NCBI RefSeq assembly: GCF_023703795.1
Contig: NZ_CP098518.1
Span: forward strand, 496,001-560,000
Reading direction: 5' to 3'
DNA from: Haloplanus sp. HW8-1
Lineage (GTDB): Archaea; Halobacteriota; Halobacteria; Halobacteriales; Haloferacaceae
Length of the DNA: 64,000 nt
How positions within the stretch are numbered: position 1 is the stretch's first letter; the number at the start of each line of letters is the position of its first letter. The notes beneath the pieces are model-generated. The model was not told the origin of the DNA. It did not search any database and worked only from the letters and a program-made list of their open reading frames with translations. The translations under genes and the position numbers were made by a program. This document shows positions 1 to 64,000 of the stretch, piece by piece.

Positions 1-1480
1 GTGCTCCCTCGTTCGACCCCCACGAGACGACGAGCGTCTCGGCGTCGGCGTCGCCGAACTCGCGCGGTTCGAACGGTTCGCGTTCGCGTGCCGTCTCGAC
101 TTTCCGGCTTCGCTTGTCGACCTGCTGGACGCGCATCTCCGTGTCCTCGGTCCGACGCCCGAGTTCGTCGTGTTCGAGGCCCGTCGACATGTGGACCCCA
201 CCTTCGGTTCCCGGGAACGTCCGGGGACTGATGCCGTCGTCGGTGAGGGCGTGTGGCTGGAAGCGACCCTGCTCGTCCTGCCACTCGCCGACGGTCTCCT
301 CGTCGACGACCTTCCCGCGGTCGATTTCGACATCGTCCATATCGAACTCTTCGGGGGGGTAGGTCTGCTCGGTGACCGCAAGCGAGAGGTCGGCGGTCAG
401 GTAGACGGGGATCTGATACTTCTCGGCGAGGTTGAACGCCTCGATCGTCTTGTGGAAACACTCGGCGATGGTCGTCGGCGCGACGACGAACCGCGGCACT
501 TCGCCGTGCCCGCCGTAGAGCATCGCGTTCAGGTCGCCCTGCTCTTGTTTGGTGGGCATCCCCGTCGACGGTCCCGAGCGCATCACGTTACAGATGACCA
601 GCGGCGTCTCGCTGGTGGCGACCAGGCCGAACGTCTCGGTCATGAGATCGATCCCGGGGCCGGAGGTGGCCGTCATCGAGCGCGCGCCCGAACGCGCCGC
701 GCCGAGTGCCATATTGATCGCCGAGAGTTCGTCTTCGGCCTGGACGACGTGGCCGCCGTACTGCTCGATCCGGCCGGTCAGATACTCCATCACGTCGGTC
801 GCAGGGGTGATAGGGTAGCCGGCGTAGAACCGACAGCCTGCGGCGATGGCACCCATACCGATGGCCTCGTCACCGTTCAGGAGGACGTAGTTCTCGTCGG
901 TACACTCCAGATCGAAGCCGAACTCCTCGTCGTACTCCTCGAGGACGTACTCGCGGCCCTTCCGGGCTGCAGTCATGTTGTTCTCGACGATGGCGGATCC
1001 CTTGTCGCCGAACCGCTTCTCGAGGGCACTGTCGAGGTTCTCGATCGGGAACTTGCTCACCGCACAGGCGGCACCGAGGGCGACCACGTTGCGCATGATG
1101 GCCCCACCGGCGTCCTCGGCGAGGCTCTTCAGGGGCACGTCGAGGCCGATCATTCCGTCGGGAATCTCGACGTCCTGCATCGTCGTTCGCTCCCCGTCGT
1201 AGATGATGACGCTTCCCTCATGGAGTTCGTCGAGGTTCTCGTCGATGGTCCGCTGGGTGAGCGCGATGAGTACGTCCAGGCGGTCGACGACGCTCTGAAC
1301 CTGGTCTACCGACGTGCGGACTTTGTACGCCGTGTACCCACCACGAATACGCGACGCGAAGTCCTTGGAGGTGAACACGTGCCGACCGGCCCTCGAGAGC
1401 GCCTGGGCGAAGATTTTCCCGGTGGAGTCGATACCGTCCCCTGCTTCGCCACCGATTGCCCAGTTGAAGTCCGCAGGCAT
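1..1480 (-). CDS. korA: 2-oxoacid:ferredoxin oxidoreductase, alpha subunit (KorA), 3' end beyond window
   Basis: Cytoplasmic CoA-acylating oxidoreductase that decarboxylates 2-oxoacids (probably 2-oxoglutarate) and reduces ferredoxin. The 493 visible codons open with a gamma-type domain (GGEAGDGIDSTG near residues 8-19) fused to the alpha pyrimidine-binding domain (TATSGPG near 270, MRSGPSTGMPTKQEQGDLN near 300). The start is the ATG at 1480; a TATA-like stretch lies about 30 bases upstream. Assignment to KorA rather than PorA rests on resemblance, from memory, to the Halobacterium korA product; its paralogue at 63042 resembles PorA. The beta subunit would lie to the left of the window, out of view. 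It is transcribed divergently from the acetyl-CoA synthetase gene. Family assignment is very sure, substrate less so. Confidence 0.93.
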   Translation of the reverse strand, partial: MPADFNWAIGGEAGDGIDSTGKIFAQALSRAGRHVFTSKDFASRIRGGYTAYKVRTSVDQVQSVVDRLDVLIALTQRTIDENLDELHEGSVIIYDGERTTMQDVEIPDGMIGLDVPLKSLAEDAGGAIMRNVVALGAACAVSKFPIENLDSALEKRFGDKGSAIVENNMTAARKGREYVLEEYDEEFGFDLECTDENYVLLNGDEAIGMGAIAAGCRFYAGYPITPATDVMEYLTGRIEQYGGHVVQAEDELSAINMALGAARSGARSMTATSGPGIDLMTETFGLVATSETPLVICNVMRSGPSTGMPTKQEQGDLNAMLYGGHGEVPRFVVAPTTIAECFHKTIEAFNLAEKYQIPVYLTADLSLAVTEQTYPPEEFDMDDVEIDRGKVVDEETVGEWQDEQGRFQPHALTDDGISPRTFPGTEGGVHMSTGLEHDELGRRTEDTEMRVQQVDKRSRKVETAREREPFEPREFGDADAETLVVSWGSNEGA

Positions 1481-1647
1481 GCTGTGTGGTGAGTATCGCC
1501 GGACTGCTCAAAAGCCTTCTGAATGGATCGGGGTCCAACGAACCCGGATACGGCGGCCGAGAGAGTGCCACGCCCACCGACTCGGCGGTCGAGCGTGGTC
1601 GGCGGCTACGAGGGGAATCGACGGTCGCGGAACGGGATGGCGTAAGT

Positions 1648-1678
1648 TTATCACGAATGATTGGAAAGTCCATCGTGA
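1648..1678 (+). promoter_or_regulatory. acs promoter with inverted repeat
   Basis: A TATA-like TTTATC at 1648-1653 lies about 32 bases before the acs ATG. A perfect six-base inverted repeat, TCACGA at 1651-1656 and TCGTGA at 1673-1678, spans from the TATA box to the expected transcription start. That position suits an operator, but no regulator is identified and a short repeat could arise by chance. Confidence 0.4.
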
Positions 1679-1681
1679 CAC

Positions 1682-3676
1682 ATGTCCGACGACGACATAG
1701 AACTGGAGGCACGCCTCGAGGAGCAGGCATCGTTCGATCCCTCGGCTGCGTTTGTCGAACAGGCGAACGTGTCGGACGCCGGCATCTACGAGGAGTTCGA
1801 GGAGAACTGGCCGGAGTGTTGGGAAGGGGCCGCTGCCCTCCTCGACTGGGAGGAGCCATACGAGCAGGTACTCGACGACTCCAACCCGCCGTTCTACGAG
1901 TGGTTCACCGACGGCAAGCTAAACGCGTCGGCGAACTGTCTCGACCGCCACCTCGACGAGCGGGGCGACGAACCGGCCATCGAGTGGGTGGGCGAACCCG
2001 TCGACGAGGACGACCGGACGTTCACCTACGAGGAGCTCCACCGCGAGGTCAACGAGTTCGCCGCGGCGCTTCGCGACCTCGGCGTCGGCGAGGGCGACGT
2101 CGTGACGATGTACATGCCGATGATCCCCGAACTGCCCATCGCGATGCTGGCGTGTGCCCGCATCGGCGCCCCCCACAGCGTGGTGTTTGCGGGCTTCTCG
2201 GCGGATGCGCTGGCGACCCGGATGAACGCCGCCGACTCCGAGTATCTGGTCACCTGTGACGGTTACTATCGCCGCGGCGACCCGCTCGATCACCTCGCGA
2301 AGGCCAACGAAGGTCTGGCCGGCGTCGAGGGCGACGTCGAGGACGTGATCGTGGCCGAGCGCCTCCGCGACGGCGACGGCTTCGGCCACTCCCTGGCCGA
2401 CGATCAGCACTCCTACGCCGACCTCGTCGCCGACCACGAGGGTGCGACGGTCGACCCGGTCCAGCGCGACGCCGAGGACATGCTGTTTTTGATGTACACC
2501 TCCGGGACGACGGGCCAGCCGAAAGGCGTCAAACACACCACCGGCGGCTACCTCGCGTGGACGGCGTGGACCAGTCAGGCGGTCCTCGACGTCAAGCCCG
2601 ATGACACCTACTTCTGTTCGGCGGACATCGGGTGGATCACCGGCCACTCCTACATCGTCTACGGGCCGCTCGCGCTCGGCACCACGACGATGATGTACGA
2701 GGGGACGCCCGACCACCCCGATCGGGACCGCCTCTGGGAGATCATCGAAGAGTACGAGGCCACCCAACTGTACACCGCGCCGACCGCCATCCGGGCGTTC
2801 ATGAAGTGGGGCACGGAGTACCCCGACCGCCACGACCTCTCCAGTCTCCGCCTGCTGGGGACGGTCGGCGAACCGATCAACCCCCGGGCGTGGAAGTGGT
2901 ACTACAAACACATCGGGAACGAGGCGTGTCCGATCGTAGACACCTGGTGGCAGACCGAGACGGGCGGCATGATGGTCACGACCCTGCCCGGCGTCAAGAC
3001 GATGAAGCCCGGCAGCGCGGGGCCGCCACTCCCGGGCGTCGACGCGCGGATCGTCGACACGAACGGCGAGGAAGTGGAGGCGGGCCGCGCGGGCTATCTC
3101 ACGGTCCAGAAGCCCTGGCCGGGCATGCTCCGGACCCTCTACCGGAACGACGAGCGCTACATCGCGGAGTACTGGGCCGAGTACTCCGATACGGACAGTT
3201 CGGATCCGGAAGACTGGGTCTACTTCCCGGAGGACGGCGCCAAGATCGACGAGGACGGCTACATCACCGTCCTCGGTCGCGTCGACGACGTGCTCAACGT
3301 CTCGGGCCATCGCCTCGGGACGATGGAGATCGAGTCCGCGATCGTCGGCGTCGAGGGCGTCGCCGAGGCGGCGGTCGTCGGCGGTCAACACGAGGTGAAA
3401 GGCGAGGCGGTCTACGCCTACGTCATCACCGAGGAGGGCTACGAGGAGAACGACGAACTCCGCCAGCGCATCATCGAGGGTGTCGAGGACGCCATCGGCC
3501 CCATCGCCCGCCCTGAGCGCGTGATCTTCTCGCCGGACCTGCCCAAGACCCGGTCGGGCAAGATCATGCGCCGTCTGCTGGAGGACATCGCCAACGAGAC
3601 CGAACTCGGCGACACCTCGACGCTCCGCAACCCGGAGATCGTCGAGGACATCCAGGGCAAGATCGGCGGCGACTGA
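1682..3676 (+). CDS. acs: acetyl-CoA synthetase, AMP-forming
   Basis: Activates acetate with ATP and CoA to acetyl-CoA, AMP and pyrophosphate; cytoplasmic. The 664-residue length is normal for full-size ACS. It has the P-loop-like YTSGTTGQPKG at about residue 271, the DTWWQTETGG adenylate-binding motif near 419 and the C-terminal PKTRSGKIMRR catalytic-lysine motif near 620. The N-terminal extension is acidic, as in halophiles. The gene has its own promoter and is divergent from korA; its product would supply the same acetyl-CoA pool. A related acyl-CoA synthetase activity on propionate cannot be excluded. Confidence 0.96.
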   Translation: MSDDDIELEARLEEQASFDPSAAFVEQANVSDAGIYEEFEENWPECWEGAAALLDWEEPYEQVLDDSNPPFYEWFTDGKLNASANCLDRHLDERGDEPAIEWVGEPVDEDDRTFTYEELHREVNEFAAALRDLGVGEGDVVTMYMPMIPELPIAMLACARIGAPHSVVFAGFSADALATRMNAADSEYLVTCDGYYRRGDPLDHLAKANEGLAGVEGDVEDVIVAERLRDGDGFGHSLADDQHSYADLVADHEGATVDPVQRDAEDMLFLMYTSGTTGQPKGVKHTTGGYLAWTAWTSQAVLDVKPDDTYFCSADIGWITGHSYIVYGPLALGTTTMMYEGTPDHPDRDRLWEIIEEYEATQLYTAPTAIRAFMKWGTEYPDRHDLSSLRLLGTVGEPINPRAWKWYYKHIGNEACPIVDTWWQTETGGMMVTTLPGVKTMKPGSAGPPLPGVDARIVDTNGEEVEAGRAGYLTVQKPWPGMLRTLYRNDERYIAEYWAEYSDTDSSDPEDWVYFPEDGAKIDEDGYITVLGRVDDVLNVSGHRLGTMEIESAIVGVEGVAEAAVVGGQHEVKGEAVYAYVITEEGYEENDELRQRIIEGVEDAIGPIARPERVIFSPDLPKTRSGKIMRRLLEDIANETELGDTSTLRNPEIVEDIQGKIGGD

Positions 3677-3697
3677 CGGCGGCACCGCCGCGACCGG

Positions 3698-3817
3698 TCA
3701 CGCGCGGTTCTTTCGGTGCTCCCGCCAGACGGCCACCAGTTCGTACAGGAAGACGGCGGCGACCAGCGCGAGCGATCCCCAGACGAGGGCCGCGAAGCCG
3801 AGCGACGAGAGGGTCAC
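3698..3817 (-). CDS. 39-residue single-span membrane protein, partner of the symporter
   Basis: A short reading frame of 39 codons starting at GTG 3817, whose first four bases (GTGA) contain the stop codon of the upstream symporter gene, so the two are translationally coupled. The product has one hydrophobic segment (about residues 6-28, containing LVWGSLALVAAVFLYELVAV) followed by a basic tail ending WREHRKNRA. Small accessory subunits of this shape accompany some sodium:solute symporters, as known for MetS/MetP; the role here is inferred from shape and coupling. No homology was computed. Confidence 0.6.
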   Translation of the reverse strand: MTLSSLGFAALVWGSLALVAAVFLYELVAVWREHRKNRA

Positions 3818-5316
3818 GATCGCTCACCACCCGAGCCGTCGGTCGCGGGTTCGTCGTCGAGCCGACGGATCTCCCGGTCGAGGCCGTCGAGGTCGAACCG
3901 TTCGTCGCCGACGCGGGCCGCCCCGGCCGTCAGGACGGTCGAGACACCGGCCGCGCCGAGAAACGAGAGGAAGTAAGAGGCCGCGGGGAGCGCCGAGAGT
4001 GGGAGGACGCCGCGGGCGGGTGGGAAGAAGGCGAGGCCGACGAGGAGGCCGAGGGCGCTCGCCGTGAGGGCGCCCGCGGAGGTCGCTCGCGACGAGAACA
4101 GGCCGTGGAGGAGTGGGACGAAGGTCGCGGCGGCGAGCAGATCCGCGAGGAGAAAGAGCGTGAGTACCGAGTATCCCTGCGCGCCGACGACCGTCGCGGC
4201 CGCGGCGACGACGATGGTCACGCCGCGGGCCGTCGCAGTGAGTCGATCCCCGGACACGTCGAGGAGTCGCGGCAGGTCGGCGGTGACGACGCTGGCGATG
4301 GCGTTGAACAGCGTGTCGGCGCTGGAGACCACCAGCAGGACGGCGAGGACGGCGACGGCGACGACGGCGGCGTCGGGGAGGACCTCGGTCACCACGAGGA
4401 AAAAGGAGATGCTGGCGTCGGCGGGCGTCTCCACGAGGCCGAGGCCGACGGCGACGGGGCCGAAGACGCCGGCGAGAAAGACCATTGGCACGACGGCGAC
4501 GGCGGCGACGAGAAAGGAGCGCCGGAGCGTCTGGTCCCCGTCCGCGGCGTAGACCCGTTGCCACCACGCCTGGTTCAGCATCTCGGCGCCGACGACGGCG
4601 ACGACGACGTAGGCGCCGAACTCCAGTCCGGTCGCCGAGCCGACCGTCAGGAGTTCCGGCGAGGAGTCGACGATGGCGGCGTGGGCGGCGTCGGTCCCGC
4701 CGAGCGCCACGATCGTCACGACGACGCTCACCATCAGGAGCGGGAGGATGAGAACCGTCTGGACGGTGTCGGTGACGATGCTCGCACGGAGGCCGCCGTA
4801 CCCGGTGTACGCGAGAACGGTGACGCCGACGACCGTCGCCGTCTGCCATCCGGGAACGCCCGCGATCAGGGAGAGCGCGCTCGCGATGCCGGTGAACTCC
4901 GCGGCGAGGAAGACGAACATGTAGGCCACGCTCACGACGAGTACGTACGCGTACATGGTCGACCCGTACCGGGCGTATGCGTACTCGGTGAGGCTGTGGC
5001 CCCGCGGAAGGAGTTCCCGGATGCGAGGGCCGACGACGGCGAAGGCGGCGAGGGCGAGCGCCGAGCCGGCGGCGTAGCCGGCGACGGCGGTGATCCCGCC
5101 GAAGGCGGCACCGGCCTCCGCGGGGCTGAACAGGATCCACGCGCCCATGCTCGACGCCACGAGGGTCGCCGTCAGCGTCCCACCGCCGGTGGAGTTCCGG
5201 GCGGTGATGTAATCCTCGATCGTCCCGATGCGGCCACGGGCGTACCACGCGCCAAAGGTCGCGAAGGCCAGTAGCACGACCGTCAACAGGCCGAGCAGCG
5301 CTTTCGCGCTCACCAC
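3814..5316 (-). CDS. sodium:solute symporter (SSS) family transporter
   Basis: Multi-span inner-membrane transporter of about 500 residues with roughly 13 hydrophobic segments, the size and layout of the SSS (PutP-like) family. GPRIRELLPRGHSLTEYAYARYG near residue 95 is the usual loop after TM3, and the region around AYTGYGGLRASIVTDTVQ is a conserved family block. Substrate cannot be read; the neighbouring acetyl-CoA synthetase gene, convergent with it, suggests but does not prove a monocarboxylate. Two adjacent GTG codons (5316 and 5313) could start it; a Shine-Dalgarno-like GGAGGG lies at 5324-5329. The second GTG overlaps the stop of an upstream 13-codon ORF. A 39-residue membrane protein is coupled downstream. 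Confidence 0.88.
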   Translation of the reverse strand: MVSAKALLGLLTVVLLAFATFGAWYARGRIGTIEDYITARNSTGGGTLTATLVASSMGAWILFSPAEAGAAFGGITAVAGYAAGSALALAAFAVVGPRIRELLPRGHSLTEYAYARYGSTMYAYVLVVSVAYMFVFLAAEFTGIASALSLIAGVPGWQTATVVGVTVLAYTGYGGLRASIVTDTVQTVLILPLLMVSVVVTIVALGGTDAAHAAIVDSSPELLTVGSATGLEFGAYVVVAVVGAEMLNQAWWQRVYAADGDQTLRRSFLVAAVAVVPMVFLAGVFGPVAVGLGLVETPADASISFFLVVTEVLPDAAVVAVAVLAVLLVVSSADTLFNAIASVVTADLPRLLDVSGDRLTATARGVTIVVAAAATVVGAQGYSVLTLFLLADLLAAATFVPLLHGLFSSRATSAGALTASALGLLVGLAFFPPARGVLPLSALPAASYFLSFLGAAGVSTVLTAGAARVGDERFDLDGLDREIRRLDDEPATDGSGGERS

Positions 5317-5351
5317 GGTGACGTCCCTCCTGTCGGATCGGATCGCGTCAT
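5310..5351 (-). CDS. candidate 13-residue leader peptide upstream of the symporter
   Basis: The TATA box for this transcript (AATAAAA on the plus strand, 5376-5382) is 28 bases upstream of ATG 5351, exactly the spacing of leaderless starts elsewhere here. From that ATG runs MTRSDPTGGTSPW, and its TGA (5312-5310) overlaps the GTG at 5313 as GTGA. Ribosomes loading on the leaderless end would translate this peptide and stop on the symporter start. This is inference from spacing; no conservation was tested. Confidence 0.4.
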   Translation of the reverse strand: MTRSDPTGGTSPW

Positions 5352-5375
5352 GTGCAACGCTGGGGGGAGCGACGG

Positions 5376-5382
5376 AATAAAA
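5376..5382 (-). promoter_or_regulatory. TATA box of the symporter transcript
   Basis: A TTTTATT element on the minus strand is the only A/T-rich hexamer upstream of the symporter. Transcription should start near 5351-5354, giving a leader of about 37 bases before the GTG start and placing ATG 5351 at the 5' end. Confidence 0.5.
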
Positions 5383-5409
5383 CCTTGTGATATAACTGGG
5401 TAATCGCCG

Positions 5410-6165
5410 CTAGAGGTAGCTGGCGTCCCACCGGGTCGGCTTGCGGCGGTTCTCGCAGTCGTTACAGACCACGCGGCCCATGGTGTCCATGGAGACGGCG
5501 AAGCTATCGCAGTTGCCACAGAGGTAGCCGTACCGTTCCGAGCGGTCCCGATCGAGGTACACCGAGTAGAACGGCCCGTCCGAGCCGCGAACGCTCTCGT
5601 CGAGGGCGATGTACACCTGTCGGTCGTCGGGGAGCGTCGCGGCCTCGGTGAGCACCTGTCGGCCGCCGCTTTTCGGGAACTTGGAGTAGAGCTTCTCGAC
5701 GAAGGGTTCGCCGCCGATCTCGACGGTTCGCTCGCCGATGGCCTCGAAGTCCACGTTCTCGTAGAAGTCGGTGCCCGCCTCGTTGGCCGCCAACACGCGC
5801 CCCTCGATGCGGGTGACGCCGTGATCGAGGAGGCGCTGTTCGATGGCCTCCAGTAGCCGGTCGCCGAGGCCGATCCCCCGATTGTCGGGTTCGACGTGGA
5901 GCCAGTCGATCTCCCCGACGGTCTCGCGCCGCTCGACGACGTAACTCTGGGCAAACCCGACGAGTCGGCCGTCGTCGACCGCGACGAGGAACTCCGTCCC
6001 CGTATCGTCGAGCTCGTCGACGAGCGTCTCCTCGTCGTACCACCGTTCGACGGCCTGTGCGATGATGTCGTCTTCCAGTGCGTGTCCGTACGACGCGGCG
6101 AGGGAGTGGTGAGCGACCGTTCTGATGCCCTCGATGTCCTCGGCCCGTGCCTCGCGAATGTCCAT
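5410..6165 (-). CDS. GNAT N-acetyltransferase with C-terminal zinc-knuckle domain
   Basis: N-acetyltransferase of unknown acceptor. Residues 1-150 form a GNAT fold with the acetyl-CoA loop NRGIGLGDRLLEA near 95 and the helix-strand AANEAGTDFYENVDF near 125. The C-terminal 90 residues carry two cysteine pairs, CGNC (about 216) and CNDC (about 234), likely binding one zinc ion; this matches, from memory, the haloarchaeal DUF5816 module. The start is ATG 6165, 28 bases downstream of a CTTTAA element at 6191-6196, so the mRNA is probably leaderless. It stands alone, between the symporter and the NAD-kinase-like gene. Confidence 0.85.
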   Translation of the reverse strand: MDIREARAEDIEGIRTVAHHSLAASYGHALEDDIIAQAVERWYDEETLVDELDDTGTEFLVAVDDGRLVGFAQSYVVERRETVGEIDWLHVEPDNRGIGLGDRLLEAIEQRLLDHGVTRIEGRVLAANEAGTDFYENVDFEAIGERTVEIGGEPFVEKLYSKFPKSGGRQVLTEAATLPDDRQVYIALDESVRGSDGPFYSVYLDRDRSERYGYLCGNCDSFAVSMDTMGRVVCNDCENRRKPTRWDASYL

Positions 6166-6312
6166 GCACGAGATGTGTGCGGGGCCACTCCTTAAAGTGT
6201 CGCGCCGGCGTCGCGGTCGCGGCTCCGGCCGTGCCGACGACCGGCCACCCGTCCTCCGGCAGGTGTCCCCGAAGCGTGGGGGCTTTTACCCCCGTGGATC
6301 GACGTGTTCCGC

Positions 6313-6375
6313 ATGGAGCGGACGCGACGTCGCGTGGGGACGGGTTGGGGATCATCCGACGGGGGGCGACGGTGA
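6313..6375 (+). CDS. candidate 20-residue leader peptide upstream of the NAD-kinase-like gene
   Basis: A TTTTAC element at 6284-6289 is 27 bases before ATG 6313, the normal leaderless spacing in this genome. The ORF MERTRRRVGTGWGSSDGGRR ends with TGA at 6373-6375, which overlaps the GTG start of the next gene at 6372 (GTGA). No nearer promoter is visible for that gene. The layout matches the symporter leader ORF. Low complexity and arginine richness are expected of any out-of-frame GC-rich ORF, so position is the evidence. Confidence 0.4.
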   Translation: MERTRRRVGTGWGSSDGGRR

Positions 6376-7067
6376 ACGTCGCCGTCCGGGGCGGTGACGA
6401 CGCTATCGCCGCGGCCGTCGGCGTCTCGGGCGCCTCGCTCGTCGCCGAGGACGGGGAGCGGCCGGTGGACGTCGTCGTCGCTGTCGGTGACAACGCCATC
6501 AGATCGGTCGTCGCCGACCCGCCCGACGCTCCCGTCCTCCACGTGACCGCCGACGGCGGTCGGCACCACGTCGCGCGGGACGAACTGGACGGGGCGCTCG
6601 CCACCATCGCCACGGGCGACGGCACCCGAGAGACCCACCCCGTCGTCGGCGTTCGCCGCGAGGGAACCCTCCTCGCCCGTGCGGTCCGCGACGTGGCGCT
6701 CGTGACTGCCGCCCCCGCGAGCATCTCGGAGTACGCCATCGCGGCCGGCGGTACCGATCTGAGTTCGGTTCGGGCCGACGGCGTGGCCGTCGCGACGCCG
6801 TTCGGGAGCGACGGCTACGCCGCCGCGGCGGGCGGTGCCGTCCTCGAAGCCGGAACCGGCGTCGCCGTCGTACCGATCGCTCCCTTCTCGACCGCGCCCG
6901 CCCGACGCGTCGTCGATCCGAACGCTGGACTGGAACTCTCCGTGAAACGCGAGGGCGCGGTGGCGCTCTTGGTCGACGGTGTCCGCCGCGACACCGTCGA
7001 CGCCGGAGCCAACCTCCGGGTCGACCGCGTCGGGTCGCTGGACGTGGTGACTCCCGGCATCGGATAG
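6372..7067 (+). CDS. NAD(+) kinase-like protein (divergent)
   Basis: A 231-residue protein with the ATP-NAD kinase fold pattern: ISEYAIAAG near residue 117 stands where NE-x-x-I occurs and TPFGSDGYAAAAGG near 140 matches the conserved TPTGS-x-AY-x-x-SAGG. The nucleotide-binding GGDGT motif is changed to VGDNA (near residue 40), keeping the Asp but losing glycines. It may therefore be a divergent paralogue rather than the main NAD kinase. The chosen start is GTG 6372, the first good start after the probable transcription start; no in-frame ATG lies downstream of the promoter. Confidence 0.7.
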   Translation: MNVAVRGGDDAIAAAVGVSGASLVAEDGERPVDVVVAVGDNAIRSVVADPPDAPVLHVTADGGRHHVARDELDGALATIATGDGTRETHPVVGVRREGTLLARAVRDVALVTAAPASISEYAIAAGGTDLSSVRADGVAVATPFGSDGYAAAAGGAVLEAGTGVAVVPIAPFSTAPARRVVDPNAGLELSVKREGAVALLVDGVRRDTVDAGANLRVDRVGSLDVVTPGIG

Positions 7068-7108
7068 GAACGGAAAACTTCTAATGAGTCAGCGTTTCAG
7101 TTCGAAGC

Positions 7109-7549
7109 ATGCAACCGCTACAGTTCGTCGTCCCGGTCGGCGCCCTCGACGCGCTCGAACCGTACATCGCGCACGTGGTGCTGGCGCTGGTGGTGGTGAA
7201 CATGCTCACGCGGATTCGAGCACACTCCGTCCACGCCGAACAGGTCGAGGACGGCGCCGATGAACTGAGTCGGTATCTCCCGCACTCGCTGTCGACGGTC
7301 GCGCTCGTGGTGTTCTCGTTCGTGTTCCTGCTCATCGAACCTCACGGGGGGATGGTCATGTCGGTCATCGCCGTCGGTCTGTTCCTGACCGACTTCTTCG
7401 AGTTCGAATCCCGGCAGGTCGAGGCCCGGAACGACATGACGTTCGAACGCCCCAAAGGCGCCGTCGCGGCGTCGCTGCTCGCATTGCTGTACGCGGGCTA
7501 CCAGAGCCTGTTCGTCTTCATCCAGCCCATCTGGAACGTCATCGTCTAG
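7109..7549 (+). CDS. haloarchaeal membrane protein of the bc-type cluster, function unknown
   Basis: A 146-residue protein with four hydrophobic segments (about 14-34, 60-80, 82-96 and 118-140), an acidic loop containing RIRAHSVHAEQVEDGADEL, and a conserved-looking FFEFESRQVEARNDM loop. It belongs to a haloarchaeal-only family as far as I recall (one of the DUF7313-7321 series). It faces the minus-strand cytochrome b operon tail to tail. A TATA-like element at about 7079-7085 is 27 bases before the ATG, so leaderless. No cofactor-binding motif is visible. Confidence 0.75.
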   Translation: MQPLQFVVPVGALDALEPYIAHVVLALVVVNMLTRIRAHSVHAEQVEDGADELSRYLPHSLSTVALVVFSFVFLLIEPHGGMVMSVIAVGLFLTDFFEFESRQVEARNDMTFERPKGAVAASLLALLYAGYQSLFVFIQPIWNVIV

Positions 7550-7638
7550 GCGTTAGTTCTTCTTTCTCCGTCGGGACCGACGCCACCCGCGTCGCCGTCC
7601 ACAGTCCGTCTGCCGCGGGCACCACGAACGTCCGGTCG

Positions 7639-7920
7639 TCAGGCGTTCCGTCGATCCTCGACGGCGTCCCGTGCCCGTCTGGCGGCCGGGAGGAGGACCC
7701 AGAACGCCAGCGGGCCGAGGAGTGCGAACCAGAAGAGTACGTCCATCAGCCCGATCGCCAGCAGGTTGAACAGGTCCGTGCTCGCCGGATTCGGCGACAC
7801 CGGACTCACGAGTTGTCGGGTGCTCTCGAAGCTCGGCGTGCGGTACCACCCCGCGAGTACGAGCCAGCCGAGGCCGGCCCCGGTGAAGATGCCGAGGCCT
7901 TTGATGAATTCGTCAGCCAT
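7639..7920 (-). CDS. small membrane protein at the 3' end of the bc operon
   Basis: A 93-residue protein with two hydrophobic segments (about 7-26 and 55-80) separated by a polar loop with VSPVSPNPASTD. Its ATG lies inside the end of the preceding gene (8-base overlap), so it is translated with the cytochrome b operon. Function unknown; a structural or assembly role in the quinol oxidoreductase is inferred only from position. The longer frame upstream is rejected because it would run deep into the neighbour. Confidence 0.72.
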   Translation of the reverse strand: MADEFIKGLGIFTGAGLGWLVLAGWYRTPSFESTRQLVSPVSPNPASTDLFNLLAIGLMDVLFWFALLGPLAFWVLLPAARRARDAVEDRRNA

Positions 7921-8335
7921 TATCGGAGGATTCGTCGGCGTCCTCTTGAGGGTTTCCCATTCCGCGGGCACGAAAGCGCGTCCCGAGGACGTACACGCCG
8001 CCACCGAACGCGATCGCGGCGAGACCGGCGACCGCGAGGACTGCGCTCAACAGCGTGGACGGTGGGTCGATCCCGACGACGCCGAGCACGCCGATCACGA
8101 GCCGCCGCAGGAGGCTGAGCCTGATAGTCGCGGCGTCAAGCAACACGAATCCCACGACGACACCGACGATGGCGATCAGCGTCGAGAAGACGGTGACGGT
8201 CTTGTAGAGACGCATGGGGACGACGACGTCTCGGCGGCCGTCCGCGTCCGTGCCGCTGACGGTCTCGGTGCCGTTTTCGTTGTGCGGGCGCTCGGCGGAG
8301 CCGTGGGTCCCGTCGTCGTCCGAAGGAGCGGTCAT
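7913..8335 (-). CDS. two-span membrane protein of the bc operon
   Basis: A 140-residue protein with a hydrophilic N-terminal tail of about 40 residues (many Asp, Glu, His, Asn), two membrane spans (about 48-68 and 95-117) and an acidic C-terminus ending SSDNG. It starts 11 bases after the stop of the subunit-IV-like gene and overlaps the next gene by 8 bases. No haem or metal motif is visible. Conserved haloarchaeal family by recollection; function unknown. Confidence 0.72.
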   Translation of the reverse strand: MTAPSDDDGTHGSAERPHNENGTETVSGTDADGRRDVVVPMRLYKTVTVFSTLIAIVGVVVGFVLLDAATIRLSLLRRLVIGVLGVVGIDPPSTLLSAVLAVAGLAAIAFGGGVYVLGTRFRARGMGNPQEDADESSDNG

Positions 8336-8346
8336 CGACCGTCGGG

Positions 8347-9126
8347 TTACTTCGGCGGTCGAAGCCGGTAGTACCGACGGTTGAGGTCGTACATATACCC
8401 TTCACGCATCGTCTTCAGGACGGCGTAGGTGACCGTCGCCGCGACGACCGGAAGGAGGAACGTCAGGTCGAACAGCAGGTGGACGTCCATCGGCATCAGG
8501 TTCTTGACCGCGAGCAGGCTGATCGTCAGCGCGAAGACGACGCCGCCGACGCCGACGGCCGACCAGAACGGCTGCTCGACCGGACGCCGGGCCGACCCCT
8601 TGTTCAGGAAGGGGACGATGGCGATGACGCCCACGACGACGACGTTCGCCAGTACGCCGTACGTGCGGTCCGCGGTGATCTTCTGTCCGCCCAAGATGGC
8701 GAGATCGGGGTTCAGCGGACCGAGCTTCAGCAGGCCGAAAGACCAGTAGAGATACCAGTCCGGCAGGATGATCGCCGGCGTCGAACTCGGATTCGCGGGC
8801 GAACCGATGTGTGGTGGCATCGTCGCCGAGAGGAAGAATATCATCCCGGTGAAAAATGCCACGATGGAGAGGTTCCGCACCGTCTCGTGGGGCCACGTCG
8901 GGAAGGCGAGTACGTCGCGTTCGACGTAGTCGGATTCGGTGCGCAGGTCCTGGTCCTCGCGGCGGGCGCGCTCGAAGTACTCGTAGGTGAGCCGCGAGAG
9001 GCCCGTGGTTCGTTCCTTGCGCTCGCGCCAGGTCGGCGTCTCGTCGTCCGGGGCGACGATGCCCGGACCGCCGCCGTCGGTGCGAGCCGCCTCGCTTTCG
9101 TCCGTGTTGGTGTCGTTCTCGCTCAT
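8347..9126 (-). CDS. petD: cytochrome b C-terminal half / subunit IV-like
   Basis: Second half of a split cytochrome b, embedded in the membrane, contributing to the quinol oxidation site. The 259-residue protein has an unusually long hydrophilic N-terminus (about 90 residues), then three or four spans. PDWYLYWSFG near 138 corresponds to the PEWY motif of the Qo site, with Asp in place of Glu. It follows the b6-like gene with 2 bases between stop and start and is in one operon with it. The symbol is by analogy with plant petD; haloarchaeal annotation varies. Confidence 0.9.
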   Translation of the reverse strand: MSENDTNTDESEAARTDGGGPGIVAPDDETPTWRERKERTTGLSRLTYEYFERARREDQDLRTESDYVERDVLAFPTWPHETVRNLSIVAFFTGMIFFLSATMPPHIGSPANPSSTPAIILPDWYLYWSFGLLKLGPLNPDLAILGGQKITADRTYGVLANVVVVGVIAIVPFLNKGSARRPVEQPFWSAVGVGGVVFALTISLLAVKNLMPMDVHLLFDLTFLLPVVAATVTYAVLKTMREGYMYDLNRRYYRLRPPK

Positions 9127-9128
9127 GG

Positions 9129-9923
9129 TTAGTGGGGTTCCGCGATGCCCTGCACCCAGACGATGCCGATGTGGATGGCGATCAGTGCCGTCACGACGAA
9201 GGGGAGGAAGAACACGTGGAGGATGTACATCCGCTGGAGTGTCGCCTGACTGAGGGTGAAGCCGCCGAACAGGAGTTGGGCGATCCACTCACCGGCCAAC
9301 GGGATCGAGAGCGACATCTCGACGCCGATCTGTCCGGCCCAGAAGGCCAGCTGGTCCCAGGGGAGCAGGTAGCCCGTGTACCCGAACACCATCGTCAGGC
9401 TGATCAAGACGATGCCCAGCAGCCAGTTGAGTTCGCGTGGCTCCTTGTACGCGCCCGTGAAGTAGACACGGAGCATGTGGAGGAACACGGCCGCGACCAT
9501 CACCTGTGCGGACCACCGGTGGATGGAGCGCAGCATGAACCCGAACTGGAGGTCGGTCATGATGAACGTGATCGAGTTGTACGCGGTACTGGGGTCACCG
9601 GTCTGTGCCGGGGCGTAGTAGAACCCGAGCAGGGCGCCGCTGACCGCCGCAACGACGTACGCCAACGTCGAGAACGACCCCAGCGCGTACAGCGGGTACC
9701 AGTACCAGAACTTGTTGTCCAGATCGTACTGTTCCGTGTGGCTTTTCGGCATCTGGAGGTTGACCTTGTAGTACAGGTCCTCCAGCAGCTCCAGGTAGTC
9801 GACGATTCGGAGCCGCTTGTCCATCCAGATGAGCGCCGTCAGGAAGGTGGCCTCTACGGGCGTCAGATCCTTCCGTTTCATCCACCCCTTGTGATCCATC
9901 TCGTCTTTCTTTTCCAGACTCAT
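9129..9923 (-). CDS. petB: cytochrome b6-like subunit
   Basis: Dihaem transmembrane cytochrome of a bc-type quinol oxidoreductase; 264 residues, four spans. The haem-ligand histidines are H135 and H149 in one helix (14 apart) and H236 and H251 in another (15 apart). The 14/15 spacing is that of cytochrome b6 rather than mitochondrial b (14/14). GYLLPWDQ at 184-191 is the conserved loop. The chosen start is ATG 9923; a longer frame to 9971 would overlap the previous gene by about 45 bases. It precedes the subunit-IV-like gene, so the cytochrome is split as in chloroplast-type complexes. Confidence 0.94.
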   Translation of the reverse strand: MSLEKKDEMDHKGWMKRKDLTPVEATFLTALIWMDKRLRIVDYLELLEDLYYKVNLQMPKSHTEQYDLDNKFWYWYPLYALGSFSTLAYVVAAVSGALLGFYYAPAQTGDPSTAYNSITFIMTDLQFGFMLRSIHRWSAQVMVAAVFLHMLRVYFTGAYKEPRELNWLLGIVLISLTMVFGYTGYLLPWDQLAFWAGQIGVEMSLSIPLAGEWIAQLLFGGFTLSQATLQRMYILHVFFLPFVVTALIAIHIGIVWVQGIAEPH

Positions 9924-9925
9924 GC

Positions 9926-10312
9926 TTATCGCTTGTAGTACGGGTACACTGCGCGTTTGACGGTGTCCCACGCTCCGTCGCCGATCGTCTCTCCGTCGAC
10001 GTCCTCTTCACGGATGTACAGGTCCTCCCACTTGCGACGCCGTTTCTTGACGATGACGACGTCGGGGAGGAACTCCTTGCGGTACAGCGCGAGGACGAAC
10101 GCCAGATCGACGAAGATGACGGCCAGGATCGCCCCCAGGAACATGTTACCCGTCTCGGTCAGGCCCCACCCGCTCACGAGGCCGTAGGCGAACATGAACA
10201 CGAACGCCACCTCGATGACCGTCAGGAGGACGATGGCGATGGCCGCTGCCGTGCTCTCGCGTGCCGGTTCGTATCGGTGAATATCGCCGTAGGTGCTGCC
10301 ACTGGATGACAT
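9926..10312 (-). CDS. two-span membrane subunit of the bc-type complex
   Basis: A 128-residue protein with spans at about 22-45 and 55-78 followed by a basic loop (KKRRRKWEDLY) and a C-terminal tail ending VYPYYKR. Its ATG follows the TAG of the halocyanin gene without a gap, and the b6-like gene begins 2 bases after its own stop, so it is fully within the operon. By recollection a haloarchaeal DUF of this cluster. It lacks Cys and His ligands for a redox centre, so a structural role is likelier. Confidence 0.78.
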   Translation of the reverse strand: MSSSGSTYGDIHRYEPARESTAAAIAIVLLTVIEVAFVFMFAYGLVSGWGLTETGNMFLGAILAVIFVDLAFVLALYRKEFLPDVVIVKKRRRKWEDLYIREEDVDGETIGDGAWDTVKRAVYPYYKR

Positions 10313-10942
10313 CTACTCTCCCCTCCCGGTGCCGGTGTTCGGTGACTCGCCGTACTTCAGGACGTAGAAGGTAAACACGAGCGAGACGATGATCCCGAGT
10401 ATCGTCGCGCCGCCCACCCAGTGTGCCTGAATCGGCACGCCGAGCGTGTGGAGGTCGACTTCGCCGCCACCACCGCCGCCACCGCCACCGCCGCCGGAGT
10501 CCGGCAGGGACCCGACGACGACGACACCCTTCATGCCGAGCGCGCGGTGGGGCTGGCAGAAGTACTTGATCGTCCCCTCGGAGTCGAGGGTCTGTTCGAA
10601 CGTGAAGCCGGCTTCGGCGGTGAGGTCGCTCTCGAACTCACCGCCCTCCTCGGCGACGACGTTGTGTTGCCCGCCCTCGCCGTTCCACTCCCAGACGACG
10701 GTCGTCCCCGGATCGATCTGGACGGCCGGGGGGCCGAAGGCGAAGTTCCCGCCGTTGCCCTGGGCGCCGACCGTGATCGTCACCTCGTCCTGTCCGGTCT
10801 TGTCGGCGACCTCACTATAGTTACCCACGTCGCTCATCCACCCGCCGAACGACGCCTGTGCCGTTGCTGGCGTCGCCGTGGCGGCGGCCGTTCCGACGGC
10901 GGCGGACCCACCGGCCACTCTCAGGAAGTCCCGCCTCTTCAT
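10313..10942 (-). CDS. halocyanin-type blue copper protein, Tat-exported, C-terminally anchored
   Basis: Extracytoplasmic type-I copper electron carrier. It begins MKRRDFLRVAGG, a twin-arginine signal, with a likely cleavage near ATA-Q29. Copper ligands are all visible: H93, C129, H132 and M137. An 11-glycine linker (150-160) joins the domain to a C-terminal membrane span (about 176-196), so the carrier is tethered at both ends or by the C-terminus. A TATA-like GTTTAAG about 30 bases before the ATG gives it its own promoter. It sits in front of cytochrome b, where a Rieske iron-sulfur gene usually lies; none is present. It probably accepts electrons from, or forms part of, the complex. Confidence 0.9.
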   Translation of the reverse strand: MKRRDFLRVAGGSAAVGTAAATATPATAQASFGGWMSDVGNYSEVADKTGQDEVTITVGAQGNGGNFAFGPPAVQIDPGTTVVWEWNGEGGQHNVVAEEGGEFESDLTAEAGFTFEQTLDSEGTIKYFCQPHRALGMKGVVVVGSLPDSGGGGGGGGGGGEVDLHTLGVPIQAHWVGGATILGIIVSLVFTFYVLKYGESPNTGTGRGE

Positions 10943-10998
10943 ACGGTCGAATCTCAGGATGGAATCCGCTTAAACCCACCGACTCCCCACCGGCCGAA

Positions 10999-11856
10999 TC
11001 AGCCGGAGTCGGCGCCCGAGTCGTCCGCCTCCGGCGCCGCCGCCCCGGTCCGTGACCCCTCCTCCAGCGGCGGGAGGAAGTCCGGCCGGTCGCCGTCCTC
11101 GACGCCCACCGCCCGCAGGCGGTCGCGGAACTCCTCGGCCCGGAACCGGTCCGAGAGCCGGGCGTTCGCGACGATCGCGAAGAGGAAAACTCCGAGGCCG
11201 ACGAACAGCAACCCCACCACTGGCGGGACGAGGTTGACGTAGCCACCCGGCGTCGGTACCATGTCCGTGAACAGCCAGACGCCGATCAGTCCCAGTCCCG
11301 CCAGCAACTGTGCGAACGCCATCACCTGCAGGAGGTTGTTCCCGAGCTGTCCCGTCCCCTCGGGGACTTCGCTCGGTGCGGGGAGGGAAACGTCCTCCGG
11401 CGCGTCGGGCACGTCGTAGGAGTCCATCGAACACAGCGCCACGGTCGGTTTCACGTCACGGACGACCGTCCCGCGCCCCTCGACGCTCCCGTCCGGACCG
11501 ACGATGGCGTACCCCTCGTCGGAGTAGGCCACCAGTTTTTCCTCGCCCTCGTCCTCGAAGCGTTCGAGCACGGCGAACACCTCGCGGGTGGCGATCCGGC
11601 TCTTGAGATCGGCCTCAACCCGATCGAGCAGTTCCGTGCCGACGACCCACGTCTCGGGATCGAACGCCGCCTCCCACTCCTCGGCGCTCATCTCCGCCAT
11701 GTCGCTCGGGCCGAAGTTATCGAAGTCGTACTTCTCGTCGACCTCGCGGCGGAGGGCCTCGACGTCGTCGGTGTCGTCGGCGCCGGTCCCCTCGTCCGGG
11801 GGCGTGGCCGGTGCCTCGTCGGTCCCGTCGGTCGACGACGGTGACGGATCAGCCAT
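10999..11856 (-). CDS. two-span membrane protein heading the bc cluster, function unknown
   Basis: A 285-residue protein: acidic low-complexity N-terminus, a soluble domain of about 130 residues with FDPETWVVGTELLDRVEADL and EGEEKLVAYSDEGYAIVGPDG, then two spans near the C-terminus (about 190-212 and 222-243). Only one cysteine is seen, so it is not a Rieske protein. Start uncertain: ATG 11856 is chosen because the haloarchaeal acidic tail begins there, but ATG 11883 is only about 36 bases from the TATA element and would add MSLWIQSRA. Its 3' end is 56 bases from the halocyanin start. Confidence 0.75.
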   Translation of the reverse strand: MADPSPSSTDGTDEAPATPPDEGTGADDTDDVEALRREVDEKYDFDNFGPSDMAEMSAEEWEAAFDPETWVVGTELLDRVEADLKSRIATREVFAVLERFEDEGEEKLVAYSDEGYAIVGPDGSVEGRGTVVRDVKPTVALCSMDSYDVPDAPEDVSLPAPSEVPEGTGQLGNNLLQVMAFAQLLAGLGLIGVWLFTDMVPTPGGYVNLVPPVVGLLFVGLGVFLFAIVANARLSDRFRAEEFRDRLRAVGVEDGDRPDFLPPLEEGSRTGAAAPEADDSGADSG

Positions 11857-11916
11857 CGCTCGGGATTGGATCCAGAGCGACATACGCTTTCCGACCGCGG
11901 GACCGAGCCGGACCCG

Positions 11917-11922
11917 TTTTAA
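11917..11922. promoter_or_regulatory. shared TATA element between divergent bc-cluster genes
   Basis: TTTTAA reads as a TATA box on both strands. On the plus strand it is about 27 bases before ATG 11946 (leaderless). On the minus strand it is about 36 bases before ATG 11883. It is the only A/T-rich element between the two divergent genes. Confidence 0.45.
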
Positions 11923-11945
11923 CGACGCCATCCCAACGGTCGGCG

Positions 11946-12425
11946 ATGGTACGCGACGCGACGGTGGCGACCCTCGCCGGCCTCGCGGTAACCGCGAGTC
12001 TCCCCTTTTACCTCTACGGGGCCTGGATCGTACTGGACAACGACACGGTGACGTGGAACGTGTTGACGAGACACTTGAAGTACATCCTCGTCGGCCTGAC
12101 GTTGACGACGGTGCCCGTCGTGGGGTGGATGGTCCCTCGGCTCGCCGATCAGTTCGGTGGCCTCGCGGCTCTCCACGCGGTTCTCGGCCTCCAGGCCTAC
12201 GCGATGCTCGTGTTCGCGCTGACGGGGATCGTCCGTATCTTCCAGGCCAAATACGAGGCAGACCTCTATCGCGACCCGGATCCCGACGTCGATCTGAACG
12301 ACTTACACGAGAACATGAGTGCGTGGCGTGGCCGCCTGCGGATCGGCGTCTTCGGCTACGTGCTCTTCTGGCTCGGGGCCTATCTCGTCGGAGTCGTCCG
12401 GTACGTACAGCTTCACCTCGGCTAG
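11946..12425 (+). CDS. four-span membrane protein divergent from the bc operon
   Basis: A 159-residue protein with spans at about 8-28, 43-62, 75-100 and 132-155. Several histidines lie in or near spans (RHLKYIL at 42-48, LHAVLGLQAY near 76), resembling cytochrome b561-like layouts, but a haem role is not shown. It is leaderless from ATG 11946. Its stop overlaps the stop of endonuclease III in a CTAG palindrome (12422-12425), so the two convergent genes share four bases. Haloarchaeal family of unknown function, probably tied to the quinol oxidoreductase. Confidence 0.75.
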   Translation: MVRDATVATLAGLAVTASLPFYLYGAWIVLDNDTVTWNVLTRHLKYILVGLTLTTVPVVGWMVPRLADQFGGLAALHAVLGLQAYAMLVFALTGIVRIFQAKYEADLYRDPDPDVDLNDLHENMSAWRGRLRIGVFGYVLFWLGAYLVGVVRYVQLHLG

Positions 12426-13108
12426 CCCCACGTTTCGCCGCTCGCGAGGTCGACGTCCGAATCCAGTTTCGACGACGGACAGATCTCCTCGAGGACACAC
12501 GCCTCGCAGTCCGGATTTCGGGCATCACAGACCCCCCGACCGTGGCTGATGAGCAGGTGTGTGAGCTGTTGCCAGTCATCCTCGGGCACGACGTCCATCA
12601 GGTCCGTCTCGATCCGTTCGGGCGACTCCTCGGTCGTGAGTCCGAGGCGTCGGGCGAGTCGCTGGACGTGCGTGTCGACGACGATCCCCTCCACGACGTC
12701 GTGGCCGTGCTGGAGGACGACGTTCGCCGTCTTGCGTCCCACTCCAGATAGGTCGGTGAGGGCGTCCATCGTGTCCGGCACCTCGCCGTCGTGTTCCGCG
12801 ACGAGGCGCTCGCCCATCGACTGCAGGTAGCCGGCCTTGTTGTTGTGGAAGGTGATGCCGTAGATGTCGTCGGCGAGTTCGTCCACGTCGGCCGCGGCGT
12901 AGTCCGCGGCGGACGTGTACTTCTCGAACAGGTCCTCGGTGACCTCGTTGACCCGTTCGTCGGTACACTGCGCCGAGAGGACGACCGCGACGAGGAGTTC
13001 CAGCCGGTTCGAATAGGTCAGCGAGATGGTCGCGTCGGGATACTCGTCGTACAGCCGATCCAGTACCTCGGCGACCTGCGCCTCGCGGGACTCCAGTGGC
13101 GTGCCCAT
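12422..13108 (-). CDS. nth: endonuclease III (DNA glycosylase/AP lyase)
   Basis: Base-excision repair enzyme that removes oxidised pyrimidines and cleaves at the abasic site. The 228-residue protein has the helix-hairpin-helix LSGVGRKTANVV with catalytic K126, the catalytic Asp D145 in VVDTHVQRLARR, and the iron-sulfur ligands C194, C201, C204 and C210 in the exact C-X6-C-X2-C-X5-C spacing. The start is ATG 13108; upstream extension lacks family similarity. Convergent with the preceding membrane-protein gene. Confidence 0.97.
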   Translation of the reverse strand: MGTPLESREAQVAEVLDRLYDEYPDATISLTYSNRLELLVAVVLSAQCTDERVNEVTEDLFEKYTSAADYAAADVDELADDIYGITFHNNKAGYLQSMGERLVAEHDGEVPDTMDALTDLSGVGRKTANVVLQHGHDVVEGIVVDTHVQRLARRLGLTTEESPERIETDLMDVVPEDDWQQLTHLLISHGRGVCDARNPDCEACVLEEICPSSKLDSDVDLASGETWG

Positions 13109-13217
13109 GGCTCGCGGTCGGCACCGGGTCCCGTTGAGTCTATCGGCTCGTCGGGGCCTTCTCACGTCCGATACCGTGGCCGCACATTATTTACAGGGGT
13201 GGTCCCTTGTCGCGCTC

Positions 13218-14429
13218 ATGGACTGGACGCGTCGGGCACTGCTGGCTGGGACGGCCCTCGGATTCTCCGGCTGTCTGTCGGCCGGTCGCTCGAACGTGAC
13301 CTACCCCGAGACGGCGACCGAGACGGCCGTCGACGAACCGCTCGTCGACGCCGAGACGGCCACCCCGGACGACGAGGAGCGAAAGCCACAGCGGACGGAG
13401 ACGACGGTTCCGAACCCGCAGTTGGCGACCGAAGTCGAGCAGGTGTACGGGGAGATCGAGTGGTTCGCGACCGACTACGACGCGTCGATCGAGACCTACC
13501 GACGAACCCTCGGCCACGCGATGGCGACCGTCCAGCGCGTTCGAGACGCCGCCGAGTTCGACGCCAGCAGCCTCGAACTCGTCCGCCGAGCGACCGATCG
13601 AGCCATCGCGACGGCCCAAGTCGAACTCGGCGGTCACTTCGGGATTCCCGGACAGATGCGCGACGAGATCGACGCCCACGTCGAGACGATCCGCCGGTTC
13701 GGCTCCCGGGGTGACCTCGACCGAATCGACGTGGAACTCGAACGACTCTACGACTACCTCGAGGGCATCCGGAGCGACCTGTTCGTCCGGCGGGTCCTGT
13801 CGGACCGCCAGATCGACGCCCGGTTGTATCGCCACCTCCACGACGATACGCCCGACTCGACGGACGACGGGGACGACGAGGACGACGAGGCTCTCCCGGG
13901 TCTGTTCGAGATCTACCACTCGGCGGAGTACGCGGGCTACGCCTACGGCGGCCCGCGGTACATCGAGCGAGAGCCGTTCGGCGACGACGCCGGGAACGAC
14001 GAGAACGAGGGACTGGAGTTGTTGGCTCGCCAGCGGACCCACTTCGACGCTGTGAGCGAACCCGCGGGACGGACCGGGTTCGCGTATCTGGTAAGTTACG
14101 CGATTCCGCCCGCCGAAAGTCAGCCGACCGACTTCGATCCGCTCGATTACGACCACACGTCGCTGTTCGTCCAGCGGTACGACGACGTGACGGCGGCGGG
14201 CGACGCGGTCGGGACCCTGTTCGACACCGGGGTCGGCAGGGAGGGGGTCTACTCATTCGGCCGTGATCGGTGGCACCGGGTGTACTACGACGCCGACGGC
14301 GACGTCACCTACGCCTTCCTGATTCAGGCCGGACCCTTCGTCCTCGTCGCCGCCCCCTCCGAGGTCGCCTGGGAGGAGCGTGTCGGCTGGACCGACCCGC
14401 TGGATCGGGTGTGGCTGTGGAGACCCTGA
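13218..14429 (+). CDS. lipoprotein of unknown function
   Basis: A 403-residue exported protein. MDWTRRALLAGTALGFSGC has a twin-arginine pair and a lipobox with C19, so it is probably a Tat-exported lipoprotein, the usual route in haloarchaea. The mature part begins with a Thr/Glu/Asp-rich linker, then a helical region of about 130 residues (VYGEIEWFATDYDASIETY near 75), an acidic stretch (DDGDDEDDEA near 220) and a C-terminal domain. TATA-like ATTATTTA at about 13184-13192 is 28 bases upstream, so leaderless. The next gene starts 2 bases after its stop. No enzymatic motif recognised. Confidence 0.82.
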   Translation: MDWTRRALLAGTALGFSGCLSAGRSNVTYPETATETAVDEPLVDAETATPDDEERKPQRTETTVPNPQLATEVEQVYGEIEWFATDYDASIETYRRTLGHAMATVQRVRDAAEFDASSLELVRRATDRAIATAQVELGGHFGIPGQMRDEIDAHVETIRRFGSRGDLDRIDVELERLYDYLEGIRSDLFVRRVLSDRQIDARLYRHLHDDTPDSTDDGDDEDDEALPGLFEIYHSAEYAGYAYGGPRYIEREPFGDDAGNDENEGLELLARQRTHFDAVSEPAGRTGFAYLVSYAIPPAESQPTDFDPLDYDHTSLFVQRYDDVTAAGDAVGTLFDTGVGREGVYSFGRDRWHRVYYDADGDVTYAFLIQAGPFVLVAAPSEVAWEERVGWTDPLDRVWLWRP

Positions 14430-14430
14430 C

Positions 14431-14922
14431 GTGACCCGGCAGTCGGCGCTCCCCTCGGCCAGCCGACAGATCTTCCTGATCGTCGGGACGTTCGCGGCCG
14501 TCGGCCTCGCGCTCGGCGTCGTCAGTTTCGTCGCCGCCGACTGGGCGCGGACCCTCTTTGTCACCGCCGCGACCGGTTCCCAGCCGACCACCTTCGGCCC
14601 GGTCTTCGTCGCGCTCTCGGTGTTCCAGACCACGATCACGCTCTTTTTTGCCGGCCCCGTCGTCGGGTCGACCCTGGGGTTGCTCTCCGGGTCGCGCTTC
14701 GCCGACGCCGGGACGGCCGGCCTCGTCGCCGCCACCGGCACCCTCGTGGGGTTTTTCGTGATGGCCGGTGCGGGGCTTGCCGGCCTCTCTCTCCTGTCGG
14801 GTCCGGGGGCCGACCAGATCTACCCGCTCGCGGGCGCCGTCGCCCCACTCCTGCTTGCGGGGGCCGCGACGGCGGTCTCGGGTGGGGTCGCGGGCACCCT
14901 CGGCTCGCTGTTCGTCCGCTAG
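14431..14922 (+). CDS. four-span membrane protein, function unknown
   Basis: A 163-residue, almost wholly hydrophobic protein with about four spans (15-37, 60-82, 92-112, 130-155), rich in Gly and Ala. The GTG start at 14431 follows the lipoprotein stop by one base, so the two are co-transcribed and probably work together. No conserved polar residue in the spans hints at transport. Confidence 0.68.
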   Translation: MTRQSALPSASRQIFLIVGTFAAVGLALGVVSFVAADWARTLFVTAATGSQPTTFGPVFVALSVFQTTITLFFAGPVVGSTLGLLSGSRFADAGTAGLVAATGTLVGFFVMAGAGLAGLSLLSGPGADQIYPLAGAVAPLLLAGAATAVSGGVAGTLGSLFVR

Positions 14923-14961
14923 ACCGGCACACATAACTGTCCGGTCCGCGGGGAGTTCGGT

Positions 14962-15864
14962 ATGTACGGCGAGGCCGTCGCACTCGGGGCGGGTACGGTC
15001 CTCAACGCTCTCGCGACGGGCGTGGGATCGGCCTTCGCCATCGACGCGGAGACGACCGCCCGGGTCGAACTCGACGACACCGGCACCGTCAGCGGCGACA
15101 TCGCGGGCGTCCCGGACGGGGACACCCGTCTGATCCGTCGTGTCGTCGAACGCGTCGTCGAGCGGTTCGGTGACGGCCAGGGCGGTCACGTCCGCACCGA
15201 GAGCGAGGTGCCGATGGCCGCGGGACTGAAGAGTTCGAGCGCCGCCGCGAACGCGACGGTGCTCGCAGCCCTGTCGGCGCTCGACGTGCCCGTCGACGGC
15301 ACGGGCGCCGCGAGCGGCGAATCGCCGACCGGCGCGGCCGCCCCCCTCGACCGCGAGGAGGCCTGTCGGATCGGTGTCCGGGCCGCCCGCGACGCTGGCG
15401 TCACGGTCACCGGCGCGTTCGACGACGCGAGCGCGAGCATGCTGGGCGGCCTCACGGTCACCGACAACGATTCCGACGACCTGCTCGCCCGCGAGGCCGT
15501 CGAATGGGACGTTCTCGTCTGGACGCCGCCGGCGCGGGCGTTCAGCGCCGACGCCGACGTGGCTCGGTGCGCGAAGGTAGCGCCGATGGCCCGTCTCGTC
15601 ACCGACCTGGCGCTCGATGGCCGCTACGGCCCGGCGATGACGGTCAACGGACTGGCCTACTCGGCCGCACTCGGCTTTCCGACCGATCCGGCGGTCGAGG
15701 CGATGCCCCATGCCGCCGGCGTCTCGCTTTCGGGGACCGGCCCCAGCGTCGTCGCGGTCGGCGACCGGGACGAACTGGCACAGGCACGCGACCACTGGAG
15801 TCAACGCGAGGGAGACACATGGATGACGACGACACGAACGGACGGCGCACAGGTGATCGAATGA
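14962..15864 (+). CDS. aroK: shikimate kinase, archaeal GHMP type
   Basis: Phosphorylates shikimate to shikimate 3-phosphate with ATP in the aromatic amino-acid pathway. This is the archaeal GHMP-kinase form, unrelated to bacterial AroK. The ATP-binding loop PMAAGLKSSSAAANA lies near residues 89-103 and the C-terminal GHMP motif SLSGTGPSVVAVGD near 256. A Gly/Ala/Pro-rich loop (about 115-130) is a halophilic insertion. The stop TGA overlaps the chorismate mutase ATG (ATGA), so the pair is one operon. The aroA and aroC genes lie 44 kb away in this window. Confidence 0.95.
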   Translation: MYGEAVALGAGTVLNALATGVGSAFAIDAETTARVELDDTGTVSGDIAGVPDGDTRLIRRVVERVVERFGDGQGGHVRTESEVPMAAGLKSSSAAANATVLAALSALDVPVDGTGAASGESPTGAAAPLDREEACRIGVRAARDAGVTVTGAFDDASASMLGGLTVTDNDSDDLLAREAVEWDVLVWTPPARAFSADADVARCAKVAPMARLVTDLALDGRYGPAMTVNGLAYSAALGFPTDPAVEAMPHAAGVSLSGTGPSVVAVGDRDELAQARDHWSQREGDTWMTTTRTDGAQVIE

Positions 15865-16148
15865 GCAGCCCCGCCGAGGAGATGTCGCTCTCCGAACTTC
15901 GCGAAGAGATCGAGGACATCGACCGCGAACTCGTCGAACTCATCGCTCGGCGAACCTACGTCGCGGGTACCGTCGCCGAGGTGAAAGCCCAGCAGGACCT
16001 CCCGACCACCGACGAGTCACAGGAGGCCCGCGTGATGGAGCGGGCGGGCGAGAACGCCGAGACCTTCGGCGTGGATGCGAACCTGGTCAAGGCCATCTTC
16101 CGCCTGTTGATCGAGTTGAACAAGGTGGAGCAACGAGAGTCCCGGTAG
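15861..16148 (+). CDS. aroQ: chorismate mutase (AroQ class)
   Basis: Converts chorismate to prephenate. The 95-residue protein is the all-helical AroQ type: SLSELREEIEDIDRELVEL with the conserved Arg, then IARRTYVAGTVAEVKAQQ and the third helix FRLLIELNKVEQ. It is translationally coupled to aroK by a 4-base overlap. With the tyrA-like gene at 19455 it provides the branch to phenylalanine and tyrosine. Confidence 0.95.
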   Translation: MSSPAEEMSLSELREEIEDIDRELVELIARRTYVAGTVAEVKAQQDLPTTDESQEARVMERAGENAETFGVDANLVKAIFRLLIELNKVEQRESR

Positions 16149-16396
16149 TAGTGATTCGGGTGCTGTAGCCTATCCTCCGTCGGTCGGTTCGAACGGGACG
16201 CTCGACGCGTCGGTTTCCGCGTCCGAGGACAGTACGTCGATCCCCCGTGTTACCACAGTCGACGTGTGGAACGCATCGAGCGGCGGCATCCAATCGTCGT
16301 CGTGGTCGGCGGCTTTCGGAACTCCCCGTCCCCGTTTTCGGTTCGCACAGGGACGAGTCCGCGCAGGTTACCAGTGGGACGGAGTCGGACGCGGCA
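16149..16396. other. intergenic stretch without a supportable gene
   Basis: The 248 bases between the convergent chorismate mutase and carbonic anhydrase genes hold several short frames on both strands, but none has halophile-like codon use, a promoter at the right distance or a recognisable motif. A decayed small gene cannot be ruled out. No strong terminator hairpin was seen. Confidence 0.5.
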
Positions 16397-17077
16397 TCAG
16401 TACGCCCACAGTCGCCCGATCCGCTCCGCTATCTCGGCGTGGATCGCCCGCAACGCGTCGGTATCCCGGGTGCCGTCGACGTTGATCACGTGAATCTCGC
16501 CGCGCTGTCCGGGGTAGACGTCCTGGAAGTCGTAGACGACGCCGATGACTGTCACGTCGGGTGGAATCTCCCCGCTCTCGACGAGGAACTCGACCTGTCG
16601 GTCCACGTTGTACTCCACGAGGTGGTTGATCGCGGCCGCTCGGTCCACTCCCGCCGGGAGGGCATCGATACCTGCCTCCAACCGTGATTCCAGCAGGTCG
16701 AGACACCGCTCGATGCCAGGCGGCTCGTCGATGCCGTCGGTCAGATCGTCGTACGCTGCGGTCACGGCACCACAGCCCGTGTGTCCCATGACGACGACGA
16801 TGTCCGTCCCGGTGTGTGCGATCGGATAGAGGACGTCTCCCGAGACGACCTCGCCGGCGTCGGTGCGTTCGAGGACACGGTTACCGATGTTGCCACAGGT
16901 GAACAGGTGGCCCGGGCGGTCGTTCCTCCAGATGTGGTCTTGGAGGACTCGGGAGTCGGAGCAACAGACGGTCACCACCGGGGGGTGCTGGGCGTCCTGC
17001 ACGTCGTCGAATCGGTCCGCGAACGCCTCGGCGTGCTCGTGGTTCCGGTCTAGGAGAGCGACGAACGTTCGGTGCAT
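16397..17077 (-). CDS. beta-class carbonic anhydrase
   Basis: Hydrates CO2 to bicarbonate in the cytoplasm. The 226-residue protein has zinc ligands and partners in order: C39-S-D41-S-R43 and H99-T-G-C102-G. These define the beta class. The start is ATG 17077; an upstream TTG would only add nine non-family residues. A weak TATA-like element lies near 17105, about 28 bases upstream. Neighbours do not suggest a specific pathway; bicarbonate is used by carboxylases. Confidence 0.94.
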   Translation of the reverse strand: MHRTFVALLDRNHEHAEAFADRFDDVQDAQHPPVVTVCCSDSRVLQDHIWRNDRPGHLFTCGNIGNRVLERTDAGEVVSGDVLYPIAHTGTDIVVVMGHTGCGAVTAAYDDLTDGIDEPPGIERCLDLLESRLEAGIDALPAGVDRAAAINHLVEYNVDRQVEFLVESGEIPPDVTVIGVVYDFQDVYPGQRGEIHVINVDGTRDTDALRAIHAEIAERIGRLWAY

Positions 17078-17191
17078 TGGCCCTTGATAACATACCTCCA
17101 GCAATAGCCCTTAGTGGTTGTTGTCCGCGGTCACCGTACGGCTCGTTGGGGGTCGTCCACGGCGTGTGCCGACGACTGATCGCGGCGCGAT

Positions 17192-17980
17192 TCAGTTCCG
17201 GTACGTCTCCGCGAGGGCGTCGAGCGCCTCGTGGTGCTCGGTGGTGTGGGGCGCCGTGAGCGGAGAGATACTGACCCGGCCCTCGACGATGGCCCGGCGG
17301 TCGGTTCCCTGCGGGTCGGGGAGGGTCCCTTCGCGCATCCGCGCCCACACGTTGTCGGTGAGACTGATCCGGCCGCCGTCGCGCTCGGCCCGCATGTCGT
17401 AGAGCGTCGAAGGTTCGGTGACTTCCAGAGGAGCGAGGTCGTCGCCTGGGTCGTGTATCGGGGCGTTGATGTTCAGATATTCGGCCTGCTCGAAGACGCC
17501 GGCGCCGAGGGCGTGTTCGACGAGGTACGTGGTCGCCTCGGCGGCGTTGCGGTAGTCCCGAATCTCGTCGGCAGCGTGTTGCCACTCGCCGTCGTCGCCG
17601 GGCACGTACAACGAGACGGCGATGGCCGGAACGTCGAAGAAGGCGGCTTCGACGGCGGCGCTGACGGTTCCGGAGCGACCGAGGACGTAGGCGCCCAGGT
17701 TGGCGCCGCGGTTGCAGCCCGCGACGACCATGTCGACGTCCGGGCAGAGTGCCTCCAGTCCGACGACGGTGCAGTCCGCGGGCGTGCCGTGGATGGCGTA
17801 CCCGAGTTCGTGTTCCTCCACCTCTACCTCGCGGGACATCGCACGCCCGACGGCGCTCTTGTCGCCGTTCGGGGCGACCGCGGTCACCTCCGCGATGTCG
17901 GAGAGTGTGTCGTAGAGTGCCCGGAACCCGACGGAGCCGATACCGTCGTCGTTCGTCAGGAGGACATGTGGCTCGTCCAT
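17192..17980 (-). CDS. surE: 5'/3'-nucleotidase SurE
   Basis: Metal-dependent nucleoside monophosphatase. The N-terminus has LLTNDDG (8-14) with the metal-binding Asp pair, followed by the typical AVAPNGDKSAVGRAMSRE and GTPADCTVVGLEAL blocks and VAGCNRGANLG near residue 88. The 262-residue length is normal. The start is ATG 17980; the longer open frame upstream is not SurE-like. It lies downstream of, and in the same direction as, the Rsm22-like methyltransferase gene, with an 86-base gap. Confidence 0.95.
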   Translation of the reverse strand: MDEPHVLLTNDDGIGSVGFRALYDTLSDIAEVTAVAPNGDKSAVGRAMSREVEVEEHELGYAIHGTPADCTVVGLEALCPDVDMVVAGCNRGANLGAYVLGRSGTVSAAVEAAFFDVPAIAVSLYVPGDDGEWQHAADEIRDYRNAAEATTYLVEHALGAGVFEQAEYLNINAPIHDPGDDLAPLEVTEPSTLYDMRAERDGGRISLTDNVWARMREGTLPDPQGTDRRAIVEGRVSISPLTAPHTTEHHEALDALAETYRN

Positions 17981-18066
17981 GCCACACCCTCGGGAGGCCG
18001 CCGAGTTAGGCGCTCCGGCTCGTGGCGGCTCGCGGGCGACCGGCCGTGACGCAGTTACGACACCCG

Positions 18067-19458
18067 TCAGGCCACGCGGTCGACGACTGCTTCGTCGTCG
18101 ACGACGAGGTTGTACGCCCCCTCGTCGTCGTTCCAGAGCGCGAGGGCGTTCTCGACGGCGAGGACGGCCCCGTAGTCCGCGTCCCCGAGGGCGCGATTCA
18201 GCGCCGACTCCCGGGTCAGCACCGCGTACTGTTCCAGACGCTCGCTCCCGTCGCCGATCTTGAACAGGGGGTTGCCGCCGTCCGCAAGGTTCCGGCTGAG
18301 TTTCACCGCCAGCAGGTCGATCCGTTCGGTGACGTGTCGCTCCATGTCCGCCATCCGGGCGTGGCGGGCGGCGTCCGCACGGACGTCGACCCGGCGCGTT
18401 CCGTCCCGCCGGAGCAGGGTGTAGGAGAACTTCACCGTCTCGTTGCGGAAGGTCCCCGGCTCGGAGCCGGCGTCGTCGAGGCGGCGCTGGAGTCGCGGCG
18501 CCTCGATCTGCGGTCGCTCGTCGAACGACCAGCCCCGATCCGCCGGCTCCGCGTCCGGCCACAGGCGGAGCGTGGGCGCGTAGACGGTCACCTCCTCGCC
18601 GGCGACCGCCCGCTCGATCCGTCGGAGGCCCGTGCTGGTTTCGAGATCGGCCGGTGCGAGCGCGAGGAGCGTTCCGTCGTCCGCGAGGGCGTTGAGCGCC
18701 CGCTCGACGGCCGAGACGGGATCGTCGAGTTCGCTCAGGACGTTGGCCGCGAGGATCAGGTCGTAGGGGGCGTCCGCGAAGTCGAACTTCTCGATCGGTT
18801 CGCGGTGGATCGTCGTCCGGACGTTCCGTCGCGTCGTCGCGAGCAACGGTTCGAGGACGTCCGCCGCGGCACTTGGCTCGACGGCGTGGTAGTCGACGAG
18901 GGCGTCCTCGGGCAGGTAGTCGAACAGGCCCAGTGCGGGGCCGCCGACACCCGCCCCGACATCGAGAACGCGCAGGCGACGAGGCAGGAGCGATCGCTCG
19001 ACGAGATCGTCGAGCGGGTAGCCGGCGGCGGCATAGTAGTCGGGGAGGTGGTAGATGGCGTAGCCGAGTGCGACCTCAGTGTCGTACTCGACCGGGTTCC
19101 CGCGGTAGTAATCCGCCTTCAGCCGCCGGATCACCTCGCGCAGTCGATCGCCCGCCTCGCCGCGGTGCCAGTCGGTGCCGTAGCGCGCTACGAGGCGGTC
19201 CTCGACCGTCTCGACGTAGCGGTCGGGGAATCGAGTCGGGTCCCAGTCGGTCGGGTGGACCGGCTCCTCGTTCGCGGGGACGAACGTCCCGTCGTCGCGT
19301 TCGAACAGGCCGAGGTCGTACGCCTCCTCCTGAAGCACTCGCCGGACGACGGCCGGATGGGGGCGACCGTCGACGTACTCGGCAATCTCGTCGGGATCGA
19401 TCGGCCGCACCCGGCGGAGGTATTTGGCGTTCGAGCGAACGGACTCGCGGTCGATCAT
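18067..19458 (-). CDS. SAM-dependent methyltransferase, Rsm22-like
   Basis: A 463-residue protein. The central part carries a Rossmann SAM-binding motif LRVLDVGAGVGGPALGLFD (about 163-181), an acidic motif DYHAVEPSAAA and the post-II motif YDLILAANVLSELDD typical of the Rsm22 (small ribosomal subunit) family. The C-terminal region contains KFSYTLLRRDG, also seen in that family. It may act on the ribosome or another RNA. Its ATG overlaps the stop of the dehydrogenase gene upstream by 4 bases, so they are co-translated. Target is inferred from family only. Confidence 0.82.
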   Translation of the reverse strand: MIDRESVRSNAKYLRRVRPIDPDEIAEYVDGRPHPAVVRRVLQEEAYDLGLFERDDGTFVPANEEPVHPTDWDPTRFPDRYVETVEDRLVARYGTDWHRGEAGDRLREVIRRLKADYYRGNPVEYDTEVALGYAIYHLPDYYAAAGYPLDDLVERSLLPRRLRVLDVGAGVGGPALGLFDYLPEDALVDYHAVEPSAAADVLEPLLATTRRNVRTTIHREPIEKFDFADAPYDLILAANVLSELDDPVSAVERALNALADDGTLLALAPADLETSTGLRRIERAVAGEEVTVYAPTLRLWPDAEPADRGWSFDERPQIEAPRLQRRLDDAGSEPGTFRNETVKFSYTLLRRDGTRRVDVRADAARHARMADMERHVTERIDLLAVKLSRNLADGGNPLFKIGDGSERLEQYAVLTRESALNRALGDADYGAVLAVENALALWNDDEGAYNLVVDDEAVVDRVA

Positions 19459-20186
19459 TCGCCCGCCTCGCGATAGAGGTCTTCGAAGGTCTCACCGTCG
19501 GCATCCGCGATCCGGCGGGCGGCCTCGGCGACGGCGTCCGCGCCGTCGAACGTCTCCTGTATCTCGCGGTACACGTGGGGCGTACCGCCGGTGACCGTCC
19601 CGACGAGGTCGTCCATCGCCGCCGAGACGGGCGTCGCGAACTCCTCGGGGACGTCCGCGGCGGCGAGGGCGTACGCGAGGACGGCGGTGTGTGCGCCGGC
19701 CTGGACCGTCTCCATCGCGGCGTCGTGTTCCTCGGCGGTCGTCTCGAAGGTGTGGTTGCCCGCGGCGGCGACGTCCTCGCGGATGGCGTCGGTGACCGGT
19801 CCCGGCGCGTCGGCGACGACGGCCACGTTCCCGGGCGCGTTCGACGCGGCGAAGAGGGGATGCATCGACAGCCGCTCGCGGTCGGGCAACGCCTCACGCA
19901 TCGCCGCCACCGGTCCGCGCATCACGCCGCTCACGTCGCACATCGCCCGCTCGGCTCGGGGGGCATACCCCTCGACGGCCGCGGTGACGGCGGAGATGGG
20001 TACGGCCAGACAGACCGCGTCGAACGTCTCGGTCGTGTCCGCCGGCACCGCCCGCACCCCGTCGCCGAGGGTCGCGGCGGCCCGCTCCGCAACCGCGGCG
20101 TCGACGTCGGCGAGAGCGACGGGTCGGTCGACGGTCCGGGCGACCCAACGGCCCATCTCGCCGGCGCCGACCACCAGCAGATCCAT
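19455..20186 (-). CDS. tyrA: prephenate/arogenate dehydrogenase
   Basis: NAD(P)-dependent enzyme for tyrosine synthesis. The 243-residue protein starts with the dinucleotide motif LLVVGAGEMGRW (GxGxxG, 7-12), followed by DVSGVMRGPVAAM and SMHPLFAASN (His-Pro of the active site) and a helical domain. It fits the short archaeal TyrA. The start ATG 20186 is 27 bases downstream of a CTTTTGA element, so leaderless. It completes the route from the nearby chorismate mutase. Prephenate versus arogenate use cannot be told. Confidence 0.9.
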   Translation of the reverse strand: MDLLVVGAGEMGRWVARTVDRPVALADVDAAVAERAAATLGDGVRAVPADTTETFDAVCLAVPISAVTAAVEGYAPRAERAMCDVSGVMRGPVAAMREALPDRERLSMHPLFAASNAPGNVAVVADAPGPVTDAIREDVAAAGNHTFETTAEEHDAAMETVQAGAHTAVLAYALAAADVPEEFATPVSAAMDDLVGTVTGGTPHVYREIQETFDGADAVAEAARRIADADGETFEDLYREAGE

Positions 20187-20248
20187 GGGCGTGGCTTCCC
20201 CCTCACCGATCAAAAGGGGTTCGGTGCGGGCGGTGGCGCGCCGGCCAT

Positions 20249-21418
20249 CTATAGGTCGAGGCCGAACGCGAGGTTGGCGAGGAGGAGGACGAGCGCCAGT
20301 CCCGTCACGGCCGCGAGCAGGCCGTAGGCAACGGCCCAGCCGGCCACGTCGGAGAGGACGCCGACGACGACACTCCCCGTCGCCCCGAGCACCATGTACG
20401 CGGTGCGGACAAGGCCGAAGGCGGCGCCGCGTTCGTCGGCTTCGAACTTGTCGAAAAAGCGCGACTGGACGGGCGCCCCCCAGGTCATCGCGATGCCGAC
20501 GAAGGCGATGGCGAGCGGGAGCGACCCCCGAGGACCGACGACGAGGATCGTGTACCCCACGACGCCGGCCGCCATCGTCCCGACGGCGGCGCCGTCGCGC
20601 CCGACGCGGTCCGACACCCACCCGATCGTCGGCGTCCCGAGACCACTGACGACGAAGTACGCCGAGAACAGGATCCCGGCGCTCGTCTCGGGCAGGTCGC
20701 GGAAGGAGACGAGAAAGGCCGGGAGGAAGGAGGCCGTCGCCTGCCAGGCGAAGGCACCCAGAAAGGCGACGAGGGTGGTGAAGGCGATGGGCGGGCGGAC
20801 GAGCAGGTCGATCAGCGGTCTGATCGCCATCCGGTCGCGCATCGACTCGCCGGGGCGCTCCGGCGGTGTCCGCTCGACCTGCCAGGCGAACGCCACGTAG
20901 ACCGGGATCGCGACGGCGGCACCGACGCCGATGGCGGTCCGCCAGCCGAACCGAACGGCCAGAGCCGTGGCGACGACGGGCGCGACCAGCCCCGCCAGTG
21001 GTCCACCGCTGACGTGGAGACCGATCGCGCGCCCGATGTCGTCGAACTCCTTCGTGAGCAGGGAGGTGGCGACGCTGTAATGGAGTCCTGCCCCCGCACC
21101 GAGGACGACGGTCAGAATCCCGAACACCGCGAACGTGGGCGCGAGTGCGAGCGACAGGCTGGCGACGGCGGTGATTCCCACCGCCGCGAGGATCACCCGT
21201 CGCTCCCCGAAGCGGTCGCCGAGGATGCCCGACGGAAACTGCGTGAGAGCGTAGGCGGCCCACATGCCCGAGAGCGCGAGGCCCACCGCGCCCGTCGAGA
21301 CGTCGTAGTGTCCCGTTACGTCGGGGACGACCGGGCTGATGACCAGCCGCGCCAGCATCGTGGCGGCGAACGCGAGCGTACAGAGTGCGAGGACCGTGTG
21401 GCGGTACCGCCAGTTCAC
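20249..21418 (-). CDS. MFS transporter
   Basis: Major facilitator superfamily permease of 389 residues with twelve hydrophobic segments. GILGDRFGERRVILAAVG near residue 65 is the loop 2-3 signature and GWVSDRVGRDG near 272 is its repeat in the second half. Substrate unknown. The start is GTG 21418, 49 bases after the M24 peptidase stop, with no clear promoter between, so it may be co-transcribed with the peptidase. Confidence 0.88.
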   Translation of the reverse strand: MNWRYRHTVLALCTLAFAATMLARLVISPVVPDVTGHYDVSTGAVGLALSGMWAAYALTQFPSGILGDRFGERRVILAAVGITAVASLSLALAPTFAVFGILTVVLGAGAGLHYSVATSLLTKEFDDIGRAIGLHVSGGPLAGLVAPVVATALAVRFGWRTAIGVGAAVAIPVYVAFAWQVERTPPERPGESMRDRMAIRPLIDLLVRPPIAFTTLVAFLGAFAWQATASFLPAFLVSFRDLPETSAGILFSAYFVVSGLGTPTIGWVSDRVGRDGAAVGTMAAGVVGYTILVVGPRGSLPLAIAFVGIAMTWGAPVQSRFFDKFEADERGAAFGLVRTAYMVLGATGSVVVGVLSDVAGWAVAYGLLAAVTGLALVLLLANLAFGLDL

Positions 21419-21467
21419 ACCCGCTCTGGGCCGACCGCGGCGAAGTGCCTTGCGATCCGTCGGCGTC

Positions 21468-22634
21468 TCAGACGACCAGTTCGACCGGATACTCCGTCAG
21501 GTTCTCGTAGCCGTCTTCGGTGACGACGATCAGATCCTCGATGCGAACGCCCCCCACTGCGGGATCGTACAGGCCGGGTTCGATCGTGATCACGTTCCCG
21601 GGTTCGAGTTCGTCGCCGTCGGGGCCGATCCGTGGCAGTTCGTGGACGTCGAGACCGACGCCGTGGCCGGTGCTGTGGATGAACCCTGTTTCCGCCGACG
21701 GATCGGCACGGAGCGTCGGGAGCCCGGCGTCCTCGTAGACGTCACAGGCGGCGGCGTGGACCGCCTCGCCCGTGACGCCGGGTTCGACGGCGTCGAGCGC
21801 GGCCCGCCGTGCCTCGTCGGTCAGGTCGAACCACTCCCGCAGCGTCGGATCGGGGGTCCCCCGCAGGAAGGTCCGCGTGATGTCGCCGTGATACTTCGTT
21901 TCCTTGTCGCGGGGAAAGATGTCGACGACGATGGGTTCGTCGGCACGGAGTGGCCCCGAGCCCCGCTCGTGCGGGTCGGCGGTGTCGGTGCCGCAGGCGA
22001 CGATGGTCTCGTCGAGCGCACACCCGTCCTCCAGCAGCGTCCGTTCGATCGCCAGGCGGACGGCCTCGCTCGTCAGGGGGTCGCCGTCGCGGTGGAGGAC
22101 GCCCTCGACGACCGTCGCCGACTCGATCAACGACTCGGCGGTCGCCATCGCCCGCTCGTTCGCCCGCTGGGTCCGTCGGACGTGCTCGACTTCCGCCGGC
22201 GTCTTGACCGCACGGATCCGCGTCACCGTGTCCTCGTCGTCGACGTCGACGGTCACGCCGGCGTCGCGCAGGCCGTCCGCGGTACCGAGCGGGAACCGCG
22301 CGGGGACGACCACCGATTCGACGCCCCGGTCGGCGAGGAAGTCCGCGACGACGGCCGCCCGCCCGTCCACGGGGCCGGCCTCGCTCGTCCGCTCGCGGTA
22401 GTCGTAGGCCGAGAGGCGAGAGACGGAGTCGGCCCGGGACTCCTTTTTCGCGCGGCCGTATTCCAGCCCGGAGACGAGCAGGTGGACGCCGTCTGGCGTG
22501 TGACAGGTGACGAACGGGTCGGGCGCGTCGAACCCCGAGAGATACCGCTGGGTCGAGTCGGTGCCGTCGGCGTCGACGAGATACCCATCCCGGTCGCCGA
22601 GTGTGGCGTCGAGCGCGGAGAGGTCCGGTTGCAT
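21468..22634 (-). CDS. M24 family metallopeptidase (Xaa-Pro aminopeptidase-like)
   Basis: A 388-residue cytoplasmic aminopeptidase, probably proline-specific. The pita-bread metal ligands are in order: Asp in VVDIFPRD (near 240), Asp in HGDITRTF, His in [12 protein letters not shown] (near 330), Glu in ITIEPGLY and Glu in VRIEDLIVV. An N-terminal creatinase-like domain covers residues 1-150. The start is ATG 22634, about 31 bases from a GTATTTGC element. An MFS gene follows; peptide catabolism coupled to transport is a guess. Confidence 0.92.
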
Positions 22635-22723
22635 GCCTCCCCGTCGGGGATGGGAGAGCAAATACGCTTGGTCGGACGCCTCACAACGCAACCGTTTTAT
22701 CTGTCGATTCGATGAAAACTCGT

Positions 22724-24871
22724 ATGAGCGAGTCGATTCGGGTACTCTACGTCGACGGAGTATCCGAACACGCGGAACGGACCGCTACGGCGCTCGAACG
22801 CGACGCCGAGGCGTTCGACGTCACGGTAGCGACGACTGCGGAGAAGGGGTTACATCGGCTCACGACCGAGGACGTCGACTGTGTCGTCTCGACCTACGAA
22901 CTGCCGGATCGTGACGGCGTCGGACTGCTCGAAACGGTCCGCGATCGACACCCTGCCCTCCCGCTCATCCTCATTGCCGATGGGGCGTCGGAGTCGGTCG
23001 TCGCCGAGGCGCTCTCGGCCGGCGTGACCCACTGCATCTCGGAGGCCGACGCCGACAGACGGCGACGGCTCGCCGAGCGGATCCCCGCGGCGGTCGATCA
23101 CCGCCGTCGTCTCTCTCCCGACCATCGGGAGGTGTTCGAGTCGATTCCCGACGGCGTCGTGGTCCACGACGCGGACGGGACGGTTGTGGACGTAAACGAG
23201 GCGTACGCGGCGATGTTCGGCTACGAGCGGCGGGAACTGCTGGATGCCGGCCTCGATGCCATCCTGCCGGACGAAACGCCGTATTCGGCGACTGCGGCCA
23301 GACGCCGGGTTCGGGAGGCCGCCGACCGGGGCCCACGGACGTTCGAGTGGCCCGGCGTGACGGCCGACGGCGAGCGATTCTGGACGGAGGTCCATCTCGC
23401 GTCGACGCGTCTCGACGGCCGTGATCGTCTCCTCGCGGTCGTCCGCGAAATCACCGACCGCAAGGAGCGCGAACGCGACCTCGAGCGGTACCGAACCGTC
23501 ATCAACACGATCCCGGACATGGCCTACGTGATGGACGCTGATCTCCGGTTTGCGGTCGTCAACGACACGCTCGTGGCGGAGACGGGCTACGACCGCGAGG
23601 AGCTACTCGGCGCCCACATCTCGCTGCTTCTCGACGACGACGCGATCGAGCGCGTCGTGGATATCCGCGAGCGACTCAGGGCTGACGAGGGCGGGTTCGG
23701 ACGGCTCGAAACCGACATCGAAACCGCACGCGGCGACCGCATCTCCTGTGAGATCAGGGGGAAGTTCCTCCGAGATCCGGACGGATCGAGGTCTCGGGAC
23801 ACTGCAGGGATCATCAGGGACGTCACCGAGCGCAAGGAGCGCGAACGGGAGTTGGAGGCCCAGGTAACCGCGATGCACGCGGCGACCGACGGCATCGCCA
23901 TCCTCGATGCGGACGGAACGTACCGCTTCGTCAACGAGGCCCACGCCGACATCTACGGCTACGCCGACCCGGAGGCGCTCGTCGACGAGACGTGGCGGCT
24001 GTGTTACGACGACGACGAACTCGACCGCTTCGAAGGGAACGTCATGCCGACGCTGTTTGCCGACGGTGCCTGGCGGGGCGAGGCGGTCGGGATCCGCGCG
24101 GACGGCAGCACGTTCCCCCAGGAACTCACCTTGAGCCTGACCGACCGCGGGCGAATCGTCTGTGTCGTCCGTGACATCACCGAGCGCAAGGAGCGCGAAC
24201 GCGAGCTGGAACGCCAGAACGAGCGACTGGAGGAGTTCACCAGCGTCGTCTCTCATGACCTCCGGAACCCGCTGAACATCGTCGGCGGTCGACTGGAACT
24301 GGCCCGGGAGACGTGTGACAGCGACCACCTCGACCGTGCCGCGGACGCCCTCGAACGGAGCGTCGCACTCATCGAGGACCTGCGGACGTTGGCCCGCGAC
24401 GGCAACCACGTCGGCGAACTCGAACCGGTCGATCTCGGCGATCTTACGACCCGTTGCTGGCGAAACGTCCCGACGACCGACGCGACGCTGATCACCGCCA
24501 CCGATCGGACCATCCGGTGTGATCCGGGCCGGCTTCAGGAACTCCTCGAGAACCTGATGCGGAACAGCGTGGAGCATGGCTCCACGAACAATCGGCCGGC
24601 GGCCGACGACGGGGTCGACCCCGGTGACGGCGGTGTCACCGTCACCGTCGGGGAGACGGACGGCGGCTTCTACGTCGCCGACGACGGGCCGGGGATTCCC
24701 GCCGACGAGCGCGAGCGAGTGTTCGAGAGCGGCTACTCGACCGCCGGGGGGACGGGATTCGGCCTCTCGATCGTCCGCGACGTCGCGAACGCGCACGGCT
24801 GGACGATCCAGGTGACCGAAAGCGACGCGGGCGGGGCACGGTTCGAGATCACCGGCGTCGAGGATCCGTGA
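22724..24871 (+). CDS. PAS-domain histidine kinase with degenerate N-terminal receiver
   Basis: A 715-residue soluble sensor kinase. Order: receiver-like domain (1-125), three PAS domains (about 130-250, 260-385, 385-505), each ending in a D-I/V-T-E/D-R-KERERELE linker, HisKA with SVVSHDLRNPLNI (phospho-His near 511), and HATPase with N box, G1 (YVADDGPGIP) and G2 (TGFGLSIVRDV). The receiver lacks the phosphoacceptor: VVSTYELPDRDG has Thr where VVSDY is usual, and the conserved Lys region is also changed. No membrane span is visible. ATG 22724 is 27 bases after a TTTTAT box at 22694-22699, while ATG 22712 is too close to it. The cognate regulator is not nearby. Confidence 0.93.
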   Translation: MSESIRVLYVDGVSEHAERTATALERDAEAFDVTVATTAEKGLHRLTTEDVDCVVSTYELPDRDGVGLLETVRDRHPALPLILIADGASESVVAEALSAGVTHCISEADADRRRRLAERIPAAVDHRRRLSPDHREVFESIPDGVVVHDADGTVVDVNEAYAAMFGYERRELLDAGLDAILPDETPYSATAARRRVREAADRGPRTFEWPGVTADGERFWTEVHLASTRLDGRDRLLAVVREITDRKERERDLERYRTVINTIPDMAYVMDADLRFAVVNDTLVAETGYDREELLGAHISLLLDDDAIERVVDIRERLRADEGGFGRLETDIETARGDRISCEIRGKFLRDPDGSRSRDTAGIIRDVTERKERERELEAQVTAMHAATDGIAILDADGTYRFVNEAHADIYGYADPEALVDETWRLCYDDDELDRFEGNVMPTLFADGAWRGEAVGIRADGSTFPQELTLSLTDRGRIVCVVRDITERKERERELERQNERLEEFTSVVSHDLRNPLNIVGGRLELARETCDSDHLDRAADALERSVALIEDLRTLARDGNHVGELEPVDLGDLTTRCWRNVPTTDATLITATDRTIRCDPGRLQELLENLMRNSVEHGSTNNRPAADDGVDPGDGGVTVTVGETDGGFYVADDGPGIPADERERVFESGYSTAGGTGFGLSIVRDVANAHGWTIQVTESDAGGARFEITGVEDP

Positions 24872-24883
24872 CGGGTCCGAGGA

Positions 24884-25573
24884 TCACGTCAGCGTCCGGA
24901 CGGCGTCGACGAGAAAGACGACGCCGAACCCGCCGAGTACGAGGGCGCTGGCGCCGGCGACGACGGGCGTGAACGCGGCCACCCGCCGCTGGGCCGCCCG
25001 GAGCGCCGCCGGGAACCCGGTGATCCACACGCCGATGCCGAGGAAGAATCCGGCGATGAGCGCCGGGCTCCCGGTCCGGACCACCAACAGGCCCGCGAGG
25101 TCGGCCCCGACGTAGGGCGTATAGGAGAGTACGTCGAGGCGTCCGGGTTCGAGCAGTCCAACGCCGATGGTCAGCCAGAACAGGATCTGGTAGGGATTGG
25201 TGAGCGCGAGCACGAACGCCTTCCGAAAGCCGGTCGCCGCCCGGGCCGCCGCCCCGTTGGTCGGGACCGCGTCCATCCTGCCGGTCACGTCCGATGCGGC
25301 GCCGTAGGCGAAATAGAGCATGAGGAGGCCGCCGACGCCGACCATCGCAGCCCGGACCGTCGGGAAGCGTTCGACGAAGGTGACGACGCCGAGCAGCGCA
25401 CAGACGAAAAAGACGGCGTCGGCGGTCATCGCCCCGAGGCCGGTCCGGACGCCGGCCACCCACCCGTTGGTGACCGACTCCTCGGCGATGACGGCGTTCA
25501 TCGGGCCGGGTGGGGCGGCGAGGGCGAGGCCGAAGACGACGCCGGCCAGGAGGGATGGCAGGGGACTTGGCAC
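24884..25573 (-). CDS. LysE family translocator
   Basis: A 229-residue membrane exporter with six hydrophobic segments. AAPPGPMNAVI (near 19-29) is the family's N-terminal signature and KAFVLALTNPYQILFWL near 122 the second conserved block. Exports amino acids or similar solutes; substrate unknown. GTG 25573 lies 27 bases after a GTTTTTCT element, so a leaderless GTG start. It converges with the histidine kinase gene. Confidence 0.9.
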   Translation of the reverse strand: MPSPLPSLLAGVVFGLALAAPPGPMNAVIAEESVTNGWVAGVRTGLGAMTADAVFFVCALLGVVTFVERFPTVRAAMVGVGGLLMLYFAYGAASDVTGRMDAVPTNGAAARAATGFRKAFVLALTNPYQILFWLTIGVGLLEPGRLDVLSYTPYVGADLAGLLVVRTGSPALIAGFFLGIGVWITGFPAALRAAQRRVAAFTPVVAGASALVLGGFGVVFLVDAVRTLT

Positions 25574-25621
25574 GGCCGATCCCTGGACGTCCGTGAGAAA
25601 AACGCTACCGCTTCGCCGGCG

Positions 25622-26332
25622 TCAGAACAGCGCCAGCACGGCCGTCGACACCGCCGTGACGACCGACTCCCAGACCGAGAAGCCGGTGACGATGCTCAAC
25701 GCTGTGTCGCCCGCGAAGAAGGCAAAGAGCCCGGCGGAGAAGAAGTGGACCTTCCGGAGGTCCAACCGGTGGGAGAACCGATGGAAAAAGAAGGCGTTTG
25801 CGAGGCTCACCGGAACGATCGCGAGCATCTCCCCCGCCCAGATCGCGGGGTGGGCGCCGTACTGGGCAGCTAGCCCGATGGTGACGAGTTGGGTCTTGTC
25901 GCCGAACTCGCCGGTCGCCATCATCACGAAGATGGGGAGAAACCCTCCGAAGGTGTCCGGCACCTCACGCCCGAACACCGTCGGCTCGAAGTCGGTTGAG
26001 AGCGACGTCACGCCCCCGTCGGTCGCCGTGGGGTCGATCTGCTCCGGGTCGCCGCCCGACGGCGCGGATCGGTAGAGCAGGACCGCGAAGACGAGAAACA
26101 GGACGGCGGTGAACGTATCGAGGACGACGGGCGGGAGTGCGCGCTGAAGCGCCTCGCCGAACAGGATCTCCAGCGCCGTCCACCCGGCGAAGGCCGTTCC
26201 AGCGGCGCTCACGACCACCAGCGGGTTGTAGCGCGTCGAGAGCCCCGCGATGATGAACTGCACCTTCTCGCCGGGCAACACCACGAGTTGGGCGACGAAC
26301 GCGACGGTGAGGATCTCGACCCACCCCGTCAC
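25622..26332 (-). CDS. TMEM165/GDT1 (UPF0016) family cation exporter, probably manganese
   Basis: A 236-residue membrane protein with six spans in two repeats. The second repeat keeps the metal motif EFGDKTQL (near 141). In the first repeat the matching site reads VLPGEKVQF (18-26), so the first acidic residue is Leu and the Asp is Glu. Known relatives (GDT1, MneA) move Mn2+ and Ca2+. Its GTG start overlaps the stop of the DtxR-family regulator gene (GTGA), which supports metal efflux controlled by that regulator. Metal choice is inferred. Confidence 0.85.
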   Translation of the reverse strand: MTGWVEILTVAFVAQLVVLPGEKVQFIIAGLSTRYNPLVVVSAAGTAFAGWTALEILFGEALQRALPPVVLDTFTAVLFLVFAVLLYRSAPSGGDPEQIDPTATDGGVTSLSTDFEPTVFGREVPDTFGGFLPIFVMMATGEFGDKTQLVTIGLAAQYGAHPAIWAGEMLAIVPVSLANAFFFHRFSHRLDLRKVHFFSAGLFAFFAGDTALSIVTGFSVWESVVTAVSTAVLALF

Positions 26333-27024
26333 GCGCCGCTCACCTCCTCCATTCCCTCTCGGTCGGTGCCGGGCGACCGAACGCGGATGGTCCGCGCGAC
26401 CGACTCCGGGAGGCTCTGTTCGTCGTCGCCGATCCGGACGGTTACCATGCCGAACGGCGCCACGTCGACGACGTCGAGTTCCGTTCCCGGTCGGATCCCC
26501 GCGTCGTCGAGGTAGGCGAGTTCCTCCTCGTCGCGGTCACGAACCCGACCGACAACCACACAGTCGCCCGGTTGATGCTCGCTCAGCGGCGTCGTCTCGT
26601 CGCAGTCGAGCGGTCGCAGCTCCGCCCCGGGGATCGGATCGCCGTGTGGATCCACCTCGGGATCGCCGAGCGCGTCGGCCACCCGCCGTTCGAACTCTTC
26701 GGAGATATGATGTTCGAGGGCATCGGCCTCCTCGTGAACGTCGGTCCACGAGTAGTCGAGGTGCTCGGCGAGATACGCTTCCAGCAGCCGGTGGTGCCGG
26801 AGTACCTCCAGCGCGACCGTCTCTCCCTCGGGGGTCAGTTCGACTCCCTTGTACTTCTCGCGTTCCAGCAACTCCCGGTCCGCGAGTTTCTGGACCATGC
26901 TGGTCACCGTCGGTGCCGTCGTGCCAACCTCGTCGGCGATGGCCGAAGTGGCGACCGGCACGCCCTCCTCCGACTGGAGTCGGTAGATCGCCTTGAGATA
27001 GTCCTCCATCGCGTCGCTCAGCAT
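26329..27024 (-). CDS. metal-dependent transcriptional regulator, DtxR/MntR family
   Basis: A 231-residue DNA-binding regulator that responds to Mn2+ or Fe2+. The N-terminal winged helix contains SAIADEVGTTAPTVTSMVQKL (recognition helix, residues 27-47). The dimerisation and metal domain contains RHHRLLEAYLAEHL and HEEADALEHHISEE with the usual His/Glu ligands, and the C-terminus is a FeoA/SH3-like domain (about 150-222). Its ATG is preceded by a TATA box and an inverted repeat, suggesting autoregulation. It is co-translated with a TMEM165-type exporter. Confidence 0.92.
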   Translation of the reverse strand: MLSDAMEDYLKAIYRLQSEEGVPVATSAIADEVGTTAPTVTSMVQKLADRELLEREKYKGVELTPEGETVALEVLRHHRLLEAYLAEHLDYSWTDVHEEADALEHHISEEFERRVADALGDPEVDPHGDPIPGAELRPLDCDETTPLSEHQPGDCVVVGRVRDRDEEELAYLDDAGIRPGTELDVVDVAPFGMVTVRIGDDEQSLPESVARTIRVRSPGTDREGMEEVSGA

Positions 27025-27037
27025 CGATCTACCTGAT

Positions 27038-27060
27038 TTAGATGGGTCTAATAAATAAAA
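27038..27060 (-). promoter_or_regulatory. TATA box and palindromic operator of the DtxR-family operon
   Basis: On the minus strand TTTATTTAT (about 27052-27060) is the TATA box, roughly 32 bases before ATG 27024. Directly after it lies TTAGA-CCCA-TCTAA (27051-27038), a perfect inverted repeat with five-base arms and a four-base spacer, located between the TATA box and the transcription start. A repressor bound there would block initiation. DtxR-family proteins bind such A/T-armed palindromes; binding here is inference. Confidence 0.6.
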
Positions 27061-27099
27061 CTGTCGTGGACAAATGCGAAGTATGCCGATTCGAAATCC

Positions 27100-28272
27100 T
27101 CAGACGCCTTGGCTCATCAGGTGACTCCGGAGCAGATCGGCCGTCTTCACGCCGGCGTCGGCGTTGATAACGACGACCGTCTCGTCGTCGTCGAAGGTCC
27201 CGCGTTGCGACAGCGCCCAGGCACCGGCGGCCGCGGCGCCGCCCGTCGCGCCGACCTCCGTCCCGAGTCGCTGGGTCAGGGCCACCGCGCTCTCGAGCAG
27301 ATCCTCGTCGGGCACGGCCACGGCCTCGCCCCCGGCGTCGGCGAGGGCGTCGAGGGCCATGGCGCCACCCGCGGGGTCGGGGATCTCGAGTTCGCCACAG
27401 ATGGTGTCGGGATGCTCGGCCGGCTTGACGGCGTCGGCGCCGTCCTCGTGGGCCTCGACGATCGGCGCACAGCCTTCGGCCTGGACGGCGTGGACGCGCG
27501 GCACCCGATCGGTCAGTCCGAGTTCGACGAGATCGCGGAAGCCGCGTTCGATCCCCACGAGCGTCTCGCCGGTGCCGACGGCGACGACGACGGCGTCCGG
27601 TGCCGTCCAGTCACGAGCGCCGGCCACTTCGTAGGCTATCGTCCGGTAGCCGTCGTGGCGGTAGGGCGTCGTGAACTCCTGTAGCGAGTGCCAGTCGGTC
27701 ACCAGATCCGACCGGAGCGCCTCCTCTGCGTCCGGATAGCGCCCACCGATCACGCGCATGTCCGCGCCGTGGACGTTCACCATCGCCTTGTTCGGGAAGG
27801 GGGCACGCGAGGGGAGATAGGCGTAACAGTCCGTCTCGATCCGGCCGGCGTAGGCGGCCGCCGACTGTCCGGCGTTGCCCGCCGCCGCCAGCGCCAGCAG
27901 GTCCGCGTCCCGCTTCTCGGCCATCGTCACCGCCGTCGAGAGCCCGCGGTCGAGGATCGTCCCCGTCGGGTTCCGGCCCTCGTCTTTGAGGAGCACGGTG
28001 TCGACGCCGAGGTCGGCCGCCAACCCGTCGGCGTCGAGCAACGGCGTCGCGCCCTCGCCGGCGGAGACGGCGTCGTCCGCGGCCACGGGGAGGAGCGCGT
28101 CGTACGCCCACATCGACCGGGGGTCGGCCGGCAGCGCCGACGGGTCGACGACGTCGAGGTCGTAGACGGGGGTGAGCGGGGCATCGGCGTCGCTCCGGCC
28201 GACGTGGCCCGGATCGTATCGCTCGCCGGTCGCCGTACAGTCGAGGCCGATGAGGGTCTCGGAGATGTCCAT
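27100..28272 (-). CDS. threonine synthase-like protein lacking the PLP lysine
   Basis: A 390-residue protein of the fold-type II PLP family, closest to threonine synthase: GEGATPLLDADGL (72-84), KDEGRNPTG (96-104), AAAGNAGQSAAAYAGR (near 130), AVGTGETLVG and a C-terminal GATGGAAAAGAW. The canonical GSFKDRG that forms the Schiff base reads GTILDRG (104-110), so leucine 107 replaces the catalytic lysine; I checked the codons. It is therefore unlikely to be a normal threonine synthase. It could be a regulatory or scaffold homologue, or use another lysine. Divergent from an FAD oxidoreductase gene. Confidence 0.82.
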   Translation of the reverse strand: MDISETLIGLDCTATGERYDPGHVGRSDADAPLTPVYDLDVVDPSALPADPRSMWAYDALLPVAADDAVSAGEGATPLLDADGLAADLGVDTVLLKDEGRNPTGTILDRGLSTAVTMAEKRDADLLALAAAGNAGQSAAAYAGRIETDCYAYLPSRAPFPNKAMVNVHGADMRVIGGRYPDAEEALRSDLVTDWHSLQEFTTPYRHDGYRTIAYEVAGARDWTAPDAVVVAVGTGETLVGIERGFRDLVELGLTDRVPRVHAVQAEGCAPIVEAHEDGADAVKPAEHPDTICGELEIPDPAGGAMALDALADAGGEAVAVPDEDLLESAVALTQRLGTEVGATGGAAAAGAWALSQRGTFDDDETVVVINADAGVKTADLLRSHLMSQGV

Positions 28273-28343
28273 GCCGGCGGTTGCGACCGGAGGGGCAAAT
28301 CCCTGTCCATGGCTTCTTTACCCTCGCCGGCCGACCGCCCGGT

Positions 28344-29621
28344 ATGGACGACACACCGTCGGTCGCCGTCGCCGGCGCCGGATTGGCGGGGCTGGTCGCC
28401 GCGCGACATCTCGCCGACGCCGGCGCGGACGTCACCGTGTTCGAACGCCGCGACGAGGTCGGTGGCCGGGTCCGAACCCGCCGTCGCGACGGCTTCACCC
28501 TCGACCGTGGCTTCCAGGTGCTGTTCACCGCCTACCCCGCCGTCCGCCGGGAACTCGACCTCCGGGCGCTCGACCTGCAGTCGTTCTCGCCGGGCGCCGT
28601 CATCTGCCGCCCGGGCGAGCGGTCGGTGCTCTCGGATCCGCTCCGCGATCCCCTCTCGCTCACCGAGACGCTGTTCAACCGGGCGGTGACCACGACGGAC
28701 AAACTCCGGACGCTCGCCCTCCGCCAACACGTCGGCGGTCGGGACGAGGCGACCATCTTCGAGAGTTCGGACGCTCCCATCGACGAATACCTCCGCGACT
28801 GGGGGTTCTCCGAGTCGTATCTCGACAACTTCGTCGCCCCCTTCTACGGCGGCATCACCCTCGATCGCTCCCTCTCGACCTCGAAGCGGGTGTTCGAGTA
28901 CACGTTCAAGGCGATGAGCGAGGGCCTGATCGCCCTGCCCGCGGCGGGGATGGCCGCCGTGCCCGCGCAGTTGGCCGACCGTGCCCGAGAGGCGGGAGCG
29001 ACGATCCGTCTCGCGGAACCGGTCGCGGCCGTCGCCGGCGGCGCCGACGGCGTGACGGTCGACACCGAGGCCGACGCCGTCGACGTCGACGCGGCCGTCG
29101 TCGCCACAGACCCGCGCACTGCCGGGCGACTGACCGGCGTGGCTGCCGTCCCCACGACCGCCCGCCCCTCCGTCACCGTCTACTGTACCCTACCCGCCGG
29201 CCCCTCGCTCGACGACGCACGGAAGATCCACCTCAACGCCGGGGACGACCGCCCCAACGCCGTCGTGCCCCTCTCGGCGGTCGCGTCGGAGTACGCCCCC
29301 GACGATCGGCGACTGCTCTGTGCCACGTTCCTCGGCGACGACGCACTCGATACGCCCGATGCCGACCTCGTCTCGGCGACCCGCGAGGCACTCGCGGCGT
29401 GGTATCCCGAGCGCCAGTTCGCCGACCTCGAGGGCGTCCACACCGACCGGATCGAGTTCGCGCAGTTCGCCCAGCCTCCGGGCGTCCACGACGACCTGCC
29501 CGACGTTCGCGACCCGAACGGCCCGGTCTACCTCGCCGGCGACTACACCGCGTGGTCGTCGATCCAGGGGGCGATGCGCAGCGGTCGGGAGGCCGCCGAG
29601 GCGGTCCTCGCGGACCTATAA
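28344..29621 (+). CDS. FAD/NAD(P)-dependent amine-oxidase/desaturase-type oxidoreductase
   Basis: A 425-residue flavoprotein. The N-terminus has VAVAGAGLAGLVAARHL with the GxGxxG dinucleotide motif (11-16), the acidic VFERRDEVGGRVRT block and DRGFQVL, and the C-terminus has VYLAGDYTAWSSIQGAM, the usual FAD-binding end of phytoene-desaturase/protoporphyrinogen-oxidase-like proteins. Substrate unknown. ATG 28344 is about 26 bases after a CTTTAC element, leaderless. Its stop region overlaps the convergent exonuclease gene by 6 bases. Confidence 0.87.
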   Translation: MDDTPSVAVAGAGLAGLVAARHLADAGADVTVFERRDEVGGRVRTRRRDGFTLDRGFQVLFTAYPAVRRELDLRALDLQSFSPGAVICRPGERSVLSDPLRDPLSLTETLFNRAVTTTDKLRTLALRQHVGGRDEATIFESSDAPIDEYLRDWGFSESYLDNFVAPFYGGITLDRSLSTSKRVFEYTFKAMSEGLIALPAAGMAAVPAQLADRAREAGATIRLAEPVAAVAGGADGVTVDTEADAVDVDAAVVATDPRTAGRLTGVAAVPTTARPSVTVYCTLPAGPSLDDARKIHLNAGDDRPNAVVPLSAVASEYAPDDRRLLCATFLGDDALDTPDADLVSATREALAAWYPERQFADLEGVHTDRIEFAQFAQPPGVHDDLPDVRDPNGPVYLAGDYTAWSSIQGAMRSGREAAEAVLADL

Positions 29622-30290
29622 CTCGAACCGACGCTCCGTGCCGAGATACGCCGCGTCGACCGACTCCCCGAGGTCGGCGTAAAACAGCGCCAGCGTCGCC
29701 TCCAGGTCGGTCCGCAGGTAGTGGTCCACGACGTCGGCGAGTGTCGCCCGGAACCGGGCGCCCGTCTCCGTCCCCAGCGTCCGGAGATATGCCGCCCCGA
29801 GTTCCTCGCCGAACCGCTCGTTCGTGACCGACTCGCCCCGCCAGACGGTCGTCGCGGGCGTGTAGCCGTACGCTTCCAGACACGCTTCCAGTCCCGGCCA
29901 CGGCTCGTCGGTCTCCTCGGCGCGTTCCCGTCGGTCGAGAAACAGGTCGACGTGCGTCTCGGAGTCGGTGATCGACGGGCGGTCGAGCGTTGCGTCGTGG
30001 GCCGCCAGTCGCCCCTCGACGAACGGCAGGTCGAACTCGGCGCCGTTGTAGGTGATCAGGGCGTCGGCGTCGCTGCCTTCGAGACGGTCCATGGCGGCTC
30101 GCACCAGCGACACCTCCCCCTCGCCGTCGCGGTGGAACGTCTCGTAGGTCGCCTGGGTGAGGGAGTCGGTTCGCGCGTGGACGCCGACGCCGACCGAGAC
30201 GAGTTCGCCGTCCCGTGGGTTCGTGGCCGTGGTTTCGATGTCTACCGTCGCCACCCTCTCGACGTCCGGGGCCTCGCGGGGGAATCGCAT
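29616..30290 (-). CDS. RNase H-like 3'-5' exonuclease domain protein
   Basis: A 224-residue nuclease candidate. VATVDIETTATNP (13-25) supplies the DEDD exonuclease motif I, ITYNGAEFDLPFVEGRL near 79 motif II and the C-terminal HYLRTDLEATLALFY region motif III (Asp near 200). Similar single-domain proteins in archaea are annotated RNase H-like or YprB-type nucleases. Substrate unknown. The gene sits between the flavoprotein and bPH2 genes, divergent from the latter. Confidence 0.8.
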   Translation of the reverse strand: MRFPREAPDVERVATVDIETTATNPRDGELVSVGVGVHARTDSLTQATYETFHRDGEGEVSLVRAAMDRLEGSDADALITYNGAEFDLPFVEGRLAAHDATLDRPSITDSETHVDLFLDRRERAEETDEPWPGLEACLEAYGYTPATTVWRGESVTNERFGEELGAAYLRTLGTETGARFRATLADVVDHYLRTDLEATLALFYADLGESVDAAYLGTERRFEL

Positions 30291-30375
30291 CGCTCTCCCT
30301 GGCCCGTTGGTCCCACAAGAAGGTTCGTGTCTTCCGGCGACGAACGTTTACAAGCCGACCGCGAGAAGGCGACGT

Positions 30376-30999
30376 ATGGTCTCCCATCCCGACTGGCTCT
30401 CGCTCGACGCCGACGAGACGGCCGTCTGGCGGGGGGCGCCGCGAATCCGGCGCGTCCTGCCGACCGCCGTCGCCACGAGCCTCTGGATCGCCCTCCTCGT
30501 CGCCGGCGCGGTCGTCGCCGTCCGAACCGGGCGGCTCCCGACGGTCGTCACCGTCGGGGCGGCCTTCCTGCTCGCCCTCCCGGCGGTCGGCGCGGCCGTG
30601 GCGGCGTACCTGCGGACGGTGAACGCCGAGTACGTCCTCACCGACCGGAACTGCTATCGCAAACGCGGCGTCCTGTCGACGCGGGTGACGCGTGTCGGCC
30701 TCGCGAACGTCCAGCGCACCGCCCTCCAGAAGGACGTCTGGGGCACCCTCTTCGATTACGGCACCGTCTCGATCAGCACCGCCGGCTCCGAGGGCGTCGA
30801 CCTGCGCTTTCCCGACCTCGACGACCCCGAATCCGCCCGCGACGAACTCCGACGGCTGGTGGGCGCGGCCGAGGCCGACGCCGACGAGGGCCGCGTGCCG
30901 GCCGACCTGGACGCCGCGACGGCCGAGACGCTCCTGACCGAGTTCGGACGGCTCCGTGCGGCGGCCGAGCGCCTCGACCGGGCGGTGACCGACGGATGA
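30376..30999 (+). CDS. bPH2 (DUF304-type) membrane protein, first copy
   Basis: A 207-residue protein with two adjacent spans (about 32-52 and 57-77) followed by a bacterial-type pleckstrin-homology domain: VNAEYVLTDRNCYRKRGVL, VQRTALQKDVWGTLFDYGTVSISTAG. A C-terminal helix of about 50 residues follows. ATG 30376 is 26 bases after a GTTTACA box. Its TGA overlaps the ATG of a paralogue, so the pair arose by duplication and is co-translated. Function unknown; probably membrane-surface binding. Confidence 0.87.
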   Translation: MVSHPDWLSLDADETAVWRGAPRIRRVLPTAVATSLWIALLVAGAVVAVRTGRLPTVVTVGAAFLLALPAVGAAVAAYLRTVNAEYVLTDRNCYRKRGVLSTRVTRVGLANVQRTALQKDVWGTLFDYGTVSISTAGSEGVDLRFPDLDDPESARDELRRLVGAAEADADEGRVPADLDAATAETLLTEFGRLRAAAERLDRAVTDG

Positions 31000-31679
31000 G
31001 CGACGCGCGGACCGACCCGGGCGGCGCCGACGCCACGCCACCCGAGTGGCTCACCCTCGACCCCGACGAGGAGGTGGTCTGGATCGGCCGACCCGCCTTC
31101 GAGACGCTGTACGGCACCATCGCGACGGGACTGGTGTTGACGGTGGTGGTGATCGGCTTCCTGATCCTCCTCGGGGTGCCCTTCGCCTACTACCGGATCC
31201 AGAACACCGAGTACGTCGTGACGACGACGTCGCTGTACGTCAAGACGGGAATCCTCTCGACCAACATCGAGACGGTCGACCTCGACCGCATCCAGAACAC
31301 GGAGTTCAACCGGAGCTTCTGGGGCAAGCAGTTCGACTACGGCTCCATCTCGATCAGCACCGCCGGCAGCAGCGGTGCGGAGATATCCTTCGACGGGATC
31401 CCGGACGCCCCGGCCGTCCGCGACCGCATCACCGAACTCCAGCGCCGACACGCCGACAGCGGGGGTGACGCGGACGATGAGACCCCCGCGAGCGCGGATC
31501 AGGTGGCCGACCTGATCGCGGAGGTCCGCGCGACCCGTGAGGCGTTCGAGCGGATCGAGCGCCACCTCGTCGAGGGGGACGCCCCTGCGGTCGACGCCGA
31601 TCCCACGGCCGGCGCGGACGACGGTACCGACGACGACGGCGACGACGATCAGTCCCGCACGAACGCCTCGTCGCCGTAG
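30996..31679 (+). CDS. bPH2 (DUF304-type) membrane protein, second copy
   Basis: A 227-residue paralogue of the upstream protein, sharing the PEW/PDW-L-x-LD-DE start, IQNTEYVVTTTSLYVKTGIL and the FDYGSISISTAG block. It has one long hydrophobic stretch (about 45-65) rather than two clear spans and an acidic Asp-rich C-terminus. It overlaps the first copy by 4 bases. The last 31 bases also overlap the 3' end of the convergent E1-alpha gene. Confidence 0.87.
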   Translation: MSDARTDPGGADATPPEWLTLDPDEEVVWIGRPAFETLYGTIATGLVLTVVVIGFLILLGVPFAYYRIQNTEYVVTTTSLYVKTGILSTNIETVDLDRIQNTEFNRSFWGKQFDYGSISISTAGSSGAEISFDGIPDAPAVRDRITELQRRHADSGGDADDETPASADQVADLIAEVRATREAFERIERHLVEGDAPAVDADPTAGADDGTDDDGDDDQSRTNASSP

Positions 31680-32743
31680 CGGTCGAGGATATCGAGGAAG
31701 CCGGCGCGCTGCCGGCGGAGTTCCGGTGGCAGGTCCGCGTAGGCGTGGTCGAACATCGACGCCGGGTCGGCCTCGACCTCCGACGCGGCCTCGATCACCG
31801 CGGCGACGTGGTCCTCGACGCTCCGCCTGATCTCCGCGTCGCGGTCGTCGTCCAACCGCCCAGTCCGACGCAGGAAAGACTCGAACCGATCGAGTGGGTC
31901 GCGGTCCTTCCAGCGTTCGACCTCCGCCTCGTCGCGGTAGACGCTCGGGTCGTCGGCTGTGGTGTGGGCGCCATAGCGGTACGTGATCGCCTCGATCAGC
32001 GTCGGCCGCGTCTCGTCCTCGTCGGGGTCGCGGGCCCGATCGACGGCCTCCTTCGTCACCTGATAGCACGCGAGCGGATCCATCCCGTCGACTCGGATAC
32101 CCTCCATGCCGTACGCCGTCGCCTTCTGTGCGATGGTGTCGCTCGCGGTCTGTCGGTCCACGGGGACCGAGATGGCCCAGCCGTTGTTGTTACAGAAAAA
32201 GACCGTCGGCGTGTCGAACACGCCCGCGAAGTTCATCGCCTCGTGAAAGTCCCCCTCGCTCGTGGCGCCGTCGCCGAAGTGGACGACCGTCGCGCGGTCG
32301 TCGCCTTTCAGTTTCGACGCCCACGACATCCCGACCGCGTGGGGCAGGTGGTCGGCGATGGTGATGTTGAGCGGGAAGATGTGGTCGTCGGCCAGGGTCG
32401 CGTTCCCCGACTCGTGACCCATCCAATACGACAGGTAGCCGGCGTCCAGGTCGCGGACGACCACCGCGCCGTGTTCGCGGTACTGATAGAGGATCCAGTC
32501 GTCGTCGGCCAGGGCGTACGTCGACCCCACCTGGGCGCCCTCCTGCCCGGCGCCGGAGGCGAACGTGCCGAGACGTCCCTGCCGCTGGACGTTGATCGCC
32601 CGCTCGTCGAAGTGGCGGGTCAGGCGCATGTCGCGGTACATCCCGAGGAGCGTCTCGTCGTCCAGGTCGGGCACCGCGTCCTCGTCGACGGGAACGCCGT
32701 CCTCGTCGAGTACCCGGACGAACTCCCCCGCCTCGTAATCCAC
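31649..32743 (-). CDS. 2-oxoacid dehydrogenase E1 component, alpha subunit
   Basis: Thiamine-diphosphate-dependent decarboxylase subunit, 364 residues. The TPP motif runs from VVHFGDGATSEGDFHEAMNF (near 156, GDG...) to FFCNNNGWAISVP (NN), with HLPHAVGMSWASK before it and a phosphorylation-type loop YRYGAHTTADDPS near 258. Substrate may be pyruvate or branched 2-oxoacids. No E1-beta, E2 or E3 gene is adjacent, so it is an orphan here. The start is GTG 32743; an in-frame TGA lies three codons upstream, so no longer start exists. A candidate leader ORF precedes it. Confidence 0.9.
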   Translation of the reverse strand: MDYEAGEFVRVLDEDGVPVDEDAVPDLDDETLLGMYRDMRLTRHFDERAINVQRQGRLGTFASGAGQEGAQVGSTYALADDDWILYQYREHGAVVVRDLDAGYLSYWMGHESGNATLADDHIFPLNITIADHLPHAVGMSWASKLKGDDRATVVHFGDGATSEGDFHEAMNFAGVFDTPTVFFCNNNGWAISVPVDRQTASDTIAQKATAYGMEGIRVDGMDPLACYQVTKEAVDRARDPDEDETRPTLIEAITYRYGAHTTADDPSVYRDEAEVERWKDRDPLDRFESFLRRTGRLDDDRDAEIRRSVEDHVAAVIEAASEVEADPASMFDHAYADLPPELRRQRAGFLDILDRYGDEAFVRD

Positions 32744-32745
32744 GA

Positions 32746-32841
32746 TCAGTCACCCCGTCCGCGTCGCCGTTCGTCGGTCCACCGACGCAATCGAGGGAGT
32801 CGGTGTCCGTAGCCCTGCCGTGATCCTGACCGTCCGTGCAT
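32746..32841 (-). CDS. candidate 31-residue leader peptide upstream of the E1-alpha gene
   Basis: A TTTACA-type TATA element (plus-strand GTAAATC, about 32866-32872) lies 28 bases before ATG 32841. The ORF from this ATG (starts MHGRSGSRQGYG) ends with TGA at 32748-32746, two bases before the GTG start of the E1-alpha gene. No closer A/T-rich promoter is visible, so the E1-alpha mRNA should begin at this ATG. Composition is arginine-rich, as chance frames are in this genome, so only position argues for it. Confidence 0.4.
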   Translation of the reverse strand: MHGRSGSRQGYGHRLPRLRRWTDERRRGRGD

Positions 32842-32872
32842 ACCTCGGCCGAGGACCTCCGTCGTGTAAATC

Positions 32873-33601
32873 CTATCGCCGAAGATGGGGCCGCAGGTCG
32901 CCGAGGGGCGGGAACCACAGCGATCCGGATGGTCCATCTCCACCGGCCGTCGTCCGGTCGCCCGCGGTCGACGGGGCCTCCTCGATCACCCCGGGACGGA
33001 GGGTGTCGAGATCAGTCACCAGCGGCGAGTCCACGCCCGCCCGACGCTCGATTCTGACACCGGCAGCGAGCGTCGAGAAGGCCGGAACCACCAGCACCGG
33101 ACGGTCGCGATAGCCGGCGGCCGTCCGCAAGAAACAGTCGCGTTTCCGCCCCTCGACGGTCAGCGACGGATGGACGTGACCGCAGACGTACCGCTCGCCG
33201 TCGGTCTCGGGGCGCGCGTGGCCGTGACAGACAACCGTCCCGTCGCTCAGTCGGTAGGCGTCGTGGACCGTTCCCGGCCAGGCATCGTCGAGGCCGCCGT
33301 CGTGGTTGCCGGCTACGGCGACGGGTCGTGCCCCCGCCGCCCGAACCCGCCCCGCAAGCGCTCGTACCGTCCCGACCGTCCGCGGCCGCGGCGCGCCGAA
33401 CCGATGGAGCACGTCGCCCGCGAACACGACAGTCTCGGGATTCGTCGCGGCCAGGATCGCTCCCAGGCGGTCCCGGAGGTCCGCACGCTCGTCGAGTAGG
33501 AGGCCGACGTTCGACGCCGCGGCCCGTCCGACGTGAAGGTCGGCGACGACGAGCGTCGACGTCGCCGGCAGGTAGACCGCTCGCCCGTGCGTCCGAAGCA
33601 T
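32873..33601 (-). CDS. metallophosphoesterase
   Basis: A 242-residue calcineurin-type phosphoesterase. The metal-binding blocks occur in order: VADLHVGRA (near 19), FAGDVLHRFG, AGNHDGG, CHGHARP and CGHVHPS. It fits the archaeal YkuE/Icc-like family often described only as phosphoesterase; substrate unknown. The ATG at 33601 is 29 bases after a CTTTGCC element and is preferred to the TTG at 33634. Confidence 0.9.
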   Translation of the reverse strand: MLRTHGRAVYLPATSTLVVADLHVGRAAASNVGLLLDERADLRDRLGAILAATNPETVVFAGDVLHRFGAPRPRTVGTVRALAGRVRAAGARPVAVAGNHDGGLDDAWPGTVHDAYRLSDGTVVCHGHARPETDGERYVCGHVHPSLTVEGRKRDCFLRTAAGYRDRPVLVVPAFSTLAAGVRIERRAGVDSPLVTDLDTLRPGVIEEAPSTAGDRTTAGGDGPSGSLWFPPLGDLRPHLRR

Positions 33602-33651
33602 CCACACGGCCGACCGGAGGGTCCGGACGGGCAAAGCGGTGACGGGACGGG

Positions 33652-34251
33652 TCAGTCGGCGTGCTCTCTCGCCGTCGCGTAGGCCTCGCGGAGGCGCCGG
33701 AAGGACTCGCTGTCCCCGCCCTGATCCGGGTGGACGTCCTTCACTCGGCGCCGGTAGGCCGCCCGCACCTCCTCGACGTCGGCGGTCGGCCGGAGCCCGA
33801 GTTGTGAGAACGCTTCGCCGATCGACTCGTCGCCCCCTGCCGCCCGATCCGTCCCCACTCCCGGAACCTCGAAGGGAAGTCGACGGCCGAGTGCGCGCCC
33901 GGGCATCTCGTATTCACAGAGTACGGCGGCCGTCCCCGCCCGATCGATGCGGAAGTACGCGCGGGGGTCGAACGTGACCGCCACCTCCCGTTCGGGGAGA
34001 TAGAAGGCGACGGTGTCGTCGTGGACCGTCGCGTCCTCGACGTATCGCTCGTCGATGGCGTCGAGATACGTTCGGATCTCCGCGCGTCGGCGGTCGGTCC
34101 CGTCGATCCGCCGCCGACGGTCCGTCGAGGGCGCGGGAAACAGGCGATCGCCGGCGACGAAAATGCCGACGGCGAGGACGGCGACGCCGACGCCCATGGC
34201 GAGGCCCGCGAGCAACCACGGCGGTAACGGATCCAGCAACTCCGGGGACAC
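33652..34251 (-). CDS. membrane-anchored J-domain protein
   Basis: A 199-residue protein with an N-terminal span (about 12-34), a middle domain of about 100 residues and a C-terminal J domain (about 150-197) bearing the essential HPD in RRVKDVHPDQGGDSESF. It should stimulate a DnaK/Hsp70 at the membrane. The J domain at the C-terminus behind a membrane anchor differs from DnaJ. The start is GTG 34251, about 24 bases from a CTTTACT element. Confidence 0.87.
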   Translation of the reverse strand: MSPELLDPLPPWLLAGLAMGVGVAVLAVGIFVAGDRLFPAPSTDRRRRIDGTDRRRAEIRTYLDAIDERYVEDATVHDDTVAFYLPEREVAVTFDPRAYFRIDRAGTAAVLCEYEMPGRALGRRLPFEVPGVGTDRAAGGDESIGEAFSQLGLRPTADVEEVRAAYRRRVKDVHPDQGGDSESFRRLREAYATAREHAD

Positions 34252-34313
34252 GCGCCTCCGTTAGCGGTCCGCAGTAAAGAATTTCCCGCCGACGGCAGGG
34301 GGTCCCCCTCGAT

Positions 34314-35072
34314 TCACCCGATGTATCGCAGGTCGTCGTCGGTGGGCACCTGGGCGTTCTGGTTTTGCATCTCCTGGATCTTGCCGACGACCTCCTCCAT
34401 CTCCTCGGCGCGGTCCTCCAGGGACTCGTAGTCGAGTTCGAAGCCGAGAACCGACTCCAGCACTTCGAGGACCGCACGGGCGCTTTTCGGATCGACGAGG
34501 TAGCCGCTGGTCTCACCCATCAGGCAGGTGGCGTCGAGCCCTTGACGCCTGCCCAGCCCCAGCAACAGGCCGCTGACGCCGACGATACCGCCCGCGGGTT
34601 CGTCCTCTCGAAATTCGACGTCTTCGTCCTTGAGATCGGATTTCAGCGCCGCGTCGGTCACTGCCCCGAGGACGTGATACTCCTCGATGAGTTCGCCGGT
34701 CGGGACGCCGCCGAGGGCGAACAGCCGCTCGGTACCCAGATCCGTCGCGACGTCGAGAAACGACTCGGTGAGGTGGTAGTGGCCGGCGTTGCTCCCCGCC
34801 TGGTGGTCGCCGGTGAGAACGAGCAGGTCGCGACCGTCCGTCTCGACGGCGTAAAACTCCGCACAGACCAGTTCGGCGACGCCCTCGTCGTCGATACTCA
34901 CCTGTGGGGGGAACTCGTCGGCGTACACCCGCCGGACGAGTTCGCTCTCGAACTCCTCGAGCAGATACTCCGCGGCGAGTTTCCCCACGTGGCCGACGCC
35001 GGGGAGTCCCTCGATCAGCGCCGGCTCCGACAGCTCCGGCTCCGCGACCGTCTCGATCTCGATGGCGTCCAT
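34314..35072 (-). CDS. PAC2 family protein (proteasome assembly chaperone-like)
   Basis: A 252-residue cytoplasmic protein of the PAC2/ATP-grasp-like family. LIEGLPGVGHVGKLAAEYL (19-37), LVLTGDHQAG, FALGGVPTGE and GLLLGLGRRQGLDATCLMGETSGY are the conserved blocks. Archaeal members are proposed relatives of eukaryotic proteasome assembly chaperone 2. It starts 5 bases after the nop10 stop, as the last gene of the ribosomal operon, an arrangement common in archaea. Confidence 0.92.
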   Translation of the reverse strand: MDAIEIETVAEPELSEPALIEGLPGVGHVGKLAAEYLLEEFESELVRRVYADEFPPQVSIDDEGVAELVCAEFYAVETDGRDLLVLTGDHQAGSNAGHYHLTESFLDVATDLGTERLFALGGVPTGELIEEYHVLGAVTDAALKSDLKDEDVEFREDEPAGGIVGVSGLLLGLGRRQGLDATCLMGETSGYLVDPKSARAVLEVLESVLGFELDYESLEDRAEEMEEVVGKIQEMQNQNAQVPTDDDLRYIG

Positions 35073-35077
35073 ACCGC

Positions 35078-35260
35078 CTACTCGCGTTCGCGGCGCTTAA
35101 GAGCGCGTCGGTACTCTCCGTACGGGTCAGCCGGATCGAACGGCGCCGGGGCGCTGTTGACCGCCTCGGCACCGCACTCCGGGCAGGTCTCCCCGAGGGT
35201 GTACACTGGACGGTCGTGGGCGGTTCGCCACGACCCGCACATCCGGATGTCGGCTTTCAT
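35078..35260 (-). CDS. nop10: H/ACA ribonucleoprotein subunit Nop10
   Basis: A 60-residue subunit of the box H/ACA RNP that guides pseudouridylation. VYTLGETCPECG holds one zinc-ligand pair and PAPFDPADPYGEYRRALKRR is the conserved C-terminal linker and helix. The usual first CxxC pair is missing: only C8 remains near the N-terminus, which is longer than in other archaea. It follows aIF2-alpha by 64 bases in the operon. Confidence 0.93.
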   Translation of the reverse strand: MKADIRMCGSWRTAHDRPVYTLGETCPECGAEAVNSAPAPFDPADPYGEYRRALKRRERE

Positions 35261-35324
35261 ACGAATCGTCGTAACTGTCCGTTAGCCCTCGCCGACGGGC
35301 GGTACGCCGGTACGACGGTCCGTC

Positions 35325-36125
35325 TCATTCGTCGTCGGTCTTGCGCTCGCGGTGGTAGCGCGCCGTCCCGCCCGCGGCCTCGATGGCCTCGCGGGCCCGG
35401 TCGGCGCTGGCTTCGAGTTCCGTCTCCGCCCGCTTGTAGTCGGGCGCCTGCACCTGGATGCGGTACTCCGGCGAGCCGACATAGGACACCGACAGGTCGA
35501 TTTCGTCACTCACGTCGCCGTTGCCCTCCGCCGCCTGCAGCGCCTCCTTGATGTGGTCGACGCCGTCGCCGCTCGGACACTCCAGGTCGACGTAGCCCGT
35601 CACGTTGACGTAGGGGACCGAGACGTTCTCGCGAGCCGTCGAGACGATGGCCTCGACGTCGTCGTCGCCGAGGTCGACCTCGGCGAGCGCCTCCTCTCCG
35701 TGGATGGCGGCCGACTCGAACGCGTCGTAGAGGCTCTCGAACTCGACGAGCAGGGCGTCGGCGACCGACTGGTACTGCTCGTCGGCGACGTCCTCGCCGA
35801 ACGCGAGCGACATCCACTTGTCGGCCTTCTGCTCGTTTTTCCACTCCTGGATCTTCTCTTTGTGCTGGTGTTCGTTGACGTCCTTGATCGAGAGGTCGAT
35901 CTGCTGGGACCCTTCGTCGACGTCGAGCACCTTCGCGACGACCGTCTGCCCCTCGCGGACGTGGTCGCGGACGTTCTTGATCCAGCCGCTGGCGACCTCG
36001 CTGATGTGGGCGAGACCGCGTTTGTCCTCGTACTCCTCGAGGTCGACGAACACGCCGAAGTCGGTGATCTCGTCGACCTTGCCGACGACGAGTTCGCCCG
36101 GTTCGGGCCAGCCACTGTACTTCAT
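35325..36125 (-). CDS. eif2a: translation initiation factor aIF2 subunit alpha
   Basis: Part of the heterotrimer that brings initiator tRNA to the small ribosomal subunit. The 266-residue protein has an N-terminal S1/OB domain ([20 protein letters not shown], 8-27, then [14 protein letters not shown]), a helical domain and a C-terminal alpha/beta domain ([17 protein letters not shown] near 174). Length is normal. It starts 7 bases after the S27e stop, inside the conserved L44e-S27e-aIF2alpha-Nop10 operon. Confidence 0.96.
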
Positions 36126-36132
36126 GGTGGGG

Positions 36133-36306
36133 TCAGCGTGCCTCGACGGTGCCGGTGACCTCGCCCTCGAAGGCCGCGTGGCCGCCGGTCGGGCGGGCGA
36201 GCCGGCTCCCGCAGACCGCGCAGTTCACCGTCGTCGACACCTTGTCGAAGACGGTCTGTTCGTTGCCACAGTCCGCACACTCGACGGTGACGAAGTTCCC
36301 CGTCAT
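36133..36306 (-). CDS. rps27e: small ribosomal subunit protein eS27
   Basis: A 57-residue zinc-ribbon protein of the 30S subunit. [13 protein letters not shown] and [11 protein letters not shown] give the two CxxC pairs; the C-terminus is a short strand region. The ATG at 36306 overlaps the L44e stop by 4 bases. The longer frame upstream is only read-through of L44e sequence in another frame. Confidence 0.95.
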
Positions 36307-36584
36307 TCCTGGAACTCCAGTCGGCCGGCGCGCCAACCCTCGCGCATGTGGGCCTTGCCACACTCGGCACAGCGGTACTTCAGGTTGGTCTTCTTCGTGG
36401 GCTTGTCGCCACCGGGCACTTTCGAGAACTTCCCGGCGTTGCCGATGGTGGACGTGTTGCGCTCGCGCTGGCGGTCGATCCACTTCATCCCCGTCTCGCG
36501 ACCGCGACGCACTTTCTCGACCTCGTGCTCGAAGTGCCCGTTGCAGTGCGGGCAGTACGTGTTGAATCGGCGTGGCATCTGCAT
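36303..36584 (-). CDS. rpl44e: large ribosomal subunit protein eL42 (L44e)
   Basis: A 93-residue 50S protein near the E site. It starts [14 protein letters not shown], as the Haloarcula marismortui L44e does (from memory), and has the second zinc pair in [15 protein letters not shown]. The invariant basic segment [17 protein letters not shown] lies at about 27-43. First gene of the operon; a TTTTAA element lies about 40 bases upstream. Confidence 0.96.
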
Positions 36585-36666
36585 AGATAATCTACCTTAC
36601 CGGGATTTCCACGTCGGGCGTTAAAACCCGTTCGGTGTCCGCTCGGGGCGCCACGCCGGCCCGTCC

Positions 36667-37452
36667 CTACTCCGGGAACAGCGGCGGGGTCGGACGCTCG
36701 CGTTCGAGGAGTTCGATCTCGTGGCCGTCCTGGTCTTTCGTGAACGCGTACCGATCGTCACAGGAGCCGGGGTCGCGGTAGTCCTCGGCCTCCCGCTCCA
36801 TCAACTGCGCCCAGTCGTCGTGCAGGTCGTCGACGCGGACACAGAGGTGACCCCACGCGTCGCCCATCTCGTAGCTCCGTCCGTCGTAGTTGTACGTGAG
36901 TTCGACGGCCATCGCCTCCGGCGCTGCGCCCTTGGGTTTCGTGAAGTAGTTGGCGAACGTGTCCGACTCCCAGCGGCCAGTCGGGACGTGTTCGAACTTC
37001 CGGGTCCAGAAGCCAAGCGCCGCGTCGGCGTCCTCGACGCGGATCATGGTGTGATCGAGGCTCCACCGCGTGCCGTGGTCGCGCTCGACGAGTTCGACCT
37101 CGTGGCCGTCTGGGTCTTTCACGAACGCGTAGTCCCCGCCACAGGAGTCGGGGTCGCGGTAGTCTTCGACTCCCCCGTCCATCAACTCCTCGTAGGCCTC
37201 GTCGACGTCCTCGACGCGCACCGCGATGTGCCCCCACGCGTCGCCCATCTCGGCGGGTTCGCTGCCGTGGTTGTACGTGAGTTCCAGCATCGCCCCCTCG
37301 TCGTGCATGTCCTCGGGCCCGAGGTAGACGATGGTGAACTCGTCGGCCGCCCAGCGGTCCTTCTCCTCGTAGTCGAGGTGAGTGCCGTACCAGTCGAGGG
37401 AAGCGTCCAGGTCGGCGACACGCATCATGACGTGATCGAGCGTTCCAGCCAT
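36667..37452 (-). CDS. VOC family protein with two tandem glyoxalase-like domains
   Basis: A 261-residue protein made of two repeated vicinal-oxygen-chelate domains, about 1-125 and 130-255. Both contain the GDAWGH block and both end in a DPDGHEVELVER/DQDGHEIELLER metal-ligand segment. Each half also starts with LDH-x-MIRV/MMRV. This suits glyoxalase I-like or ring-cleaving activity; glyoxalase I fused in tandem is known. ATG 37452 is about 29 bases from a CTTTTC element. Confidence 0.88.
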   Translation of the reverse strand: MAGTLDHVMMRVADLDASLDWYGTHLDYEEKDRWAADEFTIVYLGPEDMHDEGAMLELTYNHGSEPAEMGDAWGHIAVRVEDVDEAYEELMDGGVEDYRDPDSCGGDYAFVKDPDGHEVELVERDHGTRWSLDHTMIRVEDADAALGFWTRKFEHVPTGRWESDTFANYFTKPKGAAPEAMAVELTYNYDGRSYEMGDAWGHLCVRVDDLHDDWAQLMEREAEDYRDPGSCDDRYAFTKDQDGHEIELLERERPTPPLFPE

Positions 37453-37521
37453 GCGTGGCCGGTCGGTCGGCGAGCCGAAAAGCGTACCGGGACCGGCAGC
37501 CCGCCGACCGCTCTCCGGTTC

Positions 37522-37974
37522 TCAGGCGTCGCGCCGGTCGGGCGCCGGAGACGACCGGGCGTAGATCCACCAGGCGACCGCCCAACACGCGACCGTTCCG
37601 AGGGGCCAGGCGGTGCGCCCGGGCTGGACGGAAAAGCCGCGGGCGAGCGTCAACTGTGCCACGCCGGCGGCGGCCAGGAGGCCGGCGGTCACACGCACGT
37701 CCTCGCGGCCGAGAGCGCGTCCACACGCCGCGCTCGCGAGCGCGAGGAGATAACACCCCGCCGAGATGGGCCAGGCGACGATGTACGGCGGGAGTCCCCG
37801 CGTGTACCGAACGAGGAAGTCCCAGAGGAAGGTAACCCCGAACGGATCGGCGTTGACCAGCCCCCACGCGAAGACGTACGTCGGCGGCCGACCCCCGGCG
37901 AAGGTCTGGACCGACCACGGCACCGCGAGGAGCGCGAGGACGGCGACTGGCCGGCGGCGGAGACGGGGACCCAT
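37522..37974 (-). CDS. haloarchaeal membrane protein (TIGR04206-like)
   Basis: A 150-residue membrane protein with four spans (about 9-27, 42-58, 63-85, 95-115, and a weak fifth near 120-140). YVFAWGLVNADPFGVTFLWDFLVRYTRG is the most polar, conserved-looking part, which I recall from TIGR04206. Its ATG overlaps the stop of the DRG GTPase gene by one base (TAATG), so it is co-translated. Function unknown. Confidence 0.75.
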   Translation of the reverse strand: MGPRLRRRPVAVLALLAVPWSVQTFAGGRPPTYVFAWGLVNADPFGVTFLWDFLVRYTRGLPPYIVAWPISAGCYLLALASAACGRALGREDVRVTAGLLAAAGVAQLTLARGFSVQPGRTAWPLGTVACWAVAWWIYARSSPAPDRRDA

Positions 37975-39086
37975 TATCGCCGGGCGACGACGCGCAGTAC
38001 GTCCTCGTCCCGTAACTCGTGATCACGGCCGACCTGCTGTTCGTCGTGTTTCGCGCTCGGCCCGGTGACGCGGGCGAAGCGGAACCGCTCGTCGAGCGTC
38101 CCGCCGAGTTTGGAGAGCGCGTCGTCGACAGTGTGTTCGCCACTCCGGAGCACGAGCGGTTCCTCGTAGTCCACGCCGCGGCCCGGCTTGTCCATGTACA
38201 CGCGGATCAGACCGAGTGCCTCCCATATCTCCGCTTTGAGTGCGTCGAGGCCGCGATCCTCGGCGGCGCTGATGAAGATCACGTCGTCGGGATCGAGGTC
38301 GTGATCGCGGAGGTCATCTTTCACAGTCGGAAGGTAGTCCTTGTCGATCAGGTCGGCCTTGTTGACCGCCACGATGGAGGGGAGATACTCCCGGTTGTCC
38401 TGAATCCCGTCGATGAGTTCGTCGATCGAGCAGTCGCCCCGGATCGTCACGTCCGCGTTGACGTAGCCGTGTTCCCGCAAGACGCTCTTGATCGTCCCCT
38501 CGTCGAGGCTCACGTCGTCGGTCGTGGTCACTCGCAGGCCGCCTTTCCCCGTCTTGGCGATGGAGAGGTTCGGCGGCGACGTGTCCAGTCGGACCTTGTT
38601 GGCGTACAGTTCCTCGCTGAGGCGGTCGTACTGCTGGATCTCGAACACGGACAGGACGAACACTACGAGATCGGTCGTCCGGACGACCGATAGGACCGCC
38701 TGGCCGCCGCCGCGCCCGCCGGCGGCTCCCTCGATCAGCCCCGGCACGTCGAGAATCTGGATGTTGGCACCGTTGTACTTGAGCATCCCCGGGTTCACGT
38801 CGAGGGTGGTGAACTCGTACTCGCCGACCTCGCTCTCGGCGTTCGTGAGGGCGTTGAGCAGGGTGGACTTCCCGACGCTGGGAAAGCCGACGAGGCCGAC
38901 GGTGGCGTCGCCGGTCTTCTCGACGGCGTAGCCCCCGCCACCACCCGAGGAGGCTTGCTTCTCGAGTTTCTCCTTTTTTTCCGCGAGCTTCGCCTTCAGC
39001 CGACCGATATGCTGTTCGGTGGACTTGTTGTACGGCGTGTTGGCGATCTCCTCGCGGAGGTCCTCGATCTCCTCCTCCAGACCCAT
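37974..39086 (-). CDS. DRG-family GTP-binding protein with TGS domain
   Basis: A 370-residue GTPase of the Obg/DRG group. After a coiled helix (1-45) come a Gly-rich linker, the P-loop GFPSVGKST (67-75), switch region EFTTLD, DVPGLIEGAAGGRGGG (G3), NKADLID (G4, near 245) and SAAEDRG (G5), then a C-terminal TGS domain (about 295-368). Eukaryotic DRG acts with ribosomes. ATG 39086 is 28 bases after a GTTTTTC element. Confidence 0.95.
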   Translation of the reverse strand: MGLEEEIEDLREEIANTPYNKSTEQHIGRLKAKLAEKKEKLEKQASSGGGGGYAVEKTGDATVGLVGFPSVGKSTLLNALTNAESEVGEYEFTTLDVNPGMLKYNGANIQILDVPGLIEGAAGGRGGGQAVLSVVRTTDLVVFVLSVFEIQQYDRLSEELYANKVRLDTSPPNLSIAKTGKGGLRVTTTDDVSLDEGTIKSVLREHGYVNADVTIRGDCSIDELIDGIQDNREYLPSIVAVNKADLIDKDYLPTVKDDLRDHDLDPDDVIFISAAEDRGLDALKAEIWEALGLIRVYMDKPGRGVDYEEPLVLRSGEHTVDDALSKLGGTLDERFRFARVTGPSAKHDEQQVGRDHELRDEDVLRVVARR

Positions 39087-39201
39087 TACCCGCCCCTCGG
39101 CCGGCGGCGTCGAAAAACCTGTTCCTTCGGCGCGCCCGGCACAAGTGATAGTACTTCGACACGGTTATACTGGGGTACGGAGACGTGTCGGGTAGCTACC
39201 G

Positions 39202-39405
39202 ATGCCGGATCCCGAACGGTTACGCGACAGCACGCAGATCGTGCTGCCCTGTGAGGAGCTGTCCGGACTTCGAACGGACATCGAGTCCGATTTCGCCGTC
39301 ACCGTGTTCGCGATCGACGAGACGACCTGCCGGATCGTAGGCAGCCCGGTCGAGATCAAAGCGGTCGGTCGCTTCCTGGCCCGTCACGGGATCAACCTCG
39401 CGTGA
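39202..39405 (+). CDS. small haloarchaeal protein of unknown function
   Basis: A 67-residue soluble protein containing STQIVLPCEELSGLRTDIE and ending FLARHGINLA, like the family named after Halobacterium VNG_1110C (recalled, not searched). A GGTTATAC box at about 39163-39170 is about 35 bases upstream. It leads into the cytochrome oxidase cluster but has its own promoter. Confidence 0.7.
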   Translation: MPDPERLRDSTQIVLPCEELSGLRTDIESDFAVTVFAIDETTCRIVGSPVEIKAVGRFLARHGINLA

Positions 39406-39449
39406 CGGTCGGTCGAAGCGTTTTCTACGATCGACTCCGTACGGCCGCT

Positions 39450-39812
39450 ATGGACGATCAACCGGGACTGAGCGACCGGTATCGGATGGCGAGCCCCTGG
39501 CCGCTTTTCGTCGCTCTCGGCATTCCCATCGCCGAAATCGGCATCCTGTTCGACGTGTTCGTCGTCGCCGTGGCGGGACTGCTCCTGTTCTGTGGCAGCC
39601 TGACCGGGATGATTCGGGAAGCCGGCTACGCCGAGACGGCGTGGCGGCCACTCGCGGTCTTTGCCGTCCTCCTGTTCGGCGTCGGCGGCGCCCTCGCGTT
39701 CACCGACGTGAACCTCGCGACGCGCGGGTACGCCATCATCACCGCCGGTATCATCCTCGCCGCCGCCGGCATCGGCGGCGAACTGTTCGTCCCGAAACGG
39801 GAGCCGATCTGA
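39450..39812 (+). CDS. cytochrome oxidase cluster membrane protein
   Basis: A 120-residue protein with four short spans (about 14-33, 35-48, 60-78, 88-108), and a polar REAGYAETAWRPL loop. Proteins of this shape stand in front of coxA in haloarchaea (cox cluster protein, from memory DUF7541). ATG 39450 is 28 bases after a TTTTCTA box; the frame open to GTG 39402 is longer than the transcript allows. Role unknown, perhaps assembly. Confidence 0.75.
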   Translation: MDDQPGLSDRYRMASPWPLFVALGIPIAEIGILFDVFVVAVAGLLLFCGSLTGMIREAGYAETAWRPLAVFAVLLFGVGGALAFTDVNLATRGYAIITAGIILAAAGIGGELFVPKREPI

Positions 39813-39897
39813 TCGCGACGTGGACGACTCGCCGGGATCGCTCGCCTCCTTCTACGGTATGGAAACCTATTTGTCCGGCCTGTGTTATGGGTGGGGT

Positions 39898-40194
39898 ATG
39901 GCGACGAAAGTGTTCGATCGGGAGACGATCCTCGATCTGACGGTGAACTTCATTCCGCTGTTCATCCTCCTCTTTTTCATCGTCGGGTACGCCCTCGTCA
40001 ACCCGTTCCAGCTCGGGTCGGTCGGCCGCATTCTCCAGTACACGCTGCTCGTCGCGCCCTTCGTCCTGCTCGCGATCCTCACCTACCTCTCGGGCAAGGC
40101 CATCGCGTCGACGGAGAAGAACGCCCCGGTCTACATGCCCGGTGCGGCGACGGTCGACGGCGCCGAACCGATCGAGGACGACCACGAGGAGTGA
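39898..40194 (+). CDS. cytochrome oxidase cluster two-span membrane protein
   Basis: A 98-residue protein: short N-terminus MATKVFDRETILDLTVNF, two spans (about 16-37 and 48-68) and an acidic tail ending DDHEE. From memory this is the DUF6684 family, found next to coxA. ATG 39898 is 29 bases after an ACCTATTT box, leaderless. It precedes coxA by about 100 bases and each has its own promoter. Confidence 0.78.
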   Translation: MATKVFDRETILDLTVNFIPLFILLFFIVGYALVNPFQLGSVGRILQYTLLVAPFVLLAILTYLSGKAIASTEKNAPVYMPGAATVDGAEPIEDDHEE

Positions 40195-40295
40195 GCGCTC
40201 GCGGCGGCGTCCTCCTCGGGACCCCCGTGTGTCGGTCGAATCGTTCGCGGATTGCACCCGAATATTTCTTAACCCTGCGTTCCTGAGCAACGCTC

Positions 40296-42059
40296 ATGCA
40301 GATCACCGGACAGCTAACGTTGACGGTGCTCATGGGGCTCTTCCTCGTGATCATCGCCGCGTGGCTCGCGCGGATCGAGGACTGGCGGTCGTACACGCCA
40401 CTCGGGAGTGGGGGGGCGACCGGCGAGTCGGGGTACGTCTCACGGGAGAAGCCGGCCGGCATCAGCCGCTGGCTGACGACGGTCGACCACAAGGACATCG
40501 GCATGCTCTACGGTGCCTACGGCGTCCTCGCGTTCGTCGTGGGCGGGCTGATGATCATGATCATGCGGGTCGAACTCATCGATCCCGGGATGACGCTCAT
40601 CTCGAACTCGTTTTACAACTCGCTGCTGACCAGTCACGGCATCACCATGCTGTTCCTGTTCGGGACGCCCATCATCGCGGCGTTCGCGAACTACCTCGTG
40701 CCCCTCCTGATCGGGGCGGACGACATGGCCTTTCCCCGGATCAACGCCATCGCGTTCTGGTTGTTGCCGCCGGGTGCCCTGCTCATCTGGGCGGGCTTTT
40801 TCCCCCTCGGTGACGTGATCCCGGCACAGACCGCCTGGACGCTCTACACGCCGCTCTCGCTGGGCGCGGGCAGCGGCAGTCAGGGCAACGCTGGGGTCGA
40901 TCTGATGATCCTCGGTCTCCACCTTACCGGTGTCTCGGCGACGATGGGGTCGATCAACTTCATCGCGACCATCCTCACCGAACGCGCCGAGGAGGTGACC
41001 TGGGCCAACCTCGACATCTTCTCGTGGACCATCCTCACCCAGTCGGGACTGATCCTCTTTGCTTTCCCCCTGCTCGGGAGTGCGCTGATCATGCTCCTGC
41101 TGGACCGCAACCTCGGCACGACCTTCTTCGCCATCGACGCCGGCGGCACGATGCTCTGGCAGCACCTGTTCTGGTTCTTCGGCCACCCCGAAGTGTATAT
41201 CCTCGTGTTGCCGCCGATGGGCATCGTCAGCTACGTCCTCCCCCGGTTCGCGGGTCGCCGGCTGTTCGGGTTCAAGTTCGTCGTCTACTCTACCCTCGCA
41301 ATCGGCGTCCTCTCCTTTGGCGTCTGGGCCCACCACATGTTCGCGACCGGCATGGACCCGCGCCTCCGCGCCTCGTTCATGGCCGTGTCGCTCGCCATCG
41401 CCATTCCCTCGGCAGTGAAGACGTTCAACTGGATCACGACTCTCTGGAACGGGAAGCTCCGCCTGACGACGCCGATGCTGTTCTGTATTGGCTTCGTCTC
41501 CAACTTCGTCCTTGGCGGGGTTACCGGCGTCTTCCTCGCTTCCATTCCCGTCGACTTGGTGCTTCACGACACCTACTACGTCGTCGGTCACTTCCACTAC
41601 GTGGTCATGGGTGCCATCGCCTTCGCCGGTTTCGCCGGCCTCTACTACTGGTTCCCGATGTTCACCGGACGGATGTACCAGCGCCGCCTCGGCAAGATTC
41701 ACTTCTGGACGTGGATGATCGGCTCGAACATCACGTTCCTCGCCATGATCGTGCTGGGTTACGGCGGGATGCCCCGGCGTTACGCCACCTACCTGCCGCA
41801 GTTCGCCACCTTCCACCAGATCGCGACGCTCGGGGCCGTGCTGATGTTCGTCGGCGGTCTCGTCTGGACGTACAACTTCGTCGTCTCCTGGCTGGAGGGG
41901 CCGAAGGTCCAGGACGGCGACCCGTGGAACCTCCGCGACGACGACGTCTACACCAACGAGTGGCAGTGGTTCGAAAACAAGCAGGAAACCGCCCTCGCGG
42001 ACGGCGGCGACGACTCCGAGGAGTTGGCCGCGGACGGCGGCCAGCAGACCGACGACTGA
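40296..42059 (+). CDS. coxA: cytochrome c oxidase subunit I (haem-copper, A type)
   Basis: Catalytic subunit reducing O2 to water, 587 residues, about 12 spans. Haem ligand His is in LLTSHGITML, the Cu-B/haem ligands and Tyr-His pair in FFGHPEVYILVLPP, the HH pair in WAHHMFATGMD, and the last two haem His in VVGHFHYVVMGA. The GHPEVY form marks A-family oxidases. The C-terminus is acidic. TATA-like AATATTTCTTAA about 28 bases upstream suggests a leaderless mRNA. Subunits II and III are not in the window; only small cluster proteins surround it. It may take electrons from a halocyanin. Confidence 0.97.
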   Translation: MQITGQLTLTVLMGLFLVIIAAWLARIEDWRSYTPLGSGGATGESGYVSREKPAGISRWLTTVDHKDIGMLYGAYGVLAFVVGGLMIMIMRVELIDPGMTLISNSFYNSLLTSHGITMLFLFGTPIIAAFANYLVPLLIGADDMAFPRINAIAFWLLPPGALLIWAGFFPLGDVIPAQTAWTLYTPLSLGAGSGSQGNAGVDLMILGLHLTGVSATMGSINFIATILTERAEEVTWANLDIFSWTILTQSGLILFAFPLLGSALIMLLLDRNLGTTFFAIDAGGTMLWQHLFWFFGHPEVYILVLPPMGIVSYVLPRFAGRRLFGFKFVVYSTLAIGVLSFGVWAHHMFATGMDPRLRASFMAVSLAIAIPSAVKTFNWITTLWNGKLRLTTPMLFCIGFVSNFVLGGVTGVFLASIPVDLVLHDTYYVVGHFHYVVMGAIAFAGFAGLYYWFPMFTGRMYQRRLGKIHFWTWMIGSNITFLAMIVLGYGGMPRRYATYLPQFATFHQIATLGAVLMFVGGLVWTYNFVVSWLEGPKVQDGDPWNLRDDDVYTNEWQWFENKQETALADGGDDSEELAADGGQQTDD

Positions 42060-42071
42060 TCGCCGATCCGC

Positions 42072-42155
42072 TCAGGTCGCCAGCAGGATTCCGGTGACGA
42101 ACATCAGGAGTGCGACGCTCCCCAGAATGATTCCCAGGATGTCCTTGTTGCTCAT
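42072..42155 (-). CDS. 27-residue membrane peptide in the cox cluster
   Basis: A tiny frame on the opposite strand from its neighbours, between coxA and the next cox-cluster gene. The product MSNKDILGIILGSVALLMFV (first 20 residues) continues into TGILLAT, a single span with a charged N-terminus. Third-position GC bias fits coding use. It ends 13 bases beyond the coxA stop, tail to tail. Cytochrome oxidases have small single-span subunits, which makes a subunit role possible but unproved. Confidence 0.55.
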   Translation of the reverse strand: MSNKDILGIILGSVALLMFVTGILLAT

Positions 42156-42238
42156 ACCGTCACCCACGGGGAGCGGCGGCAAAGACCCACCGGTTCAAAA
42201 GGGAAAGCGATAATCCGTCGGGAAGCGTACGCGAAGCC

Positions 42239-42499
42239 GTGTCCACACCGCGTCGCGACGGACGGCGGTTCGTTCTGGCTCTCTACGTCGCTATCGTCGG
42301 GTTCGCCGGCTTCCTCGGGTTCGTGCTCGGCGAAGTCATCGACATGGGGTCGCCGCCACGGCTCTTTTTCCTGATCCCCCTCTCTCCGAACGGCTTCGGG
42401 TTCGCGGTGTACGGCGTGGTGACCATCGCGGTGGTTCTCGGCATCCCGTTGGGACTCGTCGTCTACCTCTCGGACCGACTCGACGTTGAGACGGCGTGA
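42239..42499 (+). CDS. cytochrome oxidase cluster two-span membrane protein
   Basis: An 86-residue protein with spans at about 11-32 and 48-72, separated by a loop with GEVIDMGSPPRLFF. GTG 42239 is 28 bases after a GATAATCC element, so a leaderless GTG start. It resembles a haloarchaeal cox-cluster family (DUF7520, recalled). It follows coxA on the same strand with a gap of 179 bases that also holds the antisense 27-residue frame. Confidence 0.72.
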   Translation: MSTPRRDGRRFVLALYVAIVGFAGFLGFVLGEVIDMGSPPRLFFLIPLSPNGFGFAVYGVVTIAVVLGIPLGLVVYLSDRLDVETA

Positions 42500-42537
42500 G
42501 GTGAAGAAACTTGTTGCTGGCTCGCGGAACCGGTGGT

Positions 42538-42936
42538 ATGTACCACGCCGTTGTGGGCGTCGACGATAACGAGGAACGGGCCGTCGCGTGTGCGCGGGCC
42601 GTCGCCGACCTCCCGGGGGCCGAGACGGGCGCCCGCGTCACCATCATCCACAGTTTCACCGACGACCCGAGTGGGGCCTCTGCGGCGGAGATCGACTCCG
42701 TACGCGAGGCGACGGTGTACCTCGAAGAGCGGGGGATCGAGGTGGACGTGACCGGGTCGAGCGGCGATCCCGCCGAGCGGATCCTCGACGTCGCGTCCGC
42801 GGCGGACGCGGACCTGATCGTCGCCGCCGGGAGGAAGCGATCGCCGACGGGAAAGGCGCTGTTCGGGAGCGTCACGCAGTCGGTGATCCTGAACGCCGAC
42901 CGGCCGGTGATGGTCGTCGGCGACACTGACGGCTAG
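42538..42936 (+). CDS. universal stress protein (UspA family)
   Basis: A 132-residue single-domain UspA protein: starts MYHAVVGVDDNEERAV and ends with the nucleotide-binding pattern GRKRSPTGKALFGSVTQSVI (Gly-x2-x-x-x-Gly...Gly-Ser), then RPVMVV. ATP binding is probable. Its target is unknown; its position behind the cox cluster may be incidental. A second UspA gene lies at 56808. Confidence 0.92.
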   Translation: MYHAVVGVDDNEERAVACARAVADLPGAETGARVTIIHSFTDDPSGASAAEIDSVREATVYLEERGIEVDVTGSSGDPAERILDVASAADADLIVAAGRKRSPTGKALFGSVTQSVILNADRPVMVVGDTDG

Positions 42937-42975
42937 TGGGTTCGGGAACGCCTCGGGTACCACCACGGCGACTCG

Positions 42976-43653
42976 TCACGAGGAACACAGGTCGTCGGCG
43001 ACGGCCGGCAGCGTCCCGACTTCGACGTCGGGATGGGCGCCGATCGATTCGGGCGGATCGCGCCGTCGGTTCACCCACGTCGTCGCCATCCCCGCATTGC
43101 CGGCGCCGGCGACGTCCCACGCGTTCGACGAGACGAGCCGACAGTCATCGAGCGAGCGGTCGAGGGTCTCGGCGGCGTGGTCGTACACTGCCGGATCGGG
43201 TTTGAACGTCCGCACGGCGTGGGCGCTGACGATGCCGTCGAGGTGGGACCGCAGCCCCGCGTTCCCAGCCAGTCGTTCGAGCATCGCCGGGTTGCCGTTC
43301 GAGAGCACGACCACCTCGTGACCGGCCGCGGACAGGCGATCGAGCGCCTCGACGGCCCCAGGAAACGGCTCCAGGTGGTCGTACGCCTCGCGGATCCGCT
43401 CCCGGGTCGCCGCGTCAGGGTCGAGGTCGAACTGTGCCAGCGCGTAGTCGAGCGCGTGACCGGTAATCGCCCAGAACGGCTCGTAGTCGTCCATCTGTGC
43501 GCTCTGATAGGAGTACTGGAGTTGCTTGCGTCGCCACGTCTCGTCGACCGCCGCGACCAGCCGATCGGCGACCCCGAGTTCTTCGCCCAGATGGGCCCGG
43601 ACGCTACTCGTATCGCACAGCGTACCGTACATGTCGAAACAGAGTCCGGCCAT
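42976..43653 (-). CDS. HAD hydrolase of the 2-haloacid dehalogenase type
   Basis: A 225-residue HAD-superfamily enzyme. Motif I is FDMYGTLCD (6-14), motif II VLSNGNPAML, motif III Lys in RTFKPDPAVY and motif IV SSNAWDVAGAGNAG, the SSN-x-WD form known from (S)-2-haloacid dehalogenases. It likely hydrolyses haloacids or a related phosphate/halide ester. The chosen ATG is 43653, four codons into the longest frame. It follows the M28 peptidase gene by 138 bases. Confidence 0.88.
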   Translation of the reverse strand: MAGLCFDMYGTLCDTSSVRAHLGEELGVADRLVAAVDETWRRKQLQYSYQSAQMDDYEPFWAITGHALDYALAQFDLDPDAATRERIREAYDHLEPFPGAVEALDRLSAAGHEVVVLSNGNPAMLERLAGNAGLRSHLDGIVSAHAVRTFKPDPAVYDHAAETLDRSLDDCRLVSSNAWDVAGAGNAGMATTWVNRRRDPPESIGAHPDVEVGTLPAVADDLCSS

Positions 43654-43791
43654 ATAGGCGACCACGGCCGGCCGCCCCTTGAGTCGTTCCCCTACTATCG
43701 TGTGCGTCCCGTAGCGACGGCCGAAGAGGACTCGAACCCTCCGGACCCTCTGCCAGTCGACATCCGGCGGGACCCCGGGTCAGGTCGTCGG

Positions 43792-45093
43792 TTAGAACGG
43801 CCAGTCGCCGGTCGTTCGCATGCCTGCGGCGAGGTCTTGGCGTTCGAGGTCGGCGGCGATGGCGTCGGGCTCCCGGCGGTCGATCCGCTCGGCGGCCGCG
43901 AGAGCGGCGGCGACCTCCGTCACGATGATCGCTCCCTCGCGAAGCGTCCGGCGTTCGAGTTTGTCGAGCGTGTCCGCGCGAGTGTGACCCCAGCCGCGAT
44001 CCCGGTCGCCGTCGTCGCTCGCCACCAACAGGCCGGGTACGCCGCGCGCGACGAACGGCCAGTGGTCGCTGTGGGGGTGCTGACCCGGACGGATCGAGAT
44101 GGGGTGACCGAAGCGGTCGGCGACGTCCTCGACGGCCGATTCGAGCGCGTCGAAGCCGGCGGTGTACCACTGGAGGGTCCGGCCGCGACAGACCCCGTCG
44201 CAGTTGACGACGGCCTGGACGGCCTCGGGATCGACCCGTTCGGCCTCGCGTTTCGACCCGCGGAGGCCGACCTCCTCGGCGCCGAAGCAGACGATCCGGA
44301 TCCGGCGGTCGAGGGGGGCGTCGCGGGCCTGGAGGGCACGGGCGACTTCGAGAACCGTCGCGGTGCCGGCGGCGTTGTCGACGGCGCCCTCGGCGATGTC
44401 GTGGGCGTCGACGTGGCTGGTCAGGTAGACGGCGCGGTCGGTGTCCGGGCCGACGTCGGCGCGGACGACGCCGCTCTCGGCCGGTGGCGTCTCGCAGTCG
44501 ACGCGGACGGTGACCCGTTCGCCTTCGTGGCGGCGACACAGCCGCGAGCCGACCTCGCGGCTGACGCCGACGGCGGGGATGGGACCGAGCGGCGCGCCGT
44601 CGGTGCCGACGCTGCCGGTCGGCGCGAGACAGCCCGGGACGTGGTTGCGGAAGACGAAGGCGGCGGCGCCGGCCTCGACAGCCCGATAGTACTTCTCCCG
44701 CCGGTGGATGAACCGGTCGTAGTGGTCGGGGACCGTCGAGGAGACGACGGCTACCCCGCCGTCGAGGTCGGCCGCCTCGAAGTCGCCGGGAAGGCCGTCG
44801 CCACAGTCGACGAGACGGCCGGTCACGGCGCCGGCGGGACTCCGGGGAAGCGCGATGGAGTCGGCGTCGCCGTCCGCCGTTTCGACCGCACTCGATCCGC
44901 GGACCCACCCCTGGATGTCGAACGTCTCGACGGTCGCGTTTCGGGTGCCGACGTCGGCGAGGGCATCGCGCGTGGCTTCGAGCGCCTCTCGCTCGCCCGC
45001 ACTCCCTGCCATCCGGTTCCCGATGTCGACCAGTCGTTCCAGATGCGACCAGCCGACGTCGCTCGTGAACGTCTCGCCGATCCAGCCGTTCAT
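43792..45093 (-). CDS. M28 family zinc peptidase with PA insert
   Basis: A 433-residue di-zinc aminopeptidase. Metal ligands and catalytic acid: His and Asp in SHVDAHD (near 230), Asp in AVDNAAGTA, Glu-Glu in FGAEEVGLRG, Asp in VVNCDG and His in WGHTRADTLDK. A protease-associated domain covers about 85-200. No signal peptide is seen, so probably cytoplasmic. The start ATG 45093 is conserved-looking (MNGWIGETFTSDVGWSHLERL in form). Confidence 0.9.
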   Translation of the reverse strand: MNGWIGETFTSDVGWSHLERLVDIGNRMAGSAGEREALEATRDALADVGTRNATVETFDIQGWVRGSSAVETADGDADSIALPRSPAGAVTGRLVDCGDGLPGDFEAADLDGGVAVVSSTVPDHYDRFIHRREKYYRAVEAGAAAFVFRNHVPGCLAPTGSVGTDGAPLGPIPAVGVSREVGSRLCRRHEGERVTVRVDCETPPAESGVVRADVGPDTDRAVYLTSHVDAHDIAEGAVDNAAGTATVLEVARALQARDAPLDRRIRIVCFGAEEVGLRGSKREAERVDPEAVQAVVNCDGVCRGRTLQWYTAGFDALESAVEDVADRFGHPISIRPGQHPHSDHWPFVARGVPGLLVASDDGDRDRGWGHTRADTLDKLERRTLREGAIIVTEVAAALAAAERIDRREPDAIAADLERQDLAAGMRTTGDWPF

Positions 45094-45259
45094 GGGCCAC
45101 CCTGATCGTCCGGGCGGCTAACGGTTTCGGTCGGCGAGCCGGGGCACGTCGAACGTCGATGGAACGAGACACAGTCGTCGAACTCCAGACTGCCGATTCC
45201 GGGGGGTAGGAGCGCCGGATCCGGCAGGTCTTTACCCGCGCGTCCGCCTATGTGACAGC

Positions 45260-46426
45260 ATGACGGGCGTTCGAGTCGCCGGCGTCGGATTGACGCAGTT
45301 CGGGCGATACCCTGAGCGCACCGGACGCGATCTGTTCGCGGAGGCGGCGCTCGCGGCCCGCGAGGAGTCCGGAATCCCCGGCGACGACATCGAGGAGATC
45401 AACTACGGCAACTTCATGGGCGCCCTCGCCGAGCGGCAGGGACATCAAGCGCCGCTCATGGCCGAGATGGTCGGCGTCGACTGTCCGGCCACCCGGTACG
45501 AGGAGGCGTGTGCGTCCGCCGGCGTCGCAGTGCGCGAGGCCGTCCGGAGCGTCCGCTCCGGCGAGAACGACGTGGTGCTCGCCGGCGGCTGTGAGCGCAT
45601 GACGAACCTTTCGACGGCGGCCGTCACCGAAGGACTGGCGACCGCCGCCGACGAACTCTACGAGATTCGGGCGGGGATCACCTTTCCCGGCGCGTACGCC
45701 CTCATGGCGCGGGCGTACTTCGAACGGTTCGGTGGCGACAGGGAGGACCTCGCTCACGTCGCGGTGAAGAACCACGACAACGCGCTCCCCAACGAGTACG
45801 CCCAGTTCCACCGTGCGATCACGGTCGACGAAGTGCTCGACGCACCGATGGTGTCCGATCCCGTCGGCCTGCTCGACGCCTGTCCGGTGACCGATGGCGC
45901 GAGCGCACTACTTCTCGTCAGCGACGAGTACGCGAAAGCGCACGGGCTCGACGCCCCCGTATCGATCACGGGAACAGGTCAGGGTGGTGACAATCTCGCC
46001 CTCCAGGATCGCGAGGACCTCGCGGTCACGCCGGCGACCGAGCGGGCGGCGAGCGAGGCCTACGAAGACGCCGGCCGCGACCCCGGGGACGTGGACGTCG
46101 TCGAGGTCCACGATTGTTTCACCATCGCCGAGGTGTTGGCTCTGGAGGGTCTCGGCTTCTACGACGCGGGCGAGGCCGTCGGCGCCGCCCGCCGGGGGGA
46201 GACGACCGCCGAGGGCGAGCGGTCGGTGAACCTCTCGGGCGGCCTGAAGGCCAAGGGCCACCCCGTCGGTGCCACCGGCGGCAGTCAGATCGCCGAGATG
46301 ACTCGTCTCCTCCGCGGCGATCATCCGAATAGCGACCACGTCGCGGACGCGACGGTGGGGCTGACCCACAACGCGGGGGGGACGGTGGCCTCCGCCGTCG
46401 TCCACGTACTGGAGGTGGACCGATGA
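45260..46426 (+). CDS. thiolase-family acyl-CoA acetyltransferase
   Basis: A 388-residue archaeal thiolase of the SCP2/acetoacetyl-CoA type. Active-site Cys is in YEEACASAGVA (near 83), His in VEVHDCFTIAE (near 283) and the C-terminal NLSGGLKAKGHPVGATG block provides the second Cys-free catalytic loop. In archaea such thiolases bind a DUF35 protein and HMG-CoA synthase to make HMG-CoA. The DUF35 gene follows with a 4-base overlap; no HMG-CoA synthase is nearby. ATG 45260 is 27 bases after a CTTTACC box. Confidence 0.92.
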   Translation: MTGVRVAGVGLTQFGRYPERTGRDLFAEAALAAREESGIPGDDIEEINYGNFMGALAERQGHQAPLMAEMVGVDCPATRYEEACASAGVAVREAVRSVRSGENDVVLAGGCERMTNLSTAAVTEGLATAADELYEIRAGITFPGAYALMARAYFERFGGDREDLAHVAVKNHDNALPNEYAQFHRAITVDEVLDAPMVSDPVGLLDACPVTDGASALLLVSDEYAKAHGLDAPVSITGTGQGGDNLALQDREDLAVTPATERAASEAYEDAGRDPGDVDVVEVHDCFTIAEVLALEGLGFYDAGEAVGAARRGETTAEGERSVNLSGGLKAKGHPVGATGGSQIAEMTRLLRGDHPNSDHVADATVGLTHNAGGTVASAVVHVLEVDR

Positions 46427-46797
46427 CTGACGCGGGTCACGACGAGTGGCTGGACGCCGTCGGCGACGGCGACGGCTACTACCTCCGCTGTCCGGCGGGT
46501 CACGGCTCGCTCCCGCCGCGGCGGGTGTGTCCCCACTGTGGATCGCCGGATCTCGACCGCCGGGAGCTACCGGCGACGGGGACCGTCAAGACGTTCACCG
46601 TGTGTTACGTCGGCGGTCCGGACTTCGAGGACGAGGAGCCGTACGCCACGGCCATCGCCGACTTCGGCGACGTGCGCCTCACGGGCGTCGTCCGCGGCGT
46701 CGATCCCGAGGACGTGAGCGTCGGGCAGGTCGTCGAACCGGCGGTCGGCACCAACTGTACGACGGGCGACCATCTGCTGGTGTTGCGGTCGCGGTAG
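46423..46797 (+). CDS. zinc-ribbon OB-fold (DUF35) acyl-CoA-binding protein
   Basis: A 124-residue partner of thiolases. The zinc ribbon has CPAGHGSLPPRRVCPHCG (near 24-41), in which one Cys is replaced by His in the first pair, then an OB fold starting with the TGTVKTFTVCYVG block. It is co-translated with the thiolase. In the archaeal complex it channels acetoacetyl-CoA between thiolase and HMG-CoA synthase; here the partner may be another acyl-CoA enzyme. Confidence 0.93.
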   Translation: MTDAGHDEWLDAVGDGDGYYLRCPAGHGSLPPRRVCPHCGSPDLDRRELPATGTVKTFTVCYVGGPDFEDEEPYATAIADFGDVRLTGVVRGVDPEDVSVGQVVEPAVGTNCTTGDHLLVLRSR

Positions 46798-46830
46798 GGC
46801 GCCGTCGGTCGGCGGTCGGGACGGCAGGAA

Positions 46831-47754
46831 TCAGATCGCTTCGCGCGTCACGTCGACGAACTCGGCCGGGTACTCGACGTGTGGCAGGAGTTTGGCGTGG
46901 TCGAACACGACGAGTCGGGCGTCGGCCTCGTCGGCCAGGTCGCGACCCTTCGAGAGTGGCGGCAGCGTCGCATCCCGTCCCCACACCATCGTCACGGGGA
47001 CCTCGGCGTCACGCAGGGCCGCCCCGAGGTCCAGCGCCGAGTTGCAGTGGCCGGAAACGAAGGAGGCGACGGCGAACCGGGCGTTGGGCTGGTGGGTGGA
47101 TCGCCACTGGTAGTCGGTCCAGGCGGCCGACACCGATTCGGGATCGGCGTAGGCGTGATCCGCGTTGAAATAGCGGATCGACGGCTTCGAGACCAGCGCG
47201 TCGAACAGAGCGGTGCCGAAAAGCGGCGCACGCAGGAGTTCGCGGAGCCAGGTCTTCGGCGGGTCGGGGCCGGCGAGGGTCGTCGGACAGACGAGGACGA
47301 GGGCGTCGACGTCGGTGCCACGGCTCGCGGCGCGGGCGACGTAGGCGCCCGACAGCGAGGAACCGACGACCGCGGGCTCGTCGAACTCGCCGAGGAAGTC
47401 GGCGACGAAGTCCTCGTAGAGCGCCGCGGAGTAGCGAAGCGGCGGGCGATCCGACCGGCCGAATCCCGGGAGGTCGGGGGCGACGACGTGGTGTGTCTCC
47501 GCGAGCGTCCCGAACACCTCGCGAAACTCGCCGCTCGATCCGGCGGCGTTGATGCCGTGTAACAGGACGAGGTCCGGATCGTCGGGATCACCAGCCTCCG
47601 CGTACGCCAGGTCCATCCCGCGCCAGCGATGCGTCCGCTCGGTCGCGTCGAGGGCGGGTTCGAGTTCGCCCGCGGCGTCCCGGAGGAGCCGATCGGTGAC
47701 GGCAGTCACGGCTCCAAGTCCCGCCAGGGTGGTCCCGAGGCGTCTGAGCTTCAT
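46831..47754 (-). CDS. alpha/beta hydrolase
   Basis: A 307-residue hydrolase. Oxyanion-hole region LVLLHGINAAGSSGEF (near 62), DLPGFGRSDRPP, nucleophile elbow VGSSLSGAYVA with Ser near 131, and acid/His near VWGRDATLPP and LLPHVEYP. The first 25 residues are hydrophobic-leaning (LGTTLAGLGAVTAVTDRLL), perhaps a membrane-associating helix. Substrate unknown. ATG 47754 is 29 bases after a TATAAG box. Confidence 0.88.
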   Translation of the reverse strand: MKLRRLGTTLAGLGAVTAVTDRLLRDAAGELEPALDATERTHRWRGMDLAYAEAGDPDDPDLVLLHGINAAGSSGEFREVFGTLAETHHVVAPDLPGFGRSDRPPLRYSAALYEDFVADFLGEFDEPAVVGSSLSGAYVARAASRGTDVDALVLVCPTTLAGPDPPKTWLRELLRAPLFGTALFDALVSKPSIRYFNADHAYADPESVSAAWTDYQWRSTHQPNARFAVASFVSGHCNSALDLGAALRDAEVPVTMVWGRDATLPPLSKGRDLADEADARLVVFDHAKLLPHVEYPAEFVDVTREAI

Positions 47755-47803
47755 ACACGCCCCTCGGGACGCCGTGGACTTATACCGGCCGGCTGCGAGC
47801 GCG

Positions 47804-48727
47804 TCACCAGCTCCGCATGCCGGCTTCGAAGAGGAGGACCACCGTCTCCTCGGCGAGGAGCAGGGACAGGTACGCCACCGCGGGGACGAGCAGCGAGTGG
47901 GTCCGCTCGTAGCTCGTGGCGGCCAGGCCGAGGACGGCGACGTGCGTGGCGCCGAACAGTAGTTCGGCGACCGACTCGGTCGCCGCGATCAGCGACACCA
48001 CCACGAGGCCGAGGACCGCCGTGACCGGGAGGTAGGCGAGATATCGGACCCCGTCGCGTTCGACCGCCTCGACGGCGTACAGAGCAAGTCCGAGCGAGAG
48101 TACGAAGGCGGCTGCGAGGGCGAGTTTCCCCCGAGCGGGGAACGCCGACAGCCCGCCGGTCGAACGCGACAGCACCACTGCCGTCAGCACCGTCGTCAGG
48201 AAGGCGGCACGACGCCCGTCGACGACCCGAGCGAACGTCCCCTGGACGAGTACCTGACAGACGACGGTCAGCGAGCAGGCGCCGACGAGCAGTCCGGGTA
48301 CGAGCGACGCCAGGACGGCCGGCACGGGGGTGCCGACGCCGTACGCGGACATCGTCAGCCCGTTGTACGGGACACCGGTGAGGTCGCCGACCAGTTTGGT
48401 GAGGCCGACGAGCAGCGGGGGGACGGCGAGCGCCAGGCCGAGGGATCGGCGGTCACGCCCCGAGGGAACCGACAGTCCGACGTCGATGTCGCGGAGGAGT
48501 GCGTACACTCCGACGTACAGGACGAGGCCGGCGAGGAGCAACGCGCCGGCGAGCAGGCCCCGGGTGACGAGTCCGTCGACACGAACCGCTCGCGACAGGA
48601 TCGGCAGGAGGGCAGTCGCGCCACGTCGCCAGAGATGTGCGCCGGCGAGGGCGAGGACGAGGACGGCGAGTTCGAGCGCGAGCGGGTGGTCGGCGCGGAG
48701 TCGGCGAGCCGCCGGACGGAGGAACAT
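47804..48727 (-). CDS. multi-span membrane protein, function unknown
   Basis: A 307-residue protein with about nine hydrophobic segments, rich in Leu, Val, Ala. Charged loops include RDIDVGLSVPSGRDRRS and EAVERDGVRY. It looks like the Halobacterial CPBP-like integral membrane group in layout, but the EE-x3-R and F-x3-H protease motifs are not seen. It stands between the hydrolase and meaB genes in the same direction with a 25-base gap from meaB. Confidence 0.68.
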   Translation of the reverse strand: MFLRPAARRLRADHPLALELAVLVLALAGAHLWRRGATALLPILSRAVRVDGLVTRGLLAGALLLAGLVLYVGVYALLRDIDVGLSVPSGRDRRSLGLALAVPPLLVGLTKLVGDLTGVPYNGLTMSAYGVGTPVPAVLASLVPGLLVGACSLTVVCQVLVQGTFARVVDGRRAAFLTTVLTAVVLSRSTGGLSAFPARGKLALAAAFVLSLGLALYAVEAVERDGVRYLAYLPVTAVLGLVVVSLIAATESVAELLFGATHVAVLGLAATSYERTHSLLVPAVAYLSLLLAEETVVLLFEAGMRSW

Positions 48728-48752
48728 GGCGGATGCTCGACTCGCCCTCGGT

Positions 48753-49823
48753 TCAGTCTAACGGACGCTCCCGCCGTTCGCGGACGCAGTCGACGAGCGG
48801 GTCGAGGATCCGGTCCGCGACGGTGTACGGGTCCGACTCGCGGTCACTCACCTCGTCGACGAGCGCCTCGATCCCCCCGTGGCGTTCGAGTTCCTCCTCC
48901 AGCAGGTCGGCCACGTCGTTTCGGAGCAGTTGTCTGATCTCCTCGGCGTAGCGGCTCCGCTCCCGGCGATCGAGTTCGCCGGTCGAGCGGAGGTGGGCGT
49001 GGTGTTCGTCGAGGGCATCGATCAACTCCGTGACCCCCTCGCCTTCCGTGGCGACGGTTTCGACGATCCGGGGGTCCCACGCATTACCGTCGTCGCCGTC
49101 GTCGTCCGCCTCGCTCGTCCCCACGGCCGTCGTGCCCGCGCCGTGGTGGCCGGCGCCCGCCGCGGTCGCCCCCTCGCGCATGTGGAGCATCTCCCGGAGG
49201 TCCGAGACGGTGGTCGCCGCGCCGTCCATGTCGGCCTTGTTGACGACGAACACGTCGCCGATTTCGAGGATCCCGGCCTTGAGCATCTGTACGTCGTCGC
49301 CGCTGCCGGGTTGGACGAGGACGACCACCGTGTCGGCGGTGCGGACCACGTCCACCTCGTTCTGGCCGGCGCCGACCGTCTCGACGACGATCCGATCCTT
49401 CCCGAACGCGTCGAGGGCCTTGATCGCGTCGGCGGTCGCGGTCGACAGGCCGCCCAGTTGGCCGCGGGCGCTCATCGACCGGAAGAAGACGTCCATGTCG
49501 CCGACGTTCGAGGCCATCCGGATGCGGTCGCCGAGGACCGCGCCGCCGGTGTACGGCGAGGAGGGATCGACCGCGATCACCCCGACGGTGAGGCCGCGGT
49601 CGCGGTAGCGCTTGGCGAGCTTGTCGACCAGCGTGGACTTCCCGGCGCCGGGACTGCCCGTGACGCCGATCACCTCGGCGTCGCCGGTGTGGGCGTGGAG
49701 CGTCGAGACGAGGTCGCGGTAGCCCGTCGCGCGTTCTTCGATCTTCGTGATGGTGCGGGCGAGCGCCCGGTGGTCGCCGTCGAGGACGTCGGCGACCAAC
49801 TGGTCGGCGTTCGTCTCGCTCAT
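48753..49823 (-). CDS. meaB: methylmalonyl-CoA mutase-associated GTPase MeaB
   Basis: G3E GTPase that protects and loads methylmalonyl-CoA mutase with adenosylcobalamin. The 356-residue protein has a P-loop GVTGSPGAGKSTLVDKL (near 53-69), the VDPSSPYTGGAVLGDRIRM switch block, ETVGAGQNEVDVV and NKAD. An acidic/His-rich loop (about 225-250) is a halophilic insertion. Its ATG overlaps the stop of the B12-binding mutase subunit gene by 4 bases. Confidence 0.95.
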   Translation of the reverse strand: MSETNADQLVADVLDGDHRALARTITKIEERATGYRDLVSTLHAHTGDAEVIGVTGSPGAGKSTLVDKLAKRYRDRGLTVGVIAVDPSSPYTGGAVLGDRIRMASNVGDMDVFFRSMSARGQLGGLSTATADAIKALDAFGKDRIVVETVGAGQNEVDVVRTADTVVVLVQPGSGDDVQMLKAGILEIGDVFVVNKADMDGAATTVSDLREMLHMREGATAAGAGHHGAGTTAVGTSEADDDGDDGNAWDPRIVETVATEGEGVTELIDALDEHHAHLRSTGELDRRERSRYAEEIRQLLRNDVADLLEEELERHGGIEALVDEVSDRESDPYTVADRILDPLVDCVRERRERPLD

Positions 49824-50236
49824 CGTCTGGGTGCGTTGTCGCGGACGAAGTCGATGGTCTCCTGCATGGGCGTCCCGGGACCGAACACCGCGGCGACCCC
49901 CGCCGCCATCAGGTCCTCGCGGTCCTCGTCGGGGATGATGCCGCCGACGATGACGAGGGTATCTTCGAACGCGCCGTACTCCTTCAGTCCCTCGATTACC
50001 TTCGGCACGAGCGTGTTGTGTGCCCCCGAGAGGATGGAGATGCCGAGGACGTCGACGTCTTCCTGGACGGCCGCCTGAACGATCTCCTCGGGCGCCCGGT
50101 GGAGCCCGGAGTAGATCACCTCGAACCCGGCATCGCGGAAGGCCCGCGCGATGACGTGCGCACCCCGGTCGTGGCCGTCGAGACCGACCTTGGCGACGAG
50201 ACACCGGATGGTCCGCTGTTCCTGCCCTGCACTCAT
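49820..50236 (-). CDS. mcmA2: methylmalonyl-CoA mutase, cobalamin-binding (small) subunit
   Basis: A 138-residue B12-binding domain protein. CLVAKVGLDGHDRGAHVIA carries the DxHxxG cobalamin-ligand motif (His near 22), GISILSGAHNT the SxL block and VIVGGIIPDED the GG block. It pairs with a separately encoded catalytic subunit, absent from the window, to interconvert methylmalonyl-CoA and succinyl-CoA. It forms an operon with meaB. Confidence 0.95.
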   Translation of the reverse strand: MSAGQEQRTIRCLVAKVGLDGHDRGAHVIARAFRDAGFEVIYSGLHRAPEEIVQAAVQEDVDVLGISILSGAHNTLVPKVIEGLKEYGAFEDTLVIVGGIIPDEDREDLMAAGVAAVFGPGTPMQETIDFVRDNAPRR

Positions 50237-50326
50237 GCGCCAACGTTCACCACGTGACCGTTTGACTCTAACGGAGCCCCGTTCGAGCGCTCACATTTAT
50301 GCCCGAGGGGATTGTTAACGAAAAAC

Positions 50327-50524
50327 ATGCATCGATCCGGAGCGACGGTGGGGAAACTCGCCGCAGCCGTCACGAGCATCGTGTTGACCATCGTCACCGT
50401 CGCGACTGGGCAAACGCCCGCGCTGGGACGTGACCGCGGGCACCCGCCGAGAGCGACGGCGTCGTTGCCCGTCGGCTGTCCCGTGCGGCCGACCGACACC
50501 GCGTGGGGAGGTGCATCAGCATGA
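50327..50524 (+). CDS. small protein with N-terminal membrane/signal segment
   Basis: A 65-residue frame starting at ATG 50327, about 30 bases after an ACATTTATG element. It has a hydrophobic stretch at 10-28 (KLAAAVTSIVLTIVTVATG) and then a polar, Pro/Arg-rich tail. Its TGA overlaps the ATG of the next gene (ATGA), which supports expression. Codon bias in the tail is poor, so the true extent is uncertain. Function unknown. Confidence 0.45.
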   Translation: MHRSGATVGKLAAAVTSIVLTIVTVATGQTPALGRDRGHPPRATASLPVGCPVRPTDTAWGGASA

Positions 50525-50961
50525 GTCTGCTCGGGAAACTCCTCGCGATGTTCCGCGGGGACTCGACCGCCGAGGACCCCGAGATGGCGGATGAGCGGGC
50601 GGCGGAACCTGATGCGGACGCCGAACCGGACCCGGAATCCGAGGGCGCGGACGAGGAGGACGCCGACGGGGAGACAGCGGACGACGGCCCCGAGGACGTC
50701 CCGACCACGGACGTGGCCGAGATGGCCGACCCACGGCGGTCCGAGGACGGGGACAACACCGTCGCCGACCGCGCCGCCACCCCCGACGACCACGGCGACG
50801 CCGAGGCCGAAGGTGAATCCGAAAGCGAGGGTGACGACGAGGGGGACGACGACGTGCCGACCACGGACGTGGCCGAGATGGCCGACCCGCGCCGGTCCGA
50901 GGACGAGGACAACACCGTCGCCAACCGCGCTGCCAACCCCGACGACCAGCGGGTCACGTAG
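50521..50961 (+). CDS. acidic protein with two direct repeats, function unknown
   Basis: A 146-residue, highly acidic protein. MSLLGKLLAMFRGDS is an amphipathic N-terminal helix that could bind membranes. Two copies of a roughly 33-residue unit (DVPTTDVAEMADPRRSED... followed by DNTVA-x-RAA-x-PDD) occupy about residues 59-91 and 111-143, separated by an E/D-rich spacer. The DNA repeats are 156 bases apart and mostly identical, a recent internal duplication. No known domain is seen. Confidence 0.65.
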   Translation: MSLLGKLLAMFRGDSTAEDPEMADERAAEPDADAEPDPESEGADEEDADGETADDGPEDVPTTDVAEMADPRRSEDGDNTVADRAATPDDHGDAEAEGESESEGDDEGDDDVPTTDVAEMADPRRSEDEDNTVANRAANPDDQRVT

Positions 50962-50983
50962 GCGGCCGCCCCCGGTCGGGGCG

Positions 50984-52825
50984 TTAGGCCGATTCGGTCT
51001 CCGACCCGAGGTGCGTGTCCAGAAACTCGACTATGGCCGAGTAGGCCTCGATCCGGTTCTCCAGTTTCGTGAACCCGTGGCCCTCGTCCTCGAAGACGAG
51101 TTCGCGGACGGGAACGCCCGCCTCGCGGGCGCCCTCGACGATGCGGTGGGCCTCGCTCACGGGCACTCGCGGGTCGTTCTCGCCGTGGAGGACGAACAGG
51201 GGCGCGGCGATATCATCGACGTGATTGGTCGGACTGATCGATTCCAGAAACTCGCGGTCCGCATCCAGCGAGCCGTATTCGGCCTCCCGGAGTTCGCGTC
51301 GCCAGTCGCTCGTGTTCTCAAGGAAGGTGACGAAGTTGGCGATGCCGACGATGTCGACCCCGGCCGCCCAGAGGTCGGGATAGGTCGTCAACGCGGCGAG
51401 GGTCATGAAGCCGCCGTATGAGGCACCCATGACGGCGATGCGGTCGGGGTCCACGGCGGGGTGGTCGTGTAGCCACTCGACGCCCGCCTTCAGGTCGGCG
51501 ACGGCGTCCATCCGCCGTTCGACGTCGTCGAGGTGGGTGTAGGCCTTGCCGTAGCCCGTCGATCCGCGGACGTTGGGTTCGAACACCGCGTAGCCCCGCG
51601 AGAGGAGATACTGCTTCACCCGGCCGAAGGAGGGGCGCCGTTGCGATTCGGGGCCGCCGTGGACGTCGACGACGACCGGGGTCTCGCCGTGACCGGTGTC
51701 GGTGTCGGGAAGCGAGAAGAAAGCCGGTACCTCCAGACCGTCGAAAGACGGGTAGCGAACGAGTTCCGGCGTGACGAAGGAGTCGCGGGGGATGCCGGCG
51801 GTCGAGGCGCGGGTCCAGCGTTCGGTCGCCCCGCTCGTCACGTCGACGACGTAGACGTTGGCGGTGTCGTCGCTCCGCGTGACGGTCAGCGCGAAGCGGT
51901 CGCCGTCGGGGCCGAAACTCACGCCGCCGGCGACCGAGGAGGGAAGGTCGGGCGTCGGGAAGTGATCCAGTCGACCGGGCGCGACGAGTTCGCCGGCACG
52001 GAGTTCAGTGTAGCCGTCGACGTTGCGGGAGTATACCAGCCGTCGGGAGTCCTGATCGAGTGTGACTCCGTCGACGTTCCACTCGTCCTCGAGGGCATCG
52101 TCGTCGGCAGCCTCGACGGCAGTGAGGTCGCCGGTCGCGAGGTCGATCCGGGCGAGCGAGAGCGTATCCGCGTCGCTGTCGGTGACCAGGTAGACGTCCT
52201 CGCCGTCGGGTCCCCAGTCGGCGCTCAGATGGCGAACCTCGCCGTCGTGGGGCGTCAGATGTCGCCGGGACCCCGTCGCCACGTCGAGAACGTACACGTC
52301 CTGGTCGAAACTGGAGTGCGATTCGGTGAGGAGTAGCCGGTCGCCGTCCGGACTCCACCCCGCGACCGAGAGCCACCCCTCGCTCTCGTAGACACGCTCG
52401 GCGTCGACGCCGGTCGTCGTCCGGTCCTGAACGTACACGTCGAAGACCGCGTGGTCGCGCCGGTTCGAGGCGAAGGCGAACTGCTCGCCGTCGGGTCGCC
52501 AGCCCCCGAACCAGTGTTTCGCGTCGGGATGGCGGGTCAGGTCGGTTATCTCGCCGGTCGGGACGTCGAGGCGATAGAGTGTCTCACGTTCGTCGCCGCC
52601 GCGGTCACGGCCGACGAGCAGTTCGGGGCGTTCGGGCGACCACGAGGCGAAGGTGACCCGGTCGTCGAAGAACGTGCGTTGCTCGGGCCACGCGCCGGGG
52701 CCCGAGAGCGTCCACACCTGCGGGACGCCGGTAGTATCCATGAGAAAGGAGAGGCGGTCCCCGGCCGGACCGACGGAGACGCCGTGGGCGCTGCGTACGT
52801 TGAGGTATCGCTCGATGTCGAACAT
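50984..52825 (-). CDS. S9 family serine peptidase (acylaminoacyl-peptidase-like)
   Basis: A 613-residue prolyl-oligopeptidase family enzyme, probably cytoplasmic. Residues 1-340 form a beta-propeller with repeated Tyr/Trp-Ser-Pro-Asp-Gly blades (FASWSPE, VAGWSPDGD, SADWGPDGED). The alpha/beta hydrolase half has the nucleophile in GASYGGF (near 470), Asp in LHGENDPRVP (near 550) and His in DEGHGF (near 581). ATG 52825 is about 28 bases from a GTTTGGT element; the longer upstream frame is not family-like. Confidence 0.95.
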   Translation of the reverse strand: MFDIERYLNVRSAHGVSVGPAGDRLSFLMDTTGVPQVWTLSGPGAWPEQRTFFDDRVTFASWSPERPELLVGRDRGGDERETLYRLDVPTGEITDLTRHPDAKHWFGGWRPDGEQFAFASNRRDHAVFDVYVQDRTTTGVDAERVYESEGWLSVAGWSPDGDRLLLTESHSSFDQDVYVLDVATGSRRHLTPHDGEVRHLSADWGPDGEDVYLVTDSDADTLSLARIDLATGDLTAVEAADDDALEDEWNVDGVTLDQDSRRLVYSRNVDGYTELRAGELVAPGRLDHFPTPDLPSSVAGGVSFGPDGDRFALTVTRSDDTANVYVVDVTSGATERWTRASTAGIPRDSFVTPELVRYPSFDGLEVPAFFSLPDTDTGHGETPVVVDVHGGPESQRRPSFGRVKQYLLSRGYAVFEPNVRGSTGYGKAYTHLDDVERRMDAVADLKAGVEWLHDHPAVDPDRIAVMGASYGGFMTLAALTTYPDLWAAGVDIVGIANFVTFLENTSDWRRELREAEYGSLDADREFLESISPTNHVDDIAAPLFVLHGENDPRVPVSEAHRIVEGAREAGVPVRELVFEDEGHGFTKLENRIEAYSAIVEFLDTHLGSETESA

Positions 52826-53003
52826 AGCGACCGTTGTACGGCCGCGACCAAACGTGTTCCCCCGGCCTTCGCCCGGAGTCCGACGCGGCTGCGGCGCCGA
52901 AATCGGTCTGGCGTGTGTCCGATGTGCTCGATACGTCCCCGTCACCAACGCGTGGGACCGAACAACGAACTGATATACCAGTAGACTAATCCATGGATGG
53001 TAG

Positions 53004-53843
53004 ATGGTCCTCCGGTTTCGATGTCGACGGTGTGCCTTCACGGTCTGGTCCACGAGTGGCGACGTGATCACCGACGCCGTCGGAACCCACCTCCTCGAAC
53101 ACCACCGGGAGCGGGTGACCAAGCAGGGGTTTCAGATCCGATGGAGTTGTCCGTACTGCGAACGGGGCGGTCAGCATCACGACCGGGATGCCGGGATCGA
53201 ACGCTTCGAGCGGCACCTGTTCGAACACGTCGAATCGCGCGTCGAGTCGGGCACCCACGTCGCGGACGACGTCGACGGAACCGGTGGCGTTCTCGTCCGT
53301 GCCCCCCGGAACAGCCCCGGCCTCGACAACGCCCGGGTCCACCTCCTCTCCCCGGGCGAGGTCATGCTGTTCGTGACGACCGCCCCGGCCGAACGCCTTC
53401 GGTTACTACACGATCGGCTCGGGGAGTGGCCGGCGCGGACGATCGTCCTCACGACGAAGCCGGACCCACTCGGCGACGTCTCCGGGATCGATCTCTCGGC
53501 GGCATCGCTGGAAGTCGTCCGTCTGGATAGTCGACTCGGTCTCTCCGAGGTCGGCGAGACGATCTCCAGGGTCGTCGACGAGTACGAAACCGCCGGCGGG
53601 AAGATCGCCGTCGAATTCGACATCCTCCCGGAACTCGTCGACAAGTTCGATCTACAGACCGTCTTCAAGTTCCTCCACGTCCTCGGCACCCGGTTCGAGC
53701 GGGCCGACGCACTCGCACAGTACCACGCCGACCCACGGACCCAGTCGCAGTCGACGATCAACGTCCTCGATCAGGCGTTCGACCTCTCGATCGTGGCCGA
53801 CGATCGACGATTCGTCACCGAACCCCACTCCGAGATCGGCTGA
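53004..53843 (+). CDS. protein with two matched C2H2 zinc fingers and a DUF7504-like domain
   Basis: A 279-residue protein. Two N-terminal fingers have identical spacing: C7-X2-C10-X18-H29-X3-H33 and C49-X2-C52-X18-H71-X3-H75. The rest (about 100-275) resembles a haloarchaeal domain I recall as DUF7504: VHLLSPGEVMLFVTTAP, RTIVLTTKPDPL, KIAVEFDILPELVDKFD. The latter looks like a KaiC/RecA-derived fold without a P-loop. ATG 53004 is 29 bases after a GATATACC box, so leaderless. Its role may be regulatory, binding nucleic acid or protein. It converges with the HEAT-repeat gene. Confidence 0.72.
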   Translation: MVLRFRCRRCAFTVWSTSGDVITDAVGTHLLEHHRERVTKQGFQIRWSCPYCERGGQHHDRDAGIERFERHLFEHVESRVESGTHVADDVDGTGGVLVRAPRNSPGLDNARVHLLSPGEVMLFVTTAPAERLRLLHDRLGEWPARTIVLTTKPDPLGDVSGIDLSAASLEVVRLDSRLGLSEVGETISRVVDEYETAGGKIAVEFDILPELVDKFDLQTVFKFLHVLGTRFERADALAQYHADPRTQSQSTINVLDQAFDLSIVADDRRFVTEPHSEIG

Positions 53844-53861
53844 GTCCGCCGGGGCGGGACG

Positions 53862-55184
53862 CTACGGCTCCGGATCGGTGGCGTCGTCGGCCCCGTGATC
53901 GGCCGTGTAATCCGACGGATCGCGGACGTACGTGTAGTCGACGGCGTTGGTCACGACCTCCCCAGAGAGACTCCCTCCGATGGCGTCGAGCACCGTCTCC
54001 GCACGCTCGGTGACTTCCTCCGGGACGCTCTCGTCGTGGACGAGGATCTGGAGCCGCCGTTCGAGGTGATCGCTCTCGAGGTCGACGAGGCTGGCCGCCG
54101 CGAGCCGGGCCGTCCGGTCGTCGGGATCCCCGAGCGCGTCGATCAGGCAGTCGTACACCGCGTCCCGCCGGTCGTCGTCCGGATCCTCGGAGTCGGCCAC
54201 ACAGCCGAGGAGCCATGCGGCGTTCCGTCGAACCGTCGCTCTCCGACCTTCGTCGAGCATGTCGATCATCTGGGGGACCACGGCCAGCGTGTCCGCGTTC
54301 GACAGTCGCGTCGCGACGGCGTCACGAACCGTCGGTTCCCGGTCGCTCGACGCGTCGGTGACGAGTTCGACAAGAGAGAGAACTGCCGCGCGCTGTACCG
54401 GGGCCGTGTCGTCGGCCAACGCCCGAATCAGGGCGTCGACGGGGTCGAGGCTCCCGAACTGGCCGAGCTCTTCGATCGCTGCCCGTCGAAGTGACTCCTC
54501 GTCGGCACGGGCGACCCGCGTGAGTGGTTCGAGTGCTGCCTCGCTGCCGATGGCACCCAGCGCCCTGACCGCCTTCTCACGGACCCGCACACTGGGGTCG
54601 TCGAGGCGTTTCCGCAGCGGTCCGATACACCCCTCGTGACCGATCATCCCACAGGATTGGACCGCCCGGGCTCGCACTCGCGGGGACGGGTCGGTGGTCG
54701 CCGCCACGAGTGCGGACAGCGACCCCGTCCCGCCGATCCGGCCCAGGGCGGTCGCCGCGACCATCCGGAACTCCGGATAGTCGGCGTCGAGCCACTCTTC
54801 GAGGAGTCGGGTCGTCGCCCGCTCCGGCGGGGTGTCGGTCCCCTCGTCGCCGCCGTCGTCGACGCCGGTCTCGAACTCGCCCATCTCGTGGACGAGCCGT
54901 TCGAGCGTTTCCGGTCCGTGTCGATACAGGGCGTCGATCGCCCTGGCTCGAACGCTGTCGTCGTCGTCCTCTCGGACCGCTTCGATGAGGGCGCGGACGA
55001 CTTCCTCGACGTCTCGGTCGTCTTCGAACCCTCGCTCGGCGAAATCGCCCAGCATCTCCGCCGCGCGCCGCCTGACGACCGGACTCGACCCACGGCGCAG
55101 GTAGGCGACGAGGTCGCTCGTCCGCGAGTCGCGGGCCAGTTCGTAGAGAAACGCCGTATCCGCCTCCGGTCGTCCGTCGAACAT
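53862..55184 (-). CDS. HEAT-repeat protein
   Basis: A 440-residue alpha-solenoid of about 10-12 HEAT/PBS-lyase-like repeats, each about 31 residues (for example DPSVRVREKAVRALGAIGS and DDRTARLAAASLVDLES). Acidic loops separate them. It is a protein-binding scaffold; its partner is unknown. The chosen ATG 55184 is preceded by a GAGGTGA Shine-Dalgarno-like sequence 8 bases away; a TTTATT box is about 66 bases upstream, so this mRNA has a leader. Confidence 0.85.
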   Translation of the reverse strand: MFDGRPEADTAFLYELARDSRTSDLVAYLRRGSSPVVRRRAAEMLGDFAERGFEDDRDVEEVVRALIEAVREDDDDSVRARAIDALYRHGPETLERLVHEMGEFETGVDDGGDEGTDTPPERATTRLLEEWLDADYPEFRMVAATALGRIGGTGSLSALVAATTDPSPRVRARAVQSCGMIGHEGCIGPLRKRLDDPSVRVREKAVRALGAIGSEAALEPLTRVARADEESLRRAAIEELGQFGSLDPVDALIRALADDTAPVQRAAVLSLVELVTDASSDREPTVRDAVATRLSNADTLAVVPQMIDMLDEGRRATVRRNAAWLLGCVADSEDPDDDRRDAVYDCLIDALGDPDDRTARLAAASLVDLESDHLERRLQILVHDESVPEEVTERAETVLDAIGGSLSGEVVTNAVDYTYVRDPSDYTADHGADDATDPEP

Positions 55185-55309
55185 CGTTTCGATCACCTCG
55201 GGTTGTCGTCCCGATTCGGGACGTGCGACGGTAGGCTCGGTGAGAGAATAAATCTGTTTCGTTCCGCTCCGGCGACAGGTCTCCCCGTGGCTCGACGCAG
55301 ATCGCCGGC

Positions 55310-55570
55310 TTACAACAGTCCTTCGGATTTCAGCGCCGCAATCACGTCGTCGACGAGTTCGTCGACGGATTCGTAGGGGAACTCTTGGTGGCCGTCGAGG
55401 TTGGCGGCGAGTTCCATGGCGGAGACCGAGAAGTCGCCGGCCTCGAATCGGGTTCCCGGCCCGTCCGGAAGCGCCGGAACGAGGTCCATCTGGTCGGTTA
55501 CGGGGTAGTCGGCGCCCTCGAACGCCGACCGGAACTGCTCGCGGAGTTCGGCTTCAAGATCGTCACCCAT
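55310..55570 (-). CDS. MTH865-like family protein
   Basis: An 86-residue protein resembling the Methanothermobacter MTH865 family: AFEGADYPVTDQMDLVPALP, then FEAGDFSVSAMELAANL and the helix VDELVDDVIAAL. The fold is a small EF-hand-like helical one; function is unknown. ATG 55570 is 27 bases after a GTTTTTG element, so leaderless; the frame open upstream is not family-like. Confidence 0.83.
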   Translation of the reverse strand: MGDDLEAELREQFRSAFEGADYPVTDQMDLVPALPDGPGTRFEAGDFSVSAMELAANLDGHQEFPYESVDELVDDVIAALKSEGLL

Positions 55571-55612
55571 GGAGAATCGTGGACGTATCGGCGGCAAAAA
55601 CGTTCCGAAACG

Positions 55613-56677
55613 TCAGAAGAGACCGTAGTTCGCCACGAGTCGTTCGTAACAGTCCACGTAGCGTGAGAGCACGGCCTCGTGATCGTAGGGGGCGTAGTCC
55701 TCGTTGACGGTCCAGCGTTCCGTCTCGGTCGCGGCGACGATCTCGTCGGCGAGTTCCTGTGGGCTGGTCACCAGCGAGCCACGAGGGTCGGCCTCGACGA
55801 GTTCGTGGGCGGCGGAGTCGGCTTGGTACTCGACGACGCCGACACAGCCACAGGCGAGCGCCCGCAGGAGGCCGGTCGCGAACGGTTCCCACGTGGCCGT
55901 CTGGGCGAAGACGTGTGCTCCCTTGAGGATCGGTACCTGTTCGGCCGGGGAGAGGTCGCCGAGGAACTCGACTCGGTCGGCGATCCGGAGGTCGTCGGCC
56001 ATCCGTTCGGCCGCCGCCCGGGCGGGGCCGTCGCCGACGACCGCCGCGCGCCACGCCTTTCCCCGGAGTTCCGCCAGCGCGAGGAGGAATTCCTCGACGT
56101 TCGCGTGGGCGTCGAGCGGACGGGCGTAGACCAGATCGGCCCGCGGATCGACGGGGGCGTCGCGGATTCCCGCCATGTCGACGCTGTCGGGGATCACCTC
56201 GACGGCGTCGGGGTCGGCGCCACACTCCCGGACTGTCGTCTCGACGGTCTCCGAGGGGACGAGGACGGCCTCGGGCGAGCGGGCGGCCCAGTGACGGCGC
56301 CAGGTGCCGCCCGACTCGCGATCCGGATGGTCCCACCACTCCGCGACGACGGGCGTCCGACGGAGGCGTCCGGCGGCCTTCGCGGCCGGCACCGCGAGCG
56401 GCGGCTCCGAGGCGACGTGGATCACGTCGGGCTGGACGCTGTTGAGCACGAACGGCAGTTTCGCGACGAACGCCCCCGGCGAGTGGCTGGCCGTCACCCG
56501 GCGGTAGGTAACCCCGTCGAAGTCGAAGGCGGCGTGGTCGCCGCCCCACCACTGCTGACAGACGACGGTCACGTCGTGGCCGCGAGCGGCCAGGCGCTCG
56601 GCGACCGCCCGCGCCCGGCGGGCGTGCCACCGTTCCGCGTGGTGAGCCGTCGTCATCGTCACGAACGCGACGCGCAC
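55613..56677 (-). CDS. glycosyltransferase family 4-type
   Basis: A 354-residue GT-B glycosyltransferase. MRVAFVTMTTAHHAERW begins the acceptor domain, HVASEPPLAVPAAK sits in it, and the donor domain has AAVVGDGPARAAAERMA and the acidic pair region WEPFATGLLRALACG (E-x7-E form altered to E-x-F). It would transfer a sugar to a lipid, protein or saccharide. Start GTG 56677 is about 31 bases after an ATTTTTGA element and gives the family-like N-terminus; GTG 56689 is the alternative. Confidence 0.86.
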   Translation of the reverse strand: MRVAFVTMTTAHHAERWHARRARAVAERLAARGHDVTVVCQQWWGGDHAAFDFDGVTYRRVTASHSPGAFVAKLPFVLNSVQPDVIHVASEPPLAVPAAKAAGRLRRTPVVAEWWDHPDRESGGTWRRHWAARSPEAVLVPSETVETTVRECGADPDAVEVIPDSVDMAGIRDAPVDPRADLVYARPLDAHANVEEFLLALAELRGKAWRAAVVGDGPARAAAERMADDLRIADRVEFLGDLSPAEQVPILKGAHVFAQTATWEPFATGLLRALACGCVGVVEYQADSAAHELVEADPRGSLVTSPQELADEIVAATETERWTVNEDYAPYDHEAVLSRYVDCYERLVANYGLF

Positions 56678-56807
56678 GTCTCCGGCCACGGGACCGGTCC
56701 TCAAAAATCCCTCCGTCGGCGGTCGGTCCGGATCGGGATCGATGGGGGTTCCCGCAAGCCGGGAACGAGGACGCGGGTTGAGGGGGCGGGCCGTCGAACC
56801 GACGGCT

Positions 56808-57239
56808 ATGTACGACGATATTCTGATTCCGACCGACGGGAGCGACCCCGCGGCGGCGGCCTTCGATCACGCACTCGACCTGGCCGAGCGCTTCGACGCG
56901 ACGGTCCACGTCCTCTACGTCGTCGAGACAGACTCACTCTCACACGAGGCGCCGGCGCTCGCTATCGAGGACCTCCGCGAGACGCTTCGGAGCGAGGGGG
57001 AGGCGATACTCGACGACCTGTGTGAGCGGGCGACCGCGCGTGGCGTCGCGGTGACCGAGGCGATCGTGGAGGGGGTTCCCGAGGACGCCATCCTGGAGTA
57101 CGTCGCGGACGGCGGAGTCGACCTGCTGGTGATGGGAACCCACGGCCGACACGGACTGGAGCGGTATCTGGTCGGGAGCGTCACCGAACGGGTCGTCCGC
57201 CGGGCCGACGTGCCGGTGCTCGTCGTCGGCGAGGGGTGA
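56808..57239 (+). CDS. universal stress protein (UspA family)
   Basis: A 143-residue UspA domain: ILIPTDGSDPAAAAFDHAL at the start and VMGTHGRHGLERYLVGSVTERVVRRADVPVLVV at the end give the G-x2-G-x9-G-S ATP-binding pattern. ATG 56808 is the family start. Its stop is immediately followed by the tail of the convergent DUF420 gene. No linked target. Confidence 0.94.
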   Translation: MYDDILIPTDGSDPAAAAFDHALDLAERFDATVHVLYVVETDSLSHEAPALAIEDLRETLRSEGEAILDDLCERATARGVAVTEAIVEGVPEDAILEYVADGGVDLLVMGTHGRHGLERYLVGSVTERVVRRADVPVLVVGEG

Positions 57240-57863
57240 CTACCCCCCCACCGTCGGGAGGAAGACGATCGTCGCCTCGACGAACGTCCAGTCGTAGACG
57301 TGATTGAGGAGGAGGTAGGCGACGACCCCGAGCGAGAGCGAGAGGATCCACGCACCGGCGGCGACGCGGCCGACGCGAGCGTGGGCGGTCTGCCGGAGTT
57401 CGCTCGGCGTGTGTGTCAGCCCGAGGACGAGAGCGTAGAGGACGACGGGAACCGAGACGATCGAGAGGACGATGTGGATCGCGAGCATCGCGAGGTAGGC
57501 GTAGTAGGGAATCTGTGGCCCGAGGAACTCCTTGGTGCCGCCGCCGCCGATCTTCGTCAGATAGAGGACGAGAAAGAGGAGGATGAGGCCGAACGCGGTC
57601 GACATGGCGGCCGCATGCTTTTTGACCTCGTCCCGGCGGATCCACCGCCAGCCGGCGATAAGCGAGAGAGTCGCCGTGGTGTTGACGACGGCGATGGCGT
57701 CCGAGAGCAGGTTCACCTGCCCGAGCGAGAGCTCCGGGAAGAGCGAGGCGGGGACGATCCCGGCGAACGTTCCCACGACGAGGGTGTACCCCACGATCGA
57801 GAGGACCGCGGTGACGGCGGCGGGGTGTTCTTTCACTGGGCCGCTTGCACTGGCCGTTGCCAT
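57240..57863 (-). CDS. DUF420 family membrane protein
   Basis: A 207-residue protein with six spans and several conserved histidines (DEVKKHAAAMSTAFG, LAMLAIHIVLS, LLLNHVYDW), typical of DUF420, whose members include CtaM, an assembly factor for haem-copper oxidases in Bacillales. The same oxidase-assembly role is possible for the coxA oxidase encoded 15 kb away. Three well-placed His pairs could bind haem or metal. No promoter was assigned. Confidence 0.88.
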   Translation of the reverse strand: MATASASGPVKEHPAAVTAVLSIVGYTLVVGTFAGIVPASLFPELSLGQVNLLSDAIAVVNTTATLSLIAGWRWIRRDEVKKHAAAMSTAFGLILLFLVLYLTKIGGGGTKEFLGPQIPYYAYLAMLAIHIVLSIVSVPVVLYALVLGLTHTPSELRQTAHARVGRVAAGAWILSLSLGVVAYLLLNHVYDWTFVEATIVFLPTVGG

Positions 57864-57931
57864 ACCCGTGAGTTGGACCGAGCGGCTTTTTCTCTTCCGC
57901 TCTCGGCGCGATCGACGGCCGGTCCCGAGGC

Positions 57932-58984
57932 CTACTCGATCACGCCGGTCGTCGTGGCGGCCTCGCGGGCGGCCGCCTCGCTGATCCCGTTGCCGAGGAT
58001 GGTGTACCGATCGCGGATACGGTGGGCGGTGGTCAGTGCCTCGATGATCGTTTCGTCTTCGAAGCCGAGGTCGGCACCGGTGGTCGGGGCGCCGATGACC
58101 GAGAGGGCGTCGCGGATGTCACGCCACATGCCAGTCTCGCCCTCGTGGAGGTAGGCGACGAGGATCGAGCCGACGCCGACCTGGTGGCCGTGGAGGGCGC
58201 GTCCGGGGGCGATGCGGTCCAGTCGGTGAGAGAAGAGATGTTCGGCGCCGCTCGCGGGACGCGACGATCCCGCGATGGACATGGCGACCCCCGAAGAGAC
58301 GAGCGCCTTCATCACCACCCACGCGGACTCCTCTAACCCCTGCTTGACGGAGTCGGCGTTCTCGACGAGCATCTCGGCGGTCATTCGCGAGAGTGCGCCC
58401 GCGTACTCGGAGTACTCCACGTTCTGGAGCCGGTGGGCGAGTTGCCAGTCCTCGACGGCGGTGTAGTTGGAGACGATGTCGGCACAGCCGGCTGTCGTGA
58501 GTTCCCATGGGCCGGCCGCGACCACCTCGGTGTCCGCGACGACGGCGAGCGGCGGGTCGGCGGCCACGCTGTGGCGGGTGTCGCCCTCGGGGATCGACGA
58601 CCGGCCGCTGACGATGCCGTCGTGACTGGCCGCTGTGGGAACGGAGACGAGCCCGTATCCGAGTCGGTCGGCGGCCATCTTCGCGGTGTCGATCGGCTTG
58701 CCGCCTCCCAGTCCGACGAAGTAGGTCGCCCCCGCCGATTCCGCCGCCTCGACGACGCGTTCGACGGCGTCGAACCCCGCGTGTTCGACGGTGACCGTCG
58801 CGGGGTCGTCGCCGAGCTGAGCGCGGACCCGGTCGCCGACGAGGCGGTTCGGCGTCGGACTCGTGACGACCAGCGGCCGACCCCCCACCGAGAGGTCGTC
58901 GATCACGGCGCCGAGGTCGTCGAGGACGCTGTGCCCCACGACGACGTTCCGTGGGAGCTTGATCCACGTCGACTTCTCGAACAT
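57932..58984 (-). CDS. egsA: sn-glycerol-1-phosphate dehydrogenase
   Basis: NAD(P)-dependent, zinc-requiring enzyme that makes the sn-glycerol-1-phosphate backbone of archaeal lipids from dihydroxyacetone phosphate. The 350-residue protein has GLGGGKPIDTAKMAADRL (91-108), SVPTAASHDGIVSGRSS and the metal ligands Asp in AGCADIVSNYTAVEDW, His in SGAEHLFSHRLD and His in ALHGHQVGVG. ATG 58984 is 28 bases after a CATTAACT element, leaderless. Confidence 0.96.
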   Translation of the reverse strand: MFEKSTWIKLPRNVVVGHSVLDDLGAVIDDLSVGGRPLVVTSPTPNRLVGDRVRAQLGDDPATVTVEHAGFDAVERVVEAAESAGATYFVGLGGGKPIDTAKMAADRLGYGLVSVPTAASHDGIVSGRSSIPEGDTRHSVAADPPLAVVADTEVVAAGPWELTTAGCADIVSNYTAVEDWQLAHRLQNVEYSEYAGALSRMTAEMLVENADSVKQGLEESAWVVMKALVSSGVAMSIAGSSRPASGAEHLFSHRLDRIAPGRALHGHQVGVGSILVAYLHEGETGMWRDIRDALSVIGAPTTGADLGFEDETIIEALTTAHRIRDRYTILGNGISEAAAREAATTTGVIE

Positions 58985-59058
58985 AGGGTCCCTATTCCAC
59001 CGACGCAGTTAATGGGTGAGGTTCGCGTCCGCGACCGGCGTCGGGTCGACCGGGACCG

Positions 59059-59393
59059 TCAGCCGGACTCGGCCGTCGGGAGCGTCAGCGTGACCACGCT
59101 GCCGCCCGGGTCGTCGGCTTGGATGGTGCGCGATCCCTCGGAGAGGCGAGCCACCCAGTACGCGAACAGGATGCCGAGGCCGGTGCTGTGGTTGAGCTGG
59201 TCGATCTCGTGATCGAGCAGGATCGCTCGGCGCTCGATCTCGGGGACCCCCGGTCCGTCGTCGCGGACGTCGATGGCGCCGAGTCCGTCGTCGAGCGCGT
59301 AGATGCCGACCCGGCCGGCGGGACGGATCCCAGTCCACGAGCGGCGTCGCGTTCGGTACGCTGATACCGCGGCCGCCGTAACTCCGGGGCATG
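59059..59393 (-). pseudogene. remnant of a histidine kinase ATPase domain
   Basis: On the minus strand, from about 59310 to the TGA at 59061-59059, one frame reads as the end of a haloarchaeal histidine kinase: VGIYALDD, IDVRDDGPGVPEIERRAI (G1 box), then DQLNHSTGLGILFAYWVARL (G2 box) and GSVVTLTLPT. Only about 85 residues of the ATPase domain remain; farther upstream the frame becomes arginine-rich, without H box, N box or an ATG, and runs into the aroA start. It is the truncated tail of a decayed kinase. Confidence 0.7.
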
Positions 59394-60689
59394 GACGTGG
59401 AACTCACGCGGTCGCGGATCGGCGGCCGGGTGCGGGCACCGCCGTCGAAAAGTTACACACACCGAGCGATCCTCGCGGCGGGCTACAGCGACGGGGCGGT
59501 CGTCGCAGATCCGCTGGTGAGCGCGGACACGCAGGCAACGATGCGCGCCGTGGAGGCCTTCGGCGGGTGCGTCGACCGGACGGACGACGGTCGTCACCTC
59601 GACGTCGAGGGCTTCGCCGGCCGGCCGGGCGTGCCGGAGGACGTGATCGACTGCGCGAACAGCGGGACGACGATGCGGATCGTCACCGCCTGTGCGGCGC
59701 TCGCGGACGGCCTGACGGTGTTGACCGGTGATGCGTCGCTCCGATCCCGGCCACAGGGGCCGCTGCTGGACGCGGTCGAGCAACTCGACGGGCGGGCGGA
59801 GAGTACGCGCTCCAACGGGCAGGCGCCCCTCGTCGTCGGCGGCGGGGTCGAGGGCGGCGCGGTGTCCATCCCGGGGGACGTGTCCTCGCAGTACGTCACC
59901 GCCCTGCTGATGGCCGGTGCGGTGACCGACGACGGGGTCGCGATCGATCTGGAGACGGCGCTGAAGTCGGCGCCCTACGTCGACATCACGCTCGAAGTTC
60001 TGGCCGACTTCGGGATCGAGGCAACCGAGACGGACGCGGGCTACCTGGTGCCCGGCGGCCAGGCCTACGGACGGGACGACGCCTATCCGGTGCCGGGCGA
60101 TTTCTCGTCGATGTCCTACCTGCTGGCCGCGGGCGCGGTGGCCGGGAGCGAGGAAGGGGTCGTCGTCGAGGGCGCACGACCCAGCGCGCAGGGTGACAGT
60201 GCCATCGTCGACGTGCTGTCACGGATGGGCGCGGACGTGTCCTGGGACCGCGAGGCCGGCGAGATCACCGTCTGGCGGAGCGATCTCTCCGGGATCGAGG
60301 TGGCCGTCGACGACACCCCGGACCTCCTGCCGACGATCGCCGTCCTCGGTGCCGTCGCGGACGGGGAGACGCGGATCGTCGACTGCGAACACGTCCGATA
60401 CAAGGAGACCGACAGGGTGAGTGCGATGGCGACGGAGTTGGAGAAACTGGGCGCCTCGGTGACCGAAACGCCGGATACCCTGACGATCCACGGGGGCGAC
60501 TCGCGACTCCGGGGGGCGACCGTCGCGGGCCACGACGATCACCGGATCGTGATGGCGCTGTCGGTCGCCAGCCTGGTCGCGGAGGGAACCACAACCGTCG
60601 AGGGGGCCGATCACGTCGACGTCTCCTTCCCGGGGTTCTTCGACGTGCTTTATGACCTCGGAGCCGAACCTATCGAACATGAACGGTAA
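59391..60689 (+). CDS. aroA: 5-enolpyruvylshikimate-3-phosphate synthase
   Basis: Adds enolpyruvate from PEP to shikimate 3-phosphate. The 432-residue protein has [14 protein letters not shown] (17-30) with the catalytic Lys, [14 protein letters not shown] near 87, [14 protein letters not shown], the substrate block [11 protein letters not shown], and [13 protein letters not shown] near 343. Length is normal. It overlaps aroC by 11 bases. It starts where the histidine kinase remnant ends. Confidence 0.96.
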
Positions 60690-61887
60690 CCGATTCGGTC
60701 GTCTGTTCCAGGTGACGACCTACGGGGAGAGCCACGGGGACGCCATGGGCGTCGTCGTCTCGGGCTGTCCCGCGGGGCTCGAACTCGCAGAGGCCGACAT
60801 CCAGCGTGACCTGGACCGGCGCAAACCCGGTCAGTCGATGATCACGACCAGCCGCGGCGAACCCGACGAGGTGCGGATCCACAGCGGGATCCAGGACGGG
60901 TATACCACGGGTACGCCGCTGGGCATGGTCATCCAGAACAAGGACGCCCGATCGGGGAAGTACGAACCGTTCGTGACGGCACCTCGTCCGTCCCACGGCG
61001 ATTTCACCTACTCCGCGAAGTTCGGGACGCGCAACTGGGGCGGCGGCGGCCGCTCCTCGGCCCGGGAGACGGTGAACTGGGTCGCCGCCGGAGCGGTGGC
61101 GAAGAAGATCCTCGCGGAGCGAGGGATCGAACTGAAGGCACACGTCACCCAGATCGGCGACATCGAAGCCCCCGACGTGAGCTTCGAGGAGATGGTCGAA
61201 CACAGCGAGGACAACGAGGTACGCTGTGGCCACCCCGAGACGGCCGAGCGGATGCGCGAGCGGATCGACGAGTACCAGCAGGCGGGTGACTCCATCGGCG
61301 GCGCCATCGAATTCGAGGTCCGCGGGGTTCCGCGGGGACTGGGCGCGCCGCGGTTCGACTCCATCTCGGCGCGTCTGGGTCAGGCGATGATGTCCGTCCC
61401 GGCCGCGACGGCCTTCGAGTTCGGCCTGGGTCGCGAGGCGCGACGATACACCGGGTCGGAGCGCAACGAGGACTGGGAGTTCGACGAGAGCGAGGCACGC
61501 AGTGCCTCGAACGACGCGAGCGGCGACGAGCCGCGAGCGCGAGGCGACCCCGTTCCCGTCGGCAACGACCACGGCGGCATCCAGGGCGGCATCACGACCG
61601 GCCAGCCCATCACCGGCGAGGTGACGCTACACGCCCCCACCTCCATCCCCAAGACCCAGACCACCGTCGACTGGGAGACTGGCGAGGAAAAGGAGATCCA
61701 GGTCGTCGGCCGCCACGATCCGGTCCTCCCGCCCCGTGGCGTGCCGGTCGTCGAGGCGATGCTCGCGGTGACCGTCGTCGACTTCATGCTGCTCGCGGGG
61801 CGGATCACTCCCGACCGGCTGGACGGCCAGCCCGGGGAGTACGACACGGAGTACCACCCCCGGAGCCCGGACAACGTCGACTCGTAG
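60679..61887 (+). CDS. aroC: chorismate synthase
   Basis: Converts EPSP to chorismate using reduced FMN. The 402-residue protein starts [17 protein letters not shown] (8-24), has [15 protein letters not shown] near 127, [16 protein letters not shown] and [17 protein letters not shown] near 340. A charged insertion ([20 protein letters not shown], about 273-292) precedes the HGG motif and is likely a surface loop. ATG 60679 is inside the aroA end, so the two are coupled. Confidence 0.96.
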
Positions 61888-61992
61888 CGGGCCGCGCTGG
61901 CGGTGCGTCGCCCCGTTCCGCCCGCGGCGTTCACCGCCGATCCGTCGGCACAGACTATATAGCCTGTGACGTTGACCCATACGTACTCACCG

Positions 61993-62778
61993 ATGGTAGC
62001 CGACGGCCAGCCAACTAGCCTTCGTGACATGTTCTCCGAGGTGTCGGGTGGCTCGCTCTCGCTGCTCACCGTCAACCGGACCCGGCCGGAACAGGTCCAG
62101 AACTTGCTGGCCGACGCGTTCGCGACGGGGTCGGTGGAGTTGTCCGAGCGGTCGCTCCCGTCGGACGACGACCTGCTTGTGCTTCGCGAGGACGGGGAGA
62201 TCACCGCCGTCTCCTCGCTCGACCGGGTAATGCGGTCGTTTCTGCTCGTGAACGGGGACCAGTTCACGACGAGCACCCGAGGGTTCGACGAGGACGTACC
62301 CGCGGTGTTGACGGGCATGGACGGCACGCTGTTCGACCTCCGTGGCTATCCGGACTCGAACAAGGAGAAGCTCCTCCTGGTGGTGATCTCCCGGCATATC
62401 GAGCGCCGGGCGTACGAGGCCGGCGAGGGAACTCTCCGAGCGACGTTCCAGCGACTCTCCCGTCTCGAAGACGAGTCGGGGACGCGGCAGGTGTACGAAC
62501 GGCTCGCCGGACGGCCGCTCGACGTCCACGTCTACGGCGTCCCCGACGAGTCGCCGACGTGGCTCGACGCGACGGTTCACGCAGGTACCACCCACGAGTA
62601 TCGTCGCTCGTGGTGTGTGGTGTATCGACCGCCGACCCGGGGTGGTGTAGACGACCCGGGACCCGGACCCGCGGCGCTGGTCGCCCACCAGCGGGCACCG
62701 AACCGCTGGCGGGGGTTCTGGACGTACGACCGCGAGCGCGTCGAGCGGATCCACCGCTACCTGGTGCGGTCGTTCTGA
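61993..62778 (+). CDS. DICT-type sensory domain protein
   Basis: A 261-residue soluble protein. The N-terminal region (1-120) has LRDMFSEVSGGSLSLLTVNRT and the DLLVLREDGEI block seen in haloarchaeal DICT domain proteins (from memory); the C-terminal half has WLDATVHAGTTHEYRRSWC and WRGFWTYDRERVERIHRYL. DICT is proposed to sense signals linked to histidine kinases. A strong TATATA box at about 61956-61961 is roughly 35 bases upstream, so a short leader is expected. Confidence 0.8.
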   Translation: MVADGQPTSLRDMFSEVSGGSLSLLTVNRTRPEQVQNLLADAFATGSVELSERSLPSDDDLLVLREDGEITAVSSLDRVMRSFLLVNGDQFTTSTRGFDEDVPAVLTGMDGTLFDLRGYPDSNKEKLLLVVISRHIERRAYEAGEGTLRATFQRLSRLEDESGTRQVYERLAGRPLDVHVYGVPDESPTWLDATVHAGTTHEYRRSWCVVYRPPTRGGVDDPGPGPAALVAHQRAPNRWRGFWTYDRERVERIHRYLVRSF

Positions 62779-63041
62779 GCGACCGACCCACTACCGGAGG
62801 CCCTGATCCCCGGAGAATTGTCAGGAGAGTTATATTCGCCTCACCGGGTCCGAGTCGACGGCTCGAAGCCCACCGGAGCAGCGTCCAACAGCGGGCATTC
62901 TCGGCGTGCGTTACGTGCCGATCGGAGCCCCCGAGATCGGGAGTCCTACATCATTTTTGCTTGGTAACGTATAGCAAAGGCTTTAGTCGAACCATGGTCA
63001 AATCCCTCGGTAGTGGCCCCCCTGCGGGCCGTGATTTGAAT
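62779..63041 (+). promoter_or_regulatory. porA upstream region: TATA elements, possible short transcript, leader hairpin
   Basis: The 263-base gap holds no convincing gene. A TTATATT element lies at about 62829-62835 with no ATG at leaderless distance; a T-run at 62954-62958 about 120 bases later could end a short RNA. A second weak element (GTATAG, about 62969-62974) probably drives porA with a leader that includes GGCCC...GGGCC (63015-63019 and 63026-63030), a five-base-pair hairpin 11 bases before the porA ATG. These are reads of motifs only. Confidence 0.35.
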
Positions 63042-64000
63042 ATGACTGACCATGAACTCATGTGGCGGATCGCTGGTGGGTCGGGCGACGGCATCGCGTC
63101 GACCAGCCAGAACTTCGCCAAGGCCCTGATGCGAGCGGGGCTCCACGTCTTTACGCATCGACATTATCCGTCGCGGATCCGCGGCGGACACACGTACACG
63201 GAGGTACGAGCCAAGACCGAACCGGTACGCTCCCGTGGTGACGGGTTCAACTGTCTGCTCGCGCTGGGGGACTCCTTCGCGCGCAACCCACAGGAAGACG
63301 CGTACTACGGCGACGAGGAGATCAAGCCGCTGTCCGAGAACCTCGACGAACTCAACGAAGGCGGGATCATCGTCTACGACACCGGCCTGCTCGACAGCGC
63401 CGACATCCCGAACTTCGAGGAGCGGGTCGAGGAGAACGACTGGCACGTCTACCCGCTCAACCTCCGTGAGATCGCTCGTGACCACGGCCGGGAGGTCATG
63501 CGGAACACCGCCGGCGTCGGCGCGACGGCCGCACTTCTCGGCATCGACCTCGAGTACTTCGAGGAACTGATGGCCGAATCGATGCCGGAGGACATCCTCG
63601 AACCCAACAAGGAGATCCTGCATTACACCCACGACAAGGTGATCGAGGAGTTCGAGTTCACCCACGACCTCCGCGTACCCGAGGGAAGCCACGACGAGGA
63701 ACAGGTGCTTCTCTCCGGGAGCGACACCATCGCCTACGGCGCCATCGACGAGGGCTGCCGGTTCATCGCCGGCTACCCGATGACGCCGTGGACCGAAGTG
63801 TTCACCATCATGTCCCAGGCGCTGCCGGAACTCGGCGGTGTCTCCGAACAGGTCGAAGACGAAATCGCGGCGGCTGCGCTCGCACTCGGGGCCTCCCACG
63901 CCGGCGTCAAGGCGATGTCGGGGTCCTCGGGCGGCGGGTTCGCGCTCATGTCCGAACCACTCGGGCTGGCCGAAATGTCCGAGACGCCGGTGGTCCTCGT
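63042..64000 (+). CDS. porA: pyruvate:ferredoxin oxidoreductase, alpha subunit (PorA), 3' end beyond window
   Basis: CoA-acylating oxidoreductase subunit, probably for pyruvate. The 319 visible codons start MTDHELMWRIAGGSGDGIAS and include the gamma-type domain (RIRGGHTYTEVRAKTEPV), then the alpha domain start YGAIDEGCRFIAGYPMTPW and GVKAMSGSSGGGFALMSEP. The start matches the Halobacterium PorA N-terminus as I recall it; an in-frame ATG at 62994 would add 16 residues and is less likely. It is a paralogue of korA at the window start. Substrate assignment is by resemblance. Confidence 0.92.
   Translation, partial: MTDHELMWRIAGGSGDGIASTSQNFAKALMRAGLHVFTHRHYPSRIRGGHTYTEVRAKTEPVRSRGDGFNCLLALGDSFARNPQEDAYYGDEEIKPLSENLDELNEGGIIVYDTGLLDSADIPNFEERVEENDWHVYPLNLREIARDHGREVMRNTAGVGATAALLGIDLEYFEELMAESMPEDILEPNKEILHYTHDKVIEEFEFTHDLRVPEGSHDEEQVLLSGSDTIAYGAIDEGCRFIAGYPMTPWTEVFTIMSQALPELGGVSEQVEDEIAAAALALGASHAGVKAMSGSSGGGFALMSEPLGLAEMSETPVVL

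Follow-up and report, generated by a model that had tools for sequence, protein, structure and literature searches.

Gene content and neighbourhood of the locus

The window, which is the whole 64,000-nucleotide stretch of Haloplanus DNA that was analysed, contains a gene for a threonine-synthase-like protein with leucine where the lysine forming a Schiff base with PLP is expected. The features of the gene and its surroundings are as follows.

24884–25573, minus strand: LysE-type amino-acid exporter (PF01810; synteny)
25622–26332, minus strand: GDT1 divalent cation/proton antiporter (PF01169; synteny)
26329–27024, minus strand: SirR/DtxR-family metal-dependent repressor, downstream of the gene (PF01325, PF02742, PF04023; synteny)
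27100–28272, minus strand: lysine-less threonine-synthase-like gene, 390 aa, PALP/fold-type II, open reading frame with the stop codon included (PF00291; AlphaFold2 model)
27103–27132, minus strand: family-specific C-terminal tail LRSHLMSQGV, LRSHLMxxG[IV]-COOH in the family (alignment)
27553–27582, minus strand: former PLP-phosphate loop, residues 231–240, AVGTGETLVG, corresponding to PTGGGVGLVG in lysine-bearing orthologues (association of lysine and loop)
27739–27813, minus strand: conserved family block, residues 154–178, PSRAPFPNKAMVNVHGADMRVIGGR, in lysine-bearing and lysine-less members
27952–27954, minus strand: codon 107, CTC (Leu), the site of the PLP Schiff-base lysine (sequence, and alignment with PDB threonine synthases and about 200 orthologues)
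28180–28239, minus strand: remnant of an N-terminal cysteine cluster, with Cys12 kept, Cys15 replaced by Thr and Cys29 by Ala (alignment)
28344–29621, plus strand: flavin amine oxidoreductase (CrtI-like), divergent and upstream, the commonest conserved neighbour (PF01593; synteny)

The flavin gene adjoins 24 lysine-bearing and 56 lysine-less loci, and the SirR–GDT1–LysE run lies downstream of genes of both kinds; sharing the same neighbours, the two kinds are thus positional orthologues. In many Natrialbaceae, the gene occupies another shared place, between a putative LSm gene upstream and a putative GGGPS-like gene downstream, and both kinds are found there as well. The neighbours, a metal repressor, a cation antiporter, an amino-acid exporter, and an FAD enzyme, point to no single pathway. 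The run at 24884–27024 on the minus strand may be a unit for the efflux of metals and amino acids. The H. volcanii counterpart of the flavin protein is HVO_0817 (PMC4300041) and SirR there is HVO_0819 (PMC11349517), so that the orthologue, by synteny between the two, would be HVO_0818. A partial literature search returned nothing relevant on HVO_0818 or on a lysine-less threonine synthase, and no report of a pseudoenzyme derived from threonine synthase.

The lysine and the PLP-phosphate loop across Halobacteria

By profile, the protein belongs to the PALP fold-type II family, PF00291 being its sole Pfam match (E 1.1e-62), and its best sequence matches in the PDB are threonine synthases. Its best NCBIfam model is the PRK08197 threonine synthase equivalog (NF006050), which it matches at 274.6 bits, under the cut-off of 303, compared with 381 bits for the lysine-bearing orthologue L079 and 602 bits for L223 from the outgroup lineage. 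It belongs to the same orthologous group and locus as the lysine-bearing haloarchaeal members that pass this model, common descent being indicated by the tree and the shared locus, but it differs from them in its score and in lacking both the Schiff-base lysine and the GGGxG loop. An AlphaFold2 model built from the window protein and 22 lysine-less relatives (pLDDT 83.2, pTM 0.88) aligns almost end to end with 2C2B, a threonine synthase from Arabidopsis (Z 42.5), and matches bacterial threonine synthases at Z 35–37 (1V7C, Z 37.3). The predicted structure therefore bears out the retention of the fold proposed by an earlier sequence-only reading of this DNA. Compared with ThrC (TIGR00260; PDB 1V7C, 2C2B, 6NMX, and 2ZSJ), the protein is alike in the fold of the whole chain and in Arg205 of the PYR motif, and differs in the missing lysine, the altered cofactor loop, and an extra conserved C-terminal tail.

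The motif stretch reads KDEGRNPTGTILDRG in the translated frame, with Leu at residue 107, whereas the aligned motif in the best-matching solved threonine synthases is NPTGSFKDRG; the lysine of the [ST]FKDRG signature is thus absent. In a first scan, the 26 closest relatives (from Haloplanus, Haloferax, Haloarcula, Halorientalis, and others) have L, H, T, F, G, R, A, or D at this position. Given that none of the 26 carries lysine, neither a sequencing error nor chance can account for Leu107, and the sampled orthologues at the locus from the same genus and the same family are all lysine-less too. The leucine that the sequence-only reading had pointed out is therefore real. Its further statement that the remaining family blocks are intact stands for AAAGNAGQ, in which the Asn is kept, though the preceding Ser is Ala, and fails for AVGTGETLVG, which is an altered phosphate loop.

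This loop is nearly invariant in lysine-bearing orthologues, where the segment reads YPTGGGVGLVG; in the window protein, the core GGGVG has become GTGET, with a Glu inside the loop. Among 168 distinct proteins, the lysine and a GGG[VTA]G loop occur together in 67, both are missing from 100, and a single protein (L098) has the lysine without the loop; that is, the loop is kept in 67 of 68 lysine-bearing proteins and in 0 of 100 lysine-less ones, figures that include lysine-bearing outgroup and paralogue proteins and that, since the rows are related by descent, show that the two are strongly associated but do not count independent events. The L098/L130 protein of genome G156 lies within the lysine-less clade and has a lysine in TVKDRG together with a broken loop (PLEGTEG), while a full lysine-bearing copy, L129, is found in the same genome; the TVKDRG lysine is read as drift.

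Because the phosphate loop has gone with the lysine, a PLP-binding protein that is merely short of its Schiff base is unlikely on the sequence evidence. A search of 101 distinct lysine-less proteins found no newly conserved lysine that could compensate elsewhere in the chain. It could still be argued that the protein is a threonine synthase or a related PLP enzyme that works through another lysine or holds PLP without a Schiff base, given that 91% of Haloferacaceae members keep N133 and 97% of lysine-less proteins keep R205, and that K96 and K162 hardly vary. However, these two lysines are just as common in lysine-bearing members, so that nothing compensates, and the phosphate loop is not only destroyed but often acidic, which leaves this possibility highly improbable.

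Position 236 is Val in 61 of 61 lysine-bearing orthologues; among 101 distinct lysine-less proteins, 54 have Glu there, including all lysine-less Haloferacaceae members examined. Such invariance within one family, along with strong purifying selection on the gene, would suit a PLP-independent active site newly formed on the old fold, in which Glu236 of the old loop takes part. Most other lysine-less lineages, however, have T, V, A, or L here, so there is no new catalytic set common to the clade, nor has a new invariant lysine appeared, and we consider a catalyst of this kind improbable.

The orthologue group is near-universal, 385 of 391 Halobacteria genomes giving a match at E<=1e-60. About 200 of its loci were read for the state of the motif, the family names of coded genomes (f1–f4) being assigned by matching to named relatives. 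More than half of the sampled salt-loving archaea have a threonine-synthase look-alike that lacks the lysine as well as the cofactor loop. Lysine-less members comprise every sampled Haloferacaceae copy at the locus, most of those in Haloarculaceae, and part of those in Halobacteriaceae and Natrialbaceae, and GTFKDRG is present in many Natrialbaceae, Halobacteriaceae, and other families. The lysine is thus missing throughout a clade, a point that the sequence-only reading had raised, and the residue in its place drifts among some 14 types (L, A, T, R, H, G, V, D, F, and others), with codons that vary widely across orthologues. The canonical motif, whose presence in close homologues would have counted against that reading, is indeed absent at the family level at the same locus; it does occur, as GTFKDRG, in positional orthologues of about 50% identity from other families, which places the loss inside the orthologous group and argues against a separate ancient family.

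At the level of genomes, 83 of the 144 sampled yielded only a lysine-less copy, 58 only a lysine-bearing one, and at least 3 both. Both copies, the lysine-bearing one at another locus, are present in G006 (L205/L182), G026 (L204/L112), and G156, and the Haloferacaceae genera g2 and g6 are included here. Some Natrialbaceae and Haloarculaceae also have a lysine-bearing paralogue with PTNTFKDRG (L179, L180, L181, and L131), which has no C-terminal tail.

In a first tree, built with distant paralogue outgroups and a simple model, the lysine-bearing proteins fell in a derived clade, which would imply that the lysine had been regained. This vanished with closer outgroups and a mixture model and is taken as an artefact of rooting and long branches. 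The close outgroups were the PTNTFKDRG paralogues and a set of proteins, 42–44% identical, that carry the lysine and GGGTG and belong to a different family within the phylum; with them, lysine-bearing proteins form a basal grade and lysine-less ones a single clade (bootstrap 84, aLRT 99) nested in it. With the tree rooted in this way, the lysine is ancestral, with at least two losses. A further, well-supported loss is that of L212, which has TFRDRG (AAG to AGG) and the loop GDGGG, compared with TFKDRG in relatives of the same genus (AAG in L155). The AU test does not reject a tree that unites all Natrialbaceae (p-AU 0.40), so the main clade is compatible with one loss followed by transfer or with several parallel losses; in a Natrialbaceae-only tree from which the motif and loop columns had been removed, the lysine-less rows were again grouped (85/98).

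Selection and conserved surfaces

Close pairs of lysine-less genes have dN/dS values of 0.06–0.24, similar to the 0.09–0.23 of lysine-bearing pairs, and these values, together with the conservation described below, rule out a pseudogene. With catalytic residues lost and purifying selection in force, the gene has the hallmarks of a pseudoenzyme, which the sequence-only reading had suggested as one possibility. The lysine-less branches are nevertheless about three times longer (median node-to-tip 1.22 versus 0.36), which indicates that part of the change reflects relaxed constraint. Faster protein evolution, the loss of lysine and loop, and, in Haloferacaceae, the loss of most of the family's N-terminal Cys cluster are what one would expect of a decaying relic on its way to becoming a pseudogene. 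As a general case, this is already refuted by selection and persistence, and we give it almost no credence: dN/dS is well below 1, frames are open without internal stops in the orthologue matches listed across the class, residues are conserved up to the last C-terminal amino acid, and the group is found in nearly every genome.

What outlasts the loss of the cofactor site is the block PSRxxFxNKAMVNVHGG and the C-terminal RSHLMxxG[IV]. Residues R156, K162, H168, R205, and R382 are kept in at least 95% of lysine-less proteins, and residues of the loop and pocket are lost; R156, V167, R382, and L385 are family-specific, being absent from the outgroups, and predate the loss. Arg205, in the kept PYR motif, is presumably the counterpart of the substrate-phosphate ligand in Thermus threonine synthase. 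The G[IV] ending is present in 93 of 101 lysine-less and 48 of 61 lysine-bearing proteins, and the tail, conserved to its last residue, recalls the tails ending in Ile that insert into the active site of CysK. Confidence in the predicted model is lowest at residues 165–169 and in the last 20 residues, segments that might, as a conjecture, become ordered only with a ligand or partner. The conserved blocks could also be structural, serving as an oligomer interface.

A candidate non-catalytic role

The reading that we favour, and regard as reasonably likely, is that a retired threonine synthase has been kept as a PLP-free pseudoenzyme, probably a regulator that binds a ligand or a partner. A PRK08197-type threonine synthase at a widespread haloarchaeal locus would have abandoned PLP chemistry, losing the lysine and the phosphate loop together, with the fold, residues 154–178, and the C-terminal tail kept by purifying selection. 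Judged by its sequence, the lysine-less protein presumably neither binds PLP nor has threonine synthase activity. PLP catalysis here would be dispensable, other threonine synthases being encoded in the same genomes: the window's own genome has four lysine-bearing ThrC-like paralogues elsewhere, of which L044 passes the TIGR00260 threonine synthase model (288 bits versus a cut-off of 167), which also settles in the affirmative whether a canonical thrC co-exists with the gene. In H. volcanii, a transposon screen placed a threonine-related auxotroph insertion in thrC3 (HVO_2969), away from the SirR (HVO_0819) locus (PMC4300041, PMC11349517).

Since the conserved surfaces are older than the loss, we infer that a binding role was acquired first, when the protein was still a PLP enzyme. 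Its present role would be non-catalytic: as a sensor or regulatory subunit, it may bind a small molecule related to the threonine pathway (amino acid or phospho-amino acid), a protein partner, or both, through the remodelled pocket with Arg205, the 154–178 block, and the C-terminal tail. Regulation by such binding is conjectured.

CysE, CdiA-CT, and EGL-9 each insert a C-terminal Ile into a CysK homologue. By analogy, the RSHLMxxG[IV]-COOH tail may plug the active site of a fold-type II protein, whether the same protein or a partner, making the lysine-less protein a PLP-free switch of the adjacently encoded amino-acid or metal response that predates the loss of the cofactor; this more specific proposal is a long shot. 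If true, it would mean that a regulatory role arose before the cofactor was lost. Precedent for regulation by a tail or partner at an old active site comes from CYSL-1 of C. elegans, likewise a retired fold-type II PLP enzyme, which lost its biosynthetic activity and became a sensor (PMC5562914). CYSL-1, compared here by its published description, differs in deriving from cysteine synthase and not from threonine synthase.

Pseudoenzymes among PLP enzymes have so far been few and mostly eukaryotic. SPTLC1/LCB1 and the ornithine decarboxylase antizyme inhibitor AZIN1 are homologues of PLP enzymes with a regulatory or structural, non-enzymatic function (PMC2748086); they differ from the protein studied here in belonging to other PLP fold types, in being eukaryotic, and in having known partners. 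The SPTLC1/SPTLC2 pair suggests that the protein may instead be a non-catalytic subunit in a hetero-oligomer with a lysine-bearing ThrC paralogue, which it would stabilise or tune. The four paralogues in its own genome offer possible partners, the predicted fold is kept, and the precedent exists, albeit among PLP enzymes with a different fold type (PMC2748086). In contrast, the sampled loci show no ThrC-like paralogue that recurs next to the gene, and lysine-less and lysine-bearing orthologues are usually alternatives and not a pair, 3 of the 144 genomes having both (a lower bound), so that a subunit of this kind seems rather unlikely.

The group is a near-universal archaeal set in which cofactor-bearing and cofactor-less states share one gene position, with lysine and loop lost as a unit at least twice and other conserved blocks retained. 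Such a series lends itself naturally to the question of why a metabolic enzyme was in fact retained, and given that the inferred H. volcanii gene belongs to a genetically tractable model, the pseudoenzyme reading is testable. The group also renders "threonine synthase" labels doubtful for many haloarchaea. A case in point is L212 (G018), which has Arg for Lys and a broken loop and still passes the NCBI equivalog at 354 bits versus the cut-off of 303, so that score-based annotation will call it an active enzyme.
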